From Terriglobales bacterium (GTDB lineage: Bacteria; Acidobacteriota; Terriglobia; Terriglobales; Acidobacteriaceae), in NCBI GenBank assembly GCA_035651995.1, contig DASRER010000002.1, positions 62,001-126,000 of the forward strand: 64,000 bases of DNA, read 5' to 3'. The position numbers and the translations under genes are program-made. Of the stretch, positions 1 to 64,000 are shown one piece after another (position 1 is the first letter of the stretch; each line of letters starts with the position of its first letter). A model generated the notes under the pieces. It was given only the letters and a program-made list of their open reading frames with translations, was not told where the DNA came from and searched no databases.

Positions 1-253
1 GCGCGACGACTCCACCAACAACTTCCTGATCGCCATAATGACCTTTGGCGAAGGCTGGCATAACAACCATCACGCGCACCCCGGTTCCGCCCGCCACGGT
101 CTGGCCTGGTGGGAGTTCGACATCAACTGGTACGGAATCCAGTTCCTGCGCCTCTTCGGCCTGGCGAAGAAGATCAAGGTCGCGCACCTTCCCGAGCGCG
201 CCGCTGAGCAACAACCCTCTTCGACGTCCGGCCCCGAACTGATCTCCGCATGA
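1..253 (+). CDS. Fatty acid desaturase, C-terminal part (cut by window edge)
   Basis: The reading frame is open from base 2 and ends with TGA at 251-253. The visible 83 residues carry the third histidine box of membrane fatty-acid desaturases (EGWHNNHH) followed by [21 protein letters not shown], a tail typical of acyl-CoA/acyl-lipid delta-9 desaturases. These enzymes are integral membrane di-iron proteins that insert a double bond into saturated acyl chains and so adjust membrane fluidity. The first two histidine boxes and the membrane helices lie upstream of the window. A strong terminator follows 28 bases after the stop, so this is the last gene of its transcript. The family call is firm; substrate and regiospecificity are inferred. 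Confidence 0.9.
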
Positions 254-280
254 CCTTCGTCAACTGAAATAAGCATGGGG

Positions 281-310
281 CCCGGCCGCCCTCGGCCGGG
301 TCTTCGTTTT
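281..310 (+). terminator. Rho-independent terminator after the desaturase gene
   Basis: A perfect 8-bp GC stem (CCCGGCCG / CGGCCGGG) with a 4-base loop is followed by TCTTCGTTTT. It lies 28 bases downstream of the desaturase stop codon and on the same strand. Confidence 0.8.
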
Positions 311-346
311 GCGAGGACGATGTAGCCGAGCGCCGAATCGCAGCGA

Positions 347-352
347 TAAAAT
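347..352 (+). promoter_or_regulatory. -10 box (TAAAAT) just upstream of the kinase start
   Basis: TAAAAT ends 9 bases before the ATG at 362. No Shine-Dalgarno sequence fits in between, so the transcript would begin within about three bases of the start codon. No convincing -35 box was seen. It follows directly after the upstream terminator, as expected for a new transcription unit. Confidence 0.4.
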
Positions 353-361
353 CACTGCGGC

Positions 362-1273
362 ATGCGCATCTCCAGCCGCCGCGGCACGATCGTGTTCTTC
401 ATCATTCTCGGCGCCATTCTTGTGGGCGTCGCGGTGGCGCTCAATGTCAGCTGGATCATCCGCAACCTGCATGAGATCGGCACCCTGATCCTGGGCGCGA
501 TTTTCTTCGCCATCATCATCGCCGGCCTGATTCTCAACACCATCTTCCTGGTGCGCGAAATCCGCCGCAACGAGCAGCACGACAGCTTCATCAACGCGGT
601 CACCCACGAACTGAAGACGCCCATCGCCTCCATCCGCCTGTACCTGGAAACTCTGGAATCGCGCTCGCTCGATGACCGGCAGCGGCGCCAGTTCTACGGC
701 ATCATGCGCGACGACACCGACCGCCTGCTCGGCACGGTCGAACAGGTCTTGAAGGCCGGCGAGGCGGGGCAGAAGCGCGGACCATCGCATCCGGTGGAAT
801 TGGAGTTTTCCGAGCTGGTGCAGCAGTGCCTCGACCTGGCGCGCACGCGCTACAACCTGCCTTCGGAGGCGTTGCGCTACGCCGTGGCGCCTTCCAACGG
901 ACATCGTCCTGCCGTCCTGGGCGATCCCGACGAGCTGCGCACCGCCATCGGCAACGTACTCGACAACGCCATCAAGTACTCGGGCGGCAAGGTCAGCGTG
1001 GCCGTCGAGGTCTTCGAGCCCGATGAGAAGACAGTCGCGGTTCGCGTTACCGATCGCGGCATTGGCATCCCGCGCGGAGAGCTGCGCCGCATCTTCAAGC
1101 GCTTCTACCGCGTCCGCAATCGCGCCGTGGGAGAAGTGAAAGGCACCGGGCTCGGTTTGTTCATCGTCCGCAGCATCACGCGCCGCCATGGCGGCGACGT
1201 GCTCGCCGAAAGCGCCGGCGAAGGCCAGGGCGCGACCGTCACCATCCGCCTGCCACGGGTCCGCGCCGCATGA
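362..1273 (+). CDS. Membrane sensor histidine kinase
   Basis: 303 residues. Two membrane helices (about residues 10-31 and 42-64) enclose only a very short periplasmic loop, so there is no extracellular sensor domain and the signal is probably sensed in or near the membrane. A HisKA dimerization domain follows, with phospho-acceptor His82 in THELKTP. The HATPase domain shows an N box (NVLDNAIKYS), a G1 box (DRGIGIP) and a G2 box (GTGLGLFIV). The stop overlaps the start of the response regulator gene by four bases (ATGA), so the two are translationally coupled and are cognate partners. The family assignment is firm; the stimulus is unknown. Confidence 0.93.
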   Translation: MRISSRRGTIVFFIILGAILVGVAVALNVSWIIRNLHEIGTLILGAIFFAIIIAGLILNTIFLVREIRRNEQHDSFINAVTHELKTPIASIRLYLETLESRSLDDRQRRQFYGIMRDDTDRLLGTVEQVLKAGEAGQKRGPSHPVELEFSELVQQCLDLARTRYNLPSEALRYAVAPSNGHRPAVLGDPDELRTAIGNVLDNAIKYSGGKVSVAVEVFEPDEKTVAVRVTDRGIGIPRGELRRIFKRFYRVRNRAVGEVKGTGLGLFIVRSITRRHGGDVLAESAGEGQGATVTIRLPRVRAA

Positions 1274-2049
1274 GCCGCCTGCTCATTGTGGAGGACGAGG
1301 CGCACCTCGCCGACGGCCTGCGCTTCAATCTCGAAGCCGAAGGCCACTCGGCCGAAGTAGTTTCCACCGGCGAAGCGGCGCTGGAAAAATTACTGTCGCA
1401 TGCGAACCCGTACGACGCCGTCGTCCTCGACGTGATGCTCCCCGGCATCGACGGCTTCCAGGTCGTGACCGAATTGCGACGCGCGAACCAGTATCTCCCG
1501 GTGCTGATGCTGACGGCGCGCGGCCGTCCGGAAGACGTGCTGAAGGGATTCGAGTCCGGCGCCGACGACTATCTGCCCAAGCCCTTCGAGCTCGCCATCC
1601 TGATGGCGCGCATCCACGGCCTGCTGCGCCGCAGCGATTGGACGCGCAATCACGCGCCGCGGCCGGCCGCCTCCGAGAACCGCGAAGCGGCCCCCGCCAA
1701 CGACGTAGTTTCCTTCAACGGTAAGACGGTCGATTTCCGCTCACTCGAACTTCGCGCCGCCGGGCGCACCATCCACCTCACCATGATGGAGGCTGACCTG
1801 CTCCGCCACCTGATCCGCAACAACGGCCAGGTCGTCTCCCGCCGATCTTTATTGGAGGATGTGTGGGGGCTGCGCGAAGACACCGACACCCGCGCCATCG
1901 ACAATTTCATCGTGCGCCTGCGCCGCTACATCGAGCGCGAACCCGCGCGCCCTCGGCATCTGCTCACCGTGCGCGGCGTCGGATACAAGTTCATCCTGGA
2001 GCCCGCCGCCGAGGAAAAGAAAGCGCGCCTCAGCCGCTGGCGCGCTTAG
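1270..2049 (+). CDS. OmpR/PhoB-family response regulator
   Basis: 259 residues. An N-terminal receiver domain has the acidic pocket (VEDE near the start), the phospho-acceptor Asp54 in LDVMLPG and the conserved Lys in LPKPF. A linker of about 30 residues rich in Ala/Pro leads to a C-terminal winged-helix DNA-binding domain of the Trans_reg_C type (LTMMEADLLRHLIRNNGQVVSR, RAIDNFIVRLRRYIE, VRGVGYKF). It overlaps the upstream kinase gene by four bases and should be phosphorylated by that kinase. Target genes cannot be read from the sequence. Confidence 0.94.
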   Translation: MSRLLIVEDEAHLADGLRFNLEAEGHSAEVVSTGEAALEKLLSHANPYDAVVLDVMLPGIDGFQVVTELRRANQYLPVLMLTARGRPEDVLKGFESGADDYLPKPFELAILMARIHGLLRRSDWTRNHAPRPAASENREAAPANDVVSFNGKTVDFRSLELRAAGRTIHLTMMEADLLRHLIRNNGQVVSRRSLLEDVWGLREDTDTRAIDNFIVRLRRYIEREPARPRHLLTVRGVGYKFILEPAAEEKKARLSRWRA

Positions 2050-2062
2050 CTTCGATTCTGAT

Positions 2063-2135
2063 GTCATCCTGAGCGAAGCAAATTAGCCCGGCCAAGCCGG
2101 ACTGATCTTGTGAAGTCGGACGATCCCTGCCCGCA
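2063..2135 (+). repeat. Dispersed repeat, family A (copy 1)
   Basis: This stretch begins GTCATCCTGAGCGAAGCAAA and ends with GATCCCTGCCCGCA. A second copy with the same ends lies at 9012-9083. Between the conserved ends there is a short GC hairpin (AGCCCGGCCAAGCCGGACT here). It sits in the gap between the convergent response regulator gene and the ccm operon. Confidence 0.75.
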
Positions 2136-2157
2136 TCCGCGAACTCGGGGGCCACGG

Positions 2158-2271
2158 CTACTTCTTTTCCTCGAACTCCTCGCGCAACCGCTTCACCCGC
2201 TGCCCCAGGCTCAACAGATACCCGATGTGGACCACCCACGTCAGAATGTAAGCCGCATAGAGGAACTTCAT
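2158..2271 (-). CDS. ccmD: CcmD, cytochrome c maturation small membrane protein
   Basis: A 37-codon gene below most length cut-offs. It encodes one membrane helix with the pattern MKFLYAAYILTWVVHIGYLL followed by a strongly charged tail (RVKRLREEFEEKK). This one-helix-plus-charged-tail layout and the length are typical of CcmD, which stabilizes the CcmABC-E haem handover complex in the cytoplasmic membrane. Its ATG overlaps the stop of ccmC by three bases (ATGA), so translation is coupled. It is the last gene of the ccm operon seen here. The call rests on position, length and topology, since CcmD sequences are poorly conserved. Confidence 0.85.
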   Translation of the reverse strand: MKFLYAAYILTWVVHIGYLLSLGQRVKRLREEFEEKK

Positions 2272-2948
2272 CGCGCCGCCGCCCCCTCAACGGTTTGTTC
2301 GTCCAACCGCTGCCGCGCGCGCTCCAGTTGATACCGCAGCGCGATCAGCAGCAGGGCAAAACACGTAAACGCCAGCCAGTTCCACAGTACCGGCGGCCAC
2401 ATCGAGGGATCGAGCCCCGAGCCCTCGCCGCCGCCGATCACCGGCTGTGGATGCTGCGTGCGGAAAATGCGGTTCGACACGTACACCAGCGGCACGTCCA
2501 CGAACCCGAAGACGGCCAGCACCGCCGCCATCAGCGGCGCCTGTCCGCTTGTCGAGAACCGGCGCAGCACCAGATAGCTGATGTAGATGAGCCACATCAC
2601 CAGCGTTGTCGTAAGGCGCGCGTCCCACGTCCACCAGATGCCCCACACAGGCTTCGCCCACAGCATCCCCTGGATCAGCACCGTGGTGCAGAACACCACG
2701 CCGACCTCCGCCGACGCCGCCGCCACCGCATCGCTTTTGCCGTCGCGCCTGGCCAGGTACACGAGCGACGCGATGAAGTTGGCGAAGAAGCAGGCGAAGG
2801 CCGTCATCGCCGAGCCGAAGTGGTAATAGAAGATGCGCTGCACGTCGCCCATCGTGCTCTCGGTCGGCGCCACCTCCAACCCCTGGTACAGCCCCCAGGA
2901 GAGCAGTGCCAGCGTGAGCACGGCGAAGATCGTGGTTTTGTTTTTCAT
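2268..2948 (-). CDS. ccmC: CcmC haem transporter/handling protein of cytochrome c maturation
   Basis: 226 residues with six membrane helices. The tryptophan-rich haem-handling WWD motif is present as WGIWWTWDARLT, and a conserved His occurs in FYYHFGSAM before it. CcmC presents haem to the chaperone CcmE on the periplasmic side. The gene overlaps ccmB by four bases upstream and ccmD by three or four downstream, so the operon is tightly packed. The length matches the family. Confidence 0.94.
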   Translation of the reverse strand: MKNKTTIFAVLTLALLSWGLYQGLEVAPTESTMGDVQRIFYYHFGSAMTAFACFFANFIASLVYLARRDGKSDAVAAASAEVGVVFCTTVLIQGMLWAKPVWGIWWTWDARLTTTLVMWLIYISYLVLRRFSTSGQAPLMAAVLAVFGFVDVPLVYVSNRIFRTQHPQPVIGGGEGSGLDPSMWPPVLWNWLAFTCFALLLIALRYQLERARQRLDEQTVEGAAAR

Positions 2949-3640
2949 TCTGCGTTGAGCACAGTCTCAAACAGCAGCAGACACACCGTGGTAAACACCA
3001 CGTCGTAGACCCCGAGCAGTTCTATCCAGAAGCGCGCCGACCCGTCGCCGGTCAGCACCAGCGTGGTGGCCGAAACCATGCCCAGGATCGCCGGCAGCGA
3101 AATCGGAAACAGCAGCAGCGGCAGCATGACCTCGCGGCTTCGCGTCCGCAGCGAGAGCGCGGCGAAAAACGTCCCGTTCACCACCAGCGCCCACGTTCCC
3201 ATCATCGCAATGGCGATGAGCTGCTCCGGCGGCCCCACCGAGCGCAGGTTGTAGAACACGATGAACAGCGGCGCCATCACCGCTTCCAGCAAGACCACGA
3301 AGAGAAAGTTGCCCGCAGCTTTTGCCAAAAACAGCGCATTCGCCGGCGCCGGCGACGCCCTGAATCCATCGAGCACCTGGTTGTGCATCTCGCGCGCCCA
3401 GGTCTGGTTCAGCGCCACGACCGACGCAAACAGAAACGACGTCCAGATCAGACCGCCCGCGATTTTGCGCGACTCTTCCGCTGTGGGATCGAAGGCGAAG
3501 CTGAAGATGACCACCACCAGCAGCCCGAAGAAGATCATCGAGTTGATGGCGTCTTTGGAGCGCCACTCGAGCCGGAGGTCCTTGGCGAGGCTGGCGCGCG
3601 TGATCGTGAGCAGGGCGCTCACAAGTCGTCGCTCCTCCAC
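2945..3640 (-). CDS. ccmB: CcmB, membrane subunit of the haem maturation ABC complex
   Basis: 231 residues, about six membrane helices, matching CcmB in length and pattern (KDLRLEWRSKDAINSMIFFG near the N-terminus). With CcmA and CcmC it forms the ABC-type complex that releases haem-loaded CcmE. The start overlaps the 3' end of ccmA by about 20 bases and the stop overlaps ccmC by four, so the subunits are translated together. Confidence 0.93.
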   Translation of the reverse strand: MEERRLVSALLTITRASLAKDLRLEWRSKDAINSMIFFGLLVVVIFSFAFDPTAEESRKIAGGLIWTSFLFASVVALNQTWAREMHNQVLDGFRASPAPANALFLAKAAGNFLFVVLLEAVMAPLFIVFYNLRSVGPPEQLIAIAMMGTWALVVNGTFFAALSLRTRSREVMLPLLLFPISLPAILGMVSATTLVLTGDGSARFWIELLGVYDVVFTTVCLLLFETVLNAE

Positions 3641-4371
3641 TCCATGCGCAGCGATACGGTGGAGGTAAACTGCGCGCTTCGGGCCGGAGCGCTGCCCCCC
3701 TGGTCGGTAATGCGCCCGGCTTCCATGCTGACGTAGTTGTCGGCCACGCCATCCAGCAGCGCCGGCTGGTGCGTGATCAGGACCACCGTGCGTCCGGCGT
3801 CGCGCAGCGTGGCAAGCGCGTCCACCATGTGCTGCGCCGATCCTGGGTCCACGTTCGAAAACGGTTCGTCGAGCAGCAGTAGCGCCGGATCGTGAACGAT
3901 CGCGCGCGCCAGCGACAACCGTTGCCGCATTCCCTGCGAGTACTGACCTACGCGGCGCCGCAGCTTGGGATCGAGTTGCACCGCTTCGATCACATCGTGG
4001 CAGCGGCGCTCATCGTCAATTCCGTACAGGCAGGCGGTGTAGCGCAGGTTCTCCAGCCCGCTGAGTTGGTCGTAAAGCAGCGGCGCGTGCGGCATATACC
4101 CGATGCGCTCGGCCATCTCGCGCAGGTCGGCGCTGCCGAACACGGCCACGCGTCCTCGCGTGGGCTTCATCAACCCGGCGATGATGCGCAACAGCGTGCT
4201 CTTCCCCGCCCCATTTTCCCCGACGATGACATGCAGCTTCCCTTGCGCGAAGTCGGCTGTCGCGTCGCGCAACGCGACGGAGGGGCCGAATACTTTGCTC
4301 ACCGCCGAAAGCTCGACGGCCGGCGTGGCGTCGCACGCTTGCTTGCGCGTGGAATAGTCCGATGTGCTCAC
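3619..4371 (-). CDS. ccmA: CcmA, ATPase subunit of the cytochrome c maturation ABC complex
   Basis: 250 residues with the chosen GTG start at 4371. That start overlaps the ccmE stop as GTGA, and the homology begins a few residues later (VELSAVSKVFG). Walker A is GENGAGKST, the ABC signature is YSQGMRQRLSLARAI, and Walker B is LLLLDEP. The longer open frame up to 4506 runs antisense to nothing useful and lies inside ccmE, so it is rejected as a start. CcmA hydrolyses ATP to free holo-CcmE from CcmC. The C-terminus extends about 20 residues past the usual NBD end. Confidence 0.93.
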   Translation of the reverse strand: MSTSDYSTRKQACDATPAVELSAVSKVFGPSVALRDATADFAQGKLHVIVGENGAGKSTLLRIIAGLMKPTRGRVAVFGSADLREMAERIGYMPHAPLLYDQLSGLENLRYTACLYGIDDERRCHDVIEAVQLDPKLRRRVGQYSQGMRQRLSLARAIVHDPALLLLDEPFSNVDPGSAQHMVDALATLRDAGRTVVLITHQPALLDGVADNYVSMEAGRITDQGGSAPARSAQFTSTVSLRMEWRSDDL

Positions 4372-4877
4372 TGCGTGCTGGGTGCGGATGGCGAATTCGC
4401 AGGCGCGCTCGCGCTCGCCGTCGCGGCCGGTTTCGCCTCGGACTTCGGCGCAGCCGGCTGCGCCCCCGGCTTGCTGCCATCCTGCGGCGCGTACTTCGAT
4501 GCGCACTTCGCCTGGATCTGCTTGGCGTGGAACACGCCGTCGCGGCCGAAGCTGCCGTCAGCCAGCGCCTGCGAATCGTCCTTGAACGTGTCCGGCGGGG
4601 CCTCGGCGCCGGTGTACTCAACCTGCAGCACGTGTCCCTGCTCCACCAGGTTGAACTCCAGGTGCGTGCCGCGGCGCTTGATCGAGCCCGGGGCCACGTT
4701 GCCGGCCACGCGCAGCCGCTTGCTGTAAGCGCTGTCGCCCATGCCGCGCAGTTCCGCGATTGTCACGTAATAGCTCTTACTTTGCTCGACGCCGGTCCAG
4801 GCCAAATACGCCAGCGCCAGCACGATCACACCGATCGCCGCGCCGAAACGAACGTACTTGGATTGCGTGTTCGCCAT
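4368..4877 (-). CDS. ccmE: CcmE haem chaperone, CxxxY variant
   Basis: 169 residues. An N-terminal signal anchor (about residues 9-28) is followed by the OB-fold beta-barrel domain (RVAGNVAPGSIKR, GTHLEFNLVE, LQVEYTGAEAPPDTFKD, GVFHAKQIQAKC). In most CcmE proteins the haem is bound covalently by His of an HxxxY motif; here the position is Cys125 in CASKY (C125-x3-Y129). Such CxxxY CcmE proteins are known from archaea and some deltaproteobacterial lineages, usually with a ccm operon lacking ccmH, and no ccmH or ccmF is seen in this window. The last 40 residues are a low-complexity Ala/Pro/Ser tail. It is the first gene of the ccm operon. Confidence 0.92.
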   Translation of the reverse strand: MANTQSKYVRFGAAIGVIVLALAYLAWTGVEQSKSYYVTIAELRGMGDSAYSKRLRVAGNVAPGSIKRRGTHLEFNLVEQGHVLQVEYTGAEAPPDTFKDDSQALADGSFGRDGVFHAKQIQAKCASKYAPQDGSKPGAQPAAPKSEAKPAATASASAPANSPSAPSTQ

Positions 4878-4993
4878 CTGTCAAAAGCCTATGCTCGCCC
4901 TCATCAAGGGTCAAGTGAACCCCATTCTGGCAGAGGTCGCAAAGCGGCGCTGTGACGACAGTCACGGCCCGAGAACAGGCGACGCCAGCTCAG

Positions 4994-5443
4994 TCAGCCG
5001 CCGCCGCGCAATGAGTCCGCGCCGGCGGCGTCGCGGTACTGCCACGCGCCGGCCATGGTTGCCGCCACGATCGCCACCAGGTACACCGCGATCGATTCGC
5101 CAACCAGCCTGCGCGGCATGAATCGCAGCTCAGCCCAAAAGATGTCGGCCACGCTCAGGCAGAACCACACAGCGAGGCCGGCCATCGCGGCGGTTTTCGG
5201 GCCGGGGCCGTGGAACGATCTCATCGACGCATACAACCACATCGTGACCACGCCTAGCGCGAAGACGCCCACGTTGAACACAACTACAAACTCGGTATTG
5301 GGAATCGGAAATCTGCTGATGCCGGCCACCGCCATTTGCCACTCCTGGCCGTAGAACATCCATGCTGGAACACCCAGCACCATGACCACCAGCCACCACA
5401 GCAGCGCGCCTGTGAGTACCCTGCCGAAGTTCACCTTGCGCAT
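4994..5443 (-). CDS. Small four-helix membrane protein of unknown function
   Basis: 149 residues. Four hydrophobic segments are visible (about residues 10-30, 52-72, 84-105 and 118-137). The family was not recognised. The C-terminus is a short polar, Gly-rich tail. It lies on the same strand as the downstream ccm operon, 116 bases before ccmE, and 40 bases after the VWA gene, so co-transcription with either is possible. The start is the first ATG and gives a plausible positively charged N-terminus (MRKVNFGR). Confidence 0.7.
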   Translation of the reverse strand: MRKVNFGRVLTGALLWWLVVMVLGVPAWMFYGQEWQMAVAGISRFPIPNTEFVVVFNVGVFALGVVTMWLYASMRSFHGPGPKTAAMAGLAVWFCLSVADIFWAELRFMPRRLVGESIAVYLVAIVAATMAGAWQYRDAAGADSLRGGG

Positions 5444-5483
5444 CGAGTCCTCCCCGCGGCGCCCGCGGCACGCCGGGTTCCGC

Positions 5484-7250
5484 TCAGTTGCCGGACCGCG
5501 CCGGAATCTCGGCAGTCCCGGTCACCGTGCCGAGCAGCCCGGAGCGATTGTCGCGAACCCCGATTTTCAGAACATACTTCCCCGGCGCCAGTTGCAGGTT
5601 CTGGCTAAACTCGAAGCGCCCGGCCATCAGTTGCGAGAAAACCTTAGGTTTGACAGCCACGTTATACGTTTCCGCCACGTTGTTTACCAGCTTCCCCGCC
5701 GGAGTAAAGGCCTGGACTACGAAGTCCACGCTGGCGGCCTGCCCGCCGTCGCCCTTGGCGACAAAGGTGAGCGTATGCGGGTTCACGCCATAGTCCACCC
5801 GCAGCGGTGCACCGGCCGACGGTGTCACCCTCACCGCAAACGTCACCGTGCTCACGTCGCTCGAGCCGAACGACATCGCTTCCACGAACTCGCGCTTGCT
5901 GACCTCCTGCGCCGCCTGCACCAGGCGCGCCGGGTCGTAGGCAAAGTAGCCCTTGCGCGCGCGCACCTTCGCGCCCTTGCGGTCCACCTTCACCTCGATC
6001 TTGCGGTACTTGCCGTCCCATTCCTTACTGTCGGGGTAGTAGCCGAGGGTGTAGTAGTTGGAGCCGTCGGCGACGCTGAGTCCAATCGCGCGGTCGATCT
6101 CGTTCCGGTTGTAATAAGCGCGGCCTCCGGTCTCCTCCGCCACCTGCTCCATCGCCAAGTGCGAATCAGGCTGTGACGCCGACCGGAACGGATCGTTGGC
6201 GACCCTTTCCGCCTGCGTGGTCTGCGCTCCACTTGTGCGCGTGGTCCACGCATTCGCCAGGTCGTTTCTGGGCAGCGCCACCAGGCCGCGTGCGTCGATC
6301 GGATAGACGGCGATCTGATCCGCCGCCAGCAGCGCCGCGGTCCTCACCAGCACGTCTCCATAGTATTCAACCGCACGCGTATAGCTCGGACCGTTGGCCG
6401 GGTCATACGACAGCGGAAAGAATCCCGACAGCCAGAGCAGGTTCTTGCGCCCCGGATACGCCGCGGCATGCGCAGCGATCTGCCGAAGCGCGGCGAACGT
6501 ATTCAGCATCCCCATGCGGCGGCGCTCGGTCTCGCTGAACGCGAACGCATCCTGAATGGCCTGCGCGACCCGCGGCACTTCCGCGAAGTAGGCTCCGTCA
6601 GCGCTGGGACTCGGCCGGCCGCTGTCTTCGTCGCTGGCAAGCGCCGCGGGCTGCGCGATGATGCGATCGATCGCCGCGGTCAGGATCCTCGGATCGCTCG
6701 TAAAGTCCTGCACCAGCGTTGCGTGGTTCGCGAGCAGATAGATGCATACCTGCTGGTCCTGTTGAACGGTTTTCAGGTATTTCAAGACGTCCTGCTTGGC
6801 CCGGTTCTGGTCTGCCAGCGGCGTGTTCAGCAGATCGAGCAGCAGAATCGTCGGTGGCCGGTTCACCGGCGGCGCGAAATTGGTGAACACTCCCGGCGGC
6901 AAATTGCGCCGCGCCACCGCCGCCGCGCCTGGCTCGGGGGGAGCGTATTCCTGCGCCTGAAAGACGCGGATGTTCTGCGGTTTTCCGTTTTCCAGCACCT
7001 TGAACTGCGCCGCCTGCAACCCGGTCACTGGTTTTCCGTTTTCCGTTACAACCGCGTCAATCAGCACAAGCCCGGTCGCGGTGCGCAGCACGGCTCCGGG
7101 CGTTCCCGGCGGAAGCGATTCCACCGCGGATTGTCCGCCGGCTGCCGGCTGGCTGGCCTGGCCAATGCACGGACAGCTTGCCAGGCAGAAAACAAGCCAC
7201 AAACTCACACACGCTGGCGTTGCGGCATTCGCGCAATGTCGCATTTCCAT
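5484..7250 (-). CDS. Secreted VWFA-related acidobacterial domain protein
   Basis: 588 residues with an N-terminal hydrophobic export segment ending near a Cys/Ala stretch (CLASCPCIGQA), compatible with a signal peptide. After a short beta-rich region (VVTENGKPVTGLQAAQFKVLENGKPQ), which is typical of this family, comes a von Willebrand A fold starting at ILLLDLLNTP. The usual MIDAS DxSxS is replaced by DLLNT, the form common in this acidobacterial family. A C-terminal beta-sandwich region follows (LAPGKYVLKIGVRD). The role is unknown; VWA domains usually bind proteins. A paralogue lies at 14816-16945. Confidence 0.88.
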   Translation of the reverse strand: MEMRHCANAATPACVSLWLVFCLASCPCIGQASQPAAGGQSAVESLPPGTPGAVLRTATGLVLIDAVVTENGKPVTGLQAAQFKVLENGKPQNIRVFQAQEYAPPEPGAAAVARRNLPPGVFTNFAPPVNRPPTILLLDLLNTPLADQNRAKQDVLKYLKTVQQDQQVCIYLLANHATLVQDFTSDPRILTAAIDRIIAQPAALASDEDSGRPSPSADGAYFAEVPRVAQAIQDAFAFSETERRRMGMLNTFAALRQIAAHAAAYPGRKNLLWLSGFFPLSYDPANGPSYTRAVEYYGDVLVRTAALLAADQIAVYPIDARGLVALPRNDLANAWTTRTSGAQTTQAERVANDPFRSASQPDSHLAMEQVAEETGGRAYYNRNEIDRAIGLSVADGSNYYTLGYYPDSKEWDGKYRKIEVKVDRKGAKVRARKGYFAYDPARLVQAAQEVSKREFVEAMSFGSSDVSTVTFAVRVTPSAGAPLRVDYGVNPHTLTFVAKGDGGQAASVDFVVQAFTPAGKLVNNVAETYNVAVKPKVFSQLMAGRFEFSQNLQLAPGKYVLKIGVRDNRSGLLGTVTGTAEIPARSGN

Positions 7251-7391
7251 CCTCCAACATCACAAACGGCTGACCGTTGCCCGCTGAGGGCGTCGCCGAC
7301 CGGCAGCTTACGCGCAAATCGCCATCGAGTCGAGCTTACGCGTGCTCGCAAGCAAGCCGCCGCGTGATACGAGTCGCATTCCCCGGCAGCG

Positions 7392-7397
7392 TATAAT
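7392..7397 (+). promoter_or_regulatory. -10 box of thiC (TATAAT)
   Basis: A perfect TATAAT lies 35 bases before the thiC ATG. A GGAG ribosome binding site is at 7421-7424. The leader between them is too short for a TPP riboswitch, and no TPP-aptamer core was found upstream either. Confidence 0.55.
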
Positions 7398-7408
7398 TTT
7401 CTGTTTGA

Positions 7409-8881
<1,473 letters not shown>

Positions 8882-8902
8882 AGATCGAGCAGATTCCTGC
8901 GA

Positions 8903-9083
8903 TGGAGCCTGGCCGCCCGCGGCCGGGCATTTCCGCGCAAGCCGAAGCTGCGCGATGGAGCGGCGGGCGCCCTCGCCCACCAGCGCACCACCGCTGCCGT
9001 TCATCGAAGCTGTCATCCTGAGCGAAGCAAAACAGCCCGGCGATTGCCGGGCTTTTGCGGAGTCGAAGGATCCCTGCCCGCAC
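8903..9083 (+). repeat. Repeat cluster after thiC (hairpin elements and family A copy 2)
   Basis: This 223-base gap holds three elements in a row. GGCCGCCCGCGGCC at about 8910-8924 is a hairpin that may also end thiC transcription. GGAGCGGCGGGCGCCCTCGC near 8957-8976 is a relative of the GCGGACGCCCTCGTCCGC family. A second copy of repeat family A lies at 9012-9083 (GTCATCCTGAGCGAAGCAAA to GGATCCCTGCCCGCA). Confidence 0.65.
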
Positions 9084-9104
9084 CACTGCGCTTCAGGAGA
9101 CTGC

Positions 9105-10403
9105 TTACTGCAAATCCGAATACCGCTTCGGCTCTCGCCGCGTGGCTGACTGCTCTCCGCTCGGCCGCGTCTTTTCGTAGCGATGAATGATGACCTCGTC
9201 ATCGGCAACGCCGGCGTCGCGCGAGACACGGCGTGCGGGAGCAGCGGTGCTCGCCGCCGGCTTTTGCGTGTGTGACCGCGGCGCCGGGGCCGTGACGGAA
9301 CGCGGTGCAGCGGACTTCGTTCCGGAACCGTCCGGAAGCAGCGTCACCGGACCGAACGGCATGGCCTGCTTCATGGTCGAGTCCGTTGGCGCCGCGGCGG
9401 GCGGCCCGCCGCTGGCGGCCATGGCCCATCCCACCATCAGCACCAGCGCCGATACGGCAGCCGTCGCAAACGCCGTGCGCCATCTGCGCGGCAGGGGCCT
9501 CCGCGGACGTCGTGGCGACAAGCGCCGATCCGGCCCTCGCGCCGCATATCCCGCCCTCTTCTTCGGAGCAGCTTCGCCGGCGCCCGCGCGCCTTGACGGT
9601 GGGTGCCCCACCCTTCCGCCTTCTGTTGGCGGAGGGTGGGCGATTCCGGGTGCGTGCGCCGCCTCCGCTCCTTCGGGCGGCGCTTTCTGCGCCTCCGCGA
9701 CGATCTGCGCGATTTCCATCCCCGGCGTCACCAGGACGGACCTGGGCAGCGCCGAACCCTGCTGCTGCCGCAGGGCCTCGGCGCGCTGGCGCTCCCGCCG
9801 TGCCCGCTCGTGGGCCGCTTGCTGCTGGGCGCGGCGCAGCCGCTGCGCGTGCAGCTCGTGTTGACGTTCCCTCCGCTTCGCCAGTGAACGGTTGAGCGCC
9901 TCAATCTGTCCGTTGGCAGCGCGCGCGCCGCTCCGCAGCGCATCACCCGCCGCGCTTGCGGCATCGGTCAGCACGCCGGCCATGCTGCCGAACAACCTGC
10001 GCAGACCACTGGCCGACCGTTCTGAAAGTTCGGTCCGCTCCGGAAACCTCAGCGGAGTCGGCGCTGTCTGCATGCGCGGATCGCGGCTCTCGGCCGGCGC
10101 CGGTTCAGCCGGGTCTTCCGCGGGTGCCCCATGTTCCGAGGTCCGCTCTTGACCGCTAACGTAGGGTAGCGCGCCGCCAAAAACACCCGGCGCGGCAAAG
10201 CGGGCCACGTCGTCCGCCTGCGCTGCCACGCGCGCCATTGCCGCATCAACAGCGCAGCGTTCCACACGCAGTTCCAGCTCAGCATCCATCGAGCCCATCG
10301 CGCCCGGCGGAACAACTTCCACGGTGTAACCGCGGTTGGCAAGGTATTCGGAAACGGATTCGGCGTCGTTGGGATGATCGGCGATGATGCGGGCAACCGG
10401 CAT
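9105..10403 (-). CDS. Single-span membrane protein with charged coiled-coil region, unknown function
   Basis: 432 residues. The N-terminal 55 residues (ARIIADHPNDAESVSEYLANRGYTVEVV) look like a small alpha/beta domain. The middle is a highly charged Arg/Gln-rich helical stretch (roughly residues 150-215) that is likely a coiled coil. A Pro/Arg-rich basic stretch precedes one membrane helix (about residues 308-328) and a low-complexity Pro/Ser/Ala tail. The region around residues 255-270 is encoded by a palindromic repeat (see 9604-9640). The function was not recognised; a role at the inner face of the envelope is only a guess from topology. Confidence 0.65.
   Translation of the reverse strand: MPVARIIADHPNDAESVSEYLANRGYTVEVVPPGAMGSMDAELELRVERCAVDAAMARVAAQADDVARFAAPGVFGGALPYVSGQERTSEHGAPAEDPAEPAPAESRDPRMQTAPTPLRFPERTELSERSASGLRRLFGSMAGVLTDAASAAGDALRSGARAANGQIEALNRSLAKRRERQHELHAQRLRRAQQQAAHERARRERQRAEALRQQQGSALPRSVLVTPGMEIAQIVAEAQKAPPEGAEAAHAPGIAHPPPTEGGRVGHPPSRRAGAGEAAPKKRAGYAARGPDRRLSPRRPRRPLPRRWRTAFATAAVSALVLMVGWAMAASGGPPAAAPTDSTMKQAMPFGPVTLLPDGSGTKSAAPRSVTAPAPRSHTQKPAASTAAPARRVSRDAGVADDEVIIHRYEKTRPSGEQSATRREPKRYSDLQ
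9604..9640. repeat. Palindromic repeat inside the 9105-10403 coding sequence
   Basis: CCCACCCTTCCGCC and GGCGGAGGGTGGG pair around a 7-base loop with one bulged T, preceded by GGGTGCC. The element sits in frame in a Pro/Gly-rich linker (HPPPTEGGRVGHPP), so the host protein tolerates it. Similar 'GGTGCCCCACCC' palindromes are typically intergenic in acidobacterial genomes (recalled knowledge, not searched). Confidence 0.65.
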
Positions 10404-10722
10404 GAGCGCGTTTTCCTCTCCGTCCGCGCGAAATTCGCAGCGGAGTCAAGACGAAAAGCCGGCGGTGGCGCGCCCGGCAGGGTGGCGTAACACCGATTTT
10501 AGACGCAAATCGACCTGTGAGGGTGGCCTCTGACCTGAGTGGAGCGGACGCCCTCGTCCGCGCTGCCGGCACAACCAAATCGCCAACCTTGCGACCGCAG
10601 CCGTTCAAACCTTCTCGGTCACGGCAGCACCACGACTGCTTTTGACTTTTTGTGAAGCGTGAAACGCGAAACGTGGACCTCGTCCCGCGCCCAAACACCG
10701 GACGACTGAGGCGCCGCGGCGC
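10404..10722. other. Intergenic region with GCGGAC-family hairpin; no gene seen
   Basis: This 319-base gap has no convincing ORF. It carries one copy of the GCGGACGCCCTCGTCCGC hairpin element (10543-10562) that recurs near 38793 and 38914, and a perfect 14-base palindrome GGCGCCGCGGCGCC next to the stop of the following gene (about 10711-10724), which could terminate that transcript. Confidence 0.5.
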
Positions 10723-10926
10723 CTAGTTGGTTTCCGCGAAGTCCATCCCGTCGGCATATTGCAGGCCGGCGATCACCCGCGCCCGGTACTGCACTTCCAG
10801 GTATGCGCGCAGGATTTCAATGTGCACCATTTCGCGCTGCCGCGGACCGCGGCAGTCGAAGCGAAGCGCGTCAAGTGCCTGGTACCGGTTGTGGGCGTCG
10901 AGAAATTTCTGAATGGCCGAGGTCAT
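10723..10926 (-). CDS. Small helical protein of unknown function
   Basis: 67 residues with the ATG at 10926 (MTSAIQKFLDAHNRYQALD). The longer frame extending to 11118 is Arg-rich and lacks protein-like character, so it was not used. The protein looks mostly helical with alternating charged residues (QREMVHIEILRAYLEVQYRARVI). The family was not recognised. It is transcribed away from the hydrolase gene further on. Confidence is moderate because the gene is short and isolated. Confidence 0.5.
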   Translation of the reverse strand: MTSAIQKFLDAHNRYQALDALRFDCRGPRQREMVHIEILRAYLEVQYRARVIAGLQYADGMDFAETN

Positions 10927-11054
10927 GTCCCGGGATTCTCGGCTTCGCGCGCGCGCCGCAGAATCGGGCCAAACACCTAGAATGCGGACCCACGTCGCCG
11001 TAGCGCCATTAGGCTGCCTTAGCGTTCTACGCTGTGCTTCGCGCTGTACGCGAA

Positions 11055-11252
11055 TTACCGCGGCCGGACCGAAGTCCGCCACTTGGCGTGCAGCCAGAGC
11101 ACGATGCCCAGCGCGCACGTCTCCAGCGGGCCGCCGGTAGGAGGCACGAGACTGGAGAGGCCGGTGAAACCTTGCGTCGCGATCTTCACCGACCAGACAA
11201 CGCCGGCGGCAGCCACCAGGCTCCCGATCCGCGACTCCCAGCGCGTATCCAT
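11055..11252 (-). CDS. Small membrane protein, unknown function
   Basis: 65 residues with the chosen ATG at 11252 (MDTRWESRIGS). Two hydrophobic segments (about residues 8-22 and 36-52) suggest a two-helix membrane protein with a basic C-terminus (KWRTSVRPR). No family was recognised. The longer ORF to 11303 adds an unlikely N-terminus. Confidence 0.45.
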   Translation of the reverse strand: MDTRWESRIGSLVAAAGVVWSVKIATQGFTGLSSLVPPTGGPLETCALGIVLWLHAKWRTSVRPR

Positions 11253-11411
11253 CGCGCGCACTCTAGCACAACTCCAGCCTTCAGGACTTGCCATCCCGAG
11301 CACGGCGTTCTCAAATCTCAGAGGGACATGCGCACGGGGATGTTCTTACCCTTTGCCAGACCTCGGCCGCCAACCTCATGGTTCCCTTAGAAGCGACCGT
11401 GGGAGGGGTAT

Positions 11412-12197
11412 ATGTTGTCTGACGGCAATCTGCCGATGACGAACATCCTCGATCTCCCGCCGCCGGCCCCTGGAACACGCCTGCACTACGGCGCTGGCGA
11501 GCTGCAATTCGGTGAGTTGCGCGTGCCCCCGGGAACTGGCCCGTTCCCGGTCGTGGTGAATATTCATGGCGGATTCTGGCGCGCCCAATACGACTTGTGT
11601 CACGCCAGCCACCTCTGCGCGGCGCTAACTGGCGCAGGCTGTTCCACGTGGAACGTCGAATATCGCCGCGTGGGCCACTCCGGCGGCGGCTGGCCCGGCG
11701 CCTTTGACGATGTCGTGGGCGCGTTCCAGTTCTTGCCGGAGCTCGCCGGGAAGTTTCCACTCGACTTGCGGCGCGTCGTGGTGATGGGGCACTCCGCCGG
11801 CGGGCAACTCGCACTTTGCCTGGCTGCTCGCGAGCCGTCATTGCGCGGCGCAATCGCGCTCGCCCCGGTGAGCGATCTGCTCCGCGCGCATGAATTGCGG
11901 CTGGGCGCGGGCGCGGTCGAGAATTTTCTCGGCGCGCCGCCAGAGCCACCGGCCGAAAATTGGCGCGCCGCTTCACCACTCGAGCTCTCGATCCGCGTTC
12001 CTCAGCGCCTGATTCACGCCGCGCTCGATGATGTCGTCCCGATCAGCTTGAGCCGGGACTACGTCGCCGCCAAGCGCGCGCGCGGAGAAAATGCGCAGCT
12101 TATCGAATTGGCCGGCGCCGATCATTTCGATGTAATCGATCCACGATCGAAGGCATGGCCGGTGGTGCAGCGTACTGTCCTCGAGCTGCTTGGGTAG
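11412..12197 (+). CDS. Alpha/beta hydrolase (carboxylesterase / kynurenine formamidase-like)
   Basis: 261 residues. The oxyanion-hole motif HGGFWR, the nucleophile elbow GHSAGG, an Asp in ALDDVVPI and a His in GADHFDVI make a complete catalytic triad. HGGxW plus GHSAGG is typical of the BD-FAE/esterase-lipase and bacterial formamidase group; the exact substrate cannot be decided. A strong ribosome binding site (GGGAGGGG, 11401-11408) directly before the ATG supports the start. No export signal is visible, so it is probably cytoplasmic. Confidence 0.85.
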   Translation: MLSDGNLPMTNILDLPPPAPGTRLHYGAGELQFGELRVPPGTGPFPVVVNIHGGFWRAQYDLCHASHLCAALTGAGCSTWNVEYRRVGHSGGGWPGAFDDVVGAFQFLPELAGKFPLDLRRVVVMGHSAGGQLALCLAAREPSLRGAIALAPVSDLLRAHELRLGAGAVENFLGAPPEPPAENWRAASPLELSIRVPQRLIHAALDDVVPISLSRDYVAAKRARGENAQLIELAGADHFDVIDPRSKAWPVVQRTVLELLG

Positions 12198-12317
12198 CGC
12201 CCTTCTGACGTGCGACGCGACTGGTTACAATGTTCATTCGCGGGCGCGAAAGCGCCCCGCGTTCCGCGCGCACGGAACACGGGGATGCGGCGCGCACTTG
12301 GCACTCTGGGAGATTGA

Positions 12318-13007
12318 ATGAAGGCAGTGGTGGCGCGTGAGCGCAACAAGGGCTACTACCGTGTGCTGCACGTGCCCATCTGGGTCTGGGTGTTTTTCAT
12401 CCTGCCCGGTCATCTCACCTCCGACCTCTATCAGCACGGCCCGGACCGGCGGCATTGGATTTGGCTCGCCATGGTTGTCGCGGTGTGCGCGTGGCGCGGC
12501 GCGCTCGGGCGGCTTCCCGGCGTGGAGCCGCGTCCCTACATCACGCACTACGGCATGGACAAACCGAACCTCGGTTATCGCGTGGTGTGCTACACCGCCG
12601 CCTGGATTGATCTGCTGGTCCCGTACACGCTGAACCTGATCGGCCTGGCGACCGCCAACCTCACCGGCCGCTGGATGCTGCCGGAGCTGTACACCTGGCT
12701 CTACTATCCGATGGCGATCGCCGTCGTGCTCGCCACGCTGCTCAACTGGACGCCGCGCGCGCGGCGCACCACGCGCAACGAGGGCGCGGAGAAGGCGTGG
12801 TTTTACGTCGCCATCTGGACCGTGGTTCCCTGCCAGATTGCGAGCTGGGCCATGTGGCGGCTGGGCTCGCGCATGGGCCTGGATGCGACCGCGCTGGCGC
12901 GCGCGCGCCTGGGCGTGTTCGTGCTGGTTTCGCTCAGTTTGTTCCTGGTTACGTTCCTCGGAAAGCTGCCGCGGACGGCGCGCTACTACCTTCCGGAAGA
13001 AAGCTAG
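12318..13007 (+). CDS. Multi-pass membrane protein, unknown function
   Basis: 229 residues with five or six hydrophobic helices (about residues 19-35, 46-62, 87-112, 125-147, 163-183 and 200-217). Short conserved-looking loops are rich in aromatic residues (PRPYITHYGMDKPNLGY). The family was not recognised. A GGGAG site precedes the ATG. Its 3' end overlaps the convergent receiver-PilZ gene by four bases. Confidence 0.7.
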   Translation: MKAVVARERNKGYYRVLHVPIWVWVFFILPGHLTSDLYQHGPDRRHWIWLAMVVAVCAWRGALGRLPGVEPRPYITHYGMDKPNLGYRVVCYTAAWIDLLVPYTLNLIGLATANLTGRWMLPELYTWLYYPMAIAVVLATLLNWTPRARRTTRNEGAEKAWFYVAIWTVVPCQIASWAMWRLGSRMGLDATALARARLGVFVLVSLSLFLVTFLGKLPRTARYYLPEES

Positions 13008-13717
13008 CCGGATTGCGAAGCGGCCTTTCGCGGATCGGGATCGTCCATGCCCGACTTCGAGGCCAGCCAGTCGAAGAATGGTTTCTGCAAACGCATAGGA
13101 ATGTGCGTGAATCGGATGCCGCCCTGCAACTCGGGACTCAGCCACACGACTTCGCCCTTCACTTCCATCTTCAGCTTGATTTCGGTGACGGTGAATTCCA
13201 CCTGTCCCAGCCAGCCCACCTCGATCTTCCGGTCGAGCTGAAACGCGAGGCCGCCGCTGCTGACGTTGGTCACCGTGCCGCGGATCTCATTGTTTCCGGA
13301 AAGCAGCGACACGCCGAAGCTGACGGGAAGCCGGAAGTAACGGCGCCGCTCCTGAAGCATGAGGTTGCGCGCGGCGCGCAGGCTGCGGCCGAGCAGGTCA
13401 GGGGAAATGGGCCGCTCCAGGACAAAGTTCGCGCCCATTTCGGCGCGCTCGCGCGGAGTGCTTTCGCCGTCCACGATGGCGAACACGATCGCCCGCCGGT
13501 TGGGAGCGGAGGCGCGCACGGTTCGGAGGACTTCGGCGCCGTCTTCCACCTCGACGCAGTCCACCATGACGGCGTCAAACTTGGTCGCCTGGAGACGCGC
13601 CAGCGCATCGTCGGCAGCCGCGCACACGTTGGGATGAATGCCTGCGGACTCGAGGTGGTCAGTCAAAACCCGCAATAGAGTCGGGTTTCGGACCACCAGC
13701 AGGCACTCCAAAGTCAT
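13004..13717 (-). CDS. Receiver-like and PilZ domain protein (putative c-di-GMP effector)
   Basis: 237 residues. Residues 1-115 have the receiver fold with Asp in AVMVDCVE at the phospho-acceptor strand, though the acidic pocket near the N-terminus is replaced (LLVVRNPT), so phosphorylation is doubtful. Residues 120-220 are a PilZ domain with the RRxxR-type entry (ERRRYFRLP) and the NxSxxG motif (NVSSGG), which together bind cyclic di-GMP. The likely role is coupling c-di-GMP to motility or exopolysaccharide output. It stands alone, with no diguanylate cyclase nearby. Confidence 0.82.
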   Translation of the reverse strand: MTLECLLVVRNPTLLRVLTDHLESAGIHPNVCAAADDALARLQATKFDAVMVDCVEVEDGAEVLRTVRASAPNRRAIVFAIVDGESTPRERAEMGANFVLERPISPDLLGRSLRAARNLMLQERRRYFRLPVSFGVSLLSGNNEIRGTVTNVSSGGLAFQLDRKIEVGWLGQVEFTVTEIKLKMEVKGEVVWLSPELQGGIRFTHIPMRLQKPFFDWLASKSGMDDPDPRKAASQSG

Positions 13718-13773
13718 AGTGAGAAATTAAAGCAAACCGGGCGCGGAATCCATTGCGCGGCACGTGACCATCG

Positions 13774-14763
13774 TCACGCGACCACGATGACCGCCTTGCC
13801 GAAGCTCTGATTACTTTCAATGTAGGCATGGGCCTCAGACGCCCTCTCCAGGGGAAACTCGGCGTCGAGGATCGGCCGCAGAGTTCCCGCGACGAAGTCC
13901 GGCAGCGCCTCGCGCTCAAAGCTGGCGGCGGCAGCGACCTTCTCTTCGAGACTGCGTCCGCGCAGGACGGTGCCGATCAGGTGCAGGCGTTTGCCGAGCA
14001 CCTTGCCGAGATCGATATCGGCGTGAGTGCCCGCGACCGTACCGACCAGCATCAGCCGGCCGCGCGAGGCGAGGGCATCAACGCTGGCCGCGACGTAGGG
14101 CCCGCCGACCAGATCGAGAACGGCGTTGAAGCCGCGCCCGCTCGTCCAGCGACGCGTAGCTTCGCCCAGCGCGGAGAAGTCGCCGCCCAGCGCGATGCCA
14201 TCGACCAGGCCGAAGGCGCGAGCGCGCTCGATCTTGTCTGGCGTGCGGGAAGTCCCGAAGGGTTCTGCATTGCGGGCGCGGGCGAGTTGAACGGCCGCCA
14301 GCCCCACACCGCTGGCCACCGCGTGGATCAGTACGCGTTCGCCGGGTTGTAATTCAGCCTGGGACCACAGCGCATCGTGAGCGGTGATGAAAGCTTCCGG
14401 AATCGCCGCTGCTTCAGTCCAGCTCAGGCTGTCAGGCACAGCGGCGACAACGCCTTCATGCGCGACCACGAACTCGGCGTAAGCGCCGCCGCCCACCAGG
14501 CCCATGACGCGATCGCCCTTGCGCCAGCGCTTTACGCGCGCTCCGGTATCGGCGACTTCACCGGAAAACTCCATGCCGGGAATGTCGGCGGGAACTCCGG
14601 GAGGCGCGGGATAGCGCCCGGCGCGTTGCAGCAGGTCGGCGCGGTTCACGCCCGCGGCATGCACGCGGACCAGGACTTCGTCCGGCCCCGGCGCGGGCTG
14701 CGGCACGTCGCGCAGTTCCAGCACTTCGGGTCCACCGGGACGTGCAATGACGATGGCTTTCAT
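13774..14763 (-). CDS. NAD(P)H quinone oxidoreductase, PIG3/zeta-crystallin type MDR
   Basis: 329 residues, medium-chain dehydrogenase/reductase without the catalytic zinc ligands. The N-terminal GroES-like domain shows VHAAGVNRADLLQRAGRYP and IPGMEFSGEV. The Rossmann domain carries VASGVGLAAVQLARA (GxGxxA-like) for NADPH. The features match the PIG3 family of quinone oxidoreductases, which reduce quinones by one electron. It is cytoplasmic and apparently monocistronic. Confidence 0.9.
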   Translation of the reverse strand: MKAIVIARPGGPEVLELRDVPQPAPGPDEVLVRVHAAGVNRADLLQRAGRYPAPPGVPADIPGMEFSGEVADTGARVKRWRKGDRVMGLVGGGAYAEFVVAHEGVVAAVPDSLSWTEAAAIPEAFITAHDALWSQAELQPGERVLIHAVASGVGLAAVQLARARNAEPFGTSRTPDKIERARAFGLVDGIALGGDFSALGEATRRWTSGRGFNAVLDLVGGPYVAASVDALASRGRLMLVGTVAGTHADIDLGKVLGKRLHLIGTVLRGRSLEEKVAAAASFEREALPDFVAGTLRPILDAEFPLERASEAHAYIESNQSFGKAVIVVA

Positions 14764-14815
14764 GGCGGTCAGCAGTCTAACGGTTCAGATGCGCGTCGCA
14801 GGTGACCGGCGGGGG

Positions 14816-16945
14816 CTAGCGACGCACCAGCAGGGGCACGCGCGGGAACGCGAAGTTGCCCGCGGCGTCGTCGATCACGTTCACCTGGCATGTGTAGAAA
14901 CCGGGGCGGAGCTGCGTGATGGGCACTTCGAATTGAAAAACGGCGGCGCGACGTTCCGGCGTGTTCAGTTCCTTCGCCTCCACCAGCGGCGTCTCGTAAG
15001 TCTTCAGCTTGCCGTTGAAGAAGGCGATGTTGGTGAGCAGGCGGATGGGATTCTTCGGCTGCGGCGCGTCTTTCGCGGCCTGCGCCGGCTTCAGCGCTTT
15101 GGCCGGTTCGTAGACTTCGTAATAGAAATACAGCTTCTGGTTGGCCGAGAAGACGTGGGTGATGCTGGGGATGAGCTCGGTGCCCTCGTGAACGAGCGGG
15201 CTGGCGCCCTTCTTTGCTGAGCTGTTCAGCTGGCTGCCGACGAGGACCGAACTCATGCGGAGGGGGGCTTTGCGCAGGTCGGGGATGGTGATGTCGGTCT
15301 CGAAGGAGCCGAGACGTCCAGTCTGGTTCTCGCGGATGACAAACTTCAGGTGATACGGCCCCGGCGCAAGCGTGAAGCCGGTGTTGTACTGCACGTTCTT
15401 GCGGCGAACCTCCTGCGTGCCTTCCACGTTCAGCTTCACCGTCTCACGCGCGTTGCCGACCACGCGCTTGAACTCATCGCGCACCAGACCAATGATGTCG
15501 AGCGTTGCCTTGTCTTTGTCGGCGTCACGCGTGAATGGGATTTCCGAGCCGGGCACCACGATCGAAACCGGGACGAAGTAGTGCGCGTCGTCCACGCGGA
15601 AGTAGGCGGCGGCGAGATAGACGCCCAAATCGGTGGCGGGCAGCTCCGACGCCAACTCGGCCTCGAGCTGCGACTCGCGATCGTCGCGGGTGGAGTGCTG
15701 AAAGTCGCGCGGCGCATAGTAACCGGAGCGGTATTCCAGCTTGTAGCCGGCGGTCGCCGCCTGCTTCAGCTTCACCGTGATGTGGCGGTAGCGGCCGTCG
15801 CGCACCGGGTTGTTGCTGCGGTATCCGATCAGGTAGTACGTGGCCGTGTCCTGCTGCACGCGCTGGAAGACTTTGCCGAAATCGTTGGAGTCGGTAAAGG
15901 CGCGCCCGCCGGTATCTTCCGCCAGCGTGACCAGCGTCTCCTGGCTGCTGAAGTTCGCGTTCAGCGCGTTGCGCTCCGACTGGCCCGAGTACAAGCCGAC
16001 GCCGCGCAGGCTTGCCCTCTGCGCCTCGCCGCCCGGCGGCAGCGCCTGCAGGCCGCGGATATCCACCGCGTAGATGGAGACGTTGCTTTTTACGGCGGTG
16101 TTGATGGCGGCGCGCAGTTGCGTCTGGTTGTCGATCCCGGTGCGGTTCACCCCGCCGCTGAAATAAACGATGGACTTTTTCTGTTCGATCCCGCCCATCG
16201 CCTTCGCCAGCGATTGCAGCGCCTGCAGCCGGCGGTCGGTGTTGAAAGTGTTGTAGTCGGTGTCGTCGGGCGTGAACGGCGCGGCGTTGTCGGCGGTGCC
16301 CTCGGTGTCGCCGGTCGCGCCTTCCTGGAAGCCCTGGCCGGAGGAAAGATTGAATTTCTGCAACGTGCGCTTGAGCTGGACGCGATCGGCGGTGAAGTCC
16401 TGCACAACTTGCAATTGCGACGCGAGCGCGGCCACGGCCACCAGGTCGGCAGGCGACATCTGCGTATCAACGTATTTCTCGGCTGCCTTCGCGGCCCGAT
16501 CGATCTCTTCCGGCTCCATGCCGGAAAGATCGAAGAACAGCACCACCAGCCGGTGATCGCGTAAGCCACCGGCGTTCGGCGGAGGCGGCGGAGCAGCAGC
16601 GCCCGGAGGCTTGGGGGCGGTGAGCACCATGGCCTGCGACGGAGCTTCGGCCGCGGGCGCCTGCGCGGTGGCCACATCCACGTCCTGCAAATCAAAACTG
16701 GCGATGGTCTGCGCTTTGTTGTCTTCGCTGACCTGGAAGTCGTCTTTGGTGAGCCCGCGAACAACTTTGCCGTCGCGATCGCGCACGACCACGTTCACCA
16801 GCACCAGCTCCGAGGAGACCTTGATTCGGAAGCCGCTCTGGTCACCCGAAGTCGAAGACGCCGGACTCTGCGCTCCGAGCGGCGAAAGCAGCATGCTGGT
16901 CAGGGTGACCAGCGCCGCGAGGCGGGTTGTGAGCGACTGCCTCAT
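14816..16945 (-). CDS. Secreted VWFA-related acidobacterial domain protein
   Basis: 709 residues with a signal peptide (about residues 8-25, cleavage near SPLGAQS). Residues 40-85 hold the family's beta-rich module (VVVRDRDGKVVRGLTKDDFQV), then a VWA fold beginning at LVVLFFDLSGMEPEE; the MIDAS is incomplete (DLSG). Motifs GGRAFTDSNDFGKVF and YYLIGYRSNNP end the VWA region. A C-terminal beta-sandwich part follows. The ATG follows directly after the TAG of the giant TonB-dependent receptor gene, so the two are translated together and may act together at the outer membrane. The function is unknown. Confidence 0.88.
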   Translation of the reverse strand: MRQSLTTRLAALVTLTSMLLSPLGAQSPASSTSGDQSGFRIKVSSELVLVNVVVRDRDGKVVRGLTKDDFQVSEDNKAQTIASFDLQDVDVATAQAPAAEAPSQAMVLTAPKPPGAAAPPPPPNAGGLRDHRLVVLFFDLSGMEPEEIDRAAKAAEKYVDTQMSPADLVAVAALASQLQVVQDFTADRVQLKRTLQKFNLSSGQGFQEGATGDTEGTADNAAPFTPDDTDYNTFNTDRRLQALQSLAKAMGGIEQKKSIVYFSGGVNRTGIDNQTQLRAAINTAVKSNVSIYAVDIRGLQALPPGGEAQRASLRGVGLYSGQSERNALNANFSSQETLVTLAEDTGGRAFTDSNDFGKVFQRVQQDTATYYLIGYRSNNPVRDGRYRHITVKLKQAATAGYKLEYRSGYYAPRDFQHSTRDDRESQLEAELASELPATDLGVYLAAAYFRVDDAHYFVPVSIVVPGSEIPFTRDADKDKATLDIIGLVRDEFKRVVGNARETVKLNVEGTQEVRRKNVQYNTGFTLAPGPYHLKFVIRENQTGRLGSFETDITIPDLRKAPLRMSSVLVGSQLNSSAKKGASPLVHEGTELIPSITHVFSANQKLYFYYEVYEPAKALKPAQAAKDAPQPKNPIRLLTNIAFFNGKLKTYETPLVEAKELNTPERRAAVFQFEVPITQLRPGFYTCQVNVIDDAAGNFAFPRVPLLVRR

Positions 16946-19900
16946 CTAGAAGTGGTACCGCGCCATAAGCTGTACTTTGCGCATCGAGCCGACCGAGACC
17001 ACCTGCCCGAATGTCGGCGAATTCACCGCTGTGTCGATGGCGGCAAAGCGCGGGTGGTTGAACACGTTCGTCGCAGAGAGCCGGACTTCGAGTCCCTGCG
17101 TGTCGCGGACAACGAAGTTCTTGCTCACCGACATGTCGAAGTTGAGCATGCCCGGCCCGATGATGGTGTTGCGCCCCGCGTTGCCGAACTGTCCCGGCGG
17201 AGGCGCGACGAAGGCTGCCGTGTTGAACCACTGTTCGATGCTGGGATCGGAAATCTGCACCGGCTGGCCGGTCGCGTTGGCGCGCAGGGTGCCATTGGTG
17301 CCGCGAGCGATATCGGCGAACGCGCCCAGCACGCGCGCCGTGAACGGCGATCCCGATTGCGCGCTCAGGCTGCCGCTCCACTGCCAGTCGCCGAAGACAT
17401 GCGAGAGCGCGCCGCCCCGCGACAGCCAGCGCTTGTTCGTGCCGAACGGCAGCTCGTAAAGATAATCGGCGACCAGGCGGTGACGCACGTCAAAACTCGA
17501 CAGCCCGCGCTCGGCCGCCAGGTCCCGCGCATTTTGCGCCACGACGACGGCGCCGCCGCCGATGGTGGAGGCGTTGTCGATGGATTTTGAATACGTGTAC
17601 GTTCCGCCGATGGAGAAGCCGTGCGCCATCCGCTTGCGGATGCGCAGGTCGCCCGAGTGCAGGATCGAAGCGCCATCCGCCGTCTGCCAGTTGAACGCCT
17701 GCACTCCCGGCAGCAGCAGCCCGTTCGGACCGCGGTTCGGGGCCTGCAACACGTCGAGCCGCGTACCCTTCGCGCCACTGTAGCCAATATTGAGGATGAT
17801 CGTGCGCGTCAGTTCGCGCTGAACGTTCAGGTCCCAGTTCTGCACGTAGCCGAGCGCGTAGTTGCGGTCGGCGCCGAAGTTGTTGGTCAGCGTCCCGGCG
17901 GCGGCCGTGGGGAAACCGTTTTGCAGCGTAAGCGCGCCCGCCGTGCTGGCAATGTTGGTGGCGGTGGCGGCAAACGGCGGCTGGTACGCCATCTGCTGGA
18001 CAATGCTGTTGTACGCCCCGGTGTTGTAACTGATGCCGTAGCCGGAGCGCACCACGGTTTTCTGGTTCGGTCTCCAGGCGATGCCCACGCGCGGCGCGAA
18101 GTTGTTGCGATCCGGATTCATCAGCGACGCCGGGAACTTGCCCGTAAACGGACCGATTGCGTTCGGCGTGACCGGCGCAACCGCCGTGAAGCCAGGCGCA
18201 GCGTCGAGGTTCACGATGCGGTCGAATTTTTCGCTGAATGGCGAGACATACTCGTAACGCAGGCCTAGGTTCAGCGTGAGATTGCCGCGCATCCGCCAGT
18301 CGTCTTGCGCGAAGAGGTCCCAGGAATTGCCGCGGAAGTAATAGCCGGTGGCGCCGAACTGCTCCGAGGTCTGCTGCGGCAGGCCGAGCAGGAAGTCGGC
18401 CAGGTCGTAGCCGGTGGCGAAGCCGCTGAAGATGAAGGAGCCGCGCGCGTTCGAGTCGGTACGCGGGTTGAGCTGGATGCGGCGGAAATCGCCGCCGAAG
18501 CGCCAATTGTGCTTGCCCTTTACCCAGCCCACCGTCTCGCTGAAGGAGAGCGTCTGGTCGCGGCGCAGCGCGGGCGTAATGTCGCGCAATCCGGTGTAAT
18601 GCGTGAAGGTCAGCCCGGGGATGCCCCAGTCGAATGGATCGGTGGCGACTCCGTTGATGCCCAGAGAGCCGGCAACGTTGTTCACGCCGGCATAGAGGTT
18701 GGTCGTTTGCACCCGGTTGCGGTTGAAGTTTACGCGGAAATTGCTGTTGAAACGCCCAAAGGTGTGCGACCAGCCAAACGGCACGTTGAGCCCGCGGACC
18801 TTGGTGCTGCCCACCACCGACGGAAACACGTTGAGCGCTTGCGTGTGGACCTGGTTGAAGTTAATCCCGAAATTGATGTTGTTGCGCGGGCGGTTGAAAA
18901 GTCCGCGCCCGCCGCCTCTTCCGCCGCGCTGACCGCCGCCGCCGGCGCGCTGCCCCTGGCCGCGCTGCTGGTTTGCCGGCGCGCCAAAGTTCTTCACGAT
19001 GCGGAAATTGAACGCGTCCACGTTCGTATCGGCCGAGTTCACGTAGTGGAAGTTCTGCGCGCTGCCCGGCTGGTTTGGCAGCGGGATAAAGTTCAGCAGA
19101 CCCGCGGCGGCCGGATTGATGTTCGTGATCTGGCTCCCGGGAAAGGGCTGTCCGGTCGCCGGATTGATGATCGTGACTGGCTGCCCGTTCACGAACGTGT
19201 TGCTGAAGTTGCCGGCCCGCTCAGCCGGCGTGGGCACGGTGGCGAACGCGTCGAACGGATTTGAGGCGCGCGTCCCGTTGAAACCGATGGTGAAAAACGT
19301 GCTCGTGCCGCCGTGGTAGATGTGCGGAATGTTCAGCGGCCCGCCCAGGAATGCGCCATAGCGGTTCTGTGAGTAGTCGGCCTGTGGCGCGGGCACGCCG
19401 GTGAGCGAGTAGGGACGCGCGTCGAACACCGAATTGCCCATGGAGTAGTACAGCATGCCGTGCGGCTGGTTCACGTTGAAGCGGCCACCGCGTCCGCCGA
19501 TGTTGAATCCGCCGCCGCCGGGGCCGCCCATAATGACGATCTGCGGCGCGCCGCCACCACCGCCGCCGAATCCGCCTGGGTCGCCAAACTTTATGTTCGC
19601 GCCCTGCATGCCCGGGCCAAACTCGCCGCGGCGCATGCGGTCCTGGATCTCTTGCGCAATGCGGTCGCGGAGTTCTTCGAAGTTAGCGCCCATGTCCTGA
19701 CTGCGGCCCATGTTGCCGCTCACGGAAAACGACTCGGTTGCTGGGTCGGCGTTGAGCGCCAGCGGAGGCATGCCGGCGGCCAGCGCTTCGTTCATGCCGG
19801 GAATCGCTCCGTTGCCGGTGGCGCCGCCACCCGGTCCAGACGCCGGGCCAGGGTCGCCGTCCATCATGGCGGAAGCGCCATCGGCGCCCGAGAGCGCGAG

Positions 19901-20374
19901 GTTCTGGAAGCCGCTGCCACCGCGCATCGCGCCTGCCAATTGCTGCAGTTGCGACTGCTGCTGCTGTTGCGCCTCCTGCGCGCGCGATGCAAGTTCCATG
20001 ACGACGTCAACCGTGGCGCTGCGCGCGGCGTCGTTGATGAGCGCCTCCTTGGTGGCCGGCGCGAACGCCGCCAGCTCGGCGCGCACGACGTAGCGTCCCT
20101 TGCTGGGAACCTGCAGGGTGAAGTTGCCCGCGAGGTCAGTGGATGAAATCAGCTTCTGCCCGGTGAGCGTGTTGGTGGCGCTGATGCTGACGCCGGGAAG
20201 CGGCGTGGCGCCCGCCTTCACTGTGCCGCTGATCTCGCCGTAGGGCGCGGTCGCGATGGATGCAGCGCCGGCCGGCGATGCGGGAGGCTGCGGAGACGCC
20301 GGAGGAGCAGCTTGTCCCAGCAAGAAGGGCGCGCAAAGCGCGAGCGAAGCGAAGACGGCTGACTTGATTCTCAT
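16946..20374 (-). CDS. Oar-like TonB-dependent receptor with N-terminal carboxypeptidase-regulatory domain
   Basis: 1142 residues with the chosen ATG at 20374, which begins a clean signal peptide (MRIKSAVFASLALCAPFLLGQ). An ATG at 20419 is also possible. Residues 45-130 form a carboxypeptidase-regulatory-like domain (YGEISGTVKAGATPLPGVSISATNT). A Gly/Met/Gln-rich, low-complexity linker of roughly 200 residues follows, and then the 22-strand barrel of the OmpA-related/Oar type, ending with Phe (MARYHF), the outer-membrane insertion signal. These receptors probably take up large substrates or secrete proteins; the substrate is unknown. It is followed without a gap by a VWA gene. Confidence 0.9.
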   Translation of the reverse strand: MRIKSAVFASLALCAPFLLGQAAPPASPQPPASPAGAASIATAPYGEISGTVKAGATPLPGVSISATNTLTGQKLISSTDLAGNFTLQVPSKGRYVVRAELAAFAPATKEALINDAARSATVDVVMELASRAQEAQQQQQSQLQQLAGAMRGGSGFQNLALSGADGASAMMDGDPGPASGPGGGATGNGAIPGMNEALAAGMPPLALNADPATESFSVSGNMGRSQDMGANFEELRDRIAQEIQDRMRRGEFGPGMQGANIKFGDPGGFGGGGGGAPQIVIMGGPGGGGFNIGGRGGRFNVNQPHGMLYYSMGNSVFDARPYSLTGVPAPQADYSQNRYGAFLGGPLNIPHIYHGGTSTFFTIGFNGTRASNPFDAFATVPTPAERAGNFSNTFVNGQPVTIINPATGQPFPGSQITNINPAAAGLLNFIPLPNQPGSAQNFHYVNSADTNVDAFNFRIVKNFGAPANQQRGQGQRAGGGGQRGGRGGGRGLFNRPRNNINFGINFNQVHTQALNVFPSVVGSTKVRGLNVPFGWSHTFGRFNSNFRVNFNRNRVQTTNLYAGVNNVAGSLGINGVATDPFDWGIPGLTFTHYTGLRDITPALRRDQTLSFSETVGWVKGKHNWRFGGDFRRIQLNPRTDSNARGSFIFSGFATGYDLADFLLGLPQQTSEQFGATGYYFRGNSWDLFAQDDWRMRGNLTLNLGLRYEYVSPFSEKFDRIVNLDAAPGFTAVAPVTPNAIGPFTGKFPASLMNPDRNNFAPRVGIAWRPNQKTVVRSGYGISYNTGAYNSIVQQMAYQPPFAATATNIASTAGALTLQNGFPTAAAGTLTNNFGADRNYALGYVQNWDLNVQRELTRTIILNIGYSGAKGTRLDVLQAPNRGPNGLLLPGVQAFNWQTADGASILHSGDLRIRKRMAHGFSIGGTYTYSKSIDNASTIGGGAVVVAQNARDLAAERGLSSFDVRHRLVADYLYELPFGTNKRWLSRGGALSHVFGDWQWSGSLSAQSGSPFTARVLGAFADIARGTNGTLRANATGQPVQISDPSIEQWFNTAAFVAPPPGQFGNAGRNTIIGPGMLNFDMSVSKNFVVRDTQGLEVRLSATNVFNHPRFAAIDTAVNSPTFGQVVSVGSMRKVQLMARYHF

Positions 20375-20453
20375 GCGGACGAAGCGACCTCGCCACCGTC
20401 GGGTTTCGCGCTGCTTCATTGGACGTGTGCGCCGGAAATCGGTTTACGCATGG

Positions 20454-21194
20454 TTACTTCGGTTGCGCGGGCGGAGGGGCCTGGCCGTTTCCCGCGCCGG
20501 CTCCAGTGGCTGCTCCGGCACCGGCACCGGCGCCCATGCGCATCATGAAATTGCCGGCGCTCAGCACGGATGGGACAAAGGCGCCGTTCTTGAGTTCGCC
20601 GCGTCCCATTACGTCGTCGCCCACCTTGAAGTCGGCGAGGGTCACGCTCTCGCGGTTCTTGCGAAACGAGGTGTTCTCGTCAACTTCGATGGTTTGGGTT
20701 TGGCCGTCGGGACGATCGACGGTGATCTTGAGTCCATCGATGGCCTTGATCTTGCCGACGATGAACTTCTTGCCGAGGTCTTCGGGCGACATGCCGCCCG
20801 GGCCGCCCATCATCATGCCGCCACCGCCGCCGCGCATCATGCCGACGCCGACGAAGCGCGCGTTCCAAACGCCGTCGCTGCCCCGTTCGCCGGCGATCAT
20901 CACCTGGTCGCCGGTCTTGAAGTCGGCCAGCCTGGCTTCCTTCTGGTCTTTCATGAAGCGCGTGTCGGAGGTTGTTTTCACGGTGGCGTCGTCGCCGCGC
21001 ATGGTCTTGATGGTGAGCGTGTCACCATTGATGGCAGTGATGGTGCCGCCCACGCCCATGCCGCGGAAGCGCTCGCGGCGCTCGCCACGTTGCGCCTCAG
21101 CTGGCTGCCCGCCCGGCGCGGCTTGGCCTTCCTGCTGCGCCAGCAACGGCATGCCGGCCAGCGCAATAATCATGATTGCCGCTAACTTTTTCAT
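20454..21194 (-). CDS. Exported DUF5666 repeat protein
   Basis: 246 residues with the ATG at 21194, chosen because of the GGGAGGTG site just before it and the signal peptide MKKLAAIMIIALAGMPLLAQ. The mature part holds two tandem DUF5666-type beta domains (GTITAINGDTLTIKT..., GKIKAIDGLKITVDR...) joined by a Gly/Met-rich linker (GMMRGGGGGMMMGGPGGM). It is the upstream neighbour of the Oar-like receptor, 79 bases away on the same strand, and likely acts in the envelope. The biochemical function is unknown. Confidence 0.85.
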   Translation of the reverse strand: MKKLAAIMIIALAGMPLLAQQEGQAAPGGQPAEAQRGERRERFRGMGVGGTITAINGDTLTIKTMRGDDATVKTTSDTRFMKDQKEARLADFKTGDQVMIAGERGSDGVWNARFVGVGMMRGGGGGMMMGGPGGMSPEDLGKKFIVGKIKAIDGLKITVDRPDGQTQTIEVDENTSFRKNRESVTLADFKVGDDVMGRGELKNGAFVPSVLSAGNFMMRMGAGAGAGAATGAGAGNGQAPPPAQPK

Positions 21195-21383
21195 GACACC
21201 TCCCATGCGCAGCTCCCTTGGGCGCGCACACATCTTCGGGGCAGGGTTCTCCCTCGTACCCGATTAAGACGTACAAACCCTAGATTGGTAAGCGAGTTGC
21301 GGGACAGTGTCTCACGAATTGCGATGACCGCCGACAGGTGATAAGGCGCGCAATAGAAATGCCGCCCTGGGGCCGCGTTCGGG

Positions 21384-21665
21384 TTACCGAGTTGGCGCTC
21401 CGGGCGGGCCTTCGTCTTCTTCTACTCCCGCAAGGGCTTTGCGGCGCCGCTGGATCTCGCGCAGCTCCTTCATGATCTCGTTCTCGGCGGCGACGTACTG
21501 CTCTTCGTTGATCTCTCCCGATTCGAGCTGCACCTGCAATTCAAGCAGCCGCTCTTTGAGCGGCGCGTCGTCGGTCCACTGCTCTTCGGCCACGCGCTGC
21601 AGGGTGCGCATGATGAACTGAAAGCCGGTAATCGGGGCCAGCAGCAGATCGTCAATGAGAAGCAT
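21384..21665 (-). CDS. gvpG: Gas vesicle protein GvpG
   Basis: 93 residues. LLIDDLLLAPITGFQFI at the N-terminus and the following amphipathic, charged helix (LKERLLELQVQLESGEINEEQY, EIMKELREIQRR) match GvpG, a small helical accessory protein needed for gas vesicle assembly. It overlaps the stop of the preceding GvpF/L gene by one base (TGATG), so translation is coupled. It is the last gene of the cluster seen on this strand. Confidence 0.93.
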   Translation of the reverse strand: MLLIDDLLLAPITGFQFIMRTLQRVAEEQWTDDAPLKERLLELQVQLESGEINEEQYVAAENEIMKELREIQRRRKALAGVEEDEGPPGAPTR

Positions 21666-22591
21666 CAGCCCGCCGTTCCGCGCTCCAGCTTGAGCCGGAT
21701 GTTCACAAAATTGTACGGCGGCCAGGGACCGGTGTACTTGAAGTTCAGCCGGTCGCCGTATTTCTTGGCAATCTTGTTCACCGCCTCATCGAACTGCGCC
21801 TCCTTGTCTTTCTGGATGAGGAAGGCGGCGTTCATGATCATTTTGTCGCCAATCGGCTTGTTGTCGCGCGAAGCGACGCACACGCCGCGCAGTCCGTCAT
21901 AGATTTCGCGAACGTACTGCGCCGAGCGCTCCACCATGGCCTTGTCGATCATGCGGCCCAGCTGCATGCGGGCGAAGTAGGTGGATTGCAGGTGCTTGCG
22001 CGTAATTTCCTGGTGGAAGCGGTGGATCTCTTCATCATCGCGCTTGAGTTCGTCGATGATGCGCTCGCGGTCCCAGGTGACCTTGAGTCCGAATTCCAAC
22101 TTGCCGGCCATCTGCTTGAGGACATCTTTCAGCGACGGATAAATGCCGCGCAGCACCTCGAGAATGTCGTCTTCGGTGCGGAAGATGGTGCCGAAACTCA
22201 TGGGAATGATGGTGTGGTTCTTCATCACGTTTTCGATCACATGTTCGTGGGCGAGCGCATTTTCCCGCGTTGGATCGAAGATGAAGACGCTGGTGCGGCT
22301 GACGACGGCTGCGATGTCGTTGTAGTGCACGGTATAAACCATGTCACCGAGGCCGCCGATGCCGATCTTGCCGAACGAGATGGGCTCGCGCGTCTGGATG
22401 ACGCCGTACACGTAGCGGCCGGCGCTGGATGCCGCCGCGGCGGGCGCCGGCATGCGCTCCACTTGGGCCAGCACCGCGGCGCCGGCTCCGCCTGCTCCTG
22501 AGACGAGCACCGGGCTCTCTTCCGCCTGCTTAGCGCTGCGTGCCGCAGCCGGTCTCTTGCGGTTATTCGCCGCTTGCTTTTGCTTGGCCAT
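21665..22591 (-). CDS. Gas vesicle protein GvpF/GvpL, with basic N-terminal extension
   Basis: 308 residues with the ATG at 22591, placed by GGGAGACGGA directly upstream. About 58 N-terminal residues form an Ala/Lys/Arg-rich extension that precedes the GvpF/L domain (RYVYGVIQTREP). Family blocks are present: LAHEHVIENVMKNHTIIPMSFGT, and the C-terminal signature TGPWPPYNFV. GvpF/L proteins are accessory or minor shell proteins that contact GvpA during nucleation. The start lies inside the 3' end of the receiver gene (29-base overlap). It is one of three GvpF/L paralogues in the cluster. Confidence 0.93.
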   Translation of the reverse strand: MAKQKQAANNRKRPAAARSAKQAEESPVLVSGAGGAGAAVLAQVERMPAPAAAASSAGRYVYGVIQTREPISFGKIGIGGLGDMVYTVHYNDIAAVVSRTSVFIFDPTRENALAHEHVIENVMKNHTIIPMSFGTIFRTEDDILEVLRGIYPSLKDVLKQMAGKLEFGLKVTWDRERIIDELKRDDEEIHRFHQEITRKHLQSTYFARMQLGRMIDKAMVERSAQYVREIYDGLRGVCVASRDNKPIGDKMIMNAAFLIQKDKEAQFDEAVNKIAKKYGDRLNFKYTGPWPPYNFVNIRLKLERGTAG

Positions 22592-22958
22592 TTCCGTCTC
22601 CCAGTAAAGCAGAAATAGTCGTAAAGAATTGCTCAATATCAATCGGCTTGAACAGCAGCGGGATGTTCCGCGTTCCCGCCTTCTCCGCCGCGTCCATGGT
22701 GGCGTAGCCGGTCAGCAGCGCGGCCAGCAGCCCGGGATCGCGCTGGCGGCCAAAATCCACTACGTCGAAACCGCTGTACTGCTCCTCGAGCGACAGGTCG
22801 CAAAGCAGCAGGTCGAATGTGGAGGTCTCAAGAATTCGCATCGCTTCGCGGGCGGAGAGCACCGCCGTGACGTCGTAACCCTGCTGCTCGAGCAGCAGAC
22901 GGTAGGTCAGCAGCACCGACGGCTCGTCATCAACCACCAGAATGTGCGACTTGCCCAT
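22563..22958 (-). CDS. Stand-alone response regulator receiver inside the gas vesicle cluster
   Basis: 131 residues from the ATG at 22958 (MGKSHILVVDDEPSV); a GTG at 22988 could add ten residues. This is a receiver domain only, with the acidic pair VVDDE, phospho-acceptor Asp in LLLCDLSLEEQYSG and Lys in LLFKPID. It has no output domain, so it must act by protein contact, like CheY or Spo0F. It follows the histidine kinase gene and overlaps the next gvpF/L gene by 29 bases. The kinase is the obvious partner. Its place in the operon links it to vesicle assembly or to a phosphorelay. Confidence 0.88.
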   Translation of the reverse strand: MGKSHILVVDDEPSVLLTYRLLLEQQGYDVTAVLSAREAMRILETSTFDLLLCDLSLEEQYSGFDVVDFGRQRDPGLLAALLTGYATMDAAEKAGTRNIPLLFKPIDIEQFFTTISALLGDGNGQAKASGE

Positions 22959-23014
22959 ATTCGTGTTCTTTAGAACCGCTGCCGCCACGATTGGTCACGC
23001 CGCAAGGCGCCGCG

Positions 23015-25141
23015 TCAGCGCACGATCGGCAACTCGATACGAAATACAGTGCCCCGGCCTACCTTGCTTCGGACCCGGATCTTGCCGCTGTGGTTCTCAA
23101 GTATGCCCTTCACAATCCACAGACCCAGCCCCGTCCCTCGTTCGCCCTTGGTCGTGTAGAACGGCTCGAAGATGGTGGCGATCGAACTGGGCGGGATGCC
23201 GGTGCCGGTGTCGGCGATGGTGATGCGGATGGTGCCGTGCACGCTGTCGGGGCGCGAAACATGCCGGGTACGGATGCGCAGCCGGCCGCCATCGGGCATG
23301 CTGTCGCGCGCATTCACGATGAGATTGGAGAGAATCTGCCGGAACTGGTCGGCCGAGCCCAAAATCGGCGGCATCGGCTTCAACGAATTCTCAACCCGCA
23401 CGCCGGCGCGCTCCAGTTGCCGCGCAAACAATGCGAGCGTGTCTTCCACCAGCGAGTTGATGTCCACGTTGGTGACCTGCTCGCTGTGCCGATACAGGCC
23501 GAGCATCTGGCGGGTGATGCGCGCCACGCGCTCGGTTTCCTTCTTGAGAATGTCGTAGATGGGCTGGCCGTGAGGCTCGACCATGGAACCCATCAGGTAG
23601 ATGGAGTTCTTGATCGCCTCCATTGGGTTGTTGATCTCGTGGGCGATGGTGCCGGCCAGGCGCCCGGTGGCGGCAAACTTCTCAATCTCCAGAATGCGGC
23701 GCTCCATCTTCAACTGCTCGAGTTTGCGGAGCGCCGTGAAGTCGCGCAGCACGGTGACGGTATACGAAACCTGCCCGCGTTCGTCGTAGATCTTGCCGGA
23801 GCGCGCGTCGTAGTCCACTTCCGTCTGCAGCGTGGGGTTGAACAGGCGCAGCGGCGCGCTTTCCTTGTGGCTGAAAGCGTAAGTAAAGGTGGTGACGTAG
23901 GCCTCGAAGCGGGCGAGGTTCTTCATCTGTTCGGGGGTGCGAACAGCGTCCTCTTCTTCGGCCCCGAACAGCTCGCGCGCCAGCGGGTCGAGGAGCACGA
24001 ACTTGGCGTTACTGTCGCAGACGGCGATGGGATCGCCCACGTTTTCGACGATGAGGTTGAGGCGATCGCGGTCCTGGCGGACGACTTCCTCGGCAGTGCG
24101 CAGGCGGTCGTAGTTGCTGCGCAACTCCTCGTCGGCGCGGCGCAGATCGGTGACGTCGCGCATCACGGTGACCATGCCCACGCGGACGCCATCGCGCGTT
24201 AGCGTCGGCGCGCAAACGGCCTCGAACAGCACTTCGTCGCCCTCGATGGCGTCAACCAGGGTCAGGTCGCGGGAGCTTTCCGCGTCCGAAACGGCCATCG
24301 AAGACAGCGCCGCGGAAAACAGCAGGTTGTTCAGTTCGACGGCGTGGGCTAGGCCCTCGGTGACTTCTTCGGGCAGCTTGAAGAAGCGCGCCGCGGCGCG
24401 GTTCTGGAGCAGCACCCGATGCTGCGCGTCGGTAAGGATGACCGGGTCGGGCATGCTCTGCATCACGGTGTTCAACTGCGCGATGGTGGTTTCCATGTCG
24501 CGCATGCGGTTGAAGTAATGCTCGACCTTGAAGAGCCGCGCCAGGTAGCGGTTGGCCAGTTCGGCGACGGCGCGCAGCTCCATCATCTCGCGCTCCATCC
24601 CGCGCGCGGGAACTTCCACGGCTACCAGCGCCGCGTAGGAACGCATGTCGCACACCTGGCAGACCTGTTCGTTGAGGCTGAGCCGGCGCGTGTGGTTCTG
24701 GTTGAGGACGGCCAGGCAATCGGCGGAGCGATGATCGCGCTCGGCTTCCCAGCAGGGACGCCGGTTGTTGTAGATCAGCGGATGGACGTAAAGCTTGCGG
24801 TTGCGATTGTAGGCAATGGTCGCCGGCGTGAATTCATGCAGGGCCGAGAGAACCGGCGCATCGGACCAGAGCGATACCCGGAAATAATCCTGTAGCGGCC
24901 GGGGACAGTTCAACGAAGCCACGGGACGGACCGTGGCGGACTCGAAGTCAACCTCGGCCACCAGAGCACGCGAAAAACCCAGCGCGAGAATCTCCTCCAG
25001 CAGCACGGGAAAGATTTCTTCAGCGCGTTCGGCTCCGAGCAGCCGCAGCGCCGCTCTCCGGCGGTGTCGCGCCAGATCGCTGTCCCCGTTCTGCCGTTCT
25101 ACGCTGCTGTTTTGACGAGCGCGTAGCATCGGGGTCGCCAT
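23015..25141 (-). CDS. Soluble GAF-like/PAS histidine kinase inside the gas vesicle cluster
   Basis: 708 residues without membrane helices. Residues about 30-190 look like a GAF-type sensor region carrying Cys79, Cys130, Cys142, Cys161 and Cys164 (the last two as CQVC). Two PAS domains follow (about 225-340 and 355-465; MQSMPDPVILTDAQHRVLLQN and IVENVGDPIAVCDSNAKFVLL). The HisKA motif is GTIAHEINNPMEAI and the HATPase boxes are NLIVNARDSMPDGG, DTGTGIP and GTGLGLWIV. The signal is unknown; the cysteines allow redox, metal or Fe-S sensing. It starts 21 bases after gvpA and precedes the receiver gene, so the pair is co-transcribed with vesicle genes. Confidence 0.9.
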   Translation of the reverse strand: MATPMLRARQNSSVERQNGDSDLARHRRRAALRLLGAERAEEIFPVLLEEILALGFSRALVAEVDFESATVRPVASLNCPRPLQDYFRVSLWSDAPVLSALHEFTPATIAYNRNRKLYVHPLIYNNRRPCWEAERDHRSADCLAVLNQNHTRRLSLNEQVCQVCDMRSYAALVAVEVPARGMEREMMELRAVAELANRYLARLFKVEHYFNRMRDMETTIAQLNTVMQSMPDPVILTDAQHRVLLQNRAAARFFKLPEEVTEGLAHAVELNNLLFSAALSSMAVSDAESSRDLTLVDAIEGDEVLFEAVCAPTLTRDGVRVGMVTVMRDVTDLRRADEELRSNYDRLRTAEEVVRQDRDRLNLIVENVGDPIAVCDSNAKFVLLDPLARELFGAEEEDAVRTPEQMKNLARFEAYVTTFTYAFSHKESAPLRLFNPTLQTEVDYDARSGKIYDERGQVSYTVTVLRDFTALRKLEQLKMERRILEIEKFAATGRLAGTIAHEINNPMEAIKNSIYLMGSMVEPHGQPIYDILKKETERVARITRQMLGLYRHSEQVTNVDINSLVEDTLALFARQLERAGVRVENSLKPMPPILGSADQFRQILSNLIVNARDSMPDGGRLRIRTRHVSRPDSVHGTIRITIADTGTGIPPSSIATIFEPFYTTKGERGTGLGLWIVKGILENHSGKIRVRSKVGRGTVFRIELPIVR

Positions 25142-25162
25142 GTGGCCATGCCTCCACGCCGA

Positions 25163-25456
25163 TTAGCGGCGGCCGGCGGCCCTCCGTTGGGTTCGCGCAG
25201 GACGCGGAGTTTCAATGACGGTTTCCTCGGCCACCGACTCCAGTTGCGGACGCGACACGATGCCGGTAAGACCAACGGCGTCGGCGTACTTGAGGTAAGT
25301 GTCGATGGACGCGACCACGACGCGCGCCTCAACCGTGATCAGATCGATGCCGACGAGGGAGATGCGCACCCAGGCGTCAATGACGATGCCCTTGTCGAGT
25401 ACCCGATCAAGGACGTCAATAAGACTCGAACCGCCAGATACCCGTTCAACAGCCAT
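25163..25456 (-). CDS. gvpA: Major gas vesicle shell protein GvpA
   Basis: 97 residues. The core [49 protein letters not shown] is the nearly invariant GvpA coil-alpha-beta-beta-alpha fold that polymerizes into the gas-permeable, water-excluding shell. The C-terminus is extended by about 30 residues ending in an Arg/Ala-rich stretch ([10 protein letters not shown]). The ribosome binding site GGAGGACCGGA directly before the ATG is the strongest in the cluster, as expected for the most abundant product. It follows the gvpJ gene by 33 bases. Confidence 0.96.
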
Positions 25457-25489
25457 TCCGGTCCTCCATTGCGACGTGCCGCCTTGCTC

Positions 25490-25816
25490 TTACCCGCGCC
25501 GTGTTCTCGAAGGTCGAGAAGCAGTCGGCGCTGGCCGCCTTCGCGCTCCCGGCGCGGGAGAAGGCAGCGCTTGTCGTACCTTGGGAGTCGGCCCGACCGC
25601 GGTTGTCAGGTGCGGGTCGTACTTCCACCAGTTCAGGCCGATCTGCTCCGCCTTATCCACCGAGCAAACGAGCAGCCTGATTCGAATGGTCAGCAATTCC
25701 ACGTTCGCGAGGGAGATACGAACGTCGCCCGCTATCACCAGACCCTTGTCCAGCACCCGGTCAAGGATGTCGAGCAGGTTGGTTGTGCCGGAGACAGTCG
25801 GAACGCGGGTATCCAT
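25490..25816 (-). CDS. gvpJ: Gas vesicle GvpJ-type minor shell protein
   Basis: 108 residues. The GvpA-family core [52 protein letters not shown] differs from GvpA and matches GvpJ (AGD..ISLANVELLTIRIR and ending in NWW). GvpJ sits at vesicle tips and helps nucleation. The last 40 residues are a Pro/Arg-rich tail (PAPGARRRPAPTASRPSRTRRG). A good sigma-70 promoter lies 57-85 bases upstream. Confidence 0.88.
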   Translation of the reverse strand: MDTRVPTVSGTTNLLDILDRVLDKGLVIAGDVRISLANVELLTIRIRLLVCSVDKAEQIGLNWWKYDPHLTTAVGPTPKVRQALPSPAPGARRRPAPTASRPSRTRRG

Positions 25817-25872
25817 AGTTTTGTTTTCTAGGGAGACTACTGTCCGGCTGAAACCTTGAACCGAACCGTTGG

Positions 25873-25901
25873 ATGCTAATCAGACCAGAATTGGCTGTCA
25901 A
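25873..25901 (-). promoter_or_regulatory. Sigma-70 promoter upstream of gvpJ-gvpA
   Basis: On the minus strand TTGACA (25896-25901) and TAGCAT (25873-25878) are separated by exactly 17 bases. Transcription would start near 25866, giving a leader of about 50 bases before the gvpJ ATG. It lies in the 158-base gap after gvpK, the largest gap in the cluster, and would give separate strong expression of gvpJ-gvpA-kinase-receiver-gvpF/L-gvpG. Confidence 0.65.
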
Positions 25902-25974
25902 CCGGCGGGAAGAAAATGCCCAACGGCAACTGGCTTGAAATTCAGCTACTTACAATCAACAGCGGCCTGCCGGC

Positions 25975-26349
25975 CTATTTTTCAACCAAATTTCCCACAG
26001 GCCCAAGATTGATGTTGAGCACCTCCAGGTCCTCCGGACGAAGGCCGAATTCTCTCGCCATTTCGCGGACCTTTTGCTCGAGCCTCATCAGCGCGAGACC
26101 CATCTGCTCAACCTGCTCGTCGGTCAGCGAACCTCCTTCCATGCGGCGAATCGCCTGGCGCTCCAGCACTTGACGCAGCAATTCCACCAGGCCAAGCACG
26201 AGCCGCGCGACTCCCTGCTCCACGTTTTCCGGCGAGCAGTCGATGCGGCTCGCGGCACGCTGCTGCGACTGCTCGAGCGAGCGGCGAAAATCCGCCACCG
26301 CCGCTTCGATCTCTTCCGGCGAAAGGCGCCGAGGCTCGCTGTCGCTCAT
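25975..26349 (-). CDS. gvpK: Gas vesicle protein GvpK
   Basis: 124 residues with the ATG at 26349, which overlaps the stop of the upstream gvpL-type gene (ATGA). The body is helical, with the GvpK pattern (RIDCSPENVEQGVARLVLGLVELLRQVLERQAIRRMEGGSL, then EQVEQMGLALMRLEQKVREM). GvpK is an accessory protein required for vesicle formation. A longer open frame to 26562 lies entirely inside the neighbour and is rejected. Confidence 0.93.
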   Translation of the reverse strand: MSDSEPRRLSPEEIEAAVADFRRSLEQSQQRAASRIDCSPENVEQGVARLVLGLVELLRQVLERQAIRRMEGGSLTDEQVEQMGLALMRLEQKVREMAREFGLRPEDLEVLNINLGPVGNLVEK

Positions 26350-27014
26350 CGCGGACCCTCCTCCAGCCGGACTGCCTCCACGGCGGCGAGTGGAGCCTCG
26401 TTCAGCTTCATGAATTCGGCTGGCGGCCACGGCCCGCTGACCAGCGCGCGCAACGTCTTGGGCAGGTTCACGCGCAGCATTTGATCCCGGAATTCCGCAG
26501 CGGCATCGAGTTCGATAAGCGCGTAGCAGCGAAGTTTCTCTTGTTGCTCGCTCTCCTTCCATGCCCGGGCGCAGACGCCTCGCCGCAGCGCCGTGACCGC
26601 CTCACGCAGCGCCGCTCTGCGTTCGCGGATGCGGTCCAGGTATTCGCGGCCCGAAGTCGTTTCGCCGGCGGGCGGTGTGAAGGTGAGGGCCGCGTCCATC
26701 TGCGCTAGCCCGCGAAAGTACTGGAGAGCGCGCCGGTAGGCAGCGGCATGCTGCGCGATGAAGCTGCGCAGGTCCTCCTCCGTCGCCACGGGATGGCCGA
26801 AGCGGAACGGGACGGTCTGCGCCTGGGCGAAAACCGAGCTTATCAGCCGCTGAAACTCGAGTGCCGCCTCCGTGGGCATTTTCTGCGGCTCCCACGGTGA
26901 GTAGAAACAACGCACGCCGTCCGCGTGGAGTTCGCGTACTTCGGCGCCGGCCACGCCGCGCCCGGGCGCGCGCACGTCTGCCTCGCTTTCGACGACGCAA
27001 TAGCAAAGGAACAT
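26346..27014 (-). CDS. Gas vesicle protein GvpF/GvpL (second paralogue)
   Basis: 222 residues without a basic extension. It starts with a strand typical of the domain (MFLCYCVVES), followed by PFRFGHPVATEEDLRSFI and the C-terminal block LVSGPWPPAEF, the family signature. The N-terminal half is more divergent than in the other two copies. It overlaps gvpK by four bases. Which of the three copies fills the GvpF or the GvpL role cannot be decided from sequence. Confidence 0.9.
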   Translation of the reverse strand: MFLCYCVVESEADVRAPGRGVAGAEVRELHADGVRCFYSPWEPQKMPTEAALEFQRLISSVFAQAQTVPFRFGHPVATEEDLRSFIAQHAAAYRRALQYFRGLAQMDAALTFTPPAGETTSGREYLDRIRERRAALREAVTALRRGVCARAWKESEQQEKLRCYALIELDAAAEFRDQMLRVNLPKTLRALVSGPWPPAEFMKLNEAPLAAVEAVRLEEGPR

Positions 27015-27057
27015 CGGAACAAAGGAAGCGGGAAAACCGCCTTCCTTGACTCGGTAC

Positions 27058-27288
27058 TCAGTATTCGCTGCTCGGTACTTTCTTTTCCAGATGCCTGAGC
27101 GCGGTCTCCACCGAGGTTACCACTGCGTTCAGCCCAACGTAGACCAGGTCGACGCCGGCGAGGGAGATGACGATGCTGCCGTGGATGACCACGCCGGAAT
27201 TGAGCACGTGGTCGAGGATCTCGACGAGAGAAACGTCGTCCTGACCGTCGCTGCCGACGAACACCACCTGCGAGGAGTTGGCCGCCAT
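27058..27288 (-). CDS. GvpA-family minor protein (GvpS/GvpM-like)
   Basis: 76 residues with the ATG at 27288, one base after the stop of the upstream GvpF/L gene and preceded by GGGAG. The core SLVEILDHVLNSGVVIHGSIVISLAGVDLVYVGLNAVVTSVETALRHLEK belongs to the GvpA superfamily, but the second half (ISLAGVDLVYVGL) fits GvpS/GvpM rather than GvpA or GvpJ. These are minor, probably nucleating proteins. The ORF continues upstream to 27576, but only antisense-like sequence is added. Confidence 0.88.
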   Translation of the reverse strand: MAANSSQVVFVGSDGQDDVSLVEILDHVLNSGVVIHGSIVISLAGVDLVYVGLNAVVTSVETALRHLEKKVPSSEY

Positions 27289-27289
27289 G

Positions 27290-28255
27290 CTATCTCCCGC
27301 TCTGGCGCGTGCTCCGCGAGGCCTTCTTGCCGGACCCGTTCGGCGAAGTGCGCGGCTCGTTGACGAAGGAGTAGGGTGGCCAGGGGCCGGTGGATTCGAT
27401 GCGCGCCCCGCCCAGCCGTCCCGCGAAGCGCTGCAGCACGGCTTGGAAGCGGCGCGCTTCGGTGCGGCGCACCAGATAAGCGCCCTGCCAGAGCAATCCG
27501 GGCTGGCCGGCGCGCGGACCGGCGACGGCGTCAACGGAAACGTCGCGCAGGGCTTCGGCGAAGGCGTCAATTTCAACCGGCAGCGCCCGGCCCCGCTGCT
27601 GCAGCATAGTGGACTTCTGCCGCAGGTAGTCGGCGCCGCTCTGCGCCTGCACCGGCGCCGCGTTGGGGCCGACTTCTGAAAACACCTTCACGCCCCATTC
27701 CTCGGTTCCGGCGAGGCGGCGCAGCGTGGCGTTCACAAAGCTCTTCTGCTCCTGGACGTGCTTGCGCAAAGAGGCGTGCGAGAGAAACACCGATCCGAAG
27801 CGCGTGGGAAGCAGGTCAAGCTGCTGCGCGAGCGCGCCGACAACTTTCTGGTGCCGGACGCTGGCGCCGGCAAGCCAGTCGAGGTTCTGCATGTTCTGCT
27901 CGAGTCGCTCGGCGTATTCGCCGCGCTCCACGCGGCTGATCCAGCAGAGGAGGCCGCCGCAGGAGACGGTCTCGACGGCCGAAGCGCCGTCAATGCCGGA
28001 AACAGCATCGGGCCGGACGGCGGGACGCCCGCGACTGATGCCGTAGAGATAGAGCGCTTTTGCCGGCGCGGCTGGCGCGGGCTTGGGCGCCACACGGGCC
28101 GAACGCGGCCGTGGCCTTGGCCTTGGCCTGCGCCGCGCGGCAACACTGCGCCGGCGAAGCCGGGTTTTTCCGGCGGCGGGTCGCGATGGCCTGCGCCGAG
28201 CAGGCGGACCAGTCTTCCTGCCAGCTGTGCGGCGCGATTTCAGTCGACCTGCCAT
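27290..28255 (-). CDS. Gas vesicle protein GvpF/GvpL (third paralogue) with Arg/Pro-rich N-terminus
   Basis: 321 residues from the ATG at 28255, which lies 16 bases inside the ArsA-like gene. The first 65 residues are extremely basic (KTRLRRRSVAARRR, RPRPRPRPRS). The GvpF/L domain then starts at KALYLYGISRG. The family blocks LDLLPTRFGSVFLS, EEWGVKVFSE and STGPWPPYSFV are present. The basic region could bind nucleic acid or a negatively charged surface; this is inference. It is the second gene of the cluster. Confidence 0.92.
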   Translation of the reverse strand: MAGRLKSRRTAGRKTGPPARRRPSRPAAGKTRLRRRSVAARRRPRPRPRPRSARVAPKPAPAAPAKALYLYGISRGRPAVRPDAVSGIDGASAVETVSCGGLLCWISRVERGEYAERLEQNMQNLDWLAGASVRHQKVVGALAQQLDLLPTRFGSVFLSHASLRKHVQEQKSFVNATLRRLAGTEEWGVKVFSEVGPNAAPVQAQSGADYLRQKSTMLQQRGRALPVEIDAFAEALRDVSVDAVAGPRAGQPGLLWQGAYLVRRTEARRFQAVLQRFAGRLGGARIESTGPWPPYSFVNEPRTSPNGSGKKASRSTRQSGR

Positions 28256-30174
28256 AAGCGGCGTGTGAAGGCCTGCAATCGCCGTTTGCCGGCAACCTCG
28301 CCGGGCGCTTCCGCGACGACCAGCAGGTCGCGCCCGTGATGGCGGCTGCGCAACGACGCAAGTGTCGCCATCTGCCACCGGCGCGCGCTCTGGCAACGGC
28401 GGCAGTTTCGAACCGACTCCGGTAGCAAGACGCGATTGACGACCAACGGGCCGGAGGGCGCGTGCATGCCGTGTAGTGCGCCCAGCAGACGTGCGGTTTC
28501 GCGATCGGGCAGCGGCTCGGCCAGCATGATCGGCCACACGCTAACCTGGCGCGGATCACGCAACATGCGGCCCAGCTCGCGCGCCCGCTGCTCCACGGCG
28601 GCAATCTCCACCGCCAGATCACGGACCAGCGGTAGTCTACGGTGCGGGGCCAGGGTTTTCAACAGGAGGCGGGCCCATCCCTCCATTCGGGCGGGCGTCC
28701 GGAGGAGTTCCAAGGCGTGGCCGGTTGGCGCCATATCTATGATAATGAACTGTTTACCGGACCGGACCAAATCGAGGATGCGGAAGGCGGCAAACAGCTC
28801 GTCCACGCCCGGCGGGACAACGTCGAGCAGGGCCTCGAGGACCCGGCGCTCGTAGCTCAGATCAACATGGACGCCGCCACGCGTTTCGGCGGTGAGCGCC
28901 GCGCCGATCTGCCGCCGCACGCCCGCGCTCCAGCGGGCAAACTCGGCAACGGCGTCGGCTTCGACGGCCTGGAATTTCGGGTCGCCGAGCACCGCGTGAG
29001 GCTGATCGGCGATTTCGGCTTCGAAGACGTCGTCGAGGGATGGGGCGGGATCGGTCGAGCACAGCACGACGGGAATTGACTTCCTGCGCTGGCGCTGACG
29101 AAATGCCAGCGCCGCCGAAATTGTTGTTTTGCCGACGCCGCCTTTGCCGAGTGTGAAGGCGAGAGGGACGTCGGGCGAGGGCCACGGGGCTGCGGTCAGT
29201 CTGACCTCCGGCGCGCGCGTGGGCCCAGGAGCGGCGGGAAGCTTGCCGCCCTGAAATACGTGACGGCCGAACTCGGCCAGCGACTTCGGTCCGAGCATGG
29301 GGCCGCCGGGATCCTCGCCAATCACGATCGGGAGCTTGGGAAACTCGCGCGCCAGAAACGTCCTGGCCGCGCGAGCTGCGCGGACGCGAGCCAAGCAATG
29401 ATTGCACTTCCGTCCGGCGGCGACGACGGCGCGATTCAGGACAATGCGCGCGATGTCCATCGTAGGCGCGCTGGCAGCCAGTTCCCGGCGCACGCGGACG
29501 GATTCCTGCAGCGAGAAATTTTCCGGCGTGGTGACCAGCACAAGCTCAGCTTGACCGGCGCTGAGGGCCTGACGGACTTCTGCGACCATGCGCTCCCATT
29601 GAGTCACGACCGGCGGAACGGCGATGGTGGTGTGGGCGAAGGTTTCGGCCAGAACGCGATCGCGGCCGGCGGCGGTCTGAAGAAAATGGAGGAAGCGCGC
29701 GAGGTGCTCGGGTAATTGGAACAGGCGCAGCGTGTGCCCAATGGGCGCGGTGTCGACAACGATTTCGTCGTAGTCGCCGCGGGCCGCCAGGCGATGCAAT
29801 GCGACCAGGGCGGCGACCTCGGCCATGCCGGGCAGCGTGGCGTCGAGCAACGGTTCGATCTCGGCGGCGGTGAAGATGGTCGCGCTCTCGATCAGCTCCA
29901 GCAGCGCGCCGCGCTGTCGCTTCAGGAAACGGGCAAATTCCTTTGAGGCATTGATTTCCCACGCCCACAGACGCGTGCCGGGGCCGAGGCGGACCGCCGT
30001 CGGCTGGTCTCCAAGCTTCTGCTGCAGGACATCGGCCAGTGAGTGTGCCGGGTCGGTGGACATGAGCAGCACGCGTCGGCGGGGCTGCTGACGCGCCGTG
30101 TAAGCGGCATAGGACGCGGAGACGGTCGTCTTCCCCACACCGCCCTTGCCGATGAAGAACGTGAGCCGCGCCAT
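28240..30174 (-). CDS. Tandem ArsA/Get3-like ATPase heading the gas vesicle cluster
   Basis: 644 residues, two fused deviant-Walker-A ATPase domains. Walker A copies are GKGGVGKTTVS (residues 9-19) and GKGGVGKTTIS (343-353). The ArsA/Get3 switch motif occurs twice (DTAPIGHTLRLF at 141 and DMAPTGHALELL at 480). Each half carries one CxxC (C257-C260 and C591-C594), as in Get3-type targeting factors, where it binds zinc. The cluster has no arsenite-pump gene (arsB), so an arsenic role is not supported. A role as chaperone or assembly ATPase for the hydrophobic Gvp proteins is inferred. It is the first gene of the cluster and overlaps the next gene by 16 bases. Confidence 0.85.
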   Translation of the reverse strand: MARLTFFIGKGGVGKTTVSASYAAYTARQQPRRRVLLMSTDPAHSLADVLQQKLGDQPTAVRLGPGTRLWAWEINASKEFARFLKRQRGALLELIESATIFTAAEIEPLLDATLPGMAEVAALVALHRLAARGDYDEIVVDTAPIGHTLRLFQLPEHLARFLHFLQTAAGRDRVLAETFAHTTIAVPPVVTQWERMVAEVRQALSAGQAELVLVTTPENFSLQESVRVRRELAASAPTMDIARIVLNRAVVAAGRKCNHCLARVRAARAARTFLAREFPKLPIVIGEDPGGPMLGPKSLAEFGRHVFQGGKLPAAPGPTRAPEVRLTAAPWPSPDVPLAFTLGKGGVGKTTISAALAFRQRQRRKSIPVVLCSTDPAPSLDDVFEAEIADQPHAVLGDPKFQAVEADAVAEFARWSAGVRRQIGAALTAETRGGVHVDLSYERRVLEALLDVVPPGVDELFAAFRILDLVRSGKQFIIIDMAPTGHALELLRTPARMEGWARLLLKTLAPHRRLPLVRDLAVEIAAVEQRARELGRMLRDPRQVSVWPIMLAEPLPDRETARLLGALHGMHAPSGPLVVNRVLLPESVRNCRRCQSARRWQMATLASLRSRHHGRDLLVVAEAPGEVAGKRRLQAFTRRLWQVD

Positions 30175-30303
30175 GGCGCGCATTCTATGCGCCTTCGGCC
30201 CTCTCTTGGCGGAGGTTGGTCCACCATTGACCTGCCTCGTCTTTGGCGCCTGCGCAGGCTGTTGCCTTCACCCGGTGCGGCAAAGTGGAATTTCCCCTCC
30301 CGC

Positions 30304-30309
30304 TATAAT
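30304..30309 (+). promoter_or_regulatory. -10 box (TATAAT) before the glycosyltransferase gene
   Basis: A perfect TATAAT ends 14 bases before the GTG at 30324. A start about seven bases downstream would leave a leader of only some eight bases. The 150-base gap is shared with the divergent gas vesicle cluster. No clear -35 box was seen. Confidence 0.5.
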
Positions 30310-30323
30310 CCACCTTCGCCCTC

Positions 30324-32135
30324 GTGAACTCCGCACGCCAGACAGCAGTCCCCGCCATCGTCTGCCTTGTTGTCCTTTGGGCGCTCATCTACGTTTCCGG
30401 ATTGTTTACGCCCGCGCTGCTCGACGATGCCGATTCGGTCCACGCCGAGGCTGCGCGCGAGATGGTTGAGCGCGGCGACTGGGTAACGCTGCACGCCAAC
30501 GGCATTCGTTACCTGGAAAAGGCGCCGCTCATGTACTGGGCGGTGGCGGCCAGCTTCCAACTCTTCGGCGTCGGTGAGTGGCAGGCGCGCCTGCCGATTG
30601 CGCTGGGCGCCCTGGCCCTGATGCTGCTTACGTGGCGCGTCGGGCGCCGCGTTTACGGCGATTCCGGCGGGTTCGCCGCAGCATTGGTGATGGCGACCGC
30701 GGTAGGGCCGTATCTGTTCACGCGGTTTCTCATCCCTGACCTGTTGGTTGGACTTTGGCTGCTGCTGACATTCGCCTTTTTCTTGCGCGCTCTCCAGGAA
30801 GATCCGCCGTCACGGACGGCGTGCTGGGGCATGGCGGCGGCCTCCGCCTTGAACGTCCTCACGAAAGGCCTGATTGGCCTGGTGTTTCCCGCGGCGGTGA
30901 TCGCGACGTACCTGCTGATCACGGGCGACACGCGGCGCCTGCTCAAGCTGCGGCTGCTCTCGTCGTCGCTGGTTTGGCTCGCCATCGCCGCTCCCTGGCA
31001 CTTGATGGCCGCGCTGCGCAACCCTGCGCAGGGCGAAGTGCGCGGATTCTTCTGGTTCTATTTCGTCAACGAACACTTCCTCCGCTACCTGAACAAGCGC
31101 GTGCCACGCGACTACGACACCGTGCCGCTGCTTCTCTTCTGGGGACTGGTGCTGGTCTGGCTGCTCCCGTGGAGCGCGTTTTTGCCGCAAACGGCGGCGG
31201 AGTTCTGGCGCGCCTTGAAGCGTGCGCCAATTTTTGCGCGCGCGAGTGCGCGCGAGTTGAGCGCACGCGGGCGCGCCCATCTGGTGTTCGGACTGTGGGC
31301 GCTGGTGATCCTGGTCTTCTTCAGCTTTTCAACCCGGCAGGAGTACTACGTGGTACCGGCGATTCCGGCGCTGGCGCTGCTGGCCGGCGGCTGGCTGGGC
31401 CAATCCGGCGAGGCGGGCACCGTTCCAGCGTCCGACCGCGTGTCGTCCCTGGTCCTTCTGTTGGTCGCGACAGCGGTGTGCGTCGCCTGCCTGGGATTGG
31501 CGATCAGCGCTGCGCCGCCGCCTCCAGGCGCCGACATTGCCGACCTGCTGAGGAAGAATCCCGACAAGTACGCGCTCAGCTTCGGACATTTCTTCGACCT
31601 GACGCCTGAAGCGCTGGGCGCCTTCCGCGCGCCGCTGGTCTCGACCGGCATCGCGTTTCTGCTGGGCAGCGCGATGAACTGGTGGCTGCGGCGCCGCAAT
31701 CGCGCTGCGGCCGCGAATGTGGCCCTTGCCGCCATGATGGTGGTGCTCCTGAACGCCGCTCATCGGGGACTGGTCATCTTCTCGCCGACGCTGACGAGCA
31801 GGCCGCTGGCCCAGGCGATCGCCGCAAGGCTCCAGCCCGGTGACCTGATCGTGATTGACGGCGACTACGAAGAGGGTTCAACGTTGAACTTCTACACGCG
31901 CCATCCCGTGCGCGTGCTCAACCATCGCGAGGCGAACCTGTGGTACGGCTCGCACTTCCCAGACGCGCCGCGCGTCTTCGAGACCAACGAGTCGTTCCTG
32001 AAGCTATGGGAAGGACCGGGGCGAGTTTATCTGTGGAGCCAGGTGAGCGAGCCCGGGCTTCTGCGCGGCTTGCCGGCGCACGAGGTGGCGCGAAGCGGCG
32101 GGAAGTACATCCTGACGAACCAGCCCCTGCGATAA
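30324..32135 (+). CDS. Membrane glycosyltransferase, GT39/ArnT type
   Basis: 603 residues with a GTG start. An N-terminal helix is followed by the periplasmic loop with the acidic pair in LLDDADSVHAEAAREM, and then EKAPLMYWAVA and EWQARLPIAL, the hallmarks of ArnT/PMT glycosyltransferases that use polyprenyl-phosphate sugar donors. About ten to twelve membrane helices follow and a C-terminal soluble domain (VIDGDYEEGSTLNFY). It probably adds a sugar or aminosugar to lipid A or a related envelope component. It is divergent from the gas vesicle cluster. Confidence 0.87.
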   Translation: MNSARQTAVPAIVCLVVLWALIYVSGLFTPALLDDADSVHAEAAREMVERGDWVTLHANGIRYLEKAPLMYWAVAASFQLFGVGEWQARLPIALGALALMLLTWRVGRRVYGDSGGFAAALVMATAVGPYLFTRFLIPDLLVGLWLLLTFAFFLRALQEDPPSRTACWGMAAASALNVLTKGLIGLVFPAAVIATYLLITGDTRRLLKLRLLSSSLVWLAIAAPWHLMAALRNPAQGEVRGFFWFYFVNEHFLRYLNKRVPRDYDTVPLLLFWGLVLVWLLPWSAFLPQTAAEFWRALKRAPIFARASARELSARGRAHLVFGLWALVILVFFSFSTRQEYYVVPAIPALALLAGGWLGQSGEAGTVPASDRVSSLVLLLVATAVCVACLGLAISAAPPPPGADIADLLRKNPDKYALSFGHFFDLTPEALGAFRAPLVSTGIAFLLGSAMNWWLRRRNRAAAANVALAAMMVVLLNAAHRGLVIFSPTLTSRPLAQAIAARLQPGDLIVIDGDYEEGSTLNFYTRHPVRVLNHREANLWYGSHFPDAPRVFETNESFLKLWEGPGRVYLWSQVSEPGLLRGLPAHEVARSGGKYILTNQPLR

Positions 32136-32209
32136 CGGACATCCACCGGGGAGGAACGGAACGCACGGGGTCGGATTCACTGTTTTTCTCTGCGGTTCTG
32201 TGGTGGGTT

Positions 32210-33376
32210 TCACCCTGCCGGGTGCAGCTTCCCGTCGCGCAGCACGAACTGATCGCCGCGCCAGGCAACGGTGTGTCCGGTATAGCTTGCAATCCAGACG
32301 AACACCGCGATGATGTCGCGCAGGGGGATGAGCCAGAAATCGCGAACCAGGCTCCGGTCCTGAAGGACGCCCGCGCCGACTTCGAACGCGACCGCAAGAC
32401 GAAACAGCAGCGCTCCGAGCAGGAGCAACCACGACCAGAGCGCGTCGTGCGCGGCCGCCACCGCGAGCAGTGCCCAGGGAACGGCGAAGGTGAGCAGGAG
32501 TCCGGCGTAGCCCCAGCGGCGCGAGTGGCGCGTGCTGCGCGCCCAACGCAGCTGGTGCTGGAGAAACTCGGAGAAACTGTACTCGGGCAGGTGCGTGTCG
32601 ACGACCACGTCGGAGAGCGCAACGCTGCGTCCGCTGGCGGCCACACGCCGTCCGAGCTCGTAGTCGTCGGCCAGATAGTCGACCAGGCTTTCGAAGCCGC
32701 CGATGGCGGGCAGGGCCTCGCGACTCAGCGCCATGGTCGAACCCAGGGCGAAGCGCACCGAGCCTTCCAGCTGTCGCGCTGCGAGGACACCGGCGTGGAA
32801 ATCAGTGCTGATGCCGACGGCCTCCAGGCGTGAGCCGAGCGTCGCCGAGGCGTGCCCGCGGTACATGCACGTGACCAATCCAGTTTTGGGTGACACCAGC
32901 GGCGCCATGATGCGGCGCAGGTAGTCAGCCGGAACGCGAATGTCGCTGTCGTTAATGACCAGGTAGGGATGCCGCGCTTGCTCGAGCATCTGGATGAGGT
33001 TGCTGACCTTCAGGTTCGTGCCCAGTACCTGCGGACACACGACGAGCTTGATGGCGCGCCCGGGAAACTCGCGCATCAGACGATGCACGAGCGGAACAGC
33101 GTCGTCGCCCGGATCGCTCACGCCAAAGATAATTTCGTATTCCGGATAGTCCTGAAGACAGTGGCTGCGGAAGCTTTGATAGATGTCGGGATCAGTTCCG
33201 CGCAGCGGCTTCAGGATGGAAACTGGTGGAGTGAACGCACCGGAAACCTTCTGCGCGGCCCAGTAGCGCCGAAAGCGCCGCGCACCCCACAGGCACAGCA
33301 CGTAGTAACCCACTCCGCAGCTGGTACAGACCACGGCGAGGAACTGAAGCCATTCGCGGAAAAGGTGAAACATCAC
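32210..33376 (-). CDS. Ceramide glucosyltransferase-like GT2/GT21 enzyme (HpnI type)
   Basis: 388 residues. An N-terminal membrane helix (about 8-28), the catalytic GT core (PVSILKPLRGTDPD, NDSDIRVPADYL with the DxD-like motif, LADDYELGRRV and QLRWARS as the Q/RxxRW motif) and a C-terminal pair of membrane helices match ceramide glucosyltransferases and the hopanoid glycosyltransferase HpnI, which makes glucosaminyl-type hopanoid head groups. No hopanoid genes (shc, hpnH, hpnG) are nearby. It lies 65 bases after the permease pair and may be co-transcribed. Confidence 0.87.
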   Translation of the reverse strand: MMFHLFREWLQFLAVVCTSCGVGYYVLCLWGARRFRRYWAAQKVSGAFTPPVSILKPLRGTDPDIYQSFRSHCLQDYPEYEIIFGVSDPGDDAVPLVHRLMREFPGRAIKLVVCPQVLGTNLKVSNLIQMLEQARHPYLVINDSDIRVPADYLRRIMAPLVSPKTGLVTCMYRGHASATLGSRLEAVGISTDFHAGVLAARQLEGSVRFALGSTMALSREALPAIGGFESLVDYLADDYELGRRVAASGRSVALSDVVVDTHLPEYSFSEFLQHQLRWARSTRHSRRWGYAGLLLTFAVPWALLAVAAAHDALWSWLLLLGALLFRLAVAFEVGAGVLQDRSLVRDFWLIPLRDIIAVFVWIASYTGHTVAWRGDQFVLRDGKLHPAG

Positions 33377-33441
33377 GACTGCCTATCTTCCCATCCTTCG
33401 AAACGCCCGCCAATAGCACCTTAGGGCTTGGCACGACGGCG

Positions 33442-34700
33442 CTATTCGTACCGCAACGCCTCGATGGGATCGAGGTTGGCCGCTTTCCATGCCGGGTAGA
33501 TTCCGAAGACCACTCCCACAGCGCAGGAGATGGTGAAGCCGGTGAGCGTCCAGAAAATCGACATTGTCGCCGGCAGCGACTCGAAGATCATGCGCACGGC
33601 TTGTGTGACCACGCCGCCCGCAAGGATGCCGATGGCGCCGCCGAGCGCCGAAAGCGTGATCGCTTCCAGCGTGAATTGCGTCAGGATGTCGAATTTGCGC
33701 GCGCCGATGGCCTTGCGCACGCCAATCTCACGGGTGCGCTCGGTGACCGACACCAGCATGATGTTCATCACGCCGACGCCGCCGACGATCAAACCGACGC
33801 TGGAGACGGCGAACATGAAGATGAAGACGGCGCCGGTGATCTGGTTCCAGACGTCGCTGAGCGAATCCTGGGTAAAAATGGCGAAGTTGTCCTGGTCCAT
33901 CGGCCGCACTTTGCGGCGCCGGCGCAGCAACTCGCGCATCTCGTCGATGGTCTTCGGCATGTCATCGTGCGAGGTCGCCTTCACGCTGATCCAGAACTGC
34001 TTCAGCTCCGGATGCAGCTTGCGGAAGGTGCCGAGCGGAAAATAAACGATGTTGTCGGCAGGATTGCTGCCGCCCTCGAACACCGTCTTGCGCTTTTCGA
34101 CCACGCCGATCACGCGGAAAAGTTCGCCTTCGATGTTGATCTCCTTGTCGAGCGGCGAGGCGTGCTGGAAGAGCTCGTCGGCGGTGTCGTTGCCCAAAAC
34201 GATGACCTGCGTGTGGTGTTCATCGTCGAAGTTGCTGAACCACCGGCCTTCCCGCATTTTCAGGTCGAAGACCTCGGTGACGGCCGAGAGGTCACCCTCC
34301 AGGATCACGTTCTTGGCCTTGCGGCCCTCGTATTTCACCACGTAGGCGCCGGCGTTGAACTGCGGGATCTGATAGCGCAGGCCGGCGTTCACCGCCTTCA
34401 CGTGCGGAAGGTCCTTGATGGCCATCGCGTCTTCGTAGGTGAGTTCCTTGCGCCGGCGCACTTCTTCCGGCAAACGGCCGAAGTTGAACGGCTCCAGGTG
34501 GAAGGCGAAGACAACGTCAGAGCCGATCTCGCTGATCACCTGCGTGACGTTGGCGTTGAGCCCGCGCACGACCGAGGAGATGCCGATCACGGTCATGACG
34601 CCGATCACGATGCCGAGCACGGTGAGCGCGGAGCGCAGCTTGTTCTTGCGCAGCGTCTCCAGCGCCATGGCAAAGTTTTCGCCCCAATCGTGACGGCGCT

Positions 34701-34704
<4 letters not shown>
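33442..34704 (-). CDS. MacB/FtsX-type ABC transporter permease
   Basis: 420 residues. One N-terminal helix (about 22-44), a large periplasmic MacB_PCD domain (about 50-270) and three C-terminal helices of the FtsX domain ([29 protein letters not shown] between helices). The topology is that of MacB/LolC-like mechanotransmission permeases that export lipids, peptides or siderophores. No ATPase gene accompanies it here. It overlaps the second permease gene by four bases, so the two probably form a heterodimer. Confidence 0.92.
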
Positions 34705-35930
<1,226 letters not shown>

Positions 35931-36097
35931 ATAAGGTTGAAGAGGGCCGAAAAAAGTCTACCAGAGCAGCGGCGCGCCGGGCGCAGATGCTTGCTTGAGC
36001 CGCGCGCGGCCGCCAGCCTAGATACGTCCTTGCAGATCAGCAAGTTCCACCTTGAGTTTTGGGCGCCTTTTGCGCCCCGATTGGCGCTCCGAACATC

Positions 36098-36103
36098 TAT
36101 AAT
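36098..36103 (+). promoter_or_regulatory. -10 box of rnpB (TATAAT)
   Basis: TATAAT lies 12 bases before the first paired base of the RNase P RNA, the expected distance for transcription of the RNA from its own promoter. No good -35 box was seen at 17 bases. Confidence 0.6.
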
Positions 36104-36113
36104 ATTGAACGCA

Positions 36114-36568
36114 GACAGCTGGACCGGACGGTCGCTGCAGCCCGACCCGCGCTTGAGGATGCGGATGTCCGGCGTCCCAATGCTCACGCATTCGGGCGCC
36201 GAAGCGGCGCAGAGGAAAGTCCGAACTCCACAGAGCGGTGTGCCGGATAACGTCCGGGGGGCGGCCTTCAAAGGCCGCCAACGGAAAGTGCCACAGAGAA
36301 CATACCGCCCGGCCGGCAACGGCTGGGTAAGGGTGAAAAGGTGCGGTAAGAGCGCACCGCCGCGGCAGTAATGCCGCGGGCACGGCAAACCCCACGCGGA
36401 GCAAGACCAAATAGGAAGGAACGCCCGGGAAACCGGGCGGCGCGCTGGCTCGGCGCGCCAAACCTTCGGGTAGGTCGCTTGAGGCGCGCGGTAACGCGTG
36501 TCCCAGAGGAATGACCGTCGCGGCGGCGCAAGCCGCCAGACAGAATTCGGCTTACAGGTCCGGATGTC
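36114..36568 (+). ncRNA. rnpB: RNase P RNA, bacterial class A
   Basis: The catalytic RNA that trims tRNA 5' ends. Conserved blocks are present in order: GAGGAAAGTCCGAACTCC, ACAGAGAACATACCGCC, GGTAAGGGTGAAAAGG, GCGGTAAGAGCGCACCG, GGAGCAAGACCAAATAGG, GGGTAGGTCGCTTGAGG, CCAGAGGAATGACCGTC and ACAGAATTCGGCTTACAGG. P1 can be drawn as CAGCTGGACC (36116-36125) with GGTCCGGATG (36557-36566), containing one G-A mismatch. The arrangement is that of class A. Ends are estimated to within a few bases. Confidence 0.97.
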
Positions 36569-36850
36569 GCAAAATGCCCTCCCGCTCGGAAACGTGCTGG
36601 GAGGGCATCAACTTTCCGGTTTCGTCGGCCAATCCCACCCGCCGCAATATCTCCCGGAAACGAGACTCGTTGCGCAGCCGGTCGAACGCGGGCGCGACTT
36701 TCATTATGATCATCTCTTCCGTCGCCCGTCGCTGAAGTACTCCTCTCCTGGATCACCGGTGAGGTTCTTGAACGGGAGCACCGCCATGCCGTTCGCGTAG
36801 CTGCCAGCCGACCTGATTGCGTTCCTGAGCGCGCTGTAGCTGCGCATCGC
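36555..36850 (-). pseudogene. Remnant of a TolB/TPR-type (adenylate-cyclase-associated) protein gene
   Basis: One frame reads NGMAVLPFKNLTGDPGEEYFSDG, the signature of the 'AVLPFxNLSGDPxxEYFxDGMTEE' family. The next base is missing; in the shifted frame it continues TEEMI, and then jumps straight to KVAPAFDRLRNESRFREILRRVGL, the usual C-terminus of the same family. So the gene has a one-base frameshift and a large internal deletion that removes the TPR body. Its 3' end reaches the end of rnpB. A 10-bp stem with ATGCCCTCCC/GGGAGGGCAT at 36574-36608 lies in it and could act as a transcription end for either strand. Confidence 0.8.
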
Positions 36851-36921
36851 AAAAAGACTGGTGCCCTCACCGAGGACGGCAGCGGCGAGGGCATCACGTT
36901 TTGAGTGCCGCGCCGGCCAGA

Positions 36922-37713
36922 CTACTTGTTCTTCCACACCGGCTTGCGTTTCTCGAGCACGGCACGCAGGCCTTCGTGCACGTCTTCGAGCGACATCAAC
37001 TGATTCAGGTAGATGTCGTGCGACTTCTTCATCGCCTCATTCAGCGGCAGGCCCATGGAGCTGGAGATAACTTTCTTCGTCATCTCGAGAACGGGTGCGC
37101 TGAACTGCGAGATGCGGGCCTTCACTTCTTCCACCGTCTTCTGCAGTTCGGCTTCAGACACAACCCGGTTCACGAAGTTGAGCGCGTAGGCTTCCTCGGC
37201 GGAAAGGGCGCGTCCGGTAAGCAGCAGTTCGTAGCTCTTCTTCGGACCGATAAGCTGGGGAAGCATCACGGCCGCGAATGGCGGGAAGACGCCCAGGGTC
37301 ACCTCCGGCTGCGCGAAACGCGCGTTGGGCGTGGCGATGATCATGTCGCCGAAGGCCACCAGTTCGGAGCCTGCGCCGATCGCCGGGCCGTTGACCACCA
37401 CGATGAGCGGTTTGGAAACTTCGCCGAGCGCGGTAAACACGCGGTTGAAGGCGTCGAGCGTCTGGAAAACGCGATCGGGCTTGGAGTCTTCGAGCGAAAT
37501 GCCGTACGAAAACGCCTTTTGCGAGGAGTCGAGCAGGATGGCCTTCACGTCGGCGCGGCCGTTCAGGCTTTCAATCGCCTCGGCCATCTCACCCATCAGG
37601 CCGACGGTGAGCACGTTCTTGTCGGGGTGATTGAGGGTGATGTGCGCGACGTCGCGCACCACGTCGAACTTGATGAGCTTGAATGCCTGGGCCGGGACGC
37701 TGCTGGTGGCCAT
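36922..37713 (-). CDS. Enoyl-CoA hydratase/isomerase family protein
   Basis: 263 residues of the crotonase fold. The oxyanion-hole region reads FSYGISLED and GPAIGAGSELV. Both catalytic acids of hydratases have counterparts: Glu in FAQPEVTLG and Glu in SYELLLTG. The block GVFPPFAAVMLPQLIG and the FSYG start resemble cyclohexa-1,5-dienecarbonyl-CoA hydratases of anaerobic benzoate breakdown more than typical fatty-acid hydratases (GTIPGAGGTQRL), but no other benzoate genes are present, so the substrate is open. Monocistronic. Confidence 0.88.
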   Translation of the reverse strand: MATSSVPAQAFKLIKFDVVRDVAHITLNHPDKNVLTVGLMGEMAEAIESLNGRADVKAILLDSSQKAFSYGISLEDSKPDRVFQTLDAFNRVFTALGEVSKPLIVVVNGPAIGAGSELVAFGDMIIATPNARFAQPEVTLGVFPPFAAVMLPQLIGPKKSYELLLTGRALSAEEAYALNFVNRVVSEAELQKTVEEVKARISQFSAPVLEMTKKVISSSMGLPLNEAMKKSHDIYLNQLMSLEDVHEGLRAVLEKRKPVWKNK

Positions 37714-37810
37714 GGATGAGACGCTCCCCTGCGTCCGGCGCTGGTTCCAATCTGCCGGCGCGGCGTGATTATCTGCTGAAACTGATTGCGAGACAAGCGC
37801 GCTTCGCCTC

Positions 37811-37816
37811 TACAAT
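37811..37816 (+). promoter_or_regulatory. -10 box (TACAAT) of rpiB, leaderless arrangement
   Basis: TACAAT ends six bases before the ATG at 37823, so the predicted transcription start is at the A of the ATG. A weak TTGCGA sits 19 bases upstream. There is no room for a Shine-Dalgarno sequence. Confidence 0.5.
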
Positions 37817-37822
37817 GTGGCC

Positions 37823-38281
37823 ATGCGGATAGCTCTCGGCGCCGACCACGCCGGCTTCGAATTGAAGAACAGGATCAAAGCGCACCTTGCCGCGCGCGGC
37901 TTCGCGGTGGACGACCGCGGCACCGGTTCGTCTGAATCGGTGGACTACCCCGATTACGCCCAGGCGGTCGGCCACGCGGTGGCCTCGCGCCGCGCCGATT
38001 TCGGCATTCTGGTGTGCGGCTCCGGGATCGGCATGGCGATCGCCGCCAACAAGGTTCCCGGGGTGCGCGCGGCGCACGTCTCCAGCGAATACGAAGCGCA
38101 GATGTCGCGCGAACACAACGACGCGAACGTGCTCGCCGTCGGCGCGCGTGTGCTCGATGAGCCGAGGGCGCTGGCCATCGTGGATAAGTGGCTGGCGACC
38201 GAGTTCGCCGGCGGACGTCACCAGAAACGCGTCGAGAAGATCCACGCCATCGAAGGCGCGCGCGAGTCTGCGTCACGATAG
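37823..38281 (+). CDS. rpiB: Ribose-5-phosphate isomerase B
   Basis: 152 residues from the ATG at 37823 (MRIALGADHAGFELK); a GTG two codons earlier is the alternative. RpiB interconverts ribose-5-P and ribulose-5-P. The conserved DHAG, the catalytic Cys in LVCGSGIGMAIAANK and SREHNDANVLAVGARV are intact. It belongs to the RpiB/LacAB family, with RpiB favoured by length and context. The next gene starts three bases after its stop. Confidence 0.95.
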   Translation: MRIALGADHAGFELKNRIKAHLAARGFAVDDRGTGSSESVDYPDYAQAVGHAVASRRADFGILVCGSGIGMAIAANKVPGVRAAHVSSEYEAQMSREHNDANVLAVGARVLDEPRALAIVDKWLATEFAGGRHQKRVEKIHAIEGARESASR

Positions 38282-38284
38282 CCG

Positions 38285-38737
38285 ATGCCTGCGTCCCGCG
38301 ACCCATATTTCGTCAGCAGCGACCCGAAACTGCTTGACGTCGGCATGGTCCATCGGTTCCTGACCAACTGCTACTGGGCCAGGGGGATCCCGCGCTCTCT
38401 TGTCGCCCGCTGCATGCGCAACTCCCTGTGTTTCGGCGCGTATCGCCGCAACGGCCGCAAGTCCGAACAGGTTGGCTTCGCGCGCGTGGTCACCGATTAC
38501 GCTACCTACGGCTACATCGCCGACGTGTTTGTTCTCCCCCAGCACCGCGGCCGCCAGCTGGGCAAGCGCCTGATGCGCGCCATCATGGAGCACCCGAAGC
38601 TCCAGGGCTTCCGGCGCTGGGGGCTCGTCACCAAAGACGCGCACGGGCTCTATCGTCAGTTCGGATTCAAAAACGTGAAAGCAGCCGCGAAGTATCACAT
38701 GCAGATCTACAAGCACGATATGTATCGGAAGCGGTGA
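38285..38737 (+). CDS. GNAT-family N-acetyltransferase
   Basis: 150 residues. The GNAT core is visible as GFARVVTDYATYGYIADVFVLPQHRGRQLGKRLM, where QHRGRQLG is the acetyl-CoA pyrophosphate-binding loop (Q/RxxGxG/A-like). C-terminal part YRQFGFKNV is the usual substrate-side strand. The acceptor is unknown. It is three bases from the rpiB stop, so the two are co-transcribed. Confidence 0.88.
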   Translation: MPASRDPYFVSSDPKLLDVGMVHRFLTNCYWARGIPRSLVARCMRNSLCFGAYRRNGRKSEQVGFARVVTDYATYGYIADVFVLPQHRGRQLGKRLMRAIMEHPKLQGFRRWGLVTKDAHGLYRQFGFKNVKAAAKYHMQIYKHDMYRKR

Positions 38738-38792
38738 TCGTCGGCGACGTAATGTTCGCCCCGTTCTGTGGACTTGAAACCGGGCAACACCT

Positions 38793-38940
38793 GCGTGGCG
38801 CGGACGCCCTCGTCCGAGCGTGTGGAACGTCACAAACAGAGGCTTCGTCGCCCGCTGAAGATGCGGCAAACGACGTCGGTAGCTGTCCGTCTTAGGTTTG
38901 AAGCGCACAGTGAGCGCGGACAAGGGCGTCGGCGCCACGC
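38793..38940. repeat. Inverted pair of GCGGAC-family repeats between the acetyltransferase gene and glyA
   Basis: In the 349-base gap, GCGTGGCGCGGACGCCCTCG (from 38793) and, inverted, GCGCGGACAAGGGCGTCGGC (from 38914, ending CGCCACGC at 38940) form arms of about 27 bases with a few mismatches, 93 bases apart. Each arm also contains its own small hairpin (GCGGAC-GTCCG). Related copies are near 8957 and 10543. No ORF was seen in the gap. Confidence 0.7.
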
Positions 38941-39086
38941 ATTTTAGGGTCGGCGGCGGATCGGAACGAACGCCAGTCTACGTCACCTGATCGCCTCAGC
39001 CTCCCACGCGACGGCGACACTGCAACGCTCTGGTTACGCCCGCTGGCGTCGTCGTACACTACTTGCTTACGTCCGAGAGGTCCTCC

Positions 39087-40379
39087 GTGCCCGATACAAA
39101 CTGGATGTCGCGCCCCCTCGCCGAAACCGATCCGCAGATTGCGGCCGCCATTGACAATGAAGTTCGCCGCCAGCACGAGGGTTTGGAGCTGATCGCTTCG
39201 GAAAACTTCGTCAGCGAAGCCGTGCTCGAGGCGATGGGCTCGGTGTTCACCAACAAGTACGCCGAGGGATACCCCGGGCGGCGCTACTACGGCGGATGCG
39301 AATTCGCCGACGTGGTGGAGGACCTCGCCCGCGACCGCGCCAAGTCGCTCTTTGGCGCCGAGCATGCCAACGTCCAGCCGCACTCCGGTTCCACGGCAAA
39401 CATGGCCGCCTACGCCGCCGTGCTTCAACCGGGCGACACCATCCTCGGACTCAACCTCGCGCACGGCGGCCATCTCACCCACGGACATCACCTGAACTTT
39501 TCCGGCAAGACGTACAGGGTCGTGCCCTACGGCGTGACGCGCGAGAGCGAGACCATCGACTACGACGTGCTCGAGGACCTCGCCGAAAAAGAGCGCCCGA
39601 AGATGATCATCGGCGGCGGCTCGGCATATCCGCGGATCATCGACTTCGCGCGCATGCGCAAGATTGCCGACAAGGTCGGTGCGATCTACCTGGTGGACAT
39701 GGCACACTTCGCCGGCCTGGTCGCCGGCGGCGTGCACCCGTCGCCGGTGCCGCACGCGCAGATTGTCACCACGACCACCCACAAAACGCTGCGCGGGCCG
39801 CGCGCCGGCATGATCCTGTCCAAACAGGAGCACGCGGCGGCCATTGATAAGGTCATCTTCCCGGGCGTGCAGGGCGGACCGCTGATGCACATCATTGCAG
39901 CGAAGGCGGTGTGCCTGCTGGAAGCGTCGCAGCCGGGCTTCCGCGATTACGCCCGCCAGGTCGTCGCGAATGCCAAGGTGCTGGCGGAAACGATTGCGGC
40001 GCAGGGCTTCCGCGTCATCTCCGGCGGGACCGACACGCACCTGATGCTGGTCGACGTCTTCTCCAAAGGCATGCTGGGCAGCGAGGCGGAGAAGGCGCTG
40101 GGCGAGGCGGCGATCACCGTCAACAAGAACGCCATTCCGTTCGATCAGAATCCGCCACTGAAGCCTTCCGGCATTCGCATCGGCACGCCGGCGCTGACCA
40201 CACGGGGCATGAAGGAAGACGAGATGCGCCAGATCGGCCGCTGGATCGCCGAAGTGCTGGAGAACCGTAACGACGCCGCTGTGCTCGGCCGCGTCCGCCG
40301 GCAGGTGATGGATCTGGCCGAGGCGTTCCCGCTCTATCCCGGGAGACGCGCGCGGATCCTTCAGCACGCGGGAAGCTGA
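39087..40379 (+). CDS. glyA: Serine hydroxymethyltransferase
   Basis: 430 residues from the GTG at 39087, placed by AGAGG seven bases upstream; an ATG at 39105 is the alternative. The PLP enzyme converts serine and tetrahydrofolate to glycine and methylene-THF. The PLP lysine is in [11 protein letters not shown], and the conserved [30 protein letters not shown] and [12 protein letters not shown] blocks are all present. Length matches the family. Monocistronic by its surroundings. Confidence 0.97.
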
Positions 40380-40453
40380 CGTACGCCGAATCTGCGACGT
40401 TGCGTCCGGAGCAATGCACAACGCATCTATATGCTTTCCGGTAGCACTGCATT

Positions 40454-42409
40454 GTGAGCACAACCATCGCGCAACCCGATGCGACACGCGCCGGCCGAAC
40501 TCCGCGTAGCGGCGCGCCGCCGGCGTCGCCGGCCTCTTTGACGCCCGCGAAACCGAAGAAGCCCATCTTCCAGCAGCTGCCGGAAGTGTGGGCGCTGCTG
40601 CGGCCGCGGCGCGGGCTGCTGGCGATCGGCATGGTGCTGATGGCCATCAACCGCGTTGCCGGCCTGGTGCTGCCTGCCTCGACCAAGTTCCTGATTGACG
40701 ACGTCGTCACCAAGCGGCACACGCAACTGCTCGGCCCGATTGTGGCTGCGGTGCTGGGCGCGACGATGATCCAGGGCATCACCTCGTTCGCGCTCACCCA
40801 GTCGCTGTCGAAGGCCGCGCAGCGCATGATCGCCGAGCTGCGGCGCAAAGTGCAGGAGCACGTTGGACGGCTGCCGGTCGCTTACTACGACTCGAACAAG
40901 ACCGGCGCGCTGGTCTCGCGCATCATGAGCGACGTCGAGGGCGTGCGCAACCTGATCGGCACCGGGCTGGTCGAGTTCGTGGGCGGATTGCTGACCGCGG
41001 CTCTGGCCATCGTGGTCCTTTTCCGGATCAGCCCGCTGATGACGGCGATTGCGCTCGGCATCATGCTGGCGGGCGCGCTCGGTTTGCGCACGGCCTTCAA
41101 GACGCTGCGGCCCATCTTCCGCGAGCGCGCAAAGATCAACGCGGAAGTCAGCGGCCGGCTCACCGAGTCGCTCTCCGGCGTGCGCGTGGTGAAGGGCTAC
41201 CACGCCGAAGAGCGCGAGCACGGCGTGTTTTCCGCCGGCGTGCAGCGCCTGCTCGATAACGTGCTGCGCACGCTCACCACCATGAGCGCCATGAGCCTTT
41301 CCAGCAGCGTGCTGCTCGGCGTCGCCGGCGCCGTTGTCATGTGGCTCGGCGCGCGGCAGATTCTGAACGGCTCGCTCACCCTGGGCGGCTACTTCACCTA
41401 CACCATGTTTCTCGCCTTCATGGTCGCGCCGCTCTTCCAGGTCGTGGGCATCGGCACGCAGTTGACGGAAGCGATCGCGGGCCTGGAGCGCACCCGGGAG
41501 GTCTTGAGCGAGCGGCCGGAAAACGAAGACCCGCGGCGAACGGTGGCGCTCGCCGACATTGCCGGCGACGTCGCTTTCGAGAACGTGAATTTCGAATACG
41601 ACGCCGGCAAGCCCGTGCTCCAGGATGTGAGCTTCCGCGCCGCCCCGGATACGGTGACCGCGCTGGTCGGCTCTTCCGGTTCAGGCAAGAGCACGATCAT
41701 CGGACTGGTAGCGGCGTTTTACGTCCCCAGCAGCGGACGCGTGCTCGTCGATGGCGTGGACCTCTCCACCGTCCGGCTCGATTCCTACCGCACGCGCCTG
41801 GGCGTGGTCCTGCAGGAGTCGTTCCTGTTTGACGGAACCATCCGCGAGAACGTGGCGTTTTCGCGCCCGAACGCCACCGAAGACCAGATCATGGCCGCGT
41901 GCCGCATCGCGCGCGTGGACGAGTTCGCGGAGCGCTTCCCGCAGGGTTACGACACGATCATCGGCGAGCGCGGCGTCAAGCTCAGCGGCGGCCAGCGCCA
42001 GCGGGTCTCGATTGCGCGCGCCATCCTGGCCGACCCGCGCGTGCTGATCCTGGACGAAGCTACATCGAGCCTCGACTCGGAGTCGGAGCAACTGATCCAG
42101 GAAGGCCTGTCGCAACTGATGCGCGGGCGGACGACCTTCGTCATCGCGCATCGGCTCTCCACCATCCGCCGCGCCGACCAGATCCTGGTCGTCGAAGCCG
42201 GCCGCATCGTCGAGCGCGGCAACCACGCCGAGTTGTTGGCCGCCGGCGATCGCTATTGGGAGCTGTACACCAGGCAGCACGGGCTGGAGCAGAACCTCTT
42301 CCTCGCTCCCGGCGAGGGCGATACGGTGGATTCCCGCGAGTCCGCGAACGGCGCCCAGGGCGCCCGCACTCCCGATATCGCCAGCATTTTGAGCGGCCGG
42401 CAACCGTAG
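40454..42409 (+). CDS. ABC exporter (fused transmembrane and ATPase domains, MsbA-like)
   Basis: 651 residues with a GTG start (second codons STTIAQ). An N-terminal Pro-rich stretch of about 40 residues precedes six membrane helices (about residues 55-330) and an NBD with Walker A GSSGSGKST, signature LSGGQRQRVSIARAIL and Walker B LILDEATSSLD. It is a half-transporter acting as a homodimer. MsbA-like lipid or drug export is the usual role; the next gene is a glycosyltransferase, so an envelope glycolipid substrate is plausible. Confidence 0.93.
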   Translation: MSTTIAQPDATRAGRTPRSGAPPASPASLTPAKPKKPIFQQLPEVWALLRPRRGLLAIGMVLMAINRVAGLVLPASTKFLIDDVVTKRHTQLLGPIVAAVLGATMIQGITSFALTQSLSKAAQRMIAELRRKVQEHVGRLPVAYYDSNKTGALVSRIMSDVEGVRNLIGTGLVEFVGGLLTAALAIVVLFRISPLMTAIALGIMLAGALGLRTAFKTLRPIFRERAKINAEVSGRLTESLSGVRVVKGYHAEEREHGVFSAGVQRLLDNVLRTLTTMSAMSLSSSVLLGVAGAVVMWLGARQILNGSLTLGGYFTYTMFLAFMVAPLFQVVGIGTQLTEAIAGLERTREVLSERPENEDPRRTVALADIAGDVAFENVNFEYDAGKPVLQDVSFRAAPDTVTALVGSSGSGKSTIIGLVAAFYVPSSGRVLVDGVDLSTVRLDSYRTRLGVVLQESFLFDGTIRENVAFSRPNATEDQIMAACRIARVDEFAERFPQGYDTIIGERGVKLSGGQRQRVSIARAILADPRVLILDEATSSLDSESEQLIQEGLSQLMRGRTTFVIAHRLSTIRRADQILVVEAGRIVERGNHAELLAAGDRYWELYTRQHGLEQNLFLAPGEGDTVDSRESANGAQGARTPDIASILSGRQP

Positions 42410-42415
42410 GAAACC

Positions 42416-42446
42416 GCCGTTGGTCGTCGGCCGTTGGTCGTTGGCC
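42416..42446. repeat. GGTCGTCGG-type repeat (intergenic copy)
   Basis: GTTGGTCGTCGGCCGTTGGTCGTTGG sits seven bases after the ABC exporter stop. The same short motif family lies inside dnaG (53345-53385) and mutS2 (57283-57312). Confidence 0.7.
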
Positions 42447-42503
42447 AAACCGATTCTGCCTGTGCCGACGGCCGCAGACCGGCCGGCGACCGCCTTCCCG
42501 CGC

Positions 42504-42509
42504 TAAACT
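42504..42509 (+). promoter_or_regulatory. -10 box (TAAACT) of the glycosyltransferase gene, leaderless arrangement
   Basis: TAAACT ends six bases before the GTG at 42516. No Shine-Dalgarno sequence and no clear -35 box were seen. Confidence 0.4.
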
Positions 42510-42515
42510 AGCCTC

Positions 42516-43649
42516 GTGAGAGTGGCGCTTGACATGCGCCGCATCGGCGCGTTCGGCGTAGGGACGTACGTTCGCAACGTGGTGCGGGCGCTGGCGCACC
42601 TCGACACCACGAACGAGTACGTCCTGATTGGCGCGGCCGGGCGCCTGCGCGAGTGGGAAGAGCTGCCGGCTAATTTCTCGCCGGTTGCTTTCACGCCTGA
42701 ACCATCGTCTCCGAACTACTACCTGGAATTCCATCGGGTCCTCCGGCGCCGGGCTTGCGACGTGCTGCATGTTCCCTACTTGTTTTATCGCCCGCTGTTC
42801 GCGCCCTGCCCGTACGTGTTGACGGTGCACGACCTGCTGGCGTTCTTCTATCCGTCGCTGAACGGCAACGGCTTCAATCGCGCGCTGCACTCCTTCCTGA
42901 CGCGCCGGGCGCTGAACAACGCCGCCCACATCATGGCGGTCAGCAACTTCACCCGCAACGAGCTGAAGCGGCTCTACGGTATTCCCGCCGAACGCATCCG
43001 CGTCGTCTACAACGCGATTGATGACCGGCTCGCGCGGGGGCATGCCACGCTGGCGGAGCGCCAGACGATTGCCGAGCGCTACCAGGTGCGCTATCCGTTC
43101 CTGCTCTACGCGGGGAACATTCAGCCCCACAAGAACGTGGGGCGCATCATCGAGGCCTTTTCGGCGCTGAAGAGCGAACTGCAGAAGGAAGACAGATTCG
43201 GCGACCTGAAGCTGATCATCATCGGAGATGAGCTCTCGCAGCATCCCGACCTGCGGCGCACGGTGGTGCGCGGCGGCGTGCAGAACGACGTGCGCTTCCT
43301 GGGTTTCGTCCCGATCGATTCGCTCCGAATTTTTTACGACGTGGCCAAAATCTTTGTCTTTCCCTCGCTCTATGAAGGATTCGGCCTGCCTCCGCTCGAG
43401 GCCATGGCGCACGGCACGCCGGTCGTGACCTCGAACGTCAGCTCATTGCCCGAGGTCCTGGGCAACGCCGCCGTGATGGTGAATCCCGAGAACGTCTTCG
43501 AAATTATGCGGGCATTGCATCGCGTCCTCATTGACCAGCCGCTGCGCGAACGCATGAAAGAGCGCGGCTACATCCAGGTGCAGCGCTTTTCCTGGCACAA
43601 TTCCGCCGAGCAGGTCCTCGACGTGTATCGCCAGGTAGCGCAGAAATGA
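42516..43649 (+). CDS. Glycosyltransferase, GT4 family
   Basis: 377 residues, GT-B fold. The N-terminal part begins RVALDMRRIGAFGVGTYVRN, the usual start of the GT4 'mannosyltransferase-like' group. The donor site shows YAGNIQPHKNV, VRFLGFVP and the C-terminal E-x7-E motif in PSLYEGFGLPPLEAMAHG. It transfers a sugar from a nucleotide-sugar donor to an envelope polysaccharide or lipid; the donor is unknown. It starts 106 bases after the ABC exporter. Confidence 0.92.
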   Translation: MRVALDMRRIGAFGVGTYVRNVVRALAHLDTTNEYVLIGAAGRLREWEELPANFSPVAFTPEPSSPNYYLEFHRVLRRRACDVLHVPYLFYRPLFAPCPYVLTVHDLLAFFYPSLNGNGFNRALHSFLTRRALNNAAHIMAVSNFTRNELKRLYGIPAERIRVVYNAIDDRLARGHATLAERQTIAERYQVRYPFLLYAGNIQPHKNVGRIIEAFSALKSELQKEDRFGDLKLIIIGDELSQHPDLRRTVVRGGVQNDVRFLGFVPIDSLRIFYDVAKIFVFPSLYEGFGLPPLEAMAHGTPVVTSNVSSLPEVLGNAAVMVNPENVFEIMRALHRVLIDQPLRERMKERGYIQVQRFSWHNSAEQVLDVYRQVAQK

Positions 43650-44107
43650 CTTCCCACCCGGGTACGCGCCTCTCGGCTGCCCTCGAAATACCTTGTCAAG
43701 CCCTTCTGCGGCGAATTCCCTCGTAAACCCCTCAGTGCAAACGGCAAAAATCGCCACGCTGCCTTCCCATTTCCCCTCACCAATTTGCTACTCTGGAAAA
43801 GAGGCGCAAAGAAGGCCGGATCGCCGCTCCAGTTGCTCCACTCGAGATTGCGTTCGAGGACCTGGGTTCGCGCACCTGGAGGGCCAAGACTGAAAACAAA
43901 CATTTTAAGACCTCGGTCTTAACCCCAACGCCTGCAGCACGTTACCGGGAAACATCGCCGCAACTCATTGAAAAATCACAGCACCAGGGGGGTGAGGGGT
44001 AGGGGAGCACCTCAACGTTACAGACAGCGCGCCTGCCTCACTGAATAGACTGCCGGCACGATACACCCGCGCTCGTCTGTGTGGCTTCTAACCTGGCAGG
44101 AGCGGAT
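43650..44107. other. Intergenic region with a perfect palindrome; no gene seen
   Basis: This 458-base gap has no convincing ORF. TTAAGACC and GGTCTTAA (43905-43922) form an 8-bp palindrome with a two-base centre, followed by no T-run, so it looks more like a protein binding site than a terminator. A GGGGGGTGAGGGG stretch lies near 43988. Confidence 0.5.
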
Positions 44108-44890
44108 GTGAATCGGGCTCGCAAGGTCGGGGCGGTTGGCGCGGTGTTGCTGCTGCCGGCCCTGGTCTTGGCACAGCCGGCGCCTTCGCTCGCCCATTCA
44201 GCCACCAGCATTGTGCAGAACATGGTTGCCGTGCAGCGGCGCGATGCCGCCCAGGGCCGCGCCTATACGGTGGTGCGCAACTACGAGCTTTGGGGTCACG
44301 GGCCTCAGGCGCGGCAAGCCGAGGTGCTGACAAGAGTGGATTTCGTTCCCCCGGACCGGAAGTCGTTCGCCATCCTGCGCCAGCGAGGAAGTGGACGCGG
44401 AGCGAGCGTGGTGCGGCGTCTGCTGGAAGGCGAAGTGGAGAGTAGCGCCAGCAACGGTGCAAGTGAGATATCGGAGCGGAATTACCAGTTTGCGTACACC
44501 GGGCAGGAGTTGCTCGACGGCCGCCGCTGCGAGGTCCTGCGCGTGGAGCCGCGGCGGCAGGAGCGCAATCTGCTGCGCGGACGCGTCTGGGTGGATGCCT
44601 CGACCTATCGCCTGGTTCGGCTGGAGGGAGAGCCGGCCCGCAACCCGTCCTGGTGGGTGAAGGCCACTCATGTAACCATCAACTTTGCCGAAAGAGACGG
44701 CCGCTCGCTTCCGGTAGCCAGCACCATGGCAGCAGATGTACGCCTTTTCGGACCGCATCTGCTCACCTGGCACGAAGTGTCCTACCAGGGTCAGCCCGCG
44801 CCTGTCGCCGCTGATGCGAAACCACGTGGCTCGGGCAGGTGGGGCCTGCGACGCCCGGTTCCGGCGGTCATCGAACCGCCATTGCGGTAG
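44108..44890 (+). CDS. Exported LolA-like (outer-membrane lipoprotein-sorting-like) protein
   Basis: 260 residues from the GTG at 44108, chosen for the GGAG five bases upstream. A signal peptide (RKVGAVGAVLLLPALVLAQP) precedes a beta-rich domain of the LolA/LppX-like half-barrel type (YTVVRNYELWG, YTGQELLDGRRCEVLRVEP, GRVWVDASTYRLVRLEG). Such proteins carry lipids or lipoproteins across the periplasm. The fold call is from pattern only. The C-terminal 30 residues are Pro/Arg-rich. Confidence 0.65.
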   Translation: MNRARKVGAVGAVLLLPALVLAQPAPSLAHSATSIVQNMVAVQRRDAAQGRAYTVVRNYELWGHGPQARQAEVLTRVDFVPPDRKSFAILRQRGSGRGASVVRRLLEGEVESSASNGASEISERNYQFAYTGQELLDGRRCEVLRVEPRRQERNLLRGRVWVDASTYRLVRLEGEPARNPSWWVKATHVTINFAERDGRSLPVASTMAADVRLFGPHLLTWHEVSYQGQPAPVAADAKPRGSGRWGLRRPVPAVIEPPLR

Positions 44891-44992
44891 CCTGACCATC
44901 GAGCGCGGTCTTGCTGCGGTAAGCGCGGCACAAGCGTGCCATTGCGTGTTGCCACGCCAGGCCGTAAAATCCTTGCGCTTATCCCCACGGAA

Positions 44993-45178
44993 ATGAAAAG
45001 GACCTTTGCCGCCATACTGCTCGTCGGCGTGTGCATCGCTCCGGTCATGGCGGAGCGCAGGCAGCACGATAGCCATCCCTACCACCCTCCGGTGGTGGAG
45101 CGGAAGGCTCGCCGTGTACCGGTTACGACGCCGCAGCGCCCACCCGCTCCGCCGCCGAAGATCGCTCGCCGAAAGTAG
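44993..45178 (+). CDS. Small exported basic, proline-rich protein
   Basis: 61 residues. A clear signal peptide (MKRTFAAILLVGVCIAPVMA) is followed by a 40-residue mature part rich in His, Pro and Arg (HDSHPYHPPVVERK, PQRPPAPPPKIARRK). No family was recognised. It lies 102 bases after the LolA-like gene on the same strand. A His-rich N-terminus could bind metal; this is a guess. Confidence 0.5.
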   Translation: MKRTFAAILLVGVCIAPVMAERRQHDSHPYHPPVVERKARRVPVTTPQRPPAPPPKIARRK

Positions 45179-45238
45179 GAACGGCGGCTCCCGAGATCAG
45201 CAGCAACTCGTGTGGCGTCGCTTCAAGCGACGACGAAG

Positions 45239-46351
45239 CTACAGCGTTGTCCTGAAGAAGTTCGCGATGTGATAGCCGTCGAGGAACTTGTACGGGGCTT
45301 CGCCCAGGGTGTAGTGCCCGCAGGGCAGCTCGATGGCGCGGAAGTCGAGTTCGTGGGCGCGGAACTGGCGCACGACCTCGCGGGAAAACTCAGGCAAGAA
45401 GGTCAGGTCGTAACGCGCGTAGATGACCAGCGACTTCCTGGGATAGCGCGTGAACTTCTCAAAGTACGCCGCCGGACTGATCCCCAGCCACGCCGCGCGC
45501 AGGCGGTCCAGATCGAGCGCCGGCTCGATGCCGGCGCGAATGTGGCGCGTGCTCTGTCCCGTCCACACGACATCGGCGAAATAGGTTGAGGCGTGGTTGA
45601 AGGCGTTCACCGCCACGCGCCGGTCGTGCGCGGCGGCGAGGAACGCATAGCACGATCCCAGGCTGGTGCCCAGAATGCCGAGCCGGGAGTATCCCTGCTG
45701 CTGGAGCCAGTCCAGGCAGGCGCGCACGTCGATCACGGCCTGGCGGGCAGCGTCGGTGGTGCGCGCGATGTTCGCCGAGACGGCGTAGTCGGCGCGCTCC
45801 AGGTGCGCCGGCATGCGAATGTCGTGGTACGGCATGCTCAGTCGCAGCGCCGCGATGCCCATCAGGTTGAACATCCGGCAGAGCGAATTGTGGCTGAGCG
45901 CGTCGGAGTTCCACTGCGGCATCACCACTACCGCGCGGCGGCCGCGCGCCGGGAACCAGCGCGCGTTCACCAGATTGTTTTCTGGATACGGCGTGTGCAC
46001 CGGCGAAGTGAAGCGCAGGAACTCGCCGGTTTCGTCGGGTACGTCACGGTTGCGCTGCTCGCGGTCGCTGCCCGTGGCGAAGCGCTCAACCTTGCGGCGC
46101 TCCAGGCGGAAGTCGCCGGGCGTGACGTAGGAGAAAAACGTGTCGCTCTCGGCAATGATGCGGCGGTTCAGCTCGTGCAGAAAGCGCTCGGCGCCGCTCT
46201 CGTCGGCCGGGAAGTTGCCGTTCACCAGCGGCCAGCGGCAAGCCCAGTCCAGTCCCCACTCGAAGGGACGGACCACGCGATTGTTGTCGCGCGTGGTGAG
46301 GTGCGTCTCCCACTCGTACATCCATTGCTCGTAACGCTTACGCATCGCCAT
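45239..46351 (-). CDS. Alpha/beta hydrolase, ABHD18-like
   Basis: 370 residues from the ATG at 46351 (MAMRKRYEQWMYEWE); the long upstream frame to 46558 is Arg-rich and unlikely. The nucleophile elbow is LGTSLGS, an Asp is in YARYDLTFLPEF, and the catalytic His is in CGHYTLGEAPYKF. The block PWNS/PQWNSDALSHNSLCRMFN and the spacing match the abhydrolase family 18. The substrate is unknown. It is monocistronic, transcribed towards the LolA-like gene. Confidence 0.83.
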   Translation of the reverse strand: MAMRKRYEQWMYEWETHLTTRDNNRVVRPFEWGLDWACRWPLVNGNFPADESGAERFLHELNRRIIAESDTFFSYVTPGDFRLERRKVERFATGSDREQRNRDVPDETGEFLRFTSPVHTPYPENNLVNARWFPARGRRAVVVMPQWNSDALSHNSLCRMFNLMGIAALRLSMPYHDIRMPAHLERADYAVSANIARTTDAARQAVIDVRACLDWLQQQGYSRLGILGTSLGSCYAFLAAAHDRRVAVNAFNHASTYFADVVWTGQSTRHIRAGIEPALDLDRLRAAWLGISPAAYFEKFTRYPRKSLVIYARYDLTFLPEFSREVVRQFRAHELDFRAIELPCGHYTLGEAPYKFLDGYHIANFFRTTL

Positions 46352-46464
46352 TGATAGGATAGCCGTTCGGCTGAGCTGCTGCGAGTATGGTGCAGCCAAT
46401 GGCGCGCAGGCCAGGGCGAGCGGCGCATGATCGGCTTGAGCGGCGAGGAATAGACGGCGCGGGC

Positions 46465-46492
46465 GAGGAGCAGACGGCGCCCGCGCCGTACG
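46465..46492. repeat. Short repeat GCAGACGGCGCCCG (copy 1)
   Basis: GAGCAGACGGCGCCCGCGCC followed by GTAC lies between the ABHD18-like and alanine racemase genes. A near-copy, GTGCAGACGGCGCCCGCCGT, is at 49331-49350 upstream of dnaB. Confidence 0.55.
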
Positions 46493-46620
46493 TGCAATCC
46501 ATGAACGGCGACCAAGAACGCCGAGATTAACGAGACATCTACTCTCACTCAACCGCAAAAACGCGGGTGGAAACGATTCTGTAAAACAGTATTAGTAGCG
46601 GGTTAGGAGAAAGGGCCCGG

Positions 46621-47757
46621 CTATTTCACCCAGGTGCGCCGGACGCGAGCGCCGATGTCGCACAGGACCTCATAAGAGATTGTTCCGGCGAGGCAAGCGT
46701 GCTCATCGGCGTTGATTGCGCACTCCCCGCTGCAACCGAGAATGACGACCTCATCGCCGACGGCAGCGTCGCCGATTCCGGTGACGTCCGCTAGGGTGAT
46801 GTCCATGGAGACCCGCCCGGCAATGGGCGCGTATTTGCCGCGCACGATGACTCGCCCGGCGGAGGACAGTTTGCGGCTGAGGCCGTCGGCGTAGCCAACC
46901 GGAAGAACGGCCAGCGTTGTTTTTGCTTTTGTAACAAACGCCCCGTTGTAGCCGACTGGCTGGCCCTTGGGAACGTCGCGCAGGCCGATAATGCGGGTCT
47001 TCCAGCTCAGCACCGGCACGACCGGCAGCACCGGCGCGACAGCGGTGTGCTTGCCGGAATTGACGTAGGGCAGTTGATAACCGTAAAGCGAGATGCCCGG
47101 ACGCACGAAGTTGTGCCAGGTGCTGCGCCGCGCGGCGATGGCCGCCGAGTTTGCCAGGTGGAGAAAGCGCGGGCGCACGCCAGCCTTGGCAAAGCGCGCG
47201 AACGCCTGTGCGAAGCGCCTTTCCTGGTCAGCCGCGTCTTTCGCGTTCAGCACCTCTGCCGACGCGAGGTGGCTGAAGACGCCTTCCGCGACCACGCGGC
47301 CGGACGCGAGCAGCGCCTTGAGAAACTTCTTTTCATCGCCCTGCGCCAGGCCGAGCCGCGCCATGCCGGTGTCGAGCTTAACGTGCACCGGAACCGCGCC
47401 GACGTTCATCTTCTTCGCCGCGGCCTGAAGCTGATCGAGCGACTCGCGCTGCCAGACCGCAGGCGTGAGCTTGTGCCTGATGACGGCCTCTTCTTCGCCG
47501 CGCCAGAAGCCGGTCATGAGCAGGATGCGTCCGCCGATGCCCGCCTCGCGCAGGCGGACGCCTTCCTCGGTTGAGGTCACGCCGAGCCAGGCCGCGCCGG
47601 CCTCGATGAGCGCACGCGCGCACTCGACGGCGCCGTGTCCGTAGGCATCGGCCTTGACCACGGCGCACACGGTCACGTCAGGGCCGACGTGCTTTTCAAT
47701 GACACGGAAGTTGCGCTGCAGCGCGCTCAGTGAAACCTCGGCCCAAGTGGGTCGCAT
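46621..47757 (-). CDS. alr: Alanine racemase
   Basis: 378 residues from the ATG at 47757, placed by GGAGGAG about nine bases upstream; an earlier ATG at 47793 would overlap dnaB. The PLP lysine is in AVVKADAYGHGA, and the catalytic Tyr region and substrate loop read RPGISLYGYQLP and GYADGLSRKLS. It makes D-alanine for peptidoglycan. It starts ten bases after the dnaB stop, so the two are one transcription unit. Length matches the family. Confidence 0.95.
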   Translation of the reverse strand: MRPTWAEVSLSALQRNFRVIEKHVGPDVTVCAVVKADAYGHGAVECARALIEAGAAWLGVTSTEEGVRLREAGIGGRILLMTGFWRGEEEAVIRHKLTPAVWQRESLDQLQAAAKKMNVGAVPVHVKLDTGMARLGLAQGDEKKFLKALLASGRVVAEGVFSHLASAEVLNAKDAADQERRFAQAFARFAKAGVRPRFLHLANSAAIAARRSTWHNFVRPGISLYGYQLPYVNSGKHTAVAPVLPVVPVLSWKTRIIGLRDVPKGQPVGYNGAFVTKAKTTLAVLPVGYADGLSRKLSSAGRVIVRGKYAPIAGRVSMDITLADVTGIGDAAVGDEVVILGCSGECAINADEHACLAGTISYEVLCDIGARVRRTWVK

Positions 47758-47767
47758 GCCGAGTTTT

Positions 47768-49132
47768 TTACTCCTCCAGTGCTCGCGACTCAAAGCGCGT
47801 GGAGTTCTTCAAGAACGCCAGCTGTACGGTTCCGGTTGGGCCGTTTCGCTGCTTAGCGATGATGAGTTCGGCCATGCCTTGCAGCTCGGGCTCGTCGGGC
47901 TTGTACACTTCTTCGCGAAAAATGAAGGCGACCACATCAGCGTCTTGCTCGATGGAGCCGGATTCGCGCAGGTCGGCGAGCTGCGGGCGATGTCCGCGGT
48001 CGCCGCGGCTTTCGGGCGCGCGGCTCAACTGCGAGAGCGCGATCACGGGAATGCGCAGCTCCTTGGCGATCGCCTTCAGACCGCGCGAGATGGCGGAGAC
48101 TTCCTGCGTGCGGTTTTCGAAGCGGCGTCCGCCGCCGAGCGGCGTGGCCGACATGAGCTGCAGGTAGTCCACGATGAGCAGGTCGAGGCCGTGCTTCTGC
48201 TGCAGTCGGCGCGCCTTGGCGCGCATCTCCTGGAGCGAGACGCCGGGCGTGTCGTCGATGTAGATGGGTGACTCGGCGAGCGCGGCGAGCGCTGCCACCA
48301 GCTTCTGATAGTCCTCGCGGCCCAGGAAGCCGGTGCGCAGCTTGTGCGAGTCCACACGCGCCTGCGAGCACAGCAGGCGGAGAAGCAGCGCCTCGCGCGA
48401 CATTTCCAGCGAGAAGACCCCGACCGATTTCTTGTCGCGCACGGCGGCGTTCTCGGCGATGTTCAGGGCGAAGGCGGTCTTGCCCATCGACGGGCGCGCC
48501 GCGATGATGACCAGGTCCGAGCGCTGGAGTCCGCTGGTCATGCGGTCCAGGTCTTCGTAGTGCGTCTCAAGGCCGGTGATGCGCTGGCCGCGCTCGTAGA
48601 GCTTGTCGATTGAGCCAAAGGATTCCTTGACGATCTCCGGGATGTCGAGGAAGCCCTTGCCGATGCGGTCGTCGGAGAGGCGAAAAATTTCGGCCTCGAC
48701 GCCATCCAGGACCTCGGCTGCCGGATCAGCCTGCTCCATGGCGCGGGCAATGGCGCTGTTGGCGGCGTGGATGAGGCCGCGCAGCAGCGCCTTGTCCTTG
48801 ACCAGGCGGATGTGCTGGACGATGGACTCGCGGCGTGGGACACCGTCCGTCAACGAGGCCAAATAGGCGACACCGCCGACCGCTTCGACCTCCTTGTGGC
48901 GGCCCAGTTCGTCGGTGAGCGAGATGACATCGATTGGGCGTCCCGACTCGGCCAAATCGCTCATGCGCTGGTAGATACGGCGGTGGGAATCGAGGAAGAA
49001 CTCGTCGGGCTTCAGCGACTCGGCGGCTTCGTTGTAGGAGAAGTTGTCGAGCAGGATAGCGCCCAGGATGGAGCGCTCAGCTTCGATGGCGGCTGGCATG
49101 CCCCGGTCGAGAATGTGATCGGTGGTGGCCAT
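47768..49132 (-). CDS. dnaB: Replicative DNA helicase DnaB
   Basis: 454 residues. The N-terminal helical domain (PAAIEAERSILGAILLDN) and the RecA-like C-terminal domain are both complete. Walker A is ARPSMGKTAFALNIA and Walker B is LLIVDYLQLMS; the DnaB signature SAISRGLKAIAKEL and the arginine-finger region (RESGSIEQDADVVAFI) follow. The hexamer unwinds DNA ahead of the fork and works with the primase DnaG encoded at 52173. It is followed by alr in the same unit. Confidence 0.97.
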   Translation of the reverse strand: MATTDHILDRGMPAAIEAERSILGAILLDNFSYNEAAESLKPDEFFLDSHRRIYQRMSDLAESGRPIDVISLTDELGRHKEVEAVGGVAYLASLTDGVPRRESIVQHIRLVKDKALLRGLIHAANSAIARAMEQADPAAEVLDGVEAEIFRLSDDRIGKGFLDIPEIVKESFGSIDKLYERGQRITGLETHYEDLDRMTSGLQRSDLVIIAARPSMGKTAFALNIAENAAVRDKKSVGVFSLEMSREALLLRLLCSQARVDSHKLRTGFLGREDYQKLVAALAALAESPIYIDDTPGVSLQEMRAKARRLQQKHGLDLLIVDYLQLMSATPLGGGRRFENRTQEVSAISRGLKAIAKELRIPVIALSQLSRAPESRGDRGHRPQLADLRESGSIEQDADVVAFIFREEVYKPDEPELQGMAELIIAKQRNGPTGTVQLAFLKNSTRFESRALEE

Positions 49133-49330
49133 CAGTGGGTACGAGCAGAGTAGCGAGAGCGCGGGGACACGTCATCCGAAGATTGGGGCTCTGCCTGAGC
49201 AAAACTCGGAAGTCGGTGGATTTCGTGGCCCACGGCGCGATTATGGCATGGAACGACAACACCCGGGTTGTGGTGGCTTGCCGGCGAGAGGGGCGGGGTC
49301 CCCCAGCGCGCCGGGTTTTGGCGCGATGAG

Positions 49331-49350
49331 GTGCAGACGGCGCCCGCCGT
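49331..49350. repeat. Short repeat GCAGACGGCGCCCG (copy 2)
   Basis: GTGCAGACGGCGCCCGCCGT lies upstream of dnaB and matches the element at 46465-46492 over about 15 bases. Confidence 0.5.
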
Positions 49351-49375
49351 ACAACATGAAGAGCATGCCATAAAA

Positions 49376-49413
49376 ACGAAGTGGGAGTTTGCGCCAGCCA
49401 CGCAAACTCCCAC
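49376..49413 (-). terminator. Strong rho-independent terminator on the minus strand
   Basis: A perfect 13-bp stem GTGGGAGTTTGCG (49381-49393) with CGCAAACTCCCAC (49401-49413) and a seven-base loop is followed, on the minus strand, by TTCGTTTTT. Nothing coding with confidence lies directly before it on this strand (the rpoD gene has its own terminator), so it marks the end of an unidentified transcript. Confidence 0.75.
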
Positions 49414-50163
49414 CGTAGGTGAGATTTCCTTTCGCCGACCTGCCGATCAGCGGCGGCGTCTTCGTGCCGCATTGTCCCGCCAAAGCGGGACCGCGCCCTG
49501 GAATGAAGTTGCGCGGCCTTGGTCTTCCGCCGCCCGCCGAGTAGGGCGACAGAAGTGGCGCCGGCTTCGGCCGTCCCGGCTTTCACCAGGACTTGACCCC
49601 GACTTTCGCCAGGACCTGAAGCTCCAACTCGCGCTGGAACTCTGCTGCCGGGCCGCCTGACCGCAACTTCGTGTCTCCGATCGGTCCGGCCTGGAATCCG
49701 AAATCGCTTTCGGACCGCTGGTGGGACCGTAACGGGATTGCTCCCGCTGCGCTTCCCTGTGCGAAGCGAGCAACGGATTGCTCCGGCTCGCCCCCGTCGG
49801 GTGGCCCTTTCGGATTGCTCCGATTGGGGGCTACCCGCGTTGCCGGCCACGCTGCCGGCGCCATGAGCGCCAGCTGCGCCGAAATCTGGCTTCACCCGCA
49901 CTGAACCGGCCACCGAAGCGGCCATTGTCCAGTCGTGGTTAGGCAAGATCCGCGTGATCGAAGAACGCGTCCCAAGCGAAAACGCCTCAGGACATCTCAC
50001 GCATTTCGTTGCGCGGCACTTTGCAACAGCGCCAAGGCCGCATCAAGCGGAAAGCGGGGCCGTGTTGTGACTTTCCTGTTCAGAACGCGAAAGGTTGTGG
50101 AAACGGGTGGAAAAGGAGACTCCGTGGCGCAGATTGACGCGAGTGAGGGCAGCGTCGAAGGAG
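49414..50163. other. Large intergenic region between dnaB and rpoD with unexplained structure
   Basis: 750 bases without a convincing gene. GGATTGCTCC occurs three times (49735, 49775, 49812; 40 and 37 bases apart), and GTCCCGCCAAAGCGGGAC near 49478 is a perfect 7-bp hairpin. On the minus strand a 93-codon frame at 49583-49864 ends plausibly (AEFQRELELQVLAKVG) but shows no family and lacks a ribosome binding site. The region ends on the minus strand with the strong terminator at 49376-49413, so a non-coding RNA or a decayed gene is possible. Confidence 0.4.
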
Positions 50164-50190
50164 AAAAAGGGATGAACTGCGGTTCATCCC
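50164..50190 (-). terminator. Rho-independent terminator of rpoD
   Basis: Perfect 9-bp stem GGGATGAAC/GTTCATCCC with a TGCG loop (50169-50190), followed on the minus strand by TTTTTCTCC, 28 bases after the rpoD stop. Confidence 0.88.
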
Positions 50191-50217
50191 CTTTGGCGAA
50201 CAGCTTCCGGACGCAGG

Positions 50218-51915
<1,698 letters not shown>

Positions 51916-52172
51916 TACCAATCTCCACTACGGCCGCGAATGTGGGCTGCGGCGGGGGGACACACCTTTTCCGCTTGCGTCCGGGTTGCAGCTTTGAGTG
52001 AGAGACAAGACGAAAGTCTTTATACTACCACGACTTAGGCCGCGCGCCTAGCTCCTGGCCCGAAATCCACACCACGGCTGCTCTGTTTTCTAAGGGATTA
52101 GATGGCGGAAGTGGGCTGACGGTTTCTGGTTTGGAGCTGAAATCCAAGACTTTGAATGCTGCCCACTCAGGC

Positions 52173-53969
52173 TCAGTCCCCAGACGCGAGCTGGCGGTCA
52201 ATGCGGAGCTTTTCCTGGACAAGAGAGGCCAGGAGCTCGGAATCCTGGCGGCGCTCAGCGTCGGCAATCTGGGACTTGATGTCGCGCTGGCGGCGCTCCA
52301 AGCCGCGGCGGCGGAGGGCGGCCAGCGAGCGGTCGAGCAGTTCTTGGGTCAATTCCTCGTCTTCCCGCATGAGGATCGAGGCAAGCAGGTTTCGTTGCTC
52401 AGGCTCCAGCGAGATCGAGGCAGCATCCAGAACATCGCTGGACGCGAGTAGCGCCTGGATCAGTCCTTCGGTGCCGAGGCCGTGGTGGAGGGGCTCGGAG
52501 GTGAGCAGCCGGGCACAGTGAGTGCGCAGGTCAGGGTCGCCGCCCGGGGCGAGGGCACGAACCAAGAGCCGCTCGGCGTCAGTGACCGGCGACTGGGCCG
52601 CCGTTTTGATCCCACCCGAGCGCGCCGCAGCCGCCTGTTTCAGCTCCTGGCGCAGGACGGCAGAGTCGATGCCAAGCTTTTGGGCGATGTCGGCGGCGAG
52701 TTCGTCGCGAACGATGCGGCTGGGCACGCGATGCACGTGGGGGAGCAGGAAGTTCAGGGCCTTTACCTTGCTTTCGGGCGTGCGGGGCGGGAACTGGGCG
52801 CGGGCGCGATCAATGAGATAGTCGAAGTACTTCTGCGACTTGTGTAGCGCGTCGGCGTAGGCGTCGCGGCCGCGGCGGCGGATGAACAGGTCGGGGTCGA
52901 GTCCGGATTCCAGCTGCACGACCTTTACCTGAAACTGCTCCTCAACCAGAAGCCCTAGGGTGCGCTCGGTGGCGGCAGCGCCGGCGGTGTCGGGATCGAA
53001 GTTCACCACCACGTTGCGGCTGAAGCGGGCGAGCAGGCGCGCCTGGGCCTCGGTGAACGCCGTGCCGGAAGTGGCGATCACGTTGCGGAAGCCGGCGGCG
53101 AAGACCGAGATGCAGTCCATCTGACCTTCGACCAGGATGGTGTAGTCGAGCCGGCGAATGGACTCCTTCGCCTTGTCGAGGTTGAACAGTACGCGCGACT
53201 TGGAGTAGATGGGCGTTTCGGGCGAATTCAGATACTTGGGACCTGCCTTGTCACCTTCGAGGAGCGTGCGCCCGGTGAACGCGATGACTTTTCCCGCGTC
53301 GTTCGCGATGGGGAACATGACGCGCCCGCGGAATTTGGAATACATCGCCGTCGTCGGTCTTCGGTCGTCGGTCGTCGGCTTAGACGCGGGCTCAGTGTCT
53401 TTCCAGGAAAACAGCCCGCTGGCGCGTAGCGATTCTTCATCGAACTCGCCCTTCAGCCGGTCGCGCAGGATGAAGCCGGAATCCGGCGCGTAGCCGATGC
53501 GGAACTCGCGGATGATCTCCTCCGTCAGACCGCGCCCGGCAAGGTACTCGCGTGCGCGGGCCCCTTCGGGGCGGCGAAGCTGGTCCTGCAGGAACAGGCA
53601 GGCGCGCTCGTGCATGTCGAGCAGGACGCCGCGAAGCTTCGCATCGCGCGCTTCGGCGGGCGAGTCGTATTGCTGCTCAGGCAGCGGGATGCCGAGCTTT
53701 TGCGCGACCAGGCGAACGGCCTCCGGAAACGTGACGTTCTCGATCTTCTGCACGAAGGTGAAGACGTCGCCCGAGGCGTGGCACCCGAAGCAGTGGAAGA
53801 ACTGGCGCGTGGTGTGCACCGAAAACGACGGCGTCTTCTCGTTGTGGAAGGGGCAGAGACCGGAAAAATTCTGCGCACCCGACTTCTTCAACTTCACGTA
53901 GTCGCCAACAATGCGAACGATGTCGGCCTGTTGCTTGACCACGTCGGAGAATGAGCCCGGGGCGGACAT
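52173..53969 (-). CDS. dnaG: DNA primase DnaG
   Basis: 598 residues. The zinc domain shows C39-x2-H42-x17-C60-x2-C63. The RNA-polymerase core starts at FRIGYAPDSGF, and the TOPRIM part holds LVEGQMDCISVFAAG (catalytic Glu) and VVNFDPDTAGAAATERT (DxD). The C-terminal helicase-binding region interacts with DnaB. Compared with other primases there is an extra stretch of about 17 residues (ASKPTTDDRRPTTAMYS) between the two core subregions, encoded by a short DNA repeat. It makes RNA primers for replication and heads the unit with rpoD. Confidence 0.96.
   Translation of the reverse strand: MSAPGSFSDVVKQQADIVRIVGDYVKLKKSGAQNFSGLCPFHNEKTPSFSVHTTRQFFHCFGCHASGDVFTFVQKIENVTFPEAVRLVAQKLGIPLPEQQYDSPAEARDAKLRGVLLDMHERACLFLQDQLRRPEGARAREYLAGRGLTEEIIREFRIGYAPDSGFILRDRLKGEFDEESLRASGLFSWKDTEPASKPTTDDRRPTTAMYSKFRGRVMFPIANDAGKVIAFTGRTLLEGDKAGPKYLNSPETPIYSKSRVLFNLDKAKESIRRLDYTILVEGQMDCISVFAAGFRNVIATSGTAFTEAQARLLARFSRNVVVNFDPDTAGAAATERTLGLLVEEQFQVKVVQLESGLDPDLFIRRRGRDAYADALHKSQKYFDYLIDRARAQFPPRTPESKVKALNFLLPHVHRVPSRIVRDELAADIAQKLGIDSAVLRQELKQAAAARSGGIKTAAQSPVTDAERLLVRALAPGGDPDLRTHCARLLTSEPLHHGLGTEGLIQALLASSDVLDAASISLEPEQRNLLASILMREDEELTQELLDRSLAALRRRGLERRQRDIKSQIADAERRQDSELLASLVQEKLRIDRQLASGD
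53345..53385. repeat. GGTCGTCGG-type repeat inside dnaG
   Basis: GTCGTCGGTCTTCGGTCGTC and the following GGTCGTCGGC add PTTDDRRPTTA to DnaG in frame. Copies are at 42416-42446 and 57283-57312. Confidence 0.75.
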
Positions 53970-54037
53970 GATGAGAATTCTACGGGCGACTTCGTGGCCG
54001 GGAGCCTGTGAATATCATGTCAGCTTTGAGGAGGCTC

Positions 54038-54303
54038 CTAATTGGCGGCGCCAGTCCGCGCTGCCGGCTCGCTGAGGCTAGCAGCAAATTCCCTCAAAGT
54101 CTGCCAATACCGCTCGCCCGTCGAATAGGAGAGATCGTCGTGGCCGGCGCGGGTCGTACCAAAAGTTGCGCTTGGGCGGGTTTGCCGCCTGGTACAGCTT
54201 GAGTCCGTGCTGGAACGAGATGACGTTCTCGGCCGCGTCCGTGCATGACCCGCGCCGGACAATGAATGGTCGCCAGCTTGTTCTCGTTTTGGACATGGTC
54301 GCA
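54038..54303 (-). pseudogene. Remnant of an alpha/beta hydrolase gene (C-terminal part, two frameshifts)
   Basis: Three frames join into one hydrolase C-terminus: NKLATIHCPARVMHG, then AAENVISFQHGLKLYQAANPPKRNFWYD, then AGHDDLSYSTGERYWQTLREFAA and a stop at 54038. This is the usual C-terminal third of hydrolases with the catalytic Asp/His (MHG.AAENVI..HG; AGHDDL). The gene lacks its nucleophile half and begins next to the beta-glucosidase stop codon, so it is a truncated relic. Confidence 0.82.
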
Positions 54304-54332
54304 CCAGGCGTGAGTCGGGCGTCTCAAAAATA

Positions 54333-55835
<1,503 letters not shown>

Positions 55836-55857
55836 TCAAGAATTCAGATTGGGCGTC

Positions 55858-58359
55858 TCACATTCTGAGTTCGACGATGGTCGCACCGGCGCCGCCTTCG
55901 TTGTGTGGCGGCTCGCTGACGGACGCCACATGAGGGTGCGTCTGCAGGAACTGGCGCAGCGCCTTGCGGAGAATTCCCATTCCGCTGCCGTGGACGACGC
56001 GCACGCGAGTCAGGCCTGCGAGGAAAGCGCGATCCACGAATTTTTCAACGCGGCGAGTGGCCTCGTCCACGTTCTCGCCGATAACGTTGATCTCGCTGGC
56101 CGCTGCCGAAACTTCGCCTTCGTCAACGGAAACCGAGATGCCGCGAGCGCGCGCGGCCGCGAGCGGAGAGGCGGCTGCGCCCGCCGCCCCAGCCCGGGTG
56201 ACCACTTCGGCGATGTCGCTTCGCGCCACCTTCATCTTCATGGCGCCGACTTCGACCTCGAAGGTGTTGTCGTCTACTCGGCGCTTCACCGTGCCGTTGC
56301 GGCCCAGCGACTTCAAGCGGACCGTGTCGCCTTCGCTGACGTGGCGGACGAGCGCGGGCTGCGCGTGGCTGTCGCCAACGTCGGCGCCGGTGGTGTGCGC
56401 GACCACGGACTGGTTGAACTGCTCTTTGAACTCGCGGCGGAGCTTGGCAACGCGGCGCTCAGCTTCTTTCGAGAGCTTCAACGCCGCGGCGCGGTCCTGG
56501 ACGGCGCTGACGTTCTCGCGCATCTGGTACTCGAAATCGCGCAGCGATTCTTCGAGCTTCTTCTCCAGTTCGCGGACTTTTTCCTTCTGCTCCTTGCGGC
56601 CCTCCGCGGCAAGACGGTTCTGCTCGCGCGCGACCTCCTGCTCGCGCCGGCGGAGCGCAGCGCGCTCCTGCTCGATTTGACGCAACTGCTCGTGCAGGCG
56701 GTCGAGGAAGCGCGCCACGTCCTGCGTCTGCGTGCCGAGGCGGCTGCGGGCCGACTGAATGATGGCCGGATTGAGGCCGAGGCGCTGCGCGATGTTGATG
56801 CCGGCCGACGCGCCCGGCACGCCGACGCGGAGCTCGTAAGTGGGCTGTAGCGTGTGCTCGTCGAAGCCGACGGCGGCGTTGAGCACGCCCGGCGTGTTCG
56901 CGCCGTAAATCTTCAGCGACGTGTGATGGGTGGAGATGATGCTGATGCAGCCCAGTGCGCGAAACTGCTCGGCGATGGCAACGGCGAGCGCGGCGCCTTC
57001 TTCGGGATCGGTGGCGGAGCCGAGTTCATCGAGCAGCACCAGCGACTGCGGCGTGGCAGTGCGCGAGATGAAATCAATGTTGGTTACGTGCGCGGAGAAC
57101 GTGGAAAGGTTCTGTTCGATGGACTGGTAGTCGCCGATATCGGCGAGCACGGCGTCGAACACGGGCAGTTCGGCGCGCTCGGCCGGAACCGGAATTCCGG
57201 ATTGCGCCATCAGCGCGAGCAGGCCGACCGTTTTCAGCGCCACGGTTTTTCCGCCGGTGTTCGGGCCGGTGATGACCAACTGCCGGTCGTCGGTCGCCGG
57301 TTGTCGGTGGGCGGCGGAAGCGCCGGCGCCAAGTTCGAGCGTGAGCGGGATGACGTGGCGGCCGTGCGCTTTCAGGTTGCGCTCCAGCAGCGGATGGCGG
57401 GCTGAGACGAGCGCCAGGCGCATCGCGCTGCTCTCGGCTGCGTGCATCTGCGGCGCCACGCACGCGTAATCCTCGGCAAAGCGCGCCTTCGCGAATTGGA
57501 GTTCGAGCTCGGCAAGCGCTTCGGCGGCGGCGATGATGTTGGCCGCTTGCCCGGCGACAAGCCCGGTCATTTCCAGCAGAATGCGGTGGGTTTCGGCGAG
57601 CTCCTCTTCCAGCAGGCGAACCAGCTCGTTGTTCTGCTCGATGGTTTCCAGCGGCTCGACGAAGATGGTTTGTCCGCTGGAACTGGCGCCGTGGACCACG
57701 CCGTTCACCTTTTTCTTCTGCTCGACTTTCACCGGAATGACGAAGCGCTCGCCGCGAATGGTGATCAACTCGTCCTGCACGGCGCCGCCTTCGGCGAGCC
57801 GCCGCAGGTAACCGCGCAGCGATTCCTGGATGAGCCGCTTCTGTTTTTCGATCTCACGCCGGATGCGCGCGAGTTCGGGCGAAGCACGGTCGTCGAGGGT
57901 GCCGTCCGGAAGGATTTTCTTGCGGAAGAAGCGGAGGAACTCGGTGAAGTCGGCGATGCCGCGGGAAAGCTCCGCGACGGCCGGCCAGGCCCCGCAGGCG
58001 GAGCTCGTCAACGACGATGGCGGATCCACAGCAATCTCGCGCCACTCGGCGGCACGATCCACAACGATCAGGATGTCGCGAATCTCGAGGGTCTCCAGCG
58101 CCGCGCCTGCGATGCGCGACTTCTCCACCAGACGCGCGGGGTCGAGCAGGCCGGAGAACTCGAAGCGTCCCCCCGCGCGGCAGTAGTCGCGAATCTCGGC
58201 GGTGAGCTGTTGCTGGCGGCGGATGTAGTCGAGGTCAGACGAGGGCGCCACCGACTGCACGCGCGCCCGGCCCAGGTCGGAGACGGCGTAGGCGCGCAGC
58301 AGTTCACGCAGCGACTCGAAATCGAGCAGGCGCGCGCTGGTGTTGGTCAATGCAGTCAC
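55858..58359 (-). CDS. mutS2: MutS2 endonuclease/recombination suppressor
   Basis: 833 residues from a GTG at 58359 (TALTNTSARLLDFESLRELL); the long frame that continues to 60327 is antisense to hemB and lipB and is rejected. The clamp/lever domain (QDELITIRGERFVIPVKVEQKKKVNGVVHGASSSGQT) is followed by the ATPase with Walker A ITGPNTGGKTVALKTVG and Walker B LVLLDELGSATDP. A coiled coil and a C-terminal Smr nuclease domain (RVRVVHGSGMGILRKALRQFL) end it. In recent work MutS2 acts on collided ribosomes and recombination intermediates. Between LTLELG and LVITGPN there is a 14-residue insertion encoded by a repeat. Confidence 0.95.
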   Translation of the reverse strand: MTALTNTSARLLDFESLRELLRAYAVSDLGRARVQSVAPSSDLDYIRRQQQLTAEIRDYCRAGGRFEFSGLLDPARLVEKSRIAGAALETLEIRDILIVVDRAAEWREIAVDPPSSLTSSACGAWPAVAELSRGIADFTEFLRFFRKKILPDGTLDDRASPELARIRREIEKQKRLIQESLRGYLRRLAEGGAVQDELITIRGERFVIPVKVEQKKKVNGVVHGASSSGQTIFVEPLETIEQNNELVRLLEEELAETHRILLEMTGLVAGQAANIIAAAEALAELELQFAKARFAEDYACVAPQMHAAESSAMRLALVSARHPLLERNLKAHGRHVIPLTLELGAGASAAHRQPATDDRQLVITGPNTGGKTVALKTVGLLALMAQSGIPVPAERAELPVFDAVLADIGDYQSIEQNLSTFSAHVTNIDFISRTATPQSLVLLDELGSATDPEEGAALAVAIAEQFRALGCISIISTHHTSLKIYGANTPGVLNAAVGFDEHTLQPTYELRVGVPGASAGINIAQRLGLNPAIIQSARSRLGTQTQDVARFLDRLHEQLRQIEQERAALRRREQEVAREQNRLAAEGRKEQKEKVRELEKKLEESLRDFEYQMRENVSAVQDRAAALKLSKEAERRVAKLRREFKEQFNQSVVAHTTGADVGDSHAQPALVRHVSEGDTVRLKSLGRNGTVKRRVDDNTFEVEVGAMKMKVARSDIAEVVTRAGAAGAAASPLAAARARGISVSVDEGEVSAAASEINVIGENVDEATRRVEKFVDRAFLAGLTRVRVVHGSGMGILRKALRQFLQTHPHVASVSEPPHNEGGAGATIVELRM
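57283..57312. repeat. GGTCGTCGG-type repeat inside mutS2
   Basis: CGGTCGTCGGTCGCCGGTTG encodes QPATDDRQ in frame just before the MutS2 Walker A strand. The same motif is in dnaG and after the ABC exporter gene. Confidence 0.7.
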
Positions 58360-58384
58360 ACAGACATCGTATCGCGACGCCGAG

Positions 58385-58631
58385 CTATTCGCAGAAGATG
58401 CGGAAACCTGGACGGTTCTTGATGGTGGGGGTAGCTGACGCCGAAGGTCTTCTCCATCTGCTTGATGGAGCTGTGGCAGCCTCCAAGCGCGGCGACGAAG
58501 ATCTGATCGTCGGCGTTGAGTGGAGCCATCGGCGGCAGCTCGAACTCGCCTTCCAGCGCAATGCCGCCCTCGGTGATGCGCCCCCGCTCGATGACCAGGT
58601 CCCTGTCTCCGGTCAGCTTCGTTAGCGCCTG
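58385..58631 (-). pseudogene. DUF2089-type gene remnant with frameshift
   Basis: One frame reads ALEGEFELPPMAPLNADDQIFVAALGGCHSSIKQMEKTFGVSYP, the pattern of DUF2089 regulators (FELPPL..L..EQ..FV...LR..G.IK..E...GISYPTV). At a run of five C (58427-58431 on the plus strand as G) the frame shifts and continues PTIKNR, and then ends at TAG (58385). There is no start codon and no zinc-ribbon half. It lies between mutS2 and hemB. Confidence 0.75.
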
Positions 58632-58703
58632 TCAGTCGCTTTTCACGGGGGACACGCACTAGAACGATGTTGTTACCGAAGCGTTGAATTCGTCTGCTTG
58701 CTG

Positions 58704-58709
58704 TAGAAT
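58704..58709 (+). promoter_or_regulatory. -10 box (TAGAAT) of hemB, leaderless arrangement
   Basis: TAGAAT ends seven bases before the ATG at 58717. A GGAG lies only one base from the ATG, too close to act as a ribosome binding site. TTGAAT lies upstream but only 14 bases away. Confidence 0.45.
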
Positions 58710-58716
58710 TCGGAGC

Positions 58717-59775
58717 ATGTCGTTCCCTGTCACCCGAATGCGTCGGCTGCGGCAGAGCGAAGCCCTGCGGGCGATGGTTCGCGAGACGCGACTCACGCCA
58801 GAGAGCTTTGTGTACCCGCTCTTCGTGTGCCCGGGTGAAGGGGTACGCAAGGAAATTGGCTCGATGCCTGGGGTGTTCAACCTGTCGGTGGACGAGGCGG
58901 TCAAGGAGGCGCGCGAGGCGCATTCGCTGGGCATCCCCGCGCTCATCCTGTTCGGGCTGCCGGAGTCGAAGGACGAAATCGCGACCGGCGCCTGGGACGA
59001 AAATGGCATCGTGCAGCGTGCGGCGCGGGCCATCAAGCGCGAGGTATCCGAGATCTTGCTGATCGGCGACGTTTGCCTGTGCGAGTACATGTCGCACGGG
59101 CATTGTGGCGTGGTCCGCCAGAAGTTGCGCGAGTCGAAGGGCCCGCGCACGGTCGTCGCAAGCCGCGGGCAAATGGCCGCGGTGATGGAGCGAGCGCTGG
59201 CGACGGATTTCGAGATCGCCAACGACGAGACGCTCGACATCCTGTCGAAAACTTCGGTTTCGCTGGCGCGTGCCGGGATCGACATCGTGGCGCCTTCGGA
59301 CATGATGGACGGCCGCGTCGCCGCGATCCGCAAGGCGCTCGACGACGCCGGCCTGGTGAACGTCCCCATCCTTTCTTATGCGGCGAAATTTGCCTCGGGA
59401 TACTACGGGCCATTTCGCGAGGCGGCCGATTCGGCGCCGCAGTTCGGCGACCGGCGCAGCTACCAGATGGATCCGGCGAACCTGCGCGAGGCCATGCGGG
59501 AGATCGCGCTCGACCTGGAAGAGGGCGCGGACATGATCATGGTGAAGCCGGCGCTTCCCTACCTCGACGTGATCGCCGAGGCGCGGCGACGCTACGAGGC
59601 GCCGCTTGCCGCCTACCAGGTCTCGGGCGAATACGCGATGATCGAGGCTGCGGCGCGCAACGGCTGGATTGACCGCGAGCGGATCATGATGGAGTCGCTG
59701 ACCTCCATCCGCCGCGCGGGCGCCGACGTCATCTTGACGTACTTCGCCAAGGACGCGGCACAGCTGCTGGCCTGA
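58717..59775 (+). CDS. hemB: Delta-aminolevulinic acid dehydratase (porphobilinogen synthase)
   Basis: 352 residues from the ATG at 58717 ([13 protein letters not shown]). Two molecules of 5-aminolevulinate condense to porphobilinogen in haem and tetrapyrrole synthesis. The three-cysteine zinc site is present ([14 protein letters not shown]), so the zinc type is expected. The Schiff-base lysines are in [16 protein letters not shown] and [11 protein letters not shown]. The gene is followed by lipB 69 bases later. Haem supply fits with the nearby ccm operon far upstream only functionally. Confidence 0.96.
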
Positions 59776-59844
59776 AGTGCCGGCGGGCGCTGGTGCGTGG
59801 CGTGTCGTAGAATCTTCTCGCCGGCCTCTTGTTGCCGTCTTTCC

Positions 59845-60606
59845 ATGAAGCTGTCTGCCGTCCAGCTCGGAAGAGTGCCCTACTCGCTGGGCCTGGCGCT
59901 CCAGGACGAGTTGATCGCGGCGCGCAAAGAAGGCCGCATCTCCGACACTCTGTTGCTTCTTGAGCACCCGCCGGTGGTGACGCTCGGGCGCAACGCGAAG
60001 GCCAGGAACGTGCTCGCCTCGGCCGAGCAGCTCAAGAGCCGCGAGGTCGAGATCTTCGAATGCAATCGCGGCGGCGATGTAACCTTCCATGGACCAGGAC
60101 AGCTGGTCGGATATCCCATTGTTGACCTGTTCGGGTTCAAGCCGCGAATCGGCGCGGTGGAGTTCGTGCGCAAGCTGGAAGAGGTGCTGATCCGCACCTG
60201 CGCAGCGTACGGCATTGCGGCGCAGCGAATTCCGGGTCTGACCGGCGTGTGGACACGGCCGCAGGCGGGCGAGCCTGCCAAGATTGCCGCCATCGGCGTG
60301 CACATTTCGCGCGGCGTCACATCGCACGGCTTCGCGCTCAATGTCAGCACCGACCTTGCTTACTTCCAGCTGATCGTGCCATGCGGCATCCAGGACAAGT
60401 CCGTGACCTCAATCGAGAAGGAACTCGGTCGCGCCGTGGAGCTCGCCGAAGTGGGCGAAACGGCAGCGCGGCAGTTCGGCAGCGTCTTCGGCGAGCAGGT
60501 CTTGTGGACGGAGACCGTCGAGGCGCTGCTGGGACGCAGCGTCGGCGTACCGCTGCGCGCGCCGGCGGGCACCGAAGCGGGCGGAGAGGATGTGTGGCTG
60601 GCATGA
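59845..60606 (+). CDS. lipB: Octanoyltransferase LipB
   Basis: 253 residues from the ATG at 59845. It moves octanoyl from acyl-carrier protein to lipoyl domains, the first step of lipoate assembly. The conserved Lys is in KIAAIGVHISRGVTSHGFALNV and the catalytic Cys is in LIVPCGI; RGGDVTFHGPGQLVGYP is the substrate-binding block. The stop overlaps the next small gene (ATGA). The 2-oxoacid dehydrogenase E1 genes downstream make the role in lipoylation of an E2 subunit likely. The C-terminal 25 residues are an unconserved tail. Confidence 0.96.
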   Translation: MKLSAVQLGRVPYSLGLALQDELIAARKEGRISDTLLLLEHPPVVTLGRNAKARNVLASAEQLKSREVEIFECNRGGDVTFHGPGQLVGYPIVDLFGFKPRIGAVEFVRKLEEVLIRTCAAYGIAAQRIPGLTGVWTRPQAGEPAKIAAIGVHISRGVTSHGFALNVSTDLAYFQLIVPCGIQDKSVTSIEKELGRAVELAEVGETAARQFGSVFGEQVLWTETVEALLGRSVGVPLRAPAGTEAGGEDVWLA

Positions 60607-60842
60607 CCGACGAAGCTCCCGAGCAGGAATTCGACTGGGAGGAGTGGCCGGAGCGTCGTGCCGAGATGGTGCAGGCGCTGGACGGACTGAAGAAGCAGGC
60701 CGGCGCGCTGGAAGGCGGGCAGCAGCTTGATCCGCTCCGCGCAGCCATGGACAAGTTCCGCCGCGATATGGAGAACGTGATCCGCGCCGGTGACGAGGAG
60801 TACCGGATGCGGCATCCGGGGGCGAAGTTCGATTCCAACTAG
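60603..60842 (+). CDS. Small acidic protein, unknown function, coupled to lipB
   Basis: 79 residues. The ATG overlaps the lipB stop (ATGA). It is rich in Glu/Asp and Trp at the N-terminus (EQEFDWEEWPERRAEMV) and helical after that (LDGLKKQAGALEGGQQLDPLRAAMDKFRRDMENVIRAG). No family was recognised. Five bases separate its stop from the E1 alpha gene, so it is part of the dehydrogenase-lipoylation unit. A regulatory or assembly role is possible but not shown. Confidence 0.7.
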   Translation: MTDEAPEQEFDWEEWPERRAEMVQALDGLKKQAGALEGGQQLDPLRAAMDKFRRDMENVIRAGDEEYRMRHPGAKFDSN

Positions 60843-60847
60843 ATTCG

Positions 60848-62164
60848 ATGGCGAAGAAGAAAAACAATTCGTCAGAGGGACGCGCCGGTGGCAACGGACG
60901 CAGCTCGCGACCGGCGGCAAGTCGCGCGGCGAAGCCTTCGCCAAACGGCGCGGGCACTGCGCAGCGCAGCTACAGCATAGCCGACTGGCGGCTAGAGCGG
61001 CCGGACTTCCGGGTCGCCATGGTCAGCGACAGCAAGGGCGTGCGCTACGAAGTGCGTGGCGACCTTTCGGCGCCGCCACCGCCAATCCGCGATTCCAAGT
61101 ACCTGACGCGCGAGCAGTGCATTGAGATCTACCGCTGGATGCTGCTCAACCGGCGCATGGAGCAGGCGCTTGAGAACCTCTACAAACAGGGAAAAGTTGT
61201 AGGCGGCGTGTACTTCGGCCTGGGGCAGGAGGGGTGCTCGTGCGCCTCAGCGTACGCGCTGAAGGAAGATGACTGGTTCGGTCCGATGATCCGCAACCAG
61301 GGCGCGCTGCTGGTGCGCGGCTGGCGCGCGCGCGACGTCATGATGCAATACATGGCCAAGGCCGATTCGCCCAGTCGCGGCAAAGACGCGAACACACATT
61401 TCGGCGACATCATCAATCGGAACCAGGTCGCGCCCATTTCCATGCTCGGCGACCACGTTCCGATCCTCGCCGGCGTTGCGCTGGGCGCGCGCATTCAGGG
61501 CCGGAACATTGCGTGTCTCACCTGGCTGGGCGATGGCGGACAGTCCACTGGCCCGACCTACGAGGGCTTCAATTTCGCGGCGGTCCAGAAACTTGGTGTG
61601 GTGCTGATCGTGGAGAGCAACCTATGGGCGTACTCGACGCCGACGGAAATGCAGGTTGGCGTGCGCGACCTCGCTGAACGTGCCATCGGGTACGGCGTGC
61701 CGGGCGTGATTGTGGATGGAACCGATCCATGCCAGGTCTATGACGCGACGCATGAGGCTTGCGAGCGCGCGCGACGCGGCGAGGGCGCCACGCTGATCGA
61801 AGCCAAGATGATGCGCATGAAAGGACATGCCATTCACGACGCCGCAGCATACGTTCCGCAGCCGCTGTTCGAGTACTGGCGTAAACGTGATCCGATCGGG
61901 CGCTTCGAAGCGTACCTGCTGCAAAAGGGCTGGTTGAGTGCGAAGGACAACACAGCGCTCATTGCCGACGTGGAGCGCGAGCTCGAAGAAGACCGCGAAT
62001 TTGCCGAGGAGTCCCCCATGCCGAAACCGGAGACGGCCGCGGCGGGCGTTTACTGCGAAGCGGGCTGCCACAATATTCCGGTGAAGTACGGCAAAGTCAA
62101 AATGAAGGACCAGCGCGCAGCAGCAAAGGTCAAGGAAACCGAAGCTGCGCTGCATTTCAAATAG
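60848..62164 (+). CDS. 2-oxoacid dehydrogenase E1 component, alpha subunit
   Basis: 438 residues. A Lys/Arg/Ala-rich extension of about 60 residues precedes the E1 alpha domain (EQCIEIYRWMLLNRRMEQALENLYKQGKVVGG). The TPP motif is GDGGQSTGPTYEGFNFA, with the family NQ..LL and conserved PTEMQVGVRDLAERAIGYG following. It decarboxylates pyruvate or branched 2-oxoacids together with the beta subunit in the next gene, six bases away. The substrate specificity (pyruvate or branched-chain) cannot be told. A Cys/His-containing stretch near the C-terminus (YCEAGCHNIPVKYG) is unusual. Confidence 0.92.
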   Translation: MAKKKNNSSEGRAGGNGRSSRPAASRAAKPSPNGAGTAQRSYSIADWRLERPDFRVAMVSDSKGVRYEVRGDLSAPPPPIRDSKYLTREQCIEIYRWMLLNRRMEQALENLYKQGKVVGGVYFGLGQEGCSCASAYALKEDDWFGPMIRNQGALLVRGWRARDVMMQYMAKADSPSRGKDANTHFGDIINRNQVAPISMLGDHVPILAGVALGARIQGRNIACLTWLGDGGQSTGPTYEGFNFAAVQKLGVVLIVESNLWAYSTPTEMQVGVRDLAERAIGYGVPGVIVDGTDPCQVYDATHEACERARRGEGATLIEAKMMRMKGHAIHDAAAYVPQPLFEYWRKRDPIGRFEAYLLQKGWLSAKDNTALIADVERELEEDREFAEESPMPKPETAAAGVYCEAGCHNIPVKYGKVKMKDQRAAAKVKETEAALHFK

Positions 62165-62170
62165 ATAAAT

Positions 62171-63145
62171 ATGGCGCAGGTCACCTATCTCGAAGCGATT
62201 CGCCAGGGGCTCTGGGAAGAGATGGAGCAAGACCCACGCGTGTTCTGCATCGGCGAAGACATCGGCATCTACGGCGGCGCGTTCAAGGTGACCGATGGCT
62301 TTATTGATCGCTTCGGGCCGGAGCGCGTGGTGGACACACCGATCGCTGAGGCGGCCATCGTGAGCGCGGCGTACGGCGCGTCGCTGACCGGATTGCGGCC
62401 CGTCGCCGAGTTTCAGTTCATCGACTTCATCTCGTGTGCATTCAACCAGATCATCAACGTGCTCGCGAAATCGCACTACCGCTGGGGCGCGCCCGCGCCG
62501 GTGGTGCTCCGCGGGCCGAGCGGCGGAGGCGTGCACGGCGGCCCGTTCCACTCGCAGAATCCCGAGATGTACTTTGTCCACACGCCCGGCCTGAAGGTCG
62601 TGTACCCGGCCACAGCGTACGACGCCAAGGGACTGATCAAGTCGGCCATTCGCGACAACAATCCGGTTCTGTTCTTCGAGCACAAGTTCTTGTACCGCCG
62701 CGTCAAGGAAGAATTGCCGGCGGAAGATTATGTGGTGCCCCTCGGCAAGGCGCGCGTGGCACGCACCGGCCAGCACATCAGCGTGATCACTTACGCTGCC
62801 ATGGTGCACGTGGCGCTTGAGGCAGCGGAAGTCTTGGCGAAGGAAGGTATCGAGCTCGAGGTGGTGGACCTGCGCACGCTTCTTCCACTGGATCGCGAGG
62901 CGATCGTCGAAACCACGCGGCGGACGAACAAAGTGATCATTCTGCACGAGGACACGAAGACGGGCGGAATCGCGGGCGAGATTACGTCCATCATTAACGA
63001 AGAGGCGTTTGACGACCTCGACGGGCCGATCGTGCGCATCGCGGCCCTCGACACGCCGGTGCCGTTTTCGCCGCCACTTGAGGAGTACTTTCTGCCCAAG
63101 GTCGCCGATGTGGTGGAGAAGGCGCGCTGGCTGCGGCGGCACTGA
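62171..63145 (+). CDS. 2-oxoacid dehydrogenase E1 component, beta subunit
   Basis: 324 residues, E1 beta of the alpha2-beta2 type. Conserved blocks are CIGEDIGIYGGAFKVT, DTPIAEAAIVSAAYGASLTGLRPVAEFQF, RGPSGGGVHGGPFHSQ and DLRTLLPLDREAIVE. It provides half of the TPP and lipoyl-domain sites. It directly follows the alpha gene. The E2 and E3 subunits are not in the window, though lipB supports a lipoate-dependent complex. Confidence 0.95.
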   Translation: MAQVTYLEAIRQGLWEEMEQDPRVFCIGEDIGIYGGAFKVTDGFIDRFGPERVVDTPIAEAAIVSAAYGASLTGLRPVAEFQFIDFISCAFNQIINVLAKSHYRWGAPAPVVLRGPSGGGVHGGPFHSQNPEMYFVHTPGLKVVYPATAYDAKGLIKSAIRDNNPVLFFEHKFLYRRVKEELPAEDYVVPLGKARVARTGQHISVITYAAMVHVALEAAEVLAKEGIELEVVDLRTLLPLDREAIVETTRRTNKVIILHEDTKTGGIAGEITSIINEEAFDDLDGPIVRIAALDTPVPFSPPLEEYFLPKVADVVEKARWLRRH

Positions 63146-63172
63146 CGCTTCAGGAAGCCGCAAGGAGATCTC

Positions 63173-63661
63173 ATGGCCAATCCTTCCGATGCGCTCGTCG
63201 CCGAACTGCTCCGCGGCCGTTACGTGGCGTCGCTCGCGACCGAGAACGCCGACGGAAGCATCCACATGGTTGCGGTGTGGTTCGCCCACCATGAGAAACA
63301 TCTGTACGTGGCGACTTCATCTCGCAGCCGGAAGGCACGCAACATAAGCGCCAAGCCCAAGGCTTCTCTGATGATTGACGTTCGCGGTGCAGAGGGGCGT
63401 GGCGTAACCGCGTCTGGATTCGCGCGCGTCATCGGCGGCCAACGCTCACGCGAGTTGAACGCCCGCATCTATGATCGCTATCTGAGCAGCGAAGCGATGG
63501 CCGACCCACGCGTTGGCCCTGTGTTTGCACAGTGGAATGACGTGACCATCGAGATTGCGCCCTCGTCCTGGATTTCCTGGGACGTGCGCGTGGCCGACCG
63601 CGAGGTATTCGGCGGCGCATTCGCCAGCAGTCCCGACTACATGCTGCCCCGGCAGCTCTGA
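63173..63661 (+). CDS. Pyridoxamine 5'-phosphate oxidase family (FMN-binding split barrel) protein
   Basis: 162 residues. The split-barrel pattern RYVASLATENADGSIHMVAVWFAHHEKHLYVATSSRSRKARNI is typical of the PNPOx-like family of FMN- or F420-binding proteins; the last part forms the flavin phosphate site. The exact reaction is unknown. It has a ribosome binding site (AAGGAG) and starts 28 bases after the E1 beta gene, likely in the same unit. Confidence 0.85.
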   Translation: MANPSDALVAELLRGRYVASLATENADGSIHMVAVWFAHHEKHLYVATSSRSRKARNISAKPKASLMIDVRGAEGRGVTASGFARVIGGQRSRELNARIYDRYLSSEAMADPRVGPVFAQWNDVTIEIAPSSWISWDVRVADREVFGGAFASSPDYMLPRQL

Positions 63662-63669
63662 GGAGGCCT

Positions 63670-64000
63670 GTGCCCTACCTGCTGAAGACCGAGCCTTCCG
63701 AATACAGTTTCGACGATCTTGCCAAGGACAAGCAAACAGTATGGGACGGCGTGTCGAACCCGGTCGCGCTCAAGAATCTCCGGGCCATGAAACCTGGCGA
63801 CAAGCTGGTGATCTACCATACTGGCGACGAGCGACGCGTGGCCGGGACGGCCAGCGTGGTTTCGGTCGACGCAGCGGACCCGAAGTCTCCACAGGTGGAG
63901 ATCAAGGCGGGCCGAAAGTTCGCTGAAGGCAAGACGCTCTCCGACGTGAAAGCCAGCAAGCTCTTCGCCGACTCGCCGCTGGTGCGGCAAGGCCGCTTGT
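63670..64000 (+). CDS. EVE-domain protein, N-terminal part (cut by window edge)
   Basis: The GTG at 63670 has AGGAGG immediately upstream. 110 residues are visible: PYLLKTEPSEYSFDDLAKDKQTVWDGVSNPVALKNLRAMKPGDKLVIYHTGDERRVAGTASVVS. KTEPxxYS and WDGVxNPxAxxNLRxMKxGDxxxxYHT are the hallmarks of the EVE/thymocyte nuclear protein 1-like domain, a PUA-related fold thought to bind modified bases in DNA or RNA. The C-terminus lies beyond the window. Confidence 0.93.
   Translation, partial: MPYLLKTEPSEYSFDDLAKDKQTVWDGVSNPVALKNLRAMKPGDKLVIYHTGDERRVAGTASVVSVDAADPKSPQVEIKAGRKFAEGKTLSDVKASKLFADSPLVRQGRL

What the first reader, a model, noticed from the sequence alone, without database searches (positions are those of the whole stretch)
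21384..30174. Acidobacterial gas vesicle cluster lacking GvpN and GvpO, with an embedded two-component system
The sequence shows GvpA, GvpJ, a GvpS/M-like protein, GvpK, GvpG and three GvpF/L paralogues in one tightly overlapping run, together with a histidine kinase and a receiver between gvpA and the last gvpF/L gene. GvpN (AAA+ ATPase) and GvpO, frequent in other clusters, are not in the window; an ArsA/Get3-like ATPase leads the run. The order suggests that the kinase pair either senses a signal that sets buoyancy or acts on assembly. I know of no description of this layout, but have not searched.
Basis: partly seen in the sequence, partly recalled or inferred. Interest (0 to 1): 0.85.

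Follow-up and report, generated by a model that had tools for sequence, protein, structure and literature searches.

The report
Gas-vesicle operon with its own kinase
A soil bacterium carries genes for gas-filled buoyancy structures together with a sensor kinase whose core is found almost only beside such genes, which suggests a dedicated, so far undescribed switch for making gas vesicles.

Summary
Window 21384-30183 (minus strand) reads ArsA-gvpF/L-gvpS-gvpF/L-gvpK, then gvpJ-gvpA-histidine kinase-receiver-gvpF/L-gvpG; neither GvpN nor GvpO was found in the 99.35%-complete genome. The layout, often circularly permuted, recurs. Of 91 distinct loci with the kinase's PAS-PAS core, 89 carry gvp genes (two are cut at a contig end), none shows GvpN, and a gvpA-type gene is nearest upstream in 81. 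Titles name five phylum-level groups. In 396 Acidobacteriota genomes the core gives eight strong matches, then a sharp drop; seven lie in gvp loci. The eighth genome has no gvpA; its kinase lost 9 of 47 invariant PAS1 residues but 1 of 72 in the catalytic half. In the window's lineage the sensor GAF domain has an almost invariant four-cysteine motif. The receiver has no DNA-binding domain. ArsA in gas-vesicle clusters was described in 2010; ten searches of an open-licence library showed no description of the kinase. Best reading: a dedicated kinase gating gas-vesicle formation. Signal and output are inferred.

The parts
28240..30183 (-). ArsA/Get3-type tandem ATPase, 647 aa, two P-loops, CxxC in both halves
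   Evidence: PF02374 304 bits, TIGR00345 298 bits over cut-off 135, arsenical-pump equivalog TIGR04291 148 of 650; alignment A4
27290..28537 (-). gvpF/L paralogue 1 (start uncertain; frame overlaps the end of ArsA)
   Evidence: PF06386 138 bits on 27290-28270
27058..27288 (-). gvpS/M-like member of the GvpA family
   Evidence: PF00741 59 bits
26346..27014 (-). gvpF/L paralogue 2
   Evidence: PF06386 80 bits
25975..26349 (-). gvpK
   Evidence: PF05121 109 bits
25873..25901 (-). sigma-70-like promoter TTGACA-17-TAGCAT upstream of gvpJ, similar site in many relatives
   Evidence: tool scan 10 of 12 matches; matching site in 16 of 25 same-family loci
25490..25816 (-). gvpJ
   Evidence: PF00741 64 bits
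25163..25456 (-). gvpA, main shell protein
   Evidence: PRK09371 114.7 bits over cut-off 100; matches the solved gas vesicle structural protein 8gbs, E 1.6e-26
23015..25141 (-). cytosolic histidine kinase GAF-PAS-PAS-HisKA-HATPase, 708 aa
   Evidence: motifs HEINNP, DTGTGI and TGLGL located
24650..24754 (-). four-cysteine motif of the GAF domain (C130, C142, C161, C164)
   Evidence: in 35 of 36 Terriglobia-type kinases, 0 of 30 HEFRTP-type; invariant in the 22 aligned N-terminal domains
24299..24334 (-). PAS1 helix motif LNNLLFSAALSS, hallmark of the gvp-linked core
22563..22958 (-). stand-alone receiver (DDE, CDLS, LTGY, LFKP motifs); no output domain found
   Evidence: PF00072 58 bits, nothing else over a cut-off
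21665..22591 (-). gvpF/L paralogue 3
   Evidence: PF06386 250 bits
21384..21665 (-). gvpG
   Evidence: PF05120 60 bits

Best explanation
This is a GvpN-less gas-vesicle locus whose formation is gated by a dedicated cytosolic sensor kinase. Shown by sequence: the kinase gene follows gvpA, usually with a very short gap; gvpJ-gvpA-kinase-(receiver)-gvpF/L-gvpG has a promoter-like site of its own in many relatives; the kinase's PAS1-PAS2 core is nearly exclusive to gvp loci in Acidobacteriota and lies in gvp loci in every one of the 16 other records returned; its catalytic and phospho-acceptor motifs are intact; the receiver has no DNA-binding domain. Inferred: the GAF domain, which in Terriglobia carries an almost invariant four-cysteine motif, reads redox, oxygen or a metal; PAS1 supplies the gas-vesicle-specific input; phosphate passes to the stand-alone receiver, or to a hybrid kinase or receiver nearby in other lineages; this sets how much gas vesicle is made. 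Because I saw no transcription factor that goes with the cluster, I think control of assembly or another post-transcriptional step is about as likely as a relay to an unlinked regulator (the first two rivals below are these two sub-mechanisms). The ArsA/Get3-like ATPase probably serves a step that needs energy, such as holding hydrophobic Gvp proteins; it does not simply replace GvpN, since some GvpN clusters have both.
For: 89 of 91 distinct core loci carry gvp genes, 0 of 91 GvpN (own profile); gap between the gvpA-type stop and the start of the kinase's open frame median 10 nt, at most 60 in 72 of 81. In the window's family, among gvpA genes that score 85 bits or more (a threshold that leaves out the three GvpN-type loci L032, L033 and L094, which lack the kinase), 25 of 26 assessable ones have it directly downstream by script; the 26th reaches a contig end, and there the kinase is seen as an open frame (L109). 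Core score is bimodal in 396 genomes: eight matches at E 3.4e-101 or better, one shortened gvp-linked copy at 5.3e-18, the rest 1.4e-14 or worse. 0 of 9 GvpN-positive genomes have a strong core match. Promoter-like site in 16 of 25 loci, 0 in each of 500 Markov-shuffled sets. Natural loss: genome G257 has no PF00741 gene, and its kinase lost 9 of 47 invariant PAS1 positions against 1 of 34 in PAS2 and 1 of 72 in the catalytic half, while at most 2 PAS1 positions are lost in 35 gvp-linked controls.
Against: No expression, phosphorylation or flotation data. Six of 14 GvpN-less genomes (G029, G042, G067, G170, G254, G286) have gvpK without a strong match to this kinase, so it is not required everywhere. 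The receiver is missing beside the kinase in 7 of 23 assessable family loci. G293 keeps the kinase but shows only one PF00741 gene, the gvpS-like one. G257 is one genome, its GAF domain is relaxed as much as PAS1 (4 of 21), and PAS1 against all the rest gives only p = 0.005. In the HEFRTP group kinase and GvpA distances do not correlate (rho 0.10, p 0.24). The strict promoter pattern was written after I had seen the sequences, the loci are related, and 9 of 25 lack the site. Exclusivity of the core outside Acidobacteriota was tested only among records that match one of two short patterns.
Confidence: 0.72

Rival explanations
1. Ordinary transcriptional control through an unlinked response regulator: the kinase and single receiver form a relay that ends on a DNA-binding regulator elsewhere, which switches the gvp promoters, as GvrA/B/C do for gvpA1 in Serratia. 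(One of two sub-mechanisms of the best explanation.)
For: Precedent: the Serratia gvrA-gvrC operon is needed for gvpA1 transcription, and transcription rises at low oxygen (passages of PMC4982088 and PMC6617781). Single receivers, and the REC-HK-REC hybrids that follow the kinase in loci such as L041, L132 and L144 (Pfam of L132), are typical relay parts (recalled).
Against: No DNA-binding regulator among the window's cluster genes; the upstream site is sigma-70-like, and a loose sigma-54 pattern matched in only 2 of 25 upstream regions, not in the window's. My profiles did not look for regulators in the other loci, so their absence there is not tested.
Confidence: 0.4
2. Direct control of assembly: the kinase or its receiver binds Gvp proteins, such as GvpF/L or unassembled GvpA, and stops or allows shell growth. 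(The other sub-mechanism of the best explanation.)
For: Close linkage without a regulator in the window's cluster; PAS1 is relaxed when gvp genes are lost; receiver and kinase domain differ between lineages while the PAS core is kept.
Against: No interaction data; PAS1 could bind a small ligand; the GAF domain is relaxed in the same genome.
Confidence: 0.35
3. Hitch-hiking: the kinase has another task and stays beside gvpA by chance or operon inertia.
For: G257 keeps kinase and receiver, with intact H-box, after losing gvpA. Six GvpN-less genomes do without it.
Against: Conserved adjacency through circularly permuted gene orders; near absence of the core outside gvp loci in Acidobacteriota.
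Confidence: 0.12
4. The locus does not make buoyancy vesicles at all; soil lineages use Gvp proteins for something else, with the kinase serving that.
For: PMC4982088 notes that the Streptomyces coelicolor cluster lacks gvpN, gvpV, gvpF2 and gvrA-C and that vesicles there may have another function or an essential protein may be missing (passage). GvpN loss gives tiny vesicles only in Haloferax (PMC9501494 passage).
Against: GvpA, J, S, K, G and three F/L proteins are all present in the window and recur in relatives; GvpA matches solved shell proteins.
Confidence: 0.2

Closest known systems
Serratia sp. ATCC 39006 gvp cluster with GvrA, GvrB, GvrC
   Same: Dedicated regulatory genes inside a gas-vesicle locus; oxygen is a cue there (passages)
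   Different: Serratia uses a separate gvrA-gvrC operon with a sigma-54 NtrC-like activator and has gvpN; here a kinase sits in the gvpJ-gvpA run, without activator, sigma-54 site or gvpN. The Gvr sequences were not compared with this kinase
ArsA homologues in gas-vesicle operons (PMC2963123, Cluster 6, Ellin345)
   Same: Two-domain ArsA (634 aa there, 647 here) with two F/L genes and J, K, M in an acidobacterium (passages)
   Different: In the passages seen that paper does not mention a kinase, and its acidobacterial gene list omits the gvpA-kinase-gvpF/L-gvpG half
Streptomyces-type gvp clusters
   Same: No gvpN (PMC4982088 passage)
   Different: No gvr regulators in S. coelicolor according to that passage; kinase linkage not compared here
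Haloarchaeal GvpD/GvpE
   Same: Regulators that belong to the gas-vesicle system (PMC9501494 passage)
   Different: Activator and repressor proteins, not a phosphorelay

Membership tests
Bacterial gas-vesicle gene cluster | gvpA with gvpF/L, gvpG, gvpJ, gvpK, gvpS | tested here: met
Bacterial gas-vesicle gene cluster | AAA+ ATPase GvpN, listed as conserved in all clusters by PMC9501494 (passage) | tested here: not met
   own genome below cut-off; the same model over cut-off in 9 of 22 relatives
Bacterial gas-vesicle gene cluster | GvpC | not tested
   no GvpC model was run
Bacterial gas-vesicle gene cluster | gas vesicles visible in cells | not testable with these tools
   needs microscopy
ArsA/Get3/TRC40 ATPases | deviant P-loop GKGGVGKTT and ArsA family score | tested here: met
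   TIGR00345 298 vs 135 and PF02374 304 vs 24; P-loops in both halves
Arsenical pump-driving ArsA | equivalog score TIGR04291 | tested here: not met
   148 vs 650
Histidine kinase | H-box and HATPase motifs | tested here: met
   PF02518 95 bits; HisKA 25.3, just under the cut-off of 26.9; HEINNP, DTGTGI, TGLGL present; model resembles kinase structures
Two-component system with DNA-binding regulator | output domain on the response regulator | tested here: not met
   receiver of 131 aa with PF00072 only over cut-off
Serratia Gvr regulators | NtrC-like sigma-54 activator in the locus | tested here: not met
   none among the window's cluster genes; no sigma-54-like site upstream of the window's gvpJ
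Iron-sulfur or zinc GAF sensor | GAF fold with four ligating cysteines | tested here: inconclusive
   GAF fold: VIA-align Z 13.5, rmsd 3.7, 137 aligned; cysteines conserved; metal binding and the geometry of the cysteines could not be tested

The most novel reading that the evidence does not exclude
The PAS1 domain of this kinase reads the state of gas-vesicle assembly itself, for example free GvpA or a GvpF/L complex, while the GAF domain with four cysteines reads redox or oxygen; the kinase would be an assembly checkpoint for an organelle, kept with the structural genes in several phyla and independent of any linked transcription factor.
Probability: 0.22. Interest if true: 0.88.

Novelty: new variant of a known kind. 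Interest (0 to 1): 0.62.

Why it matters
Why bacteria of soil and groundwater keep gas-vesicle genes, and how bacteria outside the few model groups decide to make vesicles, is open. A kinase whose core is found almost only beside gvp genes gives a handle: its ligand should tell what the vesicles are for. It also offers a compact, GvpN-free locus with a possible built-in switch for acoustic reporter engineering. One unnamed complete genome with the full locus (G419, a single contig of 5,650,368 bases) has the size that I recall for the cultured strain Koribacter versatilis Ellin345, so tests in a living strain look possible.

Tried and rejected
ArsA as a replacement for GvpN: rejected as a simple rule. 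L032, L033 and L094 have both GvpN and ArsA in one cluster, and L049 and L052, GvpN-less, show no ArsA in the fetched stretch.

A conserved cysteine sensor in all gvp kinases: rejected. The motif is confined to the Terriglobia-type kinases (35 of 51 HExNNP-type, i.e. 35 of the 36 that I call Terriglobia, and 0 of 30 HEFRTP-type).

A sigma-54 promoter like Serratia's: not found in the window; a loose pattern matched in 2 of 25 upstream regions.

The kinase on plasmids: tblastn of the core in the plasmid collection found nothing. GvpO as first searched was uninformative and was repeated with genomes that hold it. The single-genome promoter and terminator scan is not above chance (2 vs 1.1 and 6 vs 7.5); only recurrence makes the gvpJ site credible.

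Dropped rows: one search counts loci once per distinct kinase slice (91), since the two genome collections overlap; it does not include G257 (L176) or the shortened kinase of L034. One search returned the best 80 of 98 confirmed loci; the other 18 were not seen. For one search I left out, by eye from the list of 99, duplicates, and itself had dropped kinases cut by contig ends or split; 81 remained. For one search I chose 22 of the Terriglobia-type kinases. L081/L127 has the kinase in two frames and was not mended. In one search receiver hits under 60 bits were hidden, under 80. In one search only family loci with a gvpJ start that the script could set were used (25). In one search gvpA genes under 85 bits were left out, which removes the GvpN-type loci; that script also missed the receiver of L093, which one search places directly after the kinase (13186-13518).
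Full report
WHAT IS THERE. The window is G000:C2:62001-126000 of a 3.66 Mb genome in 48 contigs, 99.35% complete. On the minus strand, from 30183 down to 21384, lie ArsA, gvpF/L, a gvpS-like gene, gvpF/L, gvpK, a gap of 158 bases, gvpJ, gvpA, a histidine kinase, a receiver, gvpF/L and gvpG. GvpN is below cut-off in the genome and GvpO gives no match; both models do find their genes in relatives.

HOW FAR IT RECURS. GvpK occurs in 23 of 396 Acidobacteriota genomes and in 33 of 150 genomes of the window's own family. Of the 23, GvpN is over cut-off in 9 and not in the other 14, the window's genome among them. Among the fetched loci most GvpN-less clusters share one gene order, in circularly permuted forms: ArsA-F/L-S-F/L-K-J-A-HK-(RR)-F/L-G in the window's family; F/L-G-ArsA-F/L-S-F/L-K-J-A-HK in loci such as L041; J-A-HK-RR-F/L-G-ArsA-F/L-S-F/L-K in loci such as L053 and L054. 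L042 (G170) is ordered differently, and L052 has no ArsA in its run.

THE KINASE IS TIED TO GAS VESICLES. I aligned the PAS1-PAS2 core and scanned the collection of one genome for each of 84,980 species: 98 confirmed relatives, 80 returned. By my tally of the record titles they are Acidobacteriota (64), Rokuibacteriota (6), Myxococcota (5: Labilithrix and other Myxococcales), 'Deltaproteobacteria' (3), Gemmatimonadetes (1) and one plain 'bacterium'. Each of the 16 outside Acidobacteriota has gvp genes in the fetched stretch. Pooled with the loci fetched by handle and counted once per kinase, 91 distinct loci remain: 89 have gvp genes, the other two (L136, L143) begin at the kinase; a gvpA-type gene is nearest upstream in 81; none shows GvpN; 54 of 65 with gvpK have ArsA. 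An independent search of 396 Acidobacteriota genomes with the core gave eight matches at E 3.4e-101 or better, then G376 at 5.3e-18 (a shortened kinase in a gvp cluster), then 1.4e-14 and worse. Seven of the eight are GvpK-positive genomes with the kinase in a gvp locus (for G317 it lies on another contig than gvpK, beside gvpJ and gvpA). The eighth, G257, is discussed below. None of the nine GvpN-positive genomes has a strong match. Against universality: six GvpN-less genomes (G029, G042, G067, G170, G254, G286) have no strong match. The wide scan can only see kinases that keep one of two short core patterns, so exclusivity outside Acidobacteriota is less well tested.

OPERON EVIDENCE. Between the gvpA-type stop and the start of the kinase's open frame the median gap is 10 bases (72 of 81 at most 60). 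Upstream of gvpJ a TTGACA-17-TAGCAT site lies at 25901-25873; a matching site occurs in 16 of 25 family loci examined and in none of 500 shuffled sets (a looser pattern: 16 of 25 against a mean of 0.07). The strict pattern was written after seeing the sequences and the loci are related, so the count is descriptive. In the window no terminator-like site lies on the minus strand from gvpA through the receiver.

DOMAINS. AlphaFold2 gives a GAF-PAS-PAS-HisKA-HATPase model (mean pLDDT 85, pTM 0.46, so domains rather than their arrangement can be trusted). The N-terminal domain alone (pLDDT 91.5) is a GAF fold (best VIA-align Z 13.5, rmsd 3.7, 137 aligned), although no Pfam model matched the window's N-terminal part. 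Kinase domains are of two sorts, HExNNP (51) and HEFRTP (30), on the same PAS core. In Terriglobia-type kinases (my label for the window and loci L065-L129) four cysteines (C130, C142, C161, C164 in the window) recur in 35 of 36, in none of 30 HEFRTP-type, and are invariant in the 22 N-terminal domains that I aligned, which are otherwise 43-55% identical to the window's. That they bind a metal or iron-sulfur cluster is inference. The receiver has the usual motifs and no output domain. It follows the kinase in 16 of 23 assessable family loci (15 by script, plus L093). In four of the seven without it (L067, L071, L073, L075) a receiver lies convergent just past gvpG; in L071 and L075 it carries a long extension.

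A NATURAL EXPERIMENT. Genome G257 has no PF00741 gene but keeps kinase and receiver next to a gvpF/L-like frame. Relative to 36 gvp-linked kinases it lost 9 of 47 invariant PAS1 positions and 4 of 21 in GAF, but 1 of 34 in PAS2 and 1 of 72 in the catalytic half (PAS1 against the rest, p 0.005); leaving out each of 35 controls in turn, at most 2 PAS1 positions are lost. The four cysteines and the H-box are kept. This fits PAS1 being the part that needs the gas vesicle, with the kinase still working at something. It is one genome, and GAF is relaxed too.

CO-INHERITANCE. Kinase distances correlate with K, ArsA and F/L distances (Mantel rho 0.43-0.86, p 0.005, the least that 199 permutations allow) in the groups tested, and with GvpA distances overall (0.66) and in the HExNNP group (0.55), but not in the HEFRTP group (0.10, p 0.24). 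Common descent of the genomes alone could give such correlations; no species tree was compared.

WHAT IS KNOWN. ArsA in gas-vesicle operons, including Acidobacteria Ellin345, was reported in 2010 (PMC2963123, passages only). Dedicated Gvr regulators exist in Serratia (passages of PMC4982088, PMC11778176, PMC6617781). Ten searches, pairing gas vesicle or gvp terms with Acidobacteri, histidine kinase, ArsA, sensor kinase, Koribacter, two-component, response regulator, gvrB/gvrC and Rokubacteria, listed no paper that by title or abstract start describes this kinase. The library holds open-licence papers only, most listed papers were seen only as listings, and one list was cut at 20 of 36.

VERDICT. 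A real, recurrent gas-vesicle locus type with a dedicated sensor kinase; new variant of a known kind. The signal and the output are not shown.

Noticed in passing
L007 4938-5435 (genome contig C34): Orphan fourth gvpA-like gene near the contig start beside a large serine recombinase (2653-4182), followed by a frame without Pfam match; possibly a mobile gvp fragment.
   Followed up: partly
L034 787-2085 (G376): Gvp-linked kinase of 432 aa that lacks the stretch from mid PAS1 through the phospho-acceptor helix but keeps GAF and ATPase parts; real or assembly deletion unknown.
   Followed up: no
L071 4461-5315, L075 4152-5168, L100 12944-13846, L101 4714-5520, L129 10324-11169: Receiver with a long C-terminal extension near gvpG; for L101 a weak, sub-threshold Rsbr_N match. 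May stand in for the missing receiver in some of these loci.
   Followed up: partly
L041 12915-14600, L132 10646-12304, L144 11542-13251: A REC-HK-REC hybrid follows the gvp-linked kinase, as in a phosphorelay (Pfam for L132 only).
   Followed up: no
L156 and L049/L151: Myxococcales and Sulfopaludibacter loci with kinase, receiver and gvpF/L but no gvpA/gvpJ upstream; G293 has only one PF00741 gene.
   Followed up: partly
L078 9595-12466 (G475): Kinase follows gvpK directly, gvpJ and gvpA are missing from the run, and the genome shows one PF00741 gene only.
   Followed up: partly
L037 5493-7931: A PAS-GGDEF-EAL protein directly upstream of a GvpN-less gvp cluster without this kinase.
   Followed up: no
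window 61203-61295: ARAGORN reports a tRNA-like gene with an undefined two-base anticodon.
   Followed up: no
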